This document shows, one piece after another, positions 1-25,545 of a stretch of DNA of 25,545 bases. The notes under the pieces are model-generated. The model was not told the DNA's origin and ran no database searches. It saw nothing but the letters and a program-made list of their open reading frames with translations. A program made the position numbers and the translations under genes. Every line of letters starts with the position of its first letter. Position 1 is the first letter of the stretch. Origin of the DNA: a virus; IMG/VR virus record IMGVR_UViG_3300009149_000244, positions 1 to 25,545 of that record; one strand, 5' to 3'.

Positions 1-1
1 C

Positions 2-481
2 GTTCCTGGGATTAACGTGGAGTCACAGGGTAATGGTACATTTCTTCAAATGCTAGTTAATGCATGGTCTCTTAATCCAGATGCGAATGTCCCCGACGCA
101 GTCGCCACGTATTATACTCAGTTCGTTATTGACACTTTGAGAGCCTCTGTCGTCGGAGATGACGTAACAGGTTTAGACGGCGGAGCAGCCGTAGGCCCTC
201 CCATAGTACGTTTTAGGCACGGTACTGTGTTTAATGAAGCTCCTTTTATTATAACTTCTATGAATATTGACTACAGTACTCAGGCTGGGTACGAGGTAAG
301 AACCTTGCTCCCGAGGCAGGTAAAGTTTACTTTAGATATGGAGGAGTTTAGGCAGACCCACGGAAGTCATCACGGTAATATTAAGGGTGATGTTAAAAAC
401 TCATCCAGCATCATAGAGCTTAATTTTCAAGACGGCTCTATTAACAATGACCGCTTCGCAGGTAAGAGGCACCCTTCTTAA
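2..481 (+). CDS. Tail-tube initiator/cap-like baseplate protein (gp48/gp54-like), 3' part only
   Basis: The reading frame is already open at the left edge (it reads VPGINVES before the GTG at 17), so the true start lies upstream and the GTG is probably internal. About 160 residues of the C-terminal part are visible. The segment PPIVRFRHGTVFNEAPFIIT followed by SMNIDYSTQAGYEVRTLLP and a closing VKFTLDMEEF strand resembles the C-terminal domain of tube-initiator/cap proteins (T4 gp48 and gp54 and the LysM-adjacent proteins of injection systems), which sit on the hub and start tube polymerisation. The gp53-like gene follows 2 nt downstream, then the hub and spike, which fits this role. The family call is from pattern and context, not from a search. 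Other tube- or sheath-associated baseplate proteins remain possible. Confidence 0.6.
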   Translation, partial: VPGINVESQGNGTFLQMLVNAWSLNPDANVPDAVATYYTQFVIDTLRASVVGDDVTGLDGGAAVGPPIVRFRHGTVFNEAPFIITSMNIDYSTQAGYEVRTLLPRQVKFTLDMEEFRQTHGSHHGNIKGDVKNSSSIIELNFQDGSINNDRFAGKRHPS

Positions 482-483
482 TC

Positions 484-786
484 ATGCCCTCTCTCCGCCC
501 CTCTCGGTTTAACACTTACGATGCTTTAAATACAACGCATCGCAGTCTTCCTTTTAAGAACTTAGTTAGCTCTAAGCAGTGGAAAGAGTTCTTGGTTGAA
601 GGTTTAGGGACCACTTCGTATAATGTAGCTATAATTCCTACCAATATGGAGTTCAGGCCAGATATTATCGCTTTCGCTGCGTACGGGTCCGTTGATTTGT
701 GGTGGTTAATATGTACTGCAAATAGTATAATTGACCCTAACACAGAATTACCTGCAGGAAAGCAGATAAAAATTCCTATAATATAG
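484..786 (+). CDS. gp53: Baseplate wedge protein, gp53/LysM-like
   Basis: This 100-residue protein resembles T4 gp53-type baseplate proteins, which link inner wedge parts to the central hub. Residues 50-100 carry the recognisable part: a 'RPDIIAFAAYGSVDLWW' segment (the protein must tolerate a 'place it, pay by position' LysM-like helix), then ICTANSIIDPNTELPAG and a final basic strand KQIKIP. That is the usual LysM-like ending in which the last strand follows 'L..G..I.IP'. T4 gp53 is about twice as long, so this is a minimal version. The ATG at 484 follows the previous stop by 2 nt. A purine-rich AAGAGG at 464-469 is a weak, rather distant ribosome site. A minus-strand frame over the same interval is a shadow. 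Confidence 0.75.
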   Translation: MPSLRPSRFNTYDALNTTHRSLPFKNLVSSKQWKEFLVEGLGTTSYNVAIIPTNMEFRPDIIAFAAYGSVDLWWLICTANSIIDPNTELPAGKQIKIPII

Positions 787-790
787 AACA

Positions 791-3739
791 ATGGAAAGTT
801 ATGCTGGTTATAGAGGGACCTCTCCGCCTAGTCTACTTGTCTCTTTTAATAGGGATGAAGTGGATGTTGAGAGTGGTGCCTTTTCGAAGTACCAAGACCC
901 TCTAGACTTAAAGAATACTTTTTTAAGTTGGGACTACAGCTTCGACTCCACCAATAATGGGCTCGGTAAGCTTGTAATGATTAATCCTTCGGTTGCTATC
1001 GAGGATAAGTTATTTTCGTGGTATGCTGCTTTGTCTCCCCGTTCTTGGACATCACAGGCCAGAGCACTTCCTATAGAGGAGCTAGAAGCACAGGTTAAGG
1101 AAGTCGCTGATTTCTACGTCAGATGGGGGTATCAATCAATTCCAAATCTTGGGGTTCACTCGGCTTCTACGGGGTTTGCGGACGTAAACGCTCTATCTCA
1201 TATCCATAAGTTTAGGCTGTTGGATATGGGGTATCAGATATCTGATAAGGGTGATAAAATAATAACGTTAACTCTTATTAATCTGTGGGAGCTTTATTAC
1301 GCTAACCCCGATTTTGTTGAAAAGGAGCGATTATTCGAGTTCTCTTTAGCAGGGTTCGGTAACAAGCTTAAGCTTCCTAGCGTTCTTATGCAGGAGGTTC
1401 TCCTACAGTTGCTAGCCGCACACGATACCTATCTAGGTTATTCTAAATGGACTGATGACCAATTTGAGGTTTTAAATGCAGATTTTTCCGATACGGTTAA
1501 TGCAAAATTACCTTCAAGCAGCGTTAGAGAGAACCTCTTTTTTTCAACCCCAGGCTCGCCTGATGAGCCCCCCCCAAGGACCTATAACATAGTCCTCCCG
1601 TCCAGGGACCTGGAAGTGGCCTCGTTCGTAGAAAGGTATGATACAGAAAAGGCGCCTGAAGAAACTAGCCTTATTACGCTAGGGGCTGCTAGGGATTACT
1701 ACCATCAGTTCGGCCTAGACATAAACTTGGCGGTAGATGAGGATTTAAAACCAGCCTCCCAAGCCCCCTCGCCTAATCAAGGTGTAGGTGCACCTGACCA
1801 AGGGAGCCCTAATGACCCAACTACTGCTTCTGTACAGGCGGCCGAGAATGCCGTAGCAGCCGCCGACGGGTACACCGAGGAGGTTACAATTGTGGACCCT
1901 ACGAGAGTTGATAATAACCCCTCTGTCGTAATCCTAGCAGGCGGTCCCGCCCCCATGTTAGGTTATACTTTAGTACATAGGGATATAAATGGGGTTGCTA
2001 AAACTCAACTAACTTCGGCTCAGCTAAAAACCATATTAAATGATAATAAGTATTTCTACGCTGTTAACCCTGCATACCACGAAAATAATAGGGTTCAAGA
2101 CAAGCCTTTTCCTGAGGCTGCCTTATACCTTGCATGGTCTGAAGCCTACCCCGACCCAGGCACTACCACATCAGTGGGTAATGAGATGGGGCTTTTGTCA
2201 TATCCTATTGACCCTAATGACACCACTGATGTGGTAGTAATGTCTATAAAATCGGCTCTGCAAGCGCTGGAGGCTAGAAAACAAGAAAAGGTTGATGAGT
2301 TGAATGATTTGTATGAAATAAATTCCCAAGTAGCGCAACTAGCTCCCGATTATGTCACACAAAAGGCTTTAGCTGAAGTGCCTGTTAAAAATCACACGCT
2401 TCAATTTGTCTCTCATAACTTAATGACAGACCTATCTCGTATGATAGAACGTTTAAATGATAAGTATTTCAAAGGGACTTCAAGGTATCTTCAAACAGGG
2501 AAATTAGAGTTCGCTCATGTACCTACAAAAGACCGAGGTTCCGTCGAGGTTGCTATGGGAACTCTCTTTGAAGGCTCTGGCCCCACAGTACCTGACTGGG
2601 AAAAGGATGACGGGGTATTGATTATAACGGATAGCGATGCTATGAGTGATATTTTTAAGTTTTCTAACAGTAAAGGAAGTATTAAATCCTTCCCTATTCA
2701 GTCAAAAACAAACCCCCAAGCCATCTCCTTGGCGACAGGCTTTAATAATCGAAAGGATAATATTATTACTTCTTTAAACTGGCGGCTAAATCAAGGTTCT
2801 ATATTCAATGAGATTAGGCAAACCCCTGTAGTAGTGCAAAAGTTATATAACGTGGCGAAGAGGTTTGAAGACTCTGACTATCAAGACGTTGTAATTGGAA
2901 CGCTCGGTATGCAGTTACATGAGGGTCAGGTAGCTCCTGGGGCTGGGTCCACGGCCACCTCAACTAACAGCATAACCTCTACTGGACCGTATGATACAGG
3001 GCTAGGAATTAGTGTTCAAGGTATAGAGAATCAGGAGGATGTAGTCAGCAAGCAAGCATTTCCTACGGAGGCTGTAGATAAGGCCCTAGCTCAATCGGTC
3101 ACGCTGACAACTTTTAAGAAAAGCGTTCAGGATTCTGGAGGCAATAATCCTACGGGTAAGGCTAAACTCGTTGCGCAAGTGGCGGAAGACCTAGATTTTA
3201 TATTAAATAATAACCTAACTCATATATTCTTCCCTCAAGTTAGCCCCGAGACCCAGGACAGAATCTTGCTTAGAATGACGGGGGAGAATCCTAATGGAGC
3301 GCCAAATAAACTATCTTCAAGTACCTCCTATTTTCAATACGTTACCAAGTCCCCTTTAAGCGTTCTACAAAAAGTCTTAGAGGAGGGAGGTACTTCTTTA
3401 AATGACCCTGCGAACGCTATTTTGCTTCAAGCTAAAATTCAATCCTTGAACATATTTAAAAAATTAATAACAGACATTAATCTAGAGATTCTGGGAGTGC
3501 CTGAGATGGATATTTGGACTAATGAAATTCAAAATAGAAGTGTCGCCTTGTGGGTGCATGAACCTAGAGACCCTGGGACGTATCACTGGCTAACTGGCAT
3601 GTACACTATAAGCTCTTTCGGTCATAAGATTGACATTAATGGGTATAAAACTACCTTAACTTTAGTTCCTAAATTACCAAACACAAAAGAAGAGATGCTA
3701 AAATACACGATACTTCAGGTAGGGGGTGACTCCATATGA
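791..3739 (+). CDS. Very large baseplate hub protein (gp27/gpD-like)
   Basis: This is probably the central hub ring that carries the spike and connects tube to wedges. The first about 180 residues (FLSWDYSFDSTNNGLGKLV near 44-62, VRWGYQ near 110-115, then HIHKFRLLDMGY and a strand-rich ITLTLINLWELYY) look like the hub beta-barrel start. The last about 80 residues (EILGVPEMDIW, then HWLTGMYTISSFGHKIDING and YKTTLTLVPKLP) match the usual closing domain of hub proteins. Residues 320-360 are a Pro/Ala/Asn/Gln-rich low-complexity linker, and about 490-520 look helical and charged. At 982 residues it is about 2.5 times T4 gp27, so the middle holds large extra domains I cannot identify. The start follows the previous stop by 4 nt with no clear Shine-Dalgarno. 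The stop overlaps the spike start (ATGA). Confidence 0.7.
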   Translation: MESYAGYRGTSPPSLLVSFNRDEVDVESGAFSKYQDPLDLKNTFLSWDYSFDSTNNGLGKLVMINPSVAIEDKLFSWYAALSPRSWTSQARALPIEELEAQVKEVADFYVRWGYQSIPNLGVHSASTGFADVNALSHIHKFRLLDMGYQISDKGDKIITLTLINLWELYYANPDFVEKERLFEFSLAGFGNKLKLPSVLMQEVLLQLLAAHDTYLGYSKWTDDQFEVLNADFSDTVNAKLPSSSVRENLFFSTPGSPDEPPPRTYNIVLPSRDLEVASFVERYDTEKAPEETSLITLGAARDYYHQFGLDINLAVDEDLKPASQAPSPNQGVGAPDQGSPNDPTTASVQAAENAVAAADGYTEEVTIVDPTRVDNNPSVVILAGGPAPMLGYTLVHRDINGVAKTQLTSAQLKTILNDNKYFYAVNPAYHENNRVQDKPFPEAALYLAWSEAYPDPGTTTSVGNEMGLLSYPIDPNDTTDVVVMSIKSALQALEARKQEKVDELNDLYEINSQVAQLAPDYVTQKALAEVPVKNHTLQFVSHNLMTDLSRMIERLNDKYFKGTSRYLQTGKLEFAHVPTKDRGSVEVAMGTLFEGSGPTVPDWEKDDGVLIITDSDAMSDIFKFSNSKGSIKSFPIQSKTNPQAISLATGFNNRKDNIITSLNWRLNQGSIFNEIRQTPVVVQKLYNVAKRFEDSDYQDVVIGTLGMQLHEGQVAPGAGSTATSTNSITSTGPYDTGLGISVQGIENQEDVVSKQAFPTEAVDKALAQSVTLTTFKKSVQDSGGNNPTGKAKLVAQVAEDLDFILNNNLTHIFFPQVSPETQDRILLRMTGENPNGAPNKLSSSTSYFQYVTKSPLSVLQKVLEEGGTSLNDPANAILLQAKIQSLNIFKKLITDINLEILGVPEMDIWTNEIQNRSVALWVHEPRDPGTYHWLTGMYTISSFGHKIDINGYKTTLTLVPKLPNTKEEMLKYTILQVGGDSI

Positions 3740-4887
3740 GGCTTGGAATTGTAGTAGATACGAAAGATATTACAAGTGCGGGTATAATAAAAGTTATGCC
3801 TGTAGATTCTAAAGGTCAACTTGCTAGAACTGCTATACCTGTCGTGTACCTCTCAATGAACATAGGAGCTGGTCAGGGTATATTTTCGATGCCTGGAAAG
3901 GGTACGGTTATAATGTACGAAGATGCGTCGAACGCTTTAAAACATTTAAACGCATTTGAGCAGTCCACTGACATTCCTTATAAATGGGTGTATGTGGGGT
4001 CTTTAACTTCGCAGATGATTCAGCGGAGAGGCCAGTCCTCAGTATCAGATGATAAGAATGACGCTGATGAGGGTAACGATACTCAAAAAGACTACTTGCA
4101 AAGAGACCCTTTTAAGAATAGTATAATCCTAGACAGTGGAGTACCTGAGGCAGGGCTTGTGTACGCCGATAACTTCCTCCCTCAACAGGATGTTTGGAAG
4201 CATAAATGCGGTCATAAATTTATTATGTCCCATAAGATTACGGGTAAGGGTAGGCATGATAACTCCCTCCTTCTACAGGCCGCATCAGGCAAGAAGATTC
4301 ACATAGATGACGGCCCCGCGCAGATGAGAATGGACCGTATAACTATAACTGACGAGCATAAGAATAGAATTGTTATACGTACGGGTGGTGATAATCCAGA
4401 TAGCTCCACTATCCATACTATACGAAATCAGGATTACACCACGGAGAAAGGGTCTCAAGTTATGACGGTTATGCCAGCCAGTAAAGGTCCTATGCGAAGG
4501 GACCAGCTAGGTACGGGCGACATGAAAGATTTTGTAGCGAAAGGAAACTACAATTTACTTGTTGAGAAAGATATTCTACGCGTTAGCCTTAAAGGGGATA
4601 TTAAGGAACAGGCCGATACTGGAAATATAGATTACAATGCTACAGTAGGCGAGATTAGAATAGAGGCTGGGACTGCTATCACCCTAACGTGCGGTGCATC
4701 TGTTATCACTATGACCCCCGCTTCTATTGTCATAGATTCCCCTTCCTTTACTGTAAATTCACCGTTAACTACCTTTAACTCCGCTTCCATGGCGTTCAAC
4801 GGAACCGCAACCCTAACAGGCGTCACTGGAACTCTTAATACTCATATGCACGTAGGTAACCACGGAATACCTACTCCTGTTATCTAA
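3736..4887 (+). CDS. Central baseplate spike (gp5/gpV-like), lysozyme-free, with HxH tip
   Basis: This protein forms the membrane-puncturing needle under the hub. Residues 1-95 look like the OB-fold of gp5/VgrG/gpV proteins (GIVVDTKDITSAGIIKVMPV, then FSMPGKGTVIMYED and YKWVYVGSL). An acidic linker lies at 100-120. Residues 150-215 have the strand pattern LLLQAASGKKIHIDDG...DRITITDEHKNRIVI typical of spike connectors. Residues 285-360 alternate in the style of an intertwined beta-helix. The end carries NTHMHVGNHG with H370, H372 and H376; an HxH pair at the tip binds iron in P2 gpV and phi92 gp138. Unlike T4 gp5 there is no lysozyme domain between OB-fold and needle. The first four bases overlap the hub stop, implying coupled translation at a 1:1 trimer ratio. 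Confidence 0.85.
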   Translation: MRLGIVVDTKDITSAGIIKVMPVDSKGQLARTAIPVVYLSMNIGAGQGIFSMPGKGTVIMYEDASNALKHLNAFEQSTDIPYKWVYVGSLTSQMIQRRGQSSVSDDKNDADEGNDTQKDYLQRDPFKNSIILDSGVPEAGLVYADNFLPQQDVWKHKCGHKFIMSHKITGKGRHDNSLLLQAASGKKIHIDDGPAQMRMDRITITDEHKNRIVIRTGGDNPDSSTIHTIRNQDYTTEKGSQVMTVMPASKGPMRRDQLGTGDMKDFVAKGNYNLLVEKDILRVSLKGDIKEQADTGNIDYNATVGEIRIEAGTAITLTCGASVITMTPASIVIDSPSFTVNSPLTTFNSASMAFNGTATLTGVTGTLNTHMHVGNHGIPTPVI

Positions 4888-4901
4888 GGCTAAATACTAC
4901 T

Positions 4902-5198
4902 ATGACACATTCTGCACCCCCTGGACCTAATTATACCCCCGATTTTATCTCAGATATAATTGCGGTTTACGACAGCCTTGCTGTAGTCTTAACTGCAATG
5001 GACCTGAATTCAGGTATCAACGCTGCATCAGGCGCTAATTCCCTCGCTATTGCGGGGTGGGTAGCAGCGTCTAATGCACTACTTCTTCAGTATAGAGTAG
5101 CTGCTCTTGAAGAAGTGCTTACTATTGGCAGCACTCCCCCCGTCTTTGATAAGGATAAGCTATTTCTTATTGACTCGACTCCATTAACTCAAGCCTAA
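4902..5198 (+). CDS. Small unknown protein between spike and LamG protein
   Basis: This 98-residue protein is not recognised. It starts with a Pro-rich segment (APPGPNYTPDF). Residues 15-80 are rich in Ala, Leu, Ile and Val with alternating small residues and could form a few helices, including ALEEVLTI near 68-75. There is no signal peptide, clear membrane span or Cys residue. It lies inside an otherwise continuous structural operon, 14 nt after the spike stop and 6 nt before the next start, and an AAGG at 4886-4889 may serve as a weak ribosome site. By position it may be a small baseplate part or an assembly factor, but nothing in the sequence decides this. Confidence 0.6.
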   Translation: MTHSAPPGPNYTPDFISDIIAVYDSLAVVLTAMDLNSGINAASGANSLAIAGWVAASNALLLQYRVAALEEVLTIGSTPPVFDKDKLFLIDSTPLTQA

Positions 5199-5204
5199 TT
5201 AAAC

Positions 5205-8200
5205 ATGATTTCTGAAAATACACTAAATCTTTTACCTACAAACTCTTTAGCGGCTTTGTCTAACGGTCTTACTCAAAAGGGCCTAGATGAGCAATCGGAG
5301 TTGTCTGCGGAAAAAGCACGCTCCGATAAAATGAACGGTGTATCTGAAGTTGAAAATACGGAAGGCGGTAGGACGACATTTTCCTTAAAGAATACTTTAG
5401 CGACGATTAAATCTGCTGTAGAGATTGCGGGGATGGCTAAAAATGTTTATGATATGGTTAAAACGCTGGTAGATGGTGAGGAAGAGCCTTACGAGCCTGA
5501 CTCCATCGCGCCTGGAACCGATACCAGCCCAGCCGCTATCGACGTTATGGGCTCAGACCTTAGCGACCAAATAGGTGACGGTGATTCTCAAGCAGGTACC
5601 TCAACCGCTTTAGACCTGCAGAGGCTTGAATCCTCCCAAAATATTATCCGATTGCAAGGGGAGTTAGCGCAGACTATCACTCAAATAGAGTCCGTAAATG
5701 AAGTTATAAAAAAGAGAGCTTCGGGAGAGTTACCAAGTCCAAAAGTTAATTTTAGTAGAGTGCAAGACGCCTTAGAGAATACACTCGCAGAGCTAGGGCA
5801 GTCTGGGGCGTTTACCGCAGAGCAGTTAGATATTATTACTAAGAATCTTGAACGCGCCACTGAGGCCAATTTAGATACCTTTGAGGCTCTGGTCGAGAAT
5901 AAAATTGTAATTCCTTTTGTTGAGAACTCCGCAGCCATAGACATAATAGCGGCTCAACTGCTTGACACTGAAATAGTCGATGAGGATGCTTCCATCTTTA
6001 GAACGGTCTACGGGCCTCCTATATCCACTACTGGAAAATTTATTTTATCTCAAGATGGAATCTACTATGATTCTAGGAATGGCTCGATTCCCTATGTGAC
6101 TGCCATGAAGATTGATTCCCGTTCATGGGAATTACGGTACGCGGCTAACCGAGGAGGTAAAGGGCAGTTATATAATAATGATAACTCCCAGAGGTTCGCA
6201 GATACCATCCTATCCTATGAGTATCAAAATGAGTCTGGGGCTGTTAAAGATTTCTATAAGTATGACGATGTTTTGGCAAATTTAGAGAATGACCGAAATC
6301 TTCAGGTACAGTCAGTTTCGGGCAGGATAGATGATATGCTTAGTGAAGGGTATGAGCTTTCATCTGCCATTATTAAAAACTACAAGGAGAGCTATGCAAG
6401 CATTGGTCATGCTTACGAAAGCAAGATTAAAAAGCGTAAGAAACAACTTCAAATTGCGGCTCTATTTGGCCCGTTTGGGGTTACTACCCCTGGAGATATA
6501 GAGGGCCCAGGAGAGTTTTATAGGTTAGACGCTTTTACAGCAGCAGACCCAATTGATTTACTTCAATGTGGCATTGAGGAACCCTTCCTAACTCATACAT
6601 ACGCCAACAATGGGCAGAATATAGCAGGCGAGCCGTTAGATACGGTGCATGTTCCAATTCCAAGAATCCCCATTAATGATTTTTCTTATCTGAAAGATGT
6701 AGGTTTAATTCCAGGTTTAAACTTTCAGGAAGATACAATGTTGCATTCATCAGATTTGGATGAGACTACGTCTCCCCGCGCTCCCGTGTACTTAGAGCAG
6801 GGGCCTGGGGAACCTATTCAAGCTATCCCCGAAATGTCCATAGCTCCTATGGGGGTAACTGACTGGGTTAATACCTCTGGGGATACAGCCCTTTCTGGTA
6901 CGGTGCCTTTCCTTAGGACACTCGATAGCTCTATAGTGCAGGATAAGCTTGTCGTTTGTTATAACTTTCTAGAACCAAGTGCTGTTGTAGCTCCAAGCTC
7001 CACCACTTTTGGAGTTACTAATTACGTTAATGGAGGTTATCCTTTAAATGCAAAGATGGTAGGCTCTTCTGCCTCATCCATTTTCGTTTCAGGGGTGACC
7101 ATTCCTTATTTAACAGGCTCCTTGCATAATATAAACCGTAAGTACGGTCTTAGGTATGGCTGGCTGGACGCTTCCACAGGCTCTTACGTACGCCTCCCTA
7201 ACAATTGGAGAGATAGCAAGCTCTACCCAGCATCACAATCATTAGATTCCTTAATGTATAATAAAAGGGGTTGGTCAATGGATTTCTGGGCGCATACTCC
7301 AGGGCTATCCTCCACTCTAACTGCCGCTCACAGGTATAAGTTAGTAGCCGCAAACGAAAACTGTGGGGACCCTGTAACTAGTGACATTACGACTACAGTA
7401 ATAACGACCGCTGGTTACGGGGGAGTTGGTCAGAACGGGAGTGGTAGAACAAGGGGTATGATTGTAGGGTGGAGAGATAGGGGTGACCCTGGCACTGTAA
7501 ACGCCAGCGGCTTAGAGCTCGTTGTTCTTCCTACAGTATCTCAAAACAACGAGCGTTGGGGTAAGAGTGTGTGTATAGCTGAGGAGGTTAGCGGAGAGGG
7601 TGGAGCGGCATGCTCTACAGAGTACGGTTTCAAGATACCTGTAGATACTCTTACAGCGAGTGGTTATTCTATTGGGTCTGCTTCAGGCGCTTTTACGCAC
7701 TATGTTATAGCTTGTGACCTTCCCACGGACACTATCACGGCTTATGTTAACGGGCAGTTTATAGCTTCGGCTAATGTTAGCACGTCCTTTGGTGTAAAGG
7801 CTGGTACCGCTTTAGATATTCCGACCCGTATATCTGAAGGGAGCTATCAAGACCCTCAAGGGCGATTCGGGGAAAAACTGTATAAGGGAACCTTAGAGGG
7901 TAAACCTCCTATCTTTACCCCCTGGATTTTAGGGGGAGGGTTTACTGACGGTATAGGTCATGAGTCTCCACCCGTCTTCTCTTCCACCTTCCCAGGCTTC
8001 CTAGGGACCAATACAAATGATTCTTACTTTAGAGTAGCTATGGAGGCGAATGGAGGTCCTGTCGGCCAGCATTCCGTACTTTCTACTAATTCTCCTGGCC
8101 TTGGAGGGTATACACCGACAGGGTCTAACTACAAGTTAGCACGCAGTGGATTAGATGGGCACCTAGGAAGTTTCAAGATGTACGGAAAACCCCTATCTAC

Positions 8201-8276
8201 TAAAGAGGTACTTATAAATTATAATGCACAGCGTCCTTTCTTTACAGGAATCACTACCCCCTTTAGGCTTCTATAA
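5205..8276 (+). CDS. Large baseplate-region protein with C-terminal LamG-like sandwich
   Basis: This 1023-residue protein has two clear parts. The N-terminal part is charged and largely helical, with likely coiled coils near 135-170 and 375-415 and an acidic stretch near 90-130. The C-terminal part, from about 570, looks like a concanavalin/LamG jelly roll: WSMDFWAHTPG near 690, HYVIACDLPTDTITAYVNG near 832-850 (the hallmark 'V..D....I..YVNG' strand pair) and GHLGSFKMYGKPLSTKEV near 985-1002 (the usual closing 'G.lg.f.iYnr.LS..EI'). Such modules bind glycans or protein surfaces. The position between spike and gp25-like genes suggests a virion protein at or near the baseplate, perhaps with surface-binding function. 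There is no strong Shine-Dalgarno. Its stop overlaps the next start as TAATG. Confidence 0.7.
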   Translation: MISENTLNLLPTNSLAALSNGLTQKGLDEQSELSAEKARSDKMNGVSEVENTEGGRTTFSLKNTLATIKSAVEIAGMAKNVYDMVKTLVDGEEEPYEPDSIAPGTDTSPAAIDVMGSDLSDQIGDGDSQAGTSTALDLQRLESSQNIIRLQGELAQTITQIESVNEVIKKRASGELPSPKVNFSRVQDALENTLAELGQSGAFTAEQLDIITKNLERATEANLDTFEALVENKIVIPFVENSAAIDIIAAQLLDTEIVDEDASIFRTVYGPPISTTGKFILSQDGIYYDSRNGSIPYVTAMKIDSRSWELRYAANRGGKGQLYNNDNSQRFADTILSYEYQNESGAVKDFYKYDDVLANLENDRNLQVQSVSGRIDDMLSEGYELSSAIIKNYKESYASIGHAYESKIKKRKKQLQIAALFGPFGVTTPGDIEGPGEFYRLDAFTAADPIDLLQCGIEEPFLTHTYANNGQNIAGEPLDTVHVPIPRIPINDFSYLKDVGLIPGLNFQEDTMLHSSDLDETTSPRAPVYLEQGPGEPIQAIPEMSIAPMGVTDWVNTSGDTALSGTVPFLRTLDSSIVQDKLVVCYNFLEPSAVVAPSSTTFGVTNYVNGGYPLNAKMVGSSASSIFVSGVTIPYLTGSLHNINRKYGLRYGWLDASTGSYVRLPNNWRDSKLYPASQSLDSLMYNKRGWSMDFWAHTPGLSSTLTAAHRYKLVAANENCGDPVTSDITTTVITTAGYGGVGQNGSGRTRGMIVGWRDRGDPGTVNASGLELVVLPTVSQNNERWGKSVCIAEEVSGEGGAACSTEYGFKIPVDTLTASGYSIGSASGAFTHYVIACDLPTDTITAYVNGQFIASANVSTSFGVKAGTALDIPTRISEGSYQDPQGRFGEKLYKGTLEGKPPIFTPWILGGGFTDGIGHESPPVFSSTFPGFLGTNTNDSYFRVAMEANGGPVGQHSVLSTNSPGLGGYTPTGSNYKLARSGLDGHLGSFKMYGKPLSTKEVLINYNAQRPFFTGITTPFRLL

Positions 8277-8716
8277 TGGCTAGTTACGGAGATTTACAAT
8301 TTGTTACTACTAACAACGTACACGCTGTTAAGGGTTTAGCATGGCCTTGCCTTACGGATAATACGGGAGGTATGTTCTCTAGAAACTTCAACGAGACCTC
8401 TATTAAGGATGGCCTAATTCAGTTACTTCTAACTCAGAGAGGTGAACGTCCTATGAGGTTAGACTTTGGTACAGATTTACGTTCTTCAGTATTTGCACCG
8501 ATGGATTCATATACGGTTGAAACTCTAGAAAACTCTATCCGAACTGCAATAGAGCGGTACGAACCAAGAATAATTATAAGAAGTTTTTCTTTGACCCCCC
8601 AAACCGAAACCTCGGAAATGTTTCTAGAATTAGCATTTTCTATAAAGAATAATGTATTCACTACAGAGGGAATTTACCTAACTGTAAACACACAAGGAGT
8701 TACTATCAATGGTTGA
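8276..8716 (+). CDS. gp25: Baseplate wedge protein, gp25-like
   Basis: This 146-residue protein has the normal length and core motif of the gp25/gpW baseplate family, which forms the conserved inner wedge with gp6 and gp7 and triggers sheath contraction. The pattern runs from SIKDGLIQLLLTQRGERPMR into LDFGTDLRSSVFAP (residues 42-75), the family signature 'lL.T..GeR.mrp.fG..l...vF'. It is followed by the helix TVETLENSIRTAIERYEPRI (80-99), where the EPR tripeptide is also typical. It starts within the previous stop (TAATG). Its last eight bases contain the start of the gp6-like gene, which matches the partnership of the two products. Confidence 0.92.
   Translation: MASYGDLQFVTTNNVHAVKGLAWPCLTDNTGGMFSRNFNETSIKDGLIQLLLTQRGERPMRLDFGTDLRSSVFAPMDSYTVETLENSIRTAIERYEPRIIIRSFSLTPQTETSEMFLELAFSIKNNVFTTEGIYLTVNTQGVTING
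8694..8699 (+). promoter_or_regulatory. Strong ribosome-binding site for the gp6-like gene
   Basis: AAGGAG lies 9 nt before the ATG at 8709, inside the end of the gp25-like gene. It is the best Shine-Dalgarno match in the window. Most other junctions have weak or no match and probably rely on coupling through TAATG overlaps. It supports the choice of start for the gp6-like gene. Confidence 0.75.
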
Positions 8717-10346
8717 CCAAAACGTACCAAATTCAAACCCCGCCTTCGACTCTATTTATAACCCTAGCGGGTTTGATGGTCAAGTAACTTCAGACTGGCT
8801 CCGCTTAGGAGGTATTCCAGAGGCACTTAAAAAAGATTTAATTGATTTCTCTACAGCAGATTTCGATGAGTTTAAAGCAAGCTTTAAAGAGTATGTGAAA
8901 TCTGTTTATCCTCAAGATTACAATAATTTTGTTGAGTCAGATTTAGGTCAGATGCTTACAGAACTATTTGCCTATCAAGCCGCTGTCTTATCTTTCAAGG
9001 CCGATGCTTTAGCGCAGGAGAGTTATATTTCTACTGCTAAAACCTCTGAAGGGTTGCTTAAGCTTTTGGAGTTAATTGGCATATCCTTAAGAGGTCCTGT
9101 TCCTGCGAAGGCTAATGCAGTGTTAACGGTTACTGATGAGACGTACGCTGTTACTGGTGCTGTCACCATGACAATCCCTCAAAGTGCCAGAAATGTCGAT
9201 ATGATTAGCACTAGAGACAATTTATCTTTATCTTATACACTCTATGACGTAGATGCGAATGGAAATATAGATATGGAAGCTGCTAATATTACATTAAATG
9301 CTGCTGATTTCGAAGACGATGGTCTTACTGCGTCTAATCTACTTCTACTAGAAGGGAAGCTGCAGACCCAGGATGGGACCTTTTTAACTGGCTCAACTAG
9401 TCAGGTTATAAAATTAACGTTACCTTCTGTAGTAGAGGGTAGTGTCGTGGTCTCCTCAGTAGATGACTGGTTCACTGAGATTGATAATATATGGTTTGCG
9501 TCTGCTGGAACCCCTGCATTTCAGCTTGTTTACAATGAAGACTTTTCCTGTGAGTTACGCTTTGGGGATGGTGTTATCGGTAAAGCCCCTCCCCCAGGCT
9601 CAGAGTACAGGGTAATGTATCGTACAGGAGGAGGCTTGAGAGGTAATGTAGGTTCCAACTCTATCTCTAAATCTGACACAGCTCAGTTCAGTATTAGCCC
9701 TGGGACTCCCAGAGCATTCTCCTTTACAAACAACAGACCAGGAACAGGTGGCGTAGACGCTCAATCCCTAGAGGAGGCTCGTCGTTTCGGTCCTATGTGG
9801 TTTGCGGCTCAGTATAGGGCTGTGACAGGTCAAGATTACACCGCATTTGCTAATCGCTTCAGGAGCGTTCTAGGTAAAACAGGTAAAGCTTTAGCAGTGT
9901 TGCGAGACAACGGAAGCGCGGGAAACATGATTGATATTTTTGTGCTTCAAAAAGCTACCGAAAATCACCTGGAAAGAGCAGCGTTTGAATTTAAGTCTGA
10001 GTTATTAGCCTACCTAGACAAGTACAGAATGATGACTGATGAGCTTACTATTGTTGATGGTATAGCGAGAACTTTAGATTTGGTTACTACCCTCTATATC
10101 GACAAGCAGCAAAAGCTATCTTCTGAGGATGTTAAGCAACGTGTCGCAGGTCTTATTCAGGAATACTTCTCTACAAATGTTATGGATTTTGGGAAGCCTC
10201 TCATTTTAGCTGAACTTATTAATTATATTCTAGGAGACCCAGGAGCCCGATTCTTCTCGATTGACAATTACGCTAATGATATTTATGTAGATTTTAATGA
10301 AATACTACAGTTGAATAATATAGAGATAAACGTGCAGTACGTATAA
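8709..10346 (+). CDS. gp6: Baseplate wedge protein, gp6/baseplate-J-like
   Basis: This is a 545-residue member of the gp6/gpJ family, whose dimers build the baseplate ring around the hub. Residues 67-110 hold the family signature: YPQDYNNFVESDLGQMLTEL, then FAYQAAVLSFKADALAQESY and a TAKTSEGLLKLLELIG helix. The middle (140-330) is a beta-rich domain with a conserved-looking 'LRFGDGVIGKAPPPGSEYRV' turn. Residues 346-385 (GGVDAQSLEEARRFGP, then YRAVTGQDYTAFANRF) match the hinge of baseplate-J proteins. The C-terminal part (about 440-545) carries the dimerisation-type region with ADSS-like alternation. The start at 8709 overlaps the gp25-like stop by 8 nt and is preceded by AAGGAG at a good spacing. 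Confidence 0.92.
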   Translation: MVDQNVPNSNPAFDSIYNPSGFDGQVTSDWLRLGGIPEALKKDLIDFSTADFDEFKASFKEYVKSVYPQDYNNFVESDLGQMLTELFAYQAAVLSFKADALAQESYISTAKTSEGLLKLLELIGISLRGPVPAKANAVLTVTDETYAVTGAVTMTIPQSARNVDMISTRDNLSLSYTLYDVDANGNIDMEAANITLNAADFEDDGLTASNLLLLEGKLQTQDGTFLTGSTSQVIKLTLPSVVEGSVVVSSVDDWFTEIDNIWFASAGTPAFQLVYNEDFSCELRFGDGVIGKAPPPGSEYRVMYRTGGGLRGNVGSNSISKSDTAQFSISPGTPRAFSFTNNRPGTGGVDAQSLEEARRFGPMWFAAQYRAVTGQDYTAFANRFRSVLGKTGKALAVLRDNGSAGNMIDIFVLQKATENHLERAAFEFKSELLAYLDKYRMMTDELTIVDGIARTLDLVTTLYIDKQQKLSSEDVKQRVAGLIQEYFSTNVMDFGKPLILAELINYILGDPGARFFSIDNYANDIYVDFNEILQLNNIEINVQYV

Positions 10347-13300
10347 TGTCCTCATCTACTACAAAGTATAACTATATCGAAATAGTAAACCGTATGGTTC
10401 CCGAATTTTATCGGGAAACGGATTTTCGCCTTTACGGGGAGGAGGAAGATGTAAGTTTAACCTTCCTAGGCAAAATGCTAAAAGCTGCTATTCAAAATGA
10501 TTTATACTTGACGGTTAGTAGTTTTGATTTAACGGAACGTATGCCAACATCTGCTGTGGCGAAATACTTTGTTCCTAACCAGCAAACTAATTTAAGTCCT
10601 AATGACTTTCAGCGTAATATTTTAGCTCCATACGCTTTAACGTTCGATTCGTTTCAAACTCAAGAGGAGCTTACTTCCTGGTTCACAGGCACCTTTCTCC
10701 CTGACGCTGAATTAAATAACCCTTCAGGATTGCTGTCTCACATGTCAGGGTTAGCGTTTGGGTCCTACTCCTCACTCTCTTCTGTTCATGAGTATTTAAT
10801 AGAAACTATGGGAATGTTTTATTTCCTAAATACATCTTCTTTAAGTGCTACGAATGCATCTGGAGATGCTTCCGCGTTAATGGTTGAATATATGATACCC
10901 CCTTTATTTAAAGGGCAAACCTTAACTACGAAGAATGCGTTAAATTCCCTGTTTAGATTTTTCTGGGAGGGTAGAGACGACAGTACGTATTACGGAAGCT
11001 TCTTTCCTTATAGCCATGCAAGCTCAACCGCCTCTTTATCGGCTAATGAGTACCTATCTGGGACTCAGATGTTTACTGCTATTCAAAAACAGTTGGAGAC
11101 TTGGACTGATGACCGTTTAAAAAATAGTTCCTTTTATGAAGACTCTTTAAGCGTGCTATTAGACGGCACAGGAGGATTCCCTTCTAAGATGAGGGATGCT
11201 GGGCCCTTTCAGAGGTTCCTAAAGGCTATTAGTTTAGGCATTGCTGATATAAACTTAATTATAGAAGAGATAGGAGACTTATTAAGTATAGATGACTGCC
11301 CTGAGAAATTCTTAGAGTTGTTGGCGAATAATGTTGGATGGCAATTTCTTACGGGTGACTACTCCAAATGGAGAGCCCAACTAAGAAACGCCGTAATGAT
11401 GTACAAGACTAAAGGTAGCGTTGTTGGGTTTGACGCAGCCTGCAGGTTAATATTCCCAGATGGGGTATTCGCCGCTTCTGATGTGGGCGAGACATGGGAA
11501 TCCTATCTCCCTAAATTGCTTTACTACCTAGTAAAAACAGAATCTTTTATTGCTAAAGAGGGTTTAGAGTTTAGTTCTGTAAGTACAACGTTTAGGGATT
11601 CATGGCCTTCTGGTGTGAGGTTCAATCAAGCTCCCCCTACCTACTCGGATGCGAAAGATAGAAATTACAGATTTTTAGTTGACGGCATCTTGGAAGATTA
11701 CTCTAACACCTTTTCAGCTATCTTAATCGGAGGTGTACTCTTTAAAGATAATAAGGTATGGGAGTGTCTTCTTGCCTTGAACGGGTTAAAGGGGTTCTAT
11801 CACAGGAATTATCCTTCTGATTCTCCTACAGGCGATGTAGGATTTCATGTTGCCGTACCCCCATGGGAGAAGTATGGGTTCTATAAAGAGTGCGAGCTAA
11901 CTCCTGCGCGGGTTAATTTTTTCTGCCGTGCCTTATCAGGAAGCCGCAACGATTTTGGGTTTGAAGTAAACGAGACTTACGTTTTAGCTTTTAAGGACTA
12001 CGTAATGAGTGCTTTGAATCAAGTGTATGCCCTCTCAGGCGCTCCTGCCCTTGGCGCTAATAACGGTTTCAGGTTCTTCACGAGCGCAATGTCCTTACCT
12101 CCTAATTACTCTAAATTTGTGGAGTACGGGCATACTAGCGCTTTGAGTTTATTTGATACTTGGAATACAAAATCTTCCTTTATTTTTGGAGCCTTTGAAG
12201 CATCTTCCTTAGATTATACAGTTGCACGTTACGATTCCTTTAGAAACAAAGCGGCGTTGCAAGTTTACGTAGATATCCTGAGAACTTTTCTCCCCCTGCA
12301 TGTGGTTGCTCGTATAACACTATATGAAGATTTAGAAGACACTCATACAGCCCTAGGGAAGCTGTGCATTCTAACAGATAACTGCCTTGATGATTGGAAT
12401 ACAGAGTATCTACGGTCTTATAGGACTGATTTTTGGGCAGGGACAAGCGGAACAGGTGCCCTAGGCACCGAAGGCATAAATGGAGATGGTAGAGTTCTTC
12501 CTTTATGGGTCAGCGCAGGTTCAAATAATTTTTGGTATGTTTCGGCTACCGACTTAAATAGAAACGCCTCTCGTAGAAGGAACTACCGCTACGCCCTTCC
12601 ATGTTATCCCTACACTCGACCAGGAAAGGGCCAGCCCATAGCCATGAATCATTATGGTATTGCTACTTCAAACGCCACCCTTAATGAGTACACTACTACC
12701 TGGGAGTACATTTCTAAAGGGTTTGAGTACGATACACAAGATTATTTACCTATGTCTTCTACGGTATGGGACAATAGCGGGTTTTTCTCAGGTACTGATT
12801 GTACGCGAGAAGGGTTGATGTCAGTCGATTTCGCTTTATCCTCCCTTTTCCCTTCCCGCGCAGTACCTGAGACAAATACAGCTTGTAGCTCCGTCCCAAT
12901 CCTTAGAAATAACATGAAAGGGGTTATGAAGGCTATGACCTCTAGAACTATTCGCCGTAATTCAAATCCGAGATTCTCAGATTTAGATTATAGGAGCTTT
13001 GATTTTGGAGATAGCGTTCATAGCAGTTACCATATTTATAAGAATGAATTTAGTAGTATTCTAGCAAATACTGTAAGTCCTAATATTCCTTACTATGGAG
13101 GTTATAATTTTATATCTTATGCTTATGGCCCTACTTTGTGGAATAGCGATTTTAGGTACAAAGGACTAATCGACGATAACGTAGCTGGGGCTCTAACGCC
13201 CCTACCGCAAGGACAGTACACTGGAGGGTATGAACTCCAATGGTCTTCTGTAGTCGCTCCTAGAGCCGCTGCGGGGCTTAGGTACGCAAACTATAATAAG

Positions 13301-14269
13301 AGGCTTATGACGATTAGTGACCGTCCTTATTTATACGCTGCGCCTGATGCTTATTCCGAGTATAGCTTGTCAGGAGTTTACAGGACTTCAGGAGAATACA
13401 TTACTAATGAGATTTTATCAGGGATACAATTCAGGCAATCGCATTCAAACTCTAAGTCTTTTGCTGTAGTAAATAACGGAGACAAAGACGCTGTATTAAA
13501 CGCCGCTTTAGGTGCGAGTATTGCCTTATTTTCCCCTGACACTAACCCTCTTGAGATTGTAGTTCCTTTTGACCCTCAGTATGCAGGCAATCAAAAGTTC
13601 AATAAGCTTAGACCTCAATCCCAATTTAAGGTAGATATTGCAGCTAGAACTCAATCTAATTTAGAAGTTCAAAGCTTAGCTGTAGAGCTTAGCACGTCAG
13701 GTGTTCTTGACGATATAGGCGCAGTTGTTGAATGGAGATTCTGTTGGAGGGATGAGAAGTGGATTCCATCGACGACAGTAGATGACCATATATTTACGAA
13801 AGTATTGCCTATAAGCGTGACTGCTAGATGCCCTGAGACTTTATCTGCATCATTTCACACGCAAGACATATTTACAGTAAAATCTATTCCCTGTGGAGAT
13901 ACTTTTAAATCAGGAGATGTACATACTTCCTCTACTGGGTATCTTCTAAAGGTTAAAAGTAACACTACAAATGATATTTTTGATAACACCGTAAGGGATG
14001 GGATTGTAATTTATGAAATTTCCGTGGTAGATACTGTACTAAATCAATCCATGAATTACTTTAATAGCAAAGAGATTGATACCATTTATACATTCTGGGA
14101 TGGCCTAACTACTACAAGTTACTCTCGTGATGCGACTTACTCTACATCCTCCTTTGAGGTTTCTGGGGGAAGCAAGGCAGAGTACGTAGAGCTTCTTGGA
14201 GGTTCTACTAATAGTGGGTCAACAACTGAGGGCTCATACACATACAGAAGTTTCAATATGAAGGACTGA
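10346..14269 (+). CDS. Large wedge protein, gp7/tail-protein-I-like, with beta-sandwich C-terminal extension
   Basis: Position directly after gp25- and gp6-like genes and a tail-protein-I-like core identify this as the third inner-wedge protein. The core is at residues about 285-373: FQRFLKAISLGIADINLII, then PEKFLELLANNVGWQFL, and RAQLRNAVMMYKTKGSVVGF ending in FPDG. This resembles P2 gpI-type proteins and the related gp7 core. The remaining about 930 residues are mostly beta-rich. Around 730-800 there is an Arg/Tyr/Asn-rich stretch with NYRYALPCYPYTRPGKGQP. Around 1078-1245 a sandwich-like module resembles those in the next gene. T4 gp7 is about 1030 residues, so this is longer, and the extra part may decorate the baseplate edge. 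The start is in the gp6-like stop (TAATG). Confidence 0.75.
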   Translation: MSSSTTKYNYIEIVNRMVPEFYRETDFRLYGEEEDVSLTFLGKMLKAAIQNDLYLTVSSFDLTERMPTSAVAKYFVPNQQTNLSPNDFQRNILAPYALTFDSFQTQEELTSWFTGTFLPDAELNNPSGLLSHMSGLAFGSYSSLSSVHEYLIETMGMFYFLNTSSLSATNASGDASALMVEYMIPPLFKGQTLTTKNALNSLFRFFWEGRDDSTYYGSFFPYSHASSTASLSANEYLSGTQMFTAIQKQLETWTDDRLKNSSFYEDSLSVLLDGTGGFPSKMRDAGPFQRFLKAISLGIADINLIIEEIGDLLSIDDCPEKFLELLANNVGWQFLTGDYSKWRAQLRNAVMMYKTKGSVVGFDAACRLIFPDGVFAASDVGETWESYLPKLLYYLVKTESFIAKEGLEFSSVSTTFRDSWPSGVRFNQAPPTYSDAKDRNYRFLVDGILEDYSNTFSAILIGGVLFKDNKVWECLLALNGLKGFYHRNYPSDSPTGDVGFHVAVPPWEKYGFYKECELTPARVNFFCRALSGSRNDFGFEVNETYVLAFKDYVMSALNQVYALSGAPALGANNGFRFFTSAMSLPPNYSKFVEYGHTSALSLFDTWNTKSSFIFGAFEASSLDYTVARYDSFRNKAALQVYVDILRTFLPLHVVARITLYEDLEDTHTALGKLCILTDNCLDDWNTEYLRSYRTDFWAGTSGTGALGTEGINGDGRVLPLWVSAGSNNFWYVSATDLNRNASRRRNYRYALPCYPYTRPGKGQPIAMNHYGIATSNATLNEYTTTWEYISKGFEYDTQDYLPMSSTVWDNSGFFSGTDCTREGLMSVDFALSSLFPSRAVPETNTACSSVPILRNNMKGVMKAMTSRTIRRNSNPRFSDLDYRSFDFGDSVHSSYHIYKNEFSSILANTVSPNIPYYGGYNFISYAYGPTLWNSDFRYKGLIDDNVAGALTPLPQGQYTGGYELQWSSVVAPRAAAGLRYANYNKRLMTISDRPYLYAAPDAYSEYSLSGVYRTSGEYITNEILSGIQFRQSHSNSKSFAVVNNGDKDAVLNAALGASIALFSPDTNPLEIVVPFDPQYAGNQKFNKLRPQSQFKVDIAARTQSNLEVQSLAVELSTSGVLDDIGAVVEWRFCWRDEKWIPSTTVDDHIFTKVLPISVTARCPETLSASFHTQDIFTVKSIPCGDTFKSGDVHTSSTGYLLKVKSNTTNDIFDNTVRDGIVIYEISVVDTVLNQSMNYFNSKEIDTIYTFWDGLTTTSYSRDATYSTSSFEVSGGSKAEYVELLGGSTNSGSTTEGSYTYRSFNMKD
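14260..14265 (+). promoter_or_regulatory. Ribosome-binding site for the 1224-aa protein
   Basis: GAAGGA lies 5 nt before the ATG at 14271, within the last codons of the preceding gene. With the one-base gap between the genes it supports the chosen start. Confidence 0.6.
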
Positions 14270-14270
14270 C

Positions 14271-17200
14271 ATGCAAGGAACACTTTCAATTTATCAAGGG
14301 TACTTAGACGGGGGAAACCCCGTTACTGAATCCACGCCTATTATACAAGAGAGAAATCTTATTGTAGATGGAATGAAAGAGCATGTAGTGAATATGCTTA
14401 CGCGTATACCTGCATCCTCCGCTATTGATGCTGATGTATCCTCTTCGTATAATGTTTCTAACTTCACCGTCCAAGGGTTCACTTTAAGCCCTAACCGTTC
14501 AGCCTTTGATAGAGTTCATGCTTTAGGCGCACTTTCTGGTTATGTATCTACACCTCGCTCGCCCTACAACAACACGGTGTATAAAAACCTAGACCCTTTA
14601 GATGGTACGGTTTGGGCTTATAACTCAGATATCCCTAACCATCAATTCTCGTCAGTAAACGTTTCTGGCGGTATTACCCCTAACTCGCAGTTAGTAAATC
14701 CCGATTTTTCATTATTAGACCCCCTGTTATTAAACGGGAATTTTAGGGATTACTCCCTAGACAGGGCATTGTCGGGGGTTCACATGAACGAGATACTCTC
14801 GTTATACGAGCTGAATGGATGGGAAGTTTATAGCGTCCTACGTTATGGTATAACTTCCTCCGAATTCGAAGATACTATAAGACTTGGCTCATGCTCCAGG
14901 TATGACCTAAAGGATGTATCTGGGATTTATAGCTTTTTATCGGGGACTACCCCTTCATCTACTTACGGAGAGGCTGACGACGGTATACTCTACATTCGTT
15001 CTTTTCAAAATACTGCATATCCTCCCCAAGTGGCTGACGGTTCTGGGATTGTAAAATTAAAACAACATTTTACTGTAAGAACTCCTGAAATTCTTAAAGA
15101 ATCAGTAGTGGACGGTACTGACAATGTACTTGCTGAAATAACCGCGCAGTTTAGTTCTCTTTCGGGAGGAGCGGGTTCTCGGATTCATCTTAACGTACGA
15201 GACCGAACCGCTGGGGAGTATTATAATTTTAGTTCTACAGCAGGTTTAGGTCGAAATTCGTGGGGTGGAAGTGGGTCTCCTATGGTATTTTATGCAGAAG
15301 CGAGCATTAGCGGTACCATATCTGAGTTTATTAACATACCATCTTCACGCGCTAATCATACTTTTAGCGTTGAATTCGAGTTTTACTGTCGTGACCTAAG
15401 CGATACTTTCAAGTGTTATTTTTGGAATTCGAACGTAAACTTGCTAAGGGGGTGGCGCTGGGGGAATATTTTTTCAGGGCAGGGAATGCATCGAGTGTGG
15501 GATAATGACTATCGAAACCCTGCATTGTTTATAAATGCTGAAGGCTCTGTTGGAGCCGCTCCGACTGCAGTACCCTTAAGTAGCACAACTTATCTGGCGC
15601 AGCCTTTTAAAATGGAGCCTCTTAAAAAGTACTCTATTATAACTGCCTTTAGCGGTACCGCAGCGTTCACAGCAGGCTCTGACATTATTAATACTGCTAT
15701 CGTAAAGAGGTTTACTTCAGATACAAGTTCTGCTACAGGTTATAATTACTTGTCTACGTCAAGTAGTTTCCCTTTACGGGAAACAAGACTTCCTTCAAAT
15801 TTTGCTTTTTCACCTGAGTACCCTCCCACGACTCCACCTAATAGCGTAGATTTGCAGTCTGCTACAGTGAGACCTTCGGATTTATGCTTAGAGGTTTCTG
15901 GAGGAGCTACTGTAAGTGGAACCTTTGAGCTGCCTACTAATAACCCTGCCCTATTAAGTGGAGAGGTAATAAGAACTTTCAGGACGGGAGTTGTCGCAAC
16001 GGACCATCTGAAGATTTCCCTGAGAACCGTAGGCTTTGACGCTAACGGTAATCAGCGATGGTTTAATTTTAAGTCTGGGGGTTGGGAGGTATCGTCAGGT
16101 TCCGTAAGCGCTAGTATTTACCTAGACTCATCCTCTATTTATGGAAGTGGCTTTGCGGCTTTTAACGCACCTCAAATTGAACTTAACACTCTTATAGATA
16201 TTGTTAAGCCAAATGATAATAACGCATACGACCTTCTCTTAGCTTTAGAGAATGGAGGTACAAACCCCGCATTCGTTAAAAACTTACGCGTTAACTCATA
16301 CCCAAAAACCATAGCGCAAGACACTCAGGAGGCGTTTAATTTTACTAGCCCACGAACCAACCAGTGTTGGCATAATATAACATATTCAGGCCAGAACATA
16401 TTAAGCGGGCTAACGTCTGGAAATGTACCTAATTCTAATACGCAGGCAACCTCAAACACTATAAATTTACTAGGGGCGTATCCTATCGAGGCAATGTATG
16501 ATTCTTCTGGTTCGTGTCATGCCGCTGATTCTGATTATAGGCTATACTTAATGCAAAGCACAGCAACGACTGGAGGTGCGGGAAAAGCTTATAAATTTAA
16601 TACAATAAACATAGTAGACGATTCGTTAGTTGCAGCTACAGGTACACCCGACAAGGACATTCTAACCTCGGAGACTTATGTAAACACGCAAAGATTTGAT
16701 ATTATTAATCAGCCTTATGTTGAGTGGGCGGATAATTTGAATGTTTACCCCCCTTCTAGCCTTGTTCATACTGGCGCGTGCCTTCAATCTCCTGCGACTA
16801 TCGCACTTAATGGCGCTCTTAATCAATCCAACGCAAGCTTAATTTTAGCTGCTAATAATAACTTTATTGAGGGAGACTACCCCTCATGTCAGTTATCTTA
16901 TATCGAAAACCTAGACGAAATCCACCTCCCTACAAGCGCCACTCAAAGGTCGTTTACTTTTCAGTATAATGAAGCTGCTAATACTGTTTGGTGGGGCCCA
17001 GAGCCTAACATAAAGTGGAGGGCATGCGCTACAACCAAAGATGGAGCCATAGTATGGTGGAGTGCGAGCGAAGGTACGTGGAGTGAGTATGCACTTTCGT
17101 CAATACCTAATAATGAGTATGATGGTGGGGTTCTTCAGAGAGCCACTAGTAATGTGATTAAAACTGCCACTAGTACAAAATACGACCTTACAAATGAACG

Positions 17201-17945
17201 TTTCGATAAGACTACTAAGATAAAAACCTCCATCTTTATGTACAGTTGGGCTGCGAACGATATTATTACTCTGCGTAATTGGAAATTTTACACAAATGGT
17301 CCTTACCCTGAAATGGATATGCCCGAGTTCCCAGCCCCCAACCAAACTACTGTACAGTCACCTATCACCCCTTACGCAGAGTTAGGTCATTATACTAACC
17401 AAATAGCTTTATCAGCCTCTCTATCATCTATAAACTTGGATAGAGCTTTAGGTAATATTAACTGGGCTCCCTCCGCTGGGCTTGCTATTAGCGGGGTTGA
17501 GGCGAAATCTGCTTTAAATGCATACGACGTAATTAATTCTGACGGGTATGTACTATTTGGGTATGAAGGCCCGAAATACCAAGGAGGATTACCTTACTAC
17601 GTAAACGGGTTTAACGCTACTTCATCAATAAGCTCTATGACCTATACATTAGATGTTAGCTCTGGAGCCTTAGATTACTTCCAGATGCAGGGAGGTGTAG
17701 GAGCGATAGGGTTACACACATTTAACGTAGATGAAACCTACAGGAAGCTTAAAACAAATGGGTTCAATTTGAGTGCCATTTATGACACTTCGGCCGCTAC
17801 CGCCGATAGCCTATATAACTTAAGTGATGTAACTAGAAACCCCGTATTCAGATTAGTGGCTAAGAAAGTTTTTCGAACGCCCTTGTCATACACTACGGGA
17901 GCTAATAAGTTTATTCGTCTTAGTTGGGAAATTAGATTTATATAA
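14271..17945 (+). CDS. Giant modular virion protein with carbohydrate-binding-like modules
   Basis: This 1224-residue protein has no single recognised family. The ends match the next, much smaller protein. At the N-terminus, GTLSIYQGYLDGG followed by NLIVDGMKEHV corresponds to GHLEVIKLYVDGT followed by NVITSGMGYTL. At the C-terminus, GAIGLHTFN and a closing KVFRTPL...FIRLSWEIRF correspond to INEIGLFSRN and RYFTPL...FSVLFRWTIEF. Between them lie modules resembling carbohydrate-binding sandwiches: one region near 150-400 (LLLNGNFRDY, LNGWEVYS, EYYNFSSTAG), one near 537-680 (LEVSGGATVSGTFEL, QRWFNFKSGGW, VKNLRVNS) and one near 885-1010 (AIVWWSASEGTW, ITLRNWKFYT). I infer a baseplate-attached, glycan-binding or fibre-connecting protein. 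It starts one base after the previous stop and ends in a TAATG overlap. Confidence 0.7.
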   Translation: MQGTLSIYQGYLDGGNPVTESTPIIQERNLIVDGMKEHVVNMLTRIPASSAIDADVSSSYNVSNFTVQGFTLSPNRSAFDRVHALGALSGYVSTPRSPYNNTVYKNLDPLDGTVWAYNSDIPNHQFSSVNVSGGITPNSQLVNPDFSLLDPLLLNGNFRDYSLDRALSGVHMNEILSLYELNGWEVYSVLRYGITSSEFEDTIRLGSCSRYDLKDVSGIYSFLSGTTPSSTYGEADDGILYIRSFQNTAYPPQVADGSGIVKLKQHFTVRTPEILKESVVDGTDNVLAEITAQFSSLSGGAGSRIHLNVRDRTAGEYYNFSSTAGLGRNSWGGSGSPMVFYAEASISGTISEFINIPSSRANHTFSVEFEFYCRDLSDTFKCYFWNSNVNLLRGWRWGNIFSGQGMHRVWDNDYRNPALFINAEGSVGAAPTAVPLSSTTYLAQPFKMEPLKKYSIITAFSGTAAFTAGSDIINTAIVKRFTSDTSSATGYNYLSTSSSFPLRETRLPSNFAFSPEYPPTTPPNSVDLQSATVRPSDLCLEVSGGATVSGTFELPTNNPALLSGEVIRTFRTGVVATDHLKISLRTVGFDANGNQRWFNFKSGGWEVSSGSVSASIYLDSSSIYGSGFAAFNAPQIELNTLIDIVKPNDNNAYDLLLALENGGTNPAFVKNLRVNSYPKTIAQDTQEAFNFTSPRTNQCWHNITYSGQNILSGLTSGNVPNSNTQATSNTINLLGAYPIEAMYDSSGSCHAADSDYRLYLMQSTATTGGAGKAYKFNTINIVDDSLVAATGTPDKDILTSETYVNTQRFDIINQPYVEWADNLNVYPPSSLVHTGACLQSPATIALNGALNQSNASLILAANNNFIEGDYPSCQLSYIENLDEIHLPTSATQRSFTFQYNEAANTVWWGPEPNIKWRACATTKDGAIVWWSASEGTWSEYALSSIPNNEYDGGVLQRATSNVIKTATSTKYDLTNERFDKTTKIKTSIFMYSWAANDIITLRNWKFYTNGPYPEMDMPEFPAPNQTTVQSPITPYAELGHYTNQIALSASLSSINLDRALGNINWAPSAGLAISGVEAKSALNAYDVINSDGYVLFGYEGPKYQGGLPYYVNGFNATSSISSMTYTLDVSSGALDYFQMQGGVGAIGLHTFNVDETYRKLKTNGFNLSAIYDTSAATADSLYNLSDVTRNPVFRLVAKKVFRTPLSYTTGANKFIRLSWEIRFI
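14307..14324 (+). other. GC-rich hairpin with GAAA tetraloop near a gene start
   Basis: The transcript can form ACGGGG-GAAA-CCCCGT (14308-14323), six Watson-Crick pairs closed by a GNRA tetraloop, plus a possible G-U pair outside (14307/14324). It begins 37 nt downstream of the ATG at 14271. There is no U-tract, so it is not an intrinsic terminator. A role in translation or RNA stability is only a possibility; the bases also encode an ordinary Asp-Gly-Gly-Asn-Pro-Val turn. Confidence 0.4.
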
Positions 17946-18526
17946 TGGAAACCATTTTAGATTACGGGTCTGGAGACAGGATTAAAGGCCACCTAGAAGT
18001 CATCAAGCTTTATGTTGATGGTACGGAGGAGGTGCATTTTTCAGATAAAAACGTCATTACTTCTGGAATGGGGTACACTTTACTGGCGGCGTTCGCTTCT
18101 TCAGGACCTGGGACAGTAGAACCGTTTCAAATTCAATACTTTCAATTAGGGACTGGTGGAAACTATTCCCGTCAAGTGTCTTCTACTGGAGATTTAGCGG
18201 CCCCTCTTACCTCTGTACAGTACGGGACTGCAAACTTTGAAATCAGTACTCATGATTTAAGCTCTGGTACGCCTACCACCAACCAGGTCTTTGGAATTAT
18301 TCCGTGGCCTTATATTAAAAAGGTAAGCCCTACTCGCGTAATGTACCAGGTAATGGTAGGAGACGAGGCTGTAAACGGTATTACTATTAATGAGATTGGC
18401 TTATTTAGTAGAAATCCTAACTCATCTGCGACTGAGGGTAGCTATTTATGTGCCTACAGGTACTTCACTCCACTTGCTAAGCAAGATTCCTTTTCTGTGC
18501 TATTTCGCTGGACTATTGAATTCTAA
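17945..18526 (+). CDS. Small fibre-type/adaptor protein (193 aa)
   Basis: This protein has a beta-rich layout common in small phage tail-fibre or collar proteins. Residues 14-45 form a strand pair and turn (KGHLEVIKLYVDGTEEV, then NVITSGMGYTL). FQIQYFQLGTGG is at 61-72, INEIGLF at 148-154, and a closing FTPLAKQDSFSVLFRWTIEF occupies the last 20 residues. The pattern 'INE.GLF ... (A)(Y/R)..F.p..K....s..f.WtI.F' is seen at the C-terminus of many phage tail and fibre proteins. Its ends resemble those of the preceding 1224-residue protein, so the two probably share a fold and perhaps neighbouring sites on the baseplate. It overlaps both neighbours through TAATG, and lies directly before the giant fibres, which fits a role as attachment adaptor. 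The exact role is not shown. Confidence 0.7.
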   Translation: METILDYGSGDRIKGHLEVIKLYVDGTEEVHFSDKNVITSGMGYTLLAAFASSGPGTVEPFQIQYFQLGTGGNYSRQVSSTGDLAAPLTSVQYGTANFEISTHDLSSGTPTTNQVFGIIPWPYIKKVSPTRVMYQVMVGDEAVNGITINEIGLFSRNPNSSATEGSYLCAYRYFTPLAKQDSFSVLFRWTIEF

Positions 18527-21500
18527 TGGACCGTATTTATAATTATTTTGATATTGAGGGCGGAGACCAAAACCTTTCAGGGTATGCTTTCCCTGCGGTT
18601 TATAAGCACGATGCTAGTGGCTTTTATAACTGGGAAGAAGATAACTTACCTATTAATGATTTAGAGACTCGCTCGGATGTATTCAAGCAATATCTCGGCT
18701 TGGACACTTCTCTTACAGGAGTAACGTTAACGGTTTCTGCCGATGCTCCAAAATCCGCGTCAAGCGTGGGTGTGTATCAAACCGTTCAACAAGCGTTAGA
18801 GGTTGTACCTCGCAGGGTGCGAATACCCGTACTTATTGAGATTTGTGATTTTGGGGATTTAGGCGACTTAGAGATAAAAGATATTCAAGGGGAAGGAGAC
18901 GGGGGGTTACAGATTACCTGCCGCCAGTACCTAGAAGATTTTGGTGTAACAGGCCCCACCTTATCTGCATCTTATACATATGGCCCTAGTGCTTTGCAAA
19001 GTATGCCTACTGAGCTTACAGCGGCTGGATTCCAAGCATCTTTGTATGCGGTAGCTTCTACTCGGCTAGGTATTTCTTGCTCAGCAAGTGAGCCTTGGGA
19101 TAGGCATGGACGTATGTATGTCCAAAAGAGAAACAACTCACAAGATGAGATGCAAACACTTTGCTATGCCCCCTGGCCTCGCGCAAATGGGGTTACGTTC
19201 AGTGGTACTACGGTCAACACCTTTAACTTTGAAGGGTACAGTGAATTAGATGACATTACGGTGAGGGAGGATGCTAATCCTATGGCGGGCAGTATACCCC
19301 TTATCGAAGAGAGGTTGCCTCTTTTAAATACTGATTCTTTAATGGGAGTGGCTTATGGAGCATCATTTAGAAAAATTAAGATTAGTAACTGCTCTAGAGT
19401 TAAGTTGAAAAACGTATGTGTAGATTCCGCTTCAGGAGCAGACTTCACGTATCCTAATAATGCTCAATTCTTATGCGATAGAGGGATAGATATTAGAAAT
19501 TCTAATGTCTTACTGGAGAATGTTGCTGTTTCTCGATTTAGAAAGACTGGTATTTACATGGATAATTCTACTGTGAGTACTGCAAAGCACTTCTTTGTTC
19601 ACAGGATATATGACAGGACCGTAAATCAAACTCGCGAAAGTAATGGGGTGGGAGTTTACTCCGTAGATTCTAATCTTATATTTGATACGAGCTCTACAGA
19701 TACCGCTAGTTATGCTGCTAACTCCGCTGGAGCTTACATAAACTCCATCTCGAAGTGCGGTATAGGTATCGAAGCCATTAATTCACAGGTAGGCGGGGGG
19801 GCACGTTCCTCTGATTTAACTTTATCCTACCCTAAAAACGCTGGCGTAAGTGATTTCGACACAACTCATATAACCTGCTTCGGTAACGAGACAGGTATCA
19901 GGTTAGAGAATTCTATTTTAAATTATGATGGACGTCCATCTATATTTTGTAATATAAAAGGAGTGGATGCCTTCCAATCCAATATCACTCTCCCTCAATT
20001 TAGTATTGACTACAATCAGGATGAAGGTGTATATTTAAGCAAATCAGGATTTCAATACGGCAACTTTTCAACGTGGTTCGCTGCGTACGGTAGTTGTAGC
20101 GCAACTCTAGGTGCGGCTAAACCCAAGCCAGCTTACTGTGCCGACTATAACGGTATTAATATTCACTCAGATAAAGGGTCTTCAATATCCCCAGCCCAAG
20201 ACTGCAGCGCCATCCTCAATCTTGATATGTGGGGAGGGTCCTATTCAGGTACAGGCCAGAATACAATAACTCGGTTAGCGATGAGCAATCATAATGCTGC
20301 AGCCCCTTCTATTTTAATCTCTGATAATTCCAATGGAGAGTTCGTACAGTTAGTAGTCGCTACTCCTGGGACAGATGGAGGTGTAGGGGGTAAGTGCGCT
20401 AGAGCAGAAAAGAACTCCACTCTTACAATCCGAGGGACAAGTAAAGGGGCTACAGGGTTAGGTTCCTACGGTACCCTTAATAGTTTAGCCGCAATGGAGC
20501 GTAACTGGACTACAGCGGCTACTTGCGCTGATGGCAATTCGAAGATTACTTTTTCTGGCCCTACTAAAATTTCTCGATACGGTATTGCTGTCCTTGCGGT
20601 TAACAACTCGGAAGCGTCATTTGGGCCTCCTATAACCGCTGGAGAGTCTGCGCCTAATGGGTCTCTTTATGGACTGGACTCGTCTTCTAACCATACCATG
20701 ATTGATTTGCATGCTAATAGGGCGTGTGTAGTAGCAAGCAACAAATCTACGATTAGTATGGAGTCTTTGGGAGGGTCTTCTTTAACCCCCGCATCATCCG
20801 TAGACTCTAAATCGCTGTCTGCTTTATCTGGACTGTATACGTCCGCAACGTCAGGTAGTTTTGTTAGATTCTGCCCTAACGGGTTTACAGAAAATGCGAT
20901 AGGTACTCTTCAGGTAGAGGCTGGGGGCTTTGATACCTTTACACGGACTAGTTTAAGTGGTGCGCTTAACGACAACCATTCAAATATTAGTACGGGAGGT
21001 ATGTGCGTTAGAGCGGTAGGCGCGAGTCAGGTCAATGCTAACTTAGTTAATTTTAAGTTCGGGATGAGTTCTTCCTCCGTTTCAGGGGTTATGTATAATT
21101 ATAACGGAACGGGCTGTGAGTATGATGGCTTAACAACTTCAGGAGGACCGCCTTCCATTACGTCTAATATCTGTGATTTAGTTACATCGTGCTGTGATTC
21201 TGCTGTTACTACAACGACTGCTGCTGTTACTTCCACATCAACCTCTACCTCCAGTACCCTCACTACCTCTTCCTCTACCTCCACAACTATCACTGACCTG
21301 AGTACTTCTACTTCTACTAGTACTACTACTACTACTTCAACCTCTACCTCCACTACCTCTACTTCTACTTCTACTAGTACTACTACTTCAACCTCTACCT
21401 CCACTACCTTCACAATCACAATTAGCTCTCTTAACTATCCGACTATGGACGTAAGTTTACCTAGGTTTGTTGTAGGTGGGGCAGATGTTATTACTCAAGG

Positions 21501-22386
21501 CGATTCTGCCTCTCAAGAAGAGAATTTTAACACTAACGATGTTGAGTTTTCTTGTATTGGAAGTAGGGTTCATTTATGGAACATAGCAGATACTTCTAGA
21601 TTAAATGCCGCTAACCTACTCATTAACGGTCAAGCCCCTGAAACCGCATGCGTTAATAGTACTTGGCACGGGCCAACTGGAAGATGGCACAACGGCGCTG
21701 CTTGTGACTATTATGGTAAGTTTGGGTTTGCCGCAAGTGCTTTTGAGACTTGCTCAATCACAGCAGGGTCTATAGATGGTTTTTATAATTTAGGAATATT
21801 CCGTATTGTTGGGTCCAATAGAGGGTACCTTAAATCCTACACCGAAGTAGCTTATGATGGATATCCCATAAGGTCACAATATCTTGGAGGTGGTTCTCCT
21901 TTAGACCAGTGCGGTGGTCAGGGATATCAAACTATGTTTGATGTTGCTATTAATACTTCAGGTATTGAAGATGTATCCCGTCATGTAGGTTTAGAGTATG
22001 GAACCACCTCAGGAACAGAACCTGTCTTTGGTCGTGGTTTAGCTGGATTACCGAATGAGCCTGGAAAGATTAACGGTCTTATCACTCACGCCCCCATGAC
22101 AGAAGGTAAGGGTATGCTCTGGGATGTGGGACAGCTACACCCAAATATGCCAGTACCTCCTCTTCACTTGGGTTGGCAAGGGTATATGCGAAATTGGGTT
22201 GACGAGTCTGCGGTTAATGTATTCGCTAACGCTAAACACGCCGCAAATAAAAAGGTAAACCTAGTTTCCATTTACCGCTCTACTACCGCTCTTGGAGGGG
22301 AAGGTAGAGATACCTTAGGAGGTAATCCAACTTATGGAGTCGGAGTCCGTTCCCTGAACATGTTTGATTTAGATAGGTTGGTATAA
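18526..22386 (+). CDS. Giant beta-helix tail fibre/tailspike with Ser/Thr linker (fibre 1)
   Basis: This is probably a receptor-binding fibre of 1286 residues. Residues 1-50 form a likely virion anchor including FYNWEEDNLP (33-42). From about 84 the sequence YQTVQQALEVVPRRVRIPV and LIEICDFGDLGDLEI is a typical entry into a right-handed pectin-lyase-type beta-helix. Short repeated strand-turn units such as SRVKLKNVCVDS, GIDIRNSNVLLENVAVSRF and TGIYMDNSTVS continue to about 880. A C-x5-CC cluster (883-890) precedes a Ser/Thr tract at 895-961. A distinct 325-residue C-terminal domain follows, with several Cys, GRWHNGAACDYYGKFG and a final RSLNMFDLDRLV. No catalytic residues could be identified, so depolymerase activity is unproven. 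A paralog follows directly. Confidence 0.8.
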   Translation: MDRIYNYFDIEGGDQNLSGYAFPAVYKHDASGFYNWEEDNLPINDLETRSDVFKQYLGLDTSLTGVTLTVSADAPKSASSVGVYQTVQQALEVVPRRVRIPVLIEICDFGDLGDLEIKDIQGEGDGGLQITCRQYLEDFGVTGPTLSASYTYGPSALQSMPTELTAAGFQASLYAVASTRLGISCSASEPWDRHGRMYVQKRNNSQDEMQTLCYAPWPRANGVTFSGTTVNTFNFEGYSELDDITVREDANPMAGSIPLIEERLPLLNTDSLMGVAYGASFRKIKISNCSRVKLKNVCVDSASGADFTYPNNAQFLCDRGIDIRNSNVLLENVAVSRFRKTGIYMDNSTVSTAKHFFVHRIYDRTVNQTRESNGVGVYSVDSNLIFDTSSTDTASYAANSAGAYINSISKCGIGIEAINSQVGGGARSSDLTLSYPKNAGVSDFDTTHITCFGNETGIRLENSILNYDGRPSIFCNIKGVDAFQSNITLPQFSIDYNQDEGVYLSKSGFQYGNFSTWFAAYGSCSATLGAAKPKPAYCADYNGINIHSDKGSSISPAQDCSAILNLDMWGGSYSGTGQNTITRLAMSNHNAAAPSILISDNSNGEFVQLVVATPGTDGGVGGKCARAEKNSTLTIRGTSKGATGLGSYGTLNSLAAMERNWTTAATCADGNSKITFSGPTKISRYGIAVLAVNNSEASFGPPITAGESAPNGSLYGLDSSSNHTMIDLHANRACVVASNKSTISMESLGGSSLTPASSVDSKSLSALSGLYTSATSGSFVRFCPNGFTENAIGTLQVEAGGFDTFTRTSLSGALNDNHSNISTGGMCVRAVGASQVNANLVNFKFGMSSSSVSGVMYNYNGTGCEYDGLTTSGGPPSITSNICDLVTSCCDSAVTTTTAAVTSTSTSTSSTLTTSSSTSTTITDLSTSTSTSTTTTTSTSTSTTSTSTSTSTTTSTSTSTTFTITISSLNYPTMDVSLPRFVVGGADVITQGDSASQEENFNTNDVEFSCIGSRVHLWNIADTSRLNAANLLINGQAPETACVNSTWHGPTGRWHNGAACDYYGKFGFAASAFETCSITAGSIDGFYNLGIFRIVGSNRGYLKSYTEVAYDGYPIRSQYLGGGSPLDQCGGQGYQTMFDVAINTSGIEDVSRHVGLEYGTTSGTEPVFGRGLAGLPNEPGKINGLITHAPMTEGKGMLWDVGQLHPNMPVPPLHLGWQGYMRNWVDESAVNVFANAKHAANKKVNLVSIYRSTTALGGEGRDTLGGNPTYGVGVRSLNMFDLDRLV
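21208..21408 (+). repeat. Ser/Thr-rich low-complexity linker region in fibre 1
   Basis: This stretch encodes about 67 residues, almost all Thr or Ser, and joins the beta-helix to the C-terminal domain. Its 3' half consists of two direct copies at 21304-21357 (54 nt) and 21361-21408 (48 nt), separated by one TCT codon. They are identical in codon choice except for two extra ACT codons in the first. Preserved synonymous choices show that the copies arose by duplication, not by selection for composition alone. The reverse strand also reads open here as a Val/Glu repeat, an artefact of composition. Confidence 0.9.
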
Positions 22387-25300
22387 TGAGCCGTACTTAT
22401 GAGTATTATGATGTTACTGGAGGGGGGGACGTTATTACGTCTGGATTCCCTGACGTCTTTCATTATGACCCTAGCACCTTTTATAACTATACGGATGACA
22501 ATCTTGCTACTACAGGATTAGAAATACGCGATAGGTTAATCGGACAAGCTATGGGATTTCCTGGTTCAGGGACATACTCAGGCGTAACTCTTTTAGTTTC
22601 CTCCACCGCAACCCCTGACAGCGAATCGGGCATTTACTCCAGCGTACAAGATGCTGTTGATGCCGTGCCTAGGATTCTCAACTATCCGCTCAACATTGAA
22701 ATTGCAGACTACGGAAACCTAGGTGCGCTTAACATTACAGGTATTAAGTGTCACGGAGATGGAGCTTTACAGGTACAAATATTAAATCAAGGCTCAGATA
22801 CCTCAGCGCTTATTACCAAGGTAAAGGCTTATAAAAACGTTTCTACAGTTACCGCAGACCAGTATAATATACCTTCCCAAGTATCGTCTACTGCCTTAGA
22901 AACTGCATTGCCTTTAAAGGTTTCTCAGCGAACTGGAGACCTTACTTTCAATGCGGTAAGCTGGAGGCTTGGCGCTGCTATCGCCCATCAAACTCCCGAT
23001 TCCCAGCATGAATTTAATGGAGGTGTAAGCTTTACCCAGGATATTTACGGTAATTACAACTTCTCCTCCGTTGACGGATTTTATGTAGATAACTATTCTG
23101 ACATTGGCTCAACTACTAAAGATGAAAGTTGCTTAGCTGGGCCTTTCCCGTCCGTTACGTTTGATGGAGTTACCAGTGGCCTCGCTAATTGTTACCGAGA
23201 TAATCCTGTTTCAGGCGTGGACACGGCTTGTGCCTCTTTATATGGCGCGTACTTTAGCGGTATTGAAATTAAAGACTGTAATAAGGTTAAGTTAAAAGGT
23301 GTAATGGTTGATGGGGCTGTGTTCCGTTCCGTTTTCCCTCAAATGGTACAGTACCTTAGAGAGAGCGGGTTATCCATACTAAATTCCAACGTTCTGTTGG
23401 AGGATGTCGCAGTTGTAAGGTGTAGAACCACAGGTATCCTCGCTAATCAATCTAACGTGTCCGTTACCAAATCTTTAGCAGTGTATAGAGTTTTGAGTCA
23501 GGGGTGGGGTGCCTCCTATGCTTTCGAGGATAATGATGAAAATCTAGAGGGGAACTCTAGAGGTGTCGGCATCTTCTTAGACCACTCTAACCTAATATTT
23601 GATACTAGCAGTGCTGAGGGTTCAGGTAAATACATGAGGACCATCGGTGGAGGTTGTCAGGTAGGTATACAAAGCCTTAACTCTTCTATTGTGGGAGGGG
23701 CTAGAAATACAGAACGTACAAATACATACTCTAAAAATGCTGGGGGTGAGGATACTCAAACAGCGCACCTGCAATCGTTTGGAAATGTCCTAGGTTATGG
23801 GTGTTGGAATTCAGTAATAGACTTTGATGCAAGATTAGATTCGTTTTTAAATACATCGGGATGCACTATAGTTAACTCTGAAGTTTCCCTGCCTATGTTT
23901 AGTGTTGACGATAATGGGTCTAAAGGTATTTACCTAGAGAATTCAACCCTGTACTATGGGAAGTTCGCTAAGTTTATTAACGACTTCGGAGGAACTAGTG
24001 GTACAAGCGGCATTCCCTTATTTCAATGCGATTGGAATAGTGTAAACTTGCACGCTACGAATAATTCAACAGTAGCAATACACCCAAGCGTATTACAATA
24101 TAACGACGTAGGTACATGGGGTGGTAATACTGCTACAGGTACAGGCATATCTTCGGTTTCTAGCTGTTCCTTAATGAGAAACCATGGTATGAGCGACGAG
24201 CCTTCTATGATAGCAGAGCCTGCTATTAAGATTGTTCAGCAATCAAATGCGGACATAGTTGGACTTGGTTATATTGGACACGCCTCTAATTATAAAAGTG
24301 CAGGTATGGCTGCAGCCGTTTCTGAGAATTCTAGCGCTAGATTTTTAGGGTTTAAGGATAAATGGACTACGGTTACGTCTTGGGGTTCTTTATCTAGTAC
24401 TCAAGAGTTACGTAATAACTGGGGGTCCGCTGCGCTATATGCAACCAATAACTCTAGAATTGAATTATTAGGACCTACTAAAGTATCAAGGTTCGGGGTT
24501 AATGTGTTATGCGAGGGAGCTTCCCAAACATATGTAGGTTTTCCTATGGATAGCGGTATTGCAAGATACAGAAGTAAGTATGGGCTTGAGAATGAAGCTA
24601 ATCATACTCGCGCTGAATTCCACTCTTCAAGAGCTTGTTTAGTTGCAAACCGTGAATCTCTTATTAAACTTTACGGGCTAGGCGTATCTGCCAGCACAAG
24701 TTCCTTGTACCAAACACCTGGAATGTATCAAGACACTTCGGGGGGGTATGTTACTTTTCTCCCTAATGGGTTTAGCGAAAACATTTTAGATTCTGATACT
24801 TCTGGTGTTGTTGAGGGTAATAATCTTTCTAGGTATTCTAGGAGTATGGGTTTATTAGAAGATTACACGACGGGACATGATTCTGGTACTACGGGGGGTA
24901 TGTGTGTTAGAGCCGTTAATGATAGCGCCGTGGAAGTAGACCTAGTAGACTTTAAGTTTGGAGTATCTCCTTCTTCTGTGTCAGGCTCGTTTTATAATTG
25001 GCATGGCAGCGGTTTAGAGTTCATTGACGATATGGACAATCATACTCCCTTATCTAATACAACACATACTTGTTGGATTGCGGACCTTTGCTGTGAGTGT
25101 AATCCAACTACAACTACTACCTCTATCACTAGCACGACTATCACTGGCTTGACTACTTCAACCTCTACATCAACCTCTACTTCTACTACCTCTACCTCTA
25201 CTTCAACCTCTACTTCAACCTCTACATCAACCTCTACTTCTACTACCTCTACCTCTACTTCAACCTCTACTTCTGTTACTCATACCTCTTCTACTTCAAC

Positions 25301-25545
25301 CTCTACTTCTACTAGTACTACTTCTACTTCAACCTCTACTTCTACTAGTACTACCTCTACTTCTACTTCAACCTCTACTTCTACTGCTACTACCTCTACT
25401 TCTACTTCAACCTCTACTTCTACTAGTACTACCTCAACCTCTACTTCAACCTCTACTTCTACTGCTACTACCTCTACTTCTACTTCAACCTCTACTTCTA
25501 CTGCTACTACCTCTACTTCTACTTCAACCTCTACTTCTACTGCTA
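22386..25545 (+). CDS. Second giant beta-helix fibre/tailspike (fibre 2), incomplete at the window edge
   Basis: The frame opens with ATG at 22386, inside the previous stop (TAATG), and I read it through without a stop to the window end, giving at least 1053 residues. It parallels fibre 1: a start MSRTYEYYDVTGG with FYNYTDDNL (32-40), then IYSSVQDAVDAVPRILNYPL and NIEIADYGNLGALNI as the beta-helix entry. Helix units include KVKLKGVMVDGA and SNVLLEDVAVVR. The GGMCVRAV...VDFKFGVSPSSVSG block sits just before a C-x5-CC-x-C cluster (896-905). Residues from 908 on are a Ser/Thr tract longer than that of fibre 1 and still running at the edge. The C-terminal tip domain lies outside. It is probably a paralogous receptor-binding protein; enzyme activity cannot be judged. 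Confidence 0.8.
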   Translation, partial: MSRTYEYYDVTGGGDVITSGFPDVFHYDPSTFYNYTDDNLATTGLEIRDRLIGQAMGFPGSGTYSGVTLLVSSTATPDSESGIYSSVQDAVDAVPRILNYPLNIEIADYGNLGALNITGIKCHGDGALQVQILNQGSDTSALITKVKAYKNVSTVTADQYNIPSQVSSTALETALPLKVSQRTGDLTFNAVSWRLGAAIAHQTPDSQHEFNGGVSFTQDIYGNYNFSSVDGFYVDNYSDIGSTTKDESCLAGPFPSVTFDGVTSGLANCYRDNPVSGVDTACASLYGAYFSGIEIKDCNKVKLKGVMVDGAVFRSVFPQMVQYLRESGLSILNSNVLLEDVAVVRCRTTGILANQSNVSVTKSLAVYRVLSQGWGASYAFEDNDENLEGNSRGVGIFLDHSNLIFDTSSAEGSGKYMRTIGGGCQVGIQSLNSSIVGGARNTERTNTYSKNAGGEDTQTAHLQSFGNVLGYGCWNSVIDFDARLDSFLNTSGCTIVNSEVSLPMFSVDDNGSKGIYLENSTLYYGKFAKFINDFGGTSGTSGIPLFQCDWNSVNLHATNNSTVAIHPSVLQYNDVGTWGGNTATGTGISSVSSCSLMRNHGMSDEPSMIAEPAIKIVQQSNADIVGLGYIGHASNYKSAGMAAAVSENSSARFLGFKDKWTTVTSWGSLSSTQELRNNWGSAALYATNNSRIELLGPTKVSRFGVNVLCEGASQTYVGFPMDSGIARYRSKYGLENEANHTRAEFHSSRACLVANRESLIKLYGLGVSASTSSLYQTPGMYQDTSGGYVTFLPNGFSENILDSDTSGVVEGNNLSRYSRSMGLLEDYTTGHDSGTTGGMCVRAVNDSAVEVDLVDFKFGVSPSSVSGSFYNWHGSGLEFIDDMDNHTPLSNTTHTCWIADLCCECNPTTTTTSITSTTITGLTTSTSTSTSTSTTSTSTSTSTSTSTSTSTSTTSTSTSTSTSVTHTSSTSTSTSTSTTSTSTSTSTSTTSTSTSTSTSTATTSTSTSTSTSTSTTSTSTSTSTSTATTSTSTSTSTSTATTSTSTSTSTSTA
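25158..25271 (+). repeat. Perfect tandem duplication of a 57-nt unit
   Basis: Codon-by-codon comparison shows 25158-25214 and 25215-25271 to be identical over 19 codons, including the rarer ACA. The unit is a multiple of three, so the frame is preserved. Perfect identity at synonymous sites suggests a recent duplication or ongoing homogenisation. Confidence 0.85.
25275..25545 (+). repeat. 39-nt in-frame tandem repeats with one variable codon
   Basis: A 13-codon unit of alternating Thr and Ser is repeated. One position per unit departs from the Thr/Ser pattern or uses AGT: GTT at 25275, AGT at 25314, AGT at 25347, GCT at 25386, AGT at 25425, GCT at 25464, GCT at 25503 and the start of GCT at 25542. 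The spacing is 39 nt except between 25314 and 25347 (33 nt, two codons deleted). The last units are identical and the array runs off the window. Confidence 0.88.

Follow-up and report, generated by a model that had tools for sequence, protein, structure and literature searches.

At the end of a virus record of 25,545 nucleotides, which we analyzed in full and call the window, a tail gene runs into an array of short repeats in which a single codon per unit varies. We asked what the array joins within its protein, how it changes between related phages, and whether the variable codon or the number of units could serve the phage.

Tail genes at the end of the window

The record is probably a fragment of a genome, and the array lies in g2, an open reading frame on the plus strand that is still open at the contig end. 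It follows its paralog g1 (18526-22386, plus strand), which consists of a beta-helix-like domain, a Thr/Ser linker and a C-terminal domain and shares 34% identity with g2 in the N-terminal domain. Upstream of both genes we found baseplate wedge families (gp25-like and gp6-like, and a weak match to gp53), and in the relative L003 the genes downstream match the head maturation protease and the major head protein of T4-type phages. This makes the phage T4-like, with g1 and g2 as two tandem tailspike-like paralogs in its tail-fibre region, behind the baseplate genes. A small protein of family phrog_5417 is encoded directly before g1 (17945-18526, plus strand), and its domain recurs, fused to a Thr-rich linker, in another tail-type gene that we discuss below. 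Amid the baseplate genes, a 1023-aa protein (5205-8276) has a weak, below cut-off match to the lectin-like Laminin_G_3 near its C-terminal part.

Searches of Pfam and PHROGs assigned no family to g1 or g2, and no protein in GenBank phage records matched g2. The N-terminal domain of g2 (22386-25100, plus strand; ∼905 aa) has orthologs with 91% identity in L002 and 62% identity in L003, and AlphaFold2 predicted it, as a monomer, to be a parallel beta-helix (pTM 0.74, mean pLDDT 65). Foldseek alone gave low TM-scores across the long solenoid; VIA-align of the predicted model retrieved phage tail and other beta-helix proteins with Z up to 22, and tailspikes were among the best matches with Z up to about 20. 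Like the tailspikes of CBA120 (TSP2), Sf6 and P22, g2 thus has a predicted parallel beta-helix body and a gene adjoining baseplate genes, a likeness of predicted monomer fold that comes with no sequence family match. Unlike them, g2-type proteins continue past the helix with a long Thr/Ser linker and then a C-terminal domain that is separate and conserved.

This domain order is complete in a g2 ortholog of L003, in which 1620 aa comprise the N-terminal domain, a Thr-rich linker of ∼390 aa and the C-terminal domain. In the window, the C-terminal domain is present in g1 (21538-22386, plus strand) and its g2 homologue falls past the contig end. An alignment of 16 sequences showed the domain to be conserved between g1 and g2 orthologs, and its profile matched about 70 viral loci. 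The same profile found no relative in bacterial and archaeal genomes, which therefore give no clue to the host, and structure prediction yielded no usable fold (pLDDT 29). The first-pass annotation of this DNA had placed the array between a fibre shaft and its tip, and the full-length orthologs bear this out, since they join the predicted beta-helix to the conserved C-terminal domain by such a linker.

The g2 linker (25101-25545, plus strand) runs off the contig after at least 148 aa, with 53% Thr and 39% Ser; that of g1 (21214-21420, plus strand) has the same TSTST vocabulary by word comparison. Cysteine-rich motifs directly precede both linkers (SCCD at 21180-21200 in g1, CWIADLCCEC at 25080-25100 in g2); they are retained in close relatives and could form a disulfide or metal site. 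Judging by composition, the linkers are probably disordered and flexible. Composition has also been the starting point for a different idea, that the array is retained to carry a sugar coat and would form a mucin-like stalk with O-glycosylated Thr and Ser. The residues for it are plentiful (Thr/Ser ∼90% in the window, 50-70% Thr+Ser in relatives), but composition by itself is not evidence of glycosylation, and we consider such a stalk very unlikely. Only a subgroup has Thr-rich linkers (the window, L002, L003, L032-L034, L040, L041/L044 and L043). The family does not need one, because in the majority of distant relatives the sequence joining the N- and C-terminal domains is not Thr/Ser-rich.

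Repeat units and their variable codon

The Thr/Ser tract opens at ∼25104 with an irregular TS alternation, ∼170 nt before the regular units (25275-25545, plus strand). TRF reported a repeat at 25173-25545 with a period of 39, 9.9 copies and 84% matches, and the array is at least 390 nt long, a lower bound because the record end cuts it. Successive units carry Val, Ser, Ser, Ala, Ser, Ala, Ala and Ala at one codon position (25275, 25314, 25347, 25386, 25425, 25464, 25503 and 25542; codons GTT, AGT, AGT, GCT, AGT, GCT, GCT and GCT), exactly the series that had been noted before, and the last Ala is the final complete codon of the record.

The units had also been described as codon-phased, 39 nt long and nearly fixed at all other codons. 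The phasing clearly exceeded expectation: codon identity at a lag of 13 codons was 0.56. In 2000 codon shuffles it averaged 0.24 and never exceeded 0.36; when codons were shuffled among synonyms only (n = 2000), it was 0.41 ± 0.04, with a maximum of 0.53. One interval between variable codons (25314 to 25347), however, measures 33 nt and not 39 nt. The pattern of one variable residue is limited to the later units; the Val unit (VTHTSSTSTSTST) is divergent, with His as well as Val, and the unit at 25425-25463 also departs synonymously (TCA ACC in place of TCT ACT). The reading frame remains open throughout, as had been said, because the changes in the array are multiples of 3 nt. A reverse-strand open reading frame across the array (VEVEV...) was rejected as a gene and is a by-product of codon composition. 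The exact 39-nt unit had no match in the viral contigs searched.

The variable residue had been called switchable. We found that the Ser/Ala position is best explained by two unit variants, carrying AGT or GCT, that were multiplied by unit duplication. A functional switch does not agree with such copied variants, nor with the relatives, which do not have the variable residue because their entire unit vocabulary differs. Targeted diversification of the position, for example by a diversity-generating retroelement, would account for one variable codon per unit, but it would predict more than what recurs here, which is AGT and GCT alone and not the scatter of an adenine-directed process. In addition, the relatives differ in whole units, and a search of eight contigs, all incomplete genomes, found no reverse transcriptase. 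We therefore regard diversification of this kind as hardly credible.

Length and vocabulary of the linkers in related phages

The relatives are all metagenome assemblies, any single contig of which could be chimeric, and variation in linker length is supported by two independent contig sets. Across 7.8 kb, L041 and L044 differ by only one substitution and one indel of 6 nt, and this indel is in frame and inside the g2 linker. L032, L033 and L034 have 1-3 mismatches across the 7041-nt flank after the array, yet their arrays differ: L034 has an additional 9-nt copy, and further up the array there are differences between L032 and L033. Among the relatives, the shortest linkers have about 115 aa and the longest about 390 aa. 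The first-pass annotation had expected the number of units to vary between phage isolates and had suggested comparing array lengths among close relatives; these lengths are indeed not constant, with in-frame differences between nearly identical contigs. The variation was seen in relatives and not in the window array itself.

An earlier worry over the limits of assembly was justified, as the contigs of the window and L002 end inside the g2 array and those of L032, L033 and L034 begin inside it. An array collapsed, expanded or made chimeric by assembly would fit these contig ends. Linkers of the same kind are, however, spanned within longer contigs (L003, L040, L041, L044 and gene X, described below), and the linkers of L041 and L044, which come from different datasets, agree except for 6 nt, so we think it very improbable that the array is an artefact. 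The longest exact repeat alone was rejected as the cause of the breaks: L040 spans a linker with an exact repeat of 95 nt, and L034 breaks where the longest exact repeat is 49 nt. Strain mixture may add to the breaks in the linker. Because several of these metagenome contigs stop within such an array, the tip domain is hidden from surveys.

The words from which the linkers are built differ between lineages. Between the window and L002, the g2 N-terminal domain is 91% identical and g1 is 94-97% identical, yet both genes have TSTSTS linkers in the window and TTLTTL linkers in L002. In L003, TTEATT words occur in g1 and g2 alike. Orthologous linkers of different lineages have essentially no words in common, even in orthologs with folded domains that are 91-96% identical. 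Within genomes, we counted the 18-mers common to two linkers and compared them with 500 codon shuffles. Sharing was above the shuffles in L002, L003 and L040 and between g2 and gene X in L033, weaker for the g1/g2 pair of the window (0.058, a value that 0.6% of the shuffles attained) and absent for the pair of L041. Tail genes of one genome thus have a common vocabulary in 5 of 6 comparisons, the significance of which is inflated because codon shuffling breaks internal repeats; the contrast with orthologous linkers is a stronger argument for sharing within genomes than the shuffle test. Vocabulary replacement combined with within-genome sharing points to rapid slippage together with a concerted exchange among genes. 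We also noted that the poly-Thr linkers of g1 and g2 in L040 are both made from an identical 12-nt unit, ACAACTACAACC.

Gene X is a third tail-type gene of the L033 genome (L111:1618-3381) and is also present in L114, L115 and L117. Its N-terminal domain is 29% identical to the product of 17945-18526 in the window, and its Thr-rich linker of ∼250 aa has mostly the vocabulary of L033. Gene X contains a 31-nt stretch identical to a junction of Ala units in the window, and among viral contigs this word occurs in the L033 genome only, in gene X. The longest string common to the window and gene X is thus 31 nt, whereas 100 shuffles gave strings of up to 30 nt, and we take the match between the window array and gene X as suggestive only.

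Such shared repeats might serve mainly as crossover points at which phages swap C-terminal tips. In L114, L115 and L117, the 115 nt of gene X that lead into the linker are identical and the 800 nt beyond the gene are 96-99% identical, but the linker and C-terminal tip between them differ as a variable block. This pattern is what tip exchange would leave, and the words common to different genes of one genome fit as well. Gene X is, however, the one clear case, and g1 argues the other way: its linker changed between the window and L002 without an exchange of the tip, because similarity is as high on one side of the linker as on the other (96% and 94%). Hence, we doubt that tip swapping is the main role of the repeats. 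Somewhat less doubtful, and still tentative, is the proposal that the linkers of several tail genes evolve in concert, with words spreading between genes and the vocabulary of a lineage being replaced while folded domains stay more than 90% identical; shared repeats would then become crossover points for tips.

Role of the linker and comparison with known repeats

The reading that we favor, with a probability of roughly 0.78, is that the array encodes a low-complexity Thr/Ser tether, probably disordered, from a beta-helical tailspike to a C-terminal domain, and that its DNA turns over by codon multiples and by the passage of words between genes. The linker would connect the end of the beta-helix with the C-terminal domain, which is probably host-facing. 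Selection appears to hold Thr/Ser richness and the reading frame but not the sequence, which would leave the DNA free to turn over. Units that are multiples of a codon would be gained and lost via slippage or unequal recombination, the Ser/Ala polymorphism would hitchhike on the duplications, and repeat words seem to move between the linkers of different tail genes, which would give each lineage its own vocabulary.

The first-pass annotation had imagined an adjustable stalk; in a fuller form of this idea, the number of units would be under selection, would tune the reach of the tip and would make the array a host-range contingency locus. Its position between the shaft and the C-terminal domain and the in-frame length differences between near-identical contigs are compatible with tuning. 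Lengths from ∼115 to 390 aa and a freely changing vocabulary fit tolerance equally well, however, and distant relatives manage without the linker; adaptive tuning seems to us unlikely. Low-complexity Thr/Ser/Pro linkers between the domains of extracellular proteins keep their composition but not their sequence and vary by repeat copying. The phage linker likewise joins folded domains and keeps composition and position rather than sequence; it departs from the general case in that close phages have replaced one vocabulary by another and several tail genes of one genome have theirs in common.

Tandem repeats that vary in number are known from other genes. The E. coli tolA gene contains an intragenic tandem repeat whose copy number varies in frame between strains (PMC3477136); in g2 the repeat belongs to a phage structural gene, and the sequence of the unit turns over, not its number alone. 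In crAss-like phages, tandem repeats of the BACON domain evolve by duplication (PMC6949934), but these are whole folded domains, whereas the g2 units are short and of low complexity. Searches of the open-access literature found no description of this Thr/Ser linker system, which is weak evidence given that scope. The array is ordinary in kind, being a low-complexity linker, and it is the turnover and the shared vocabulary that are notable. A tail-protein linker can differ between nearly identical genomes, often along with other linkers of the same genome. If the sharing of words reflects real exchange between genes, repeat linkers would be a route by which phages remodel their host-recognition proteins.
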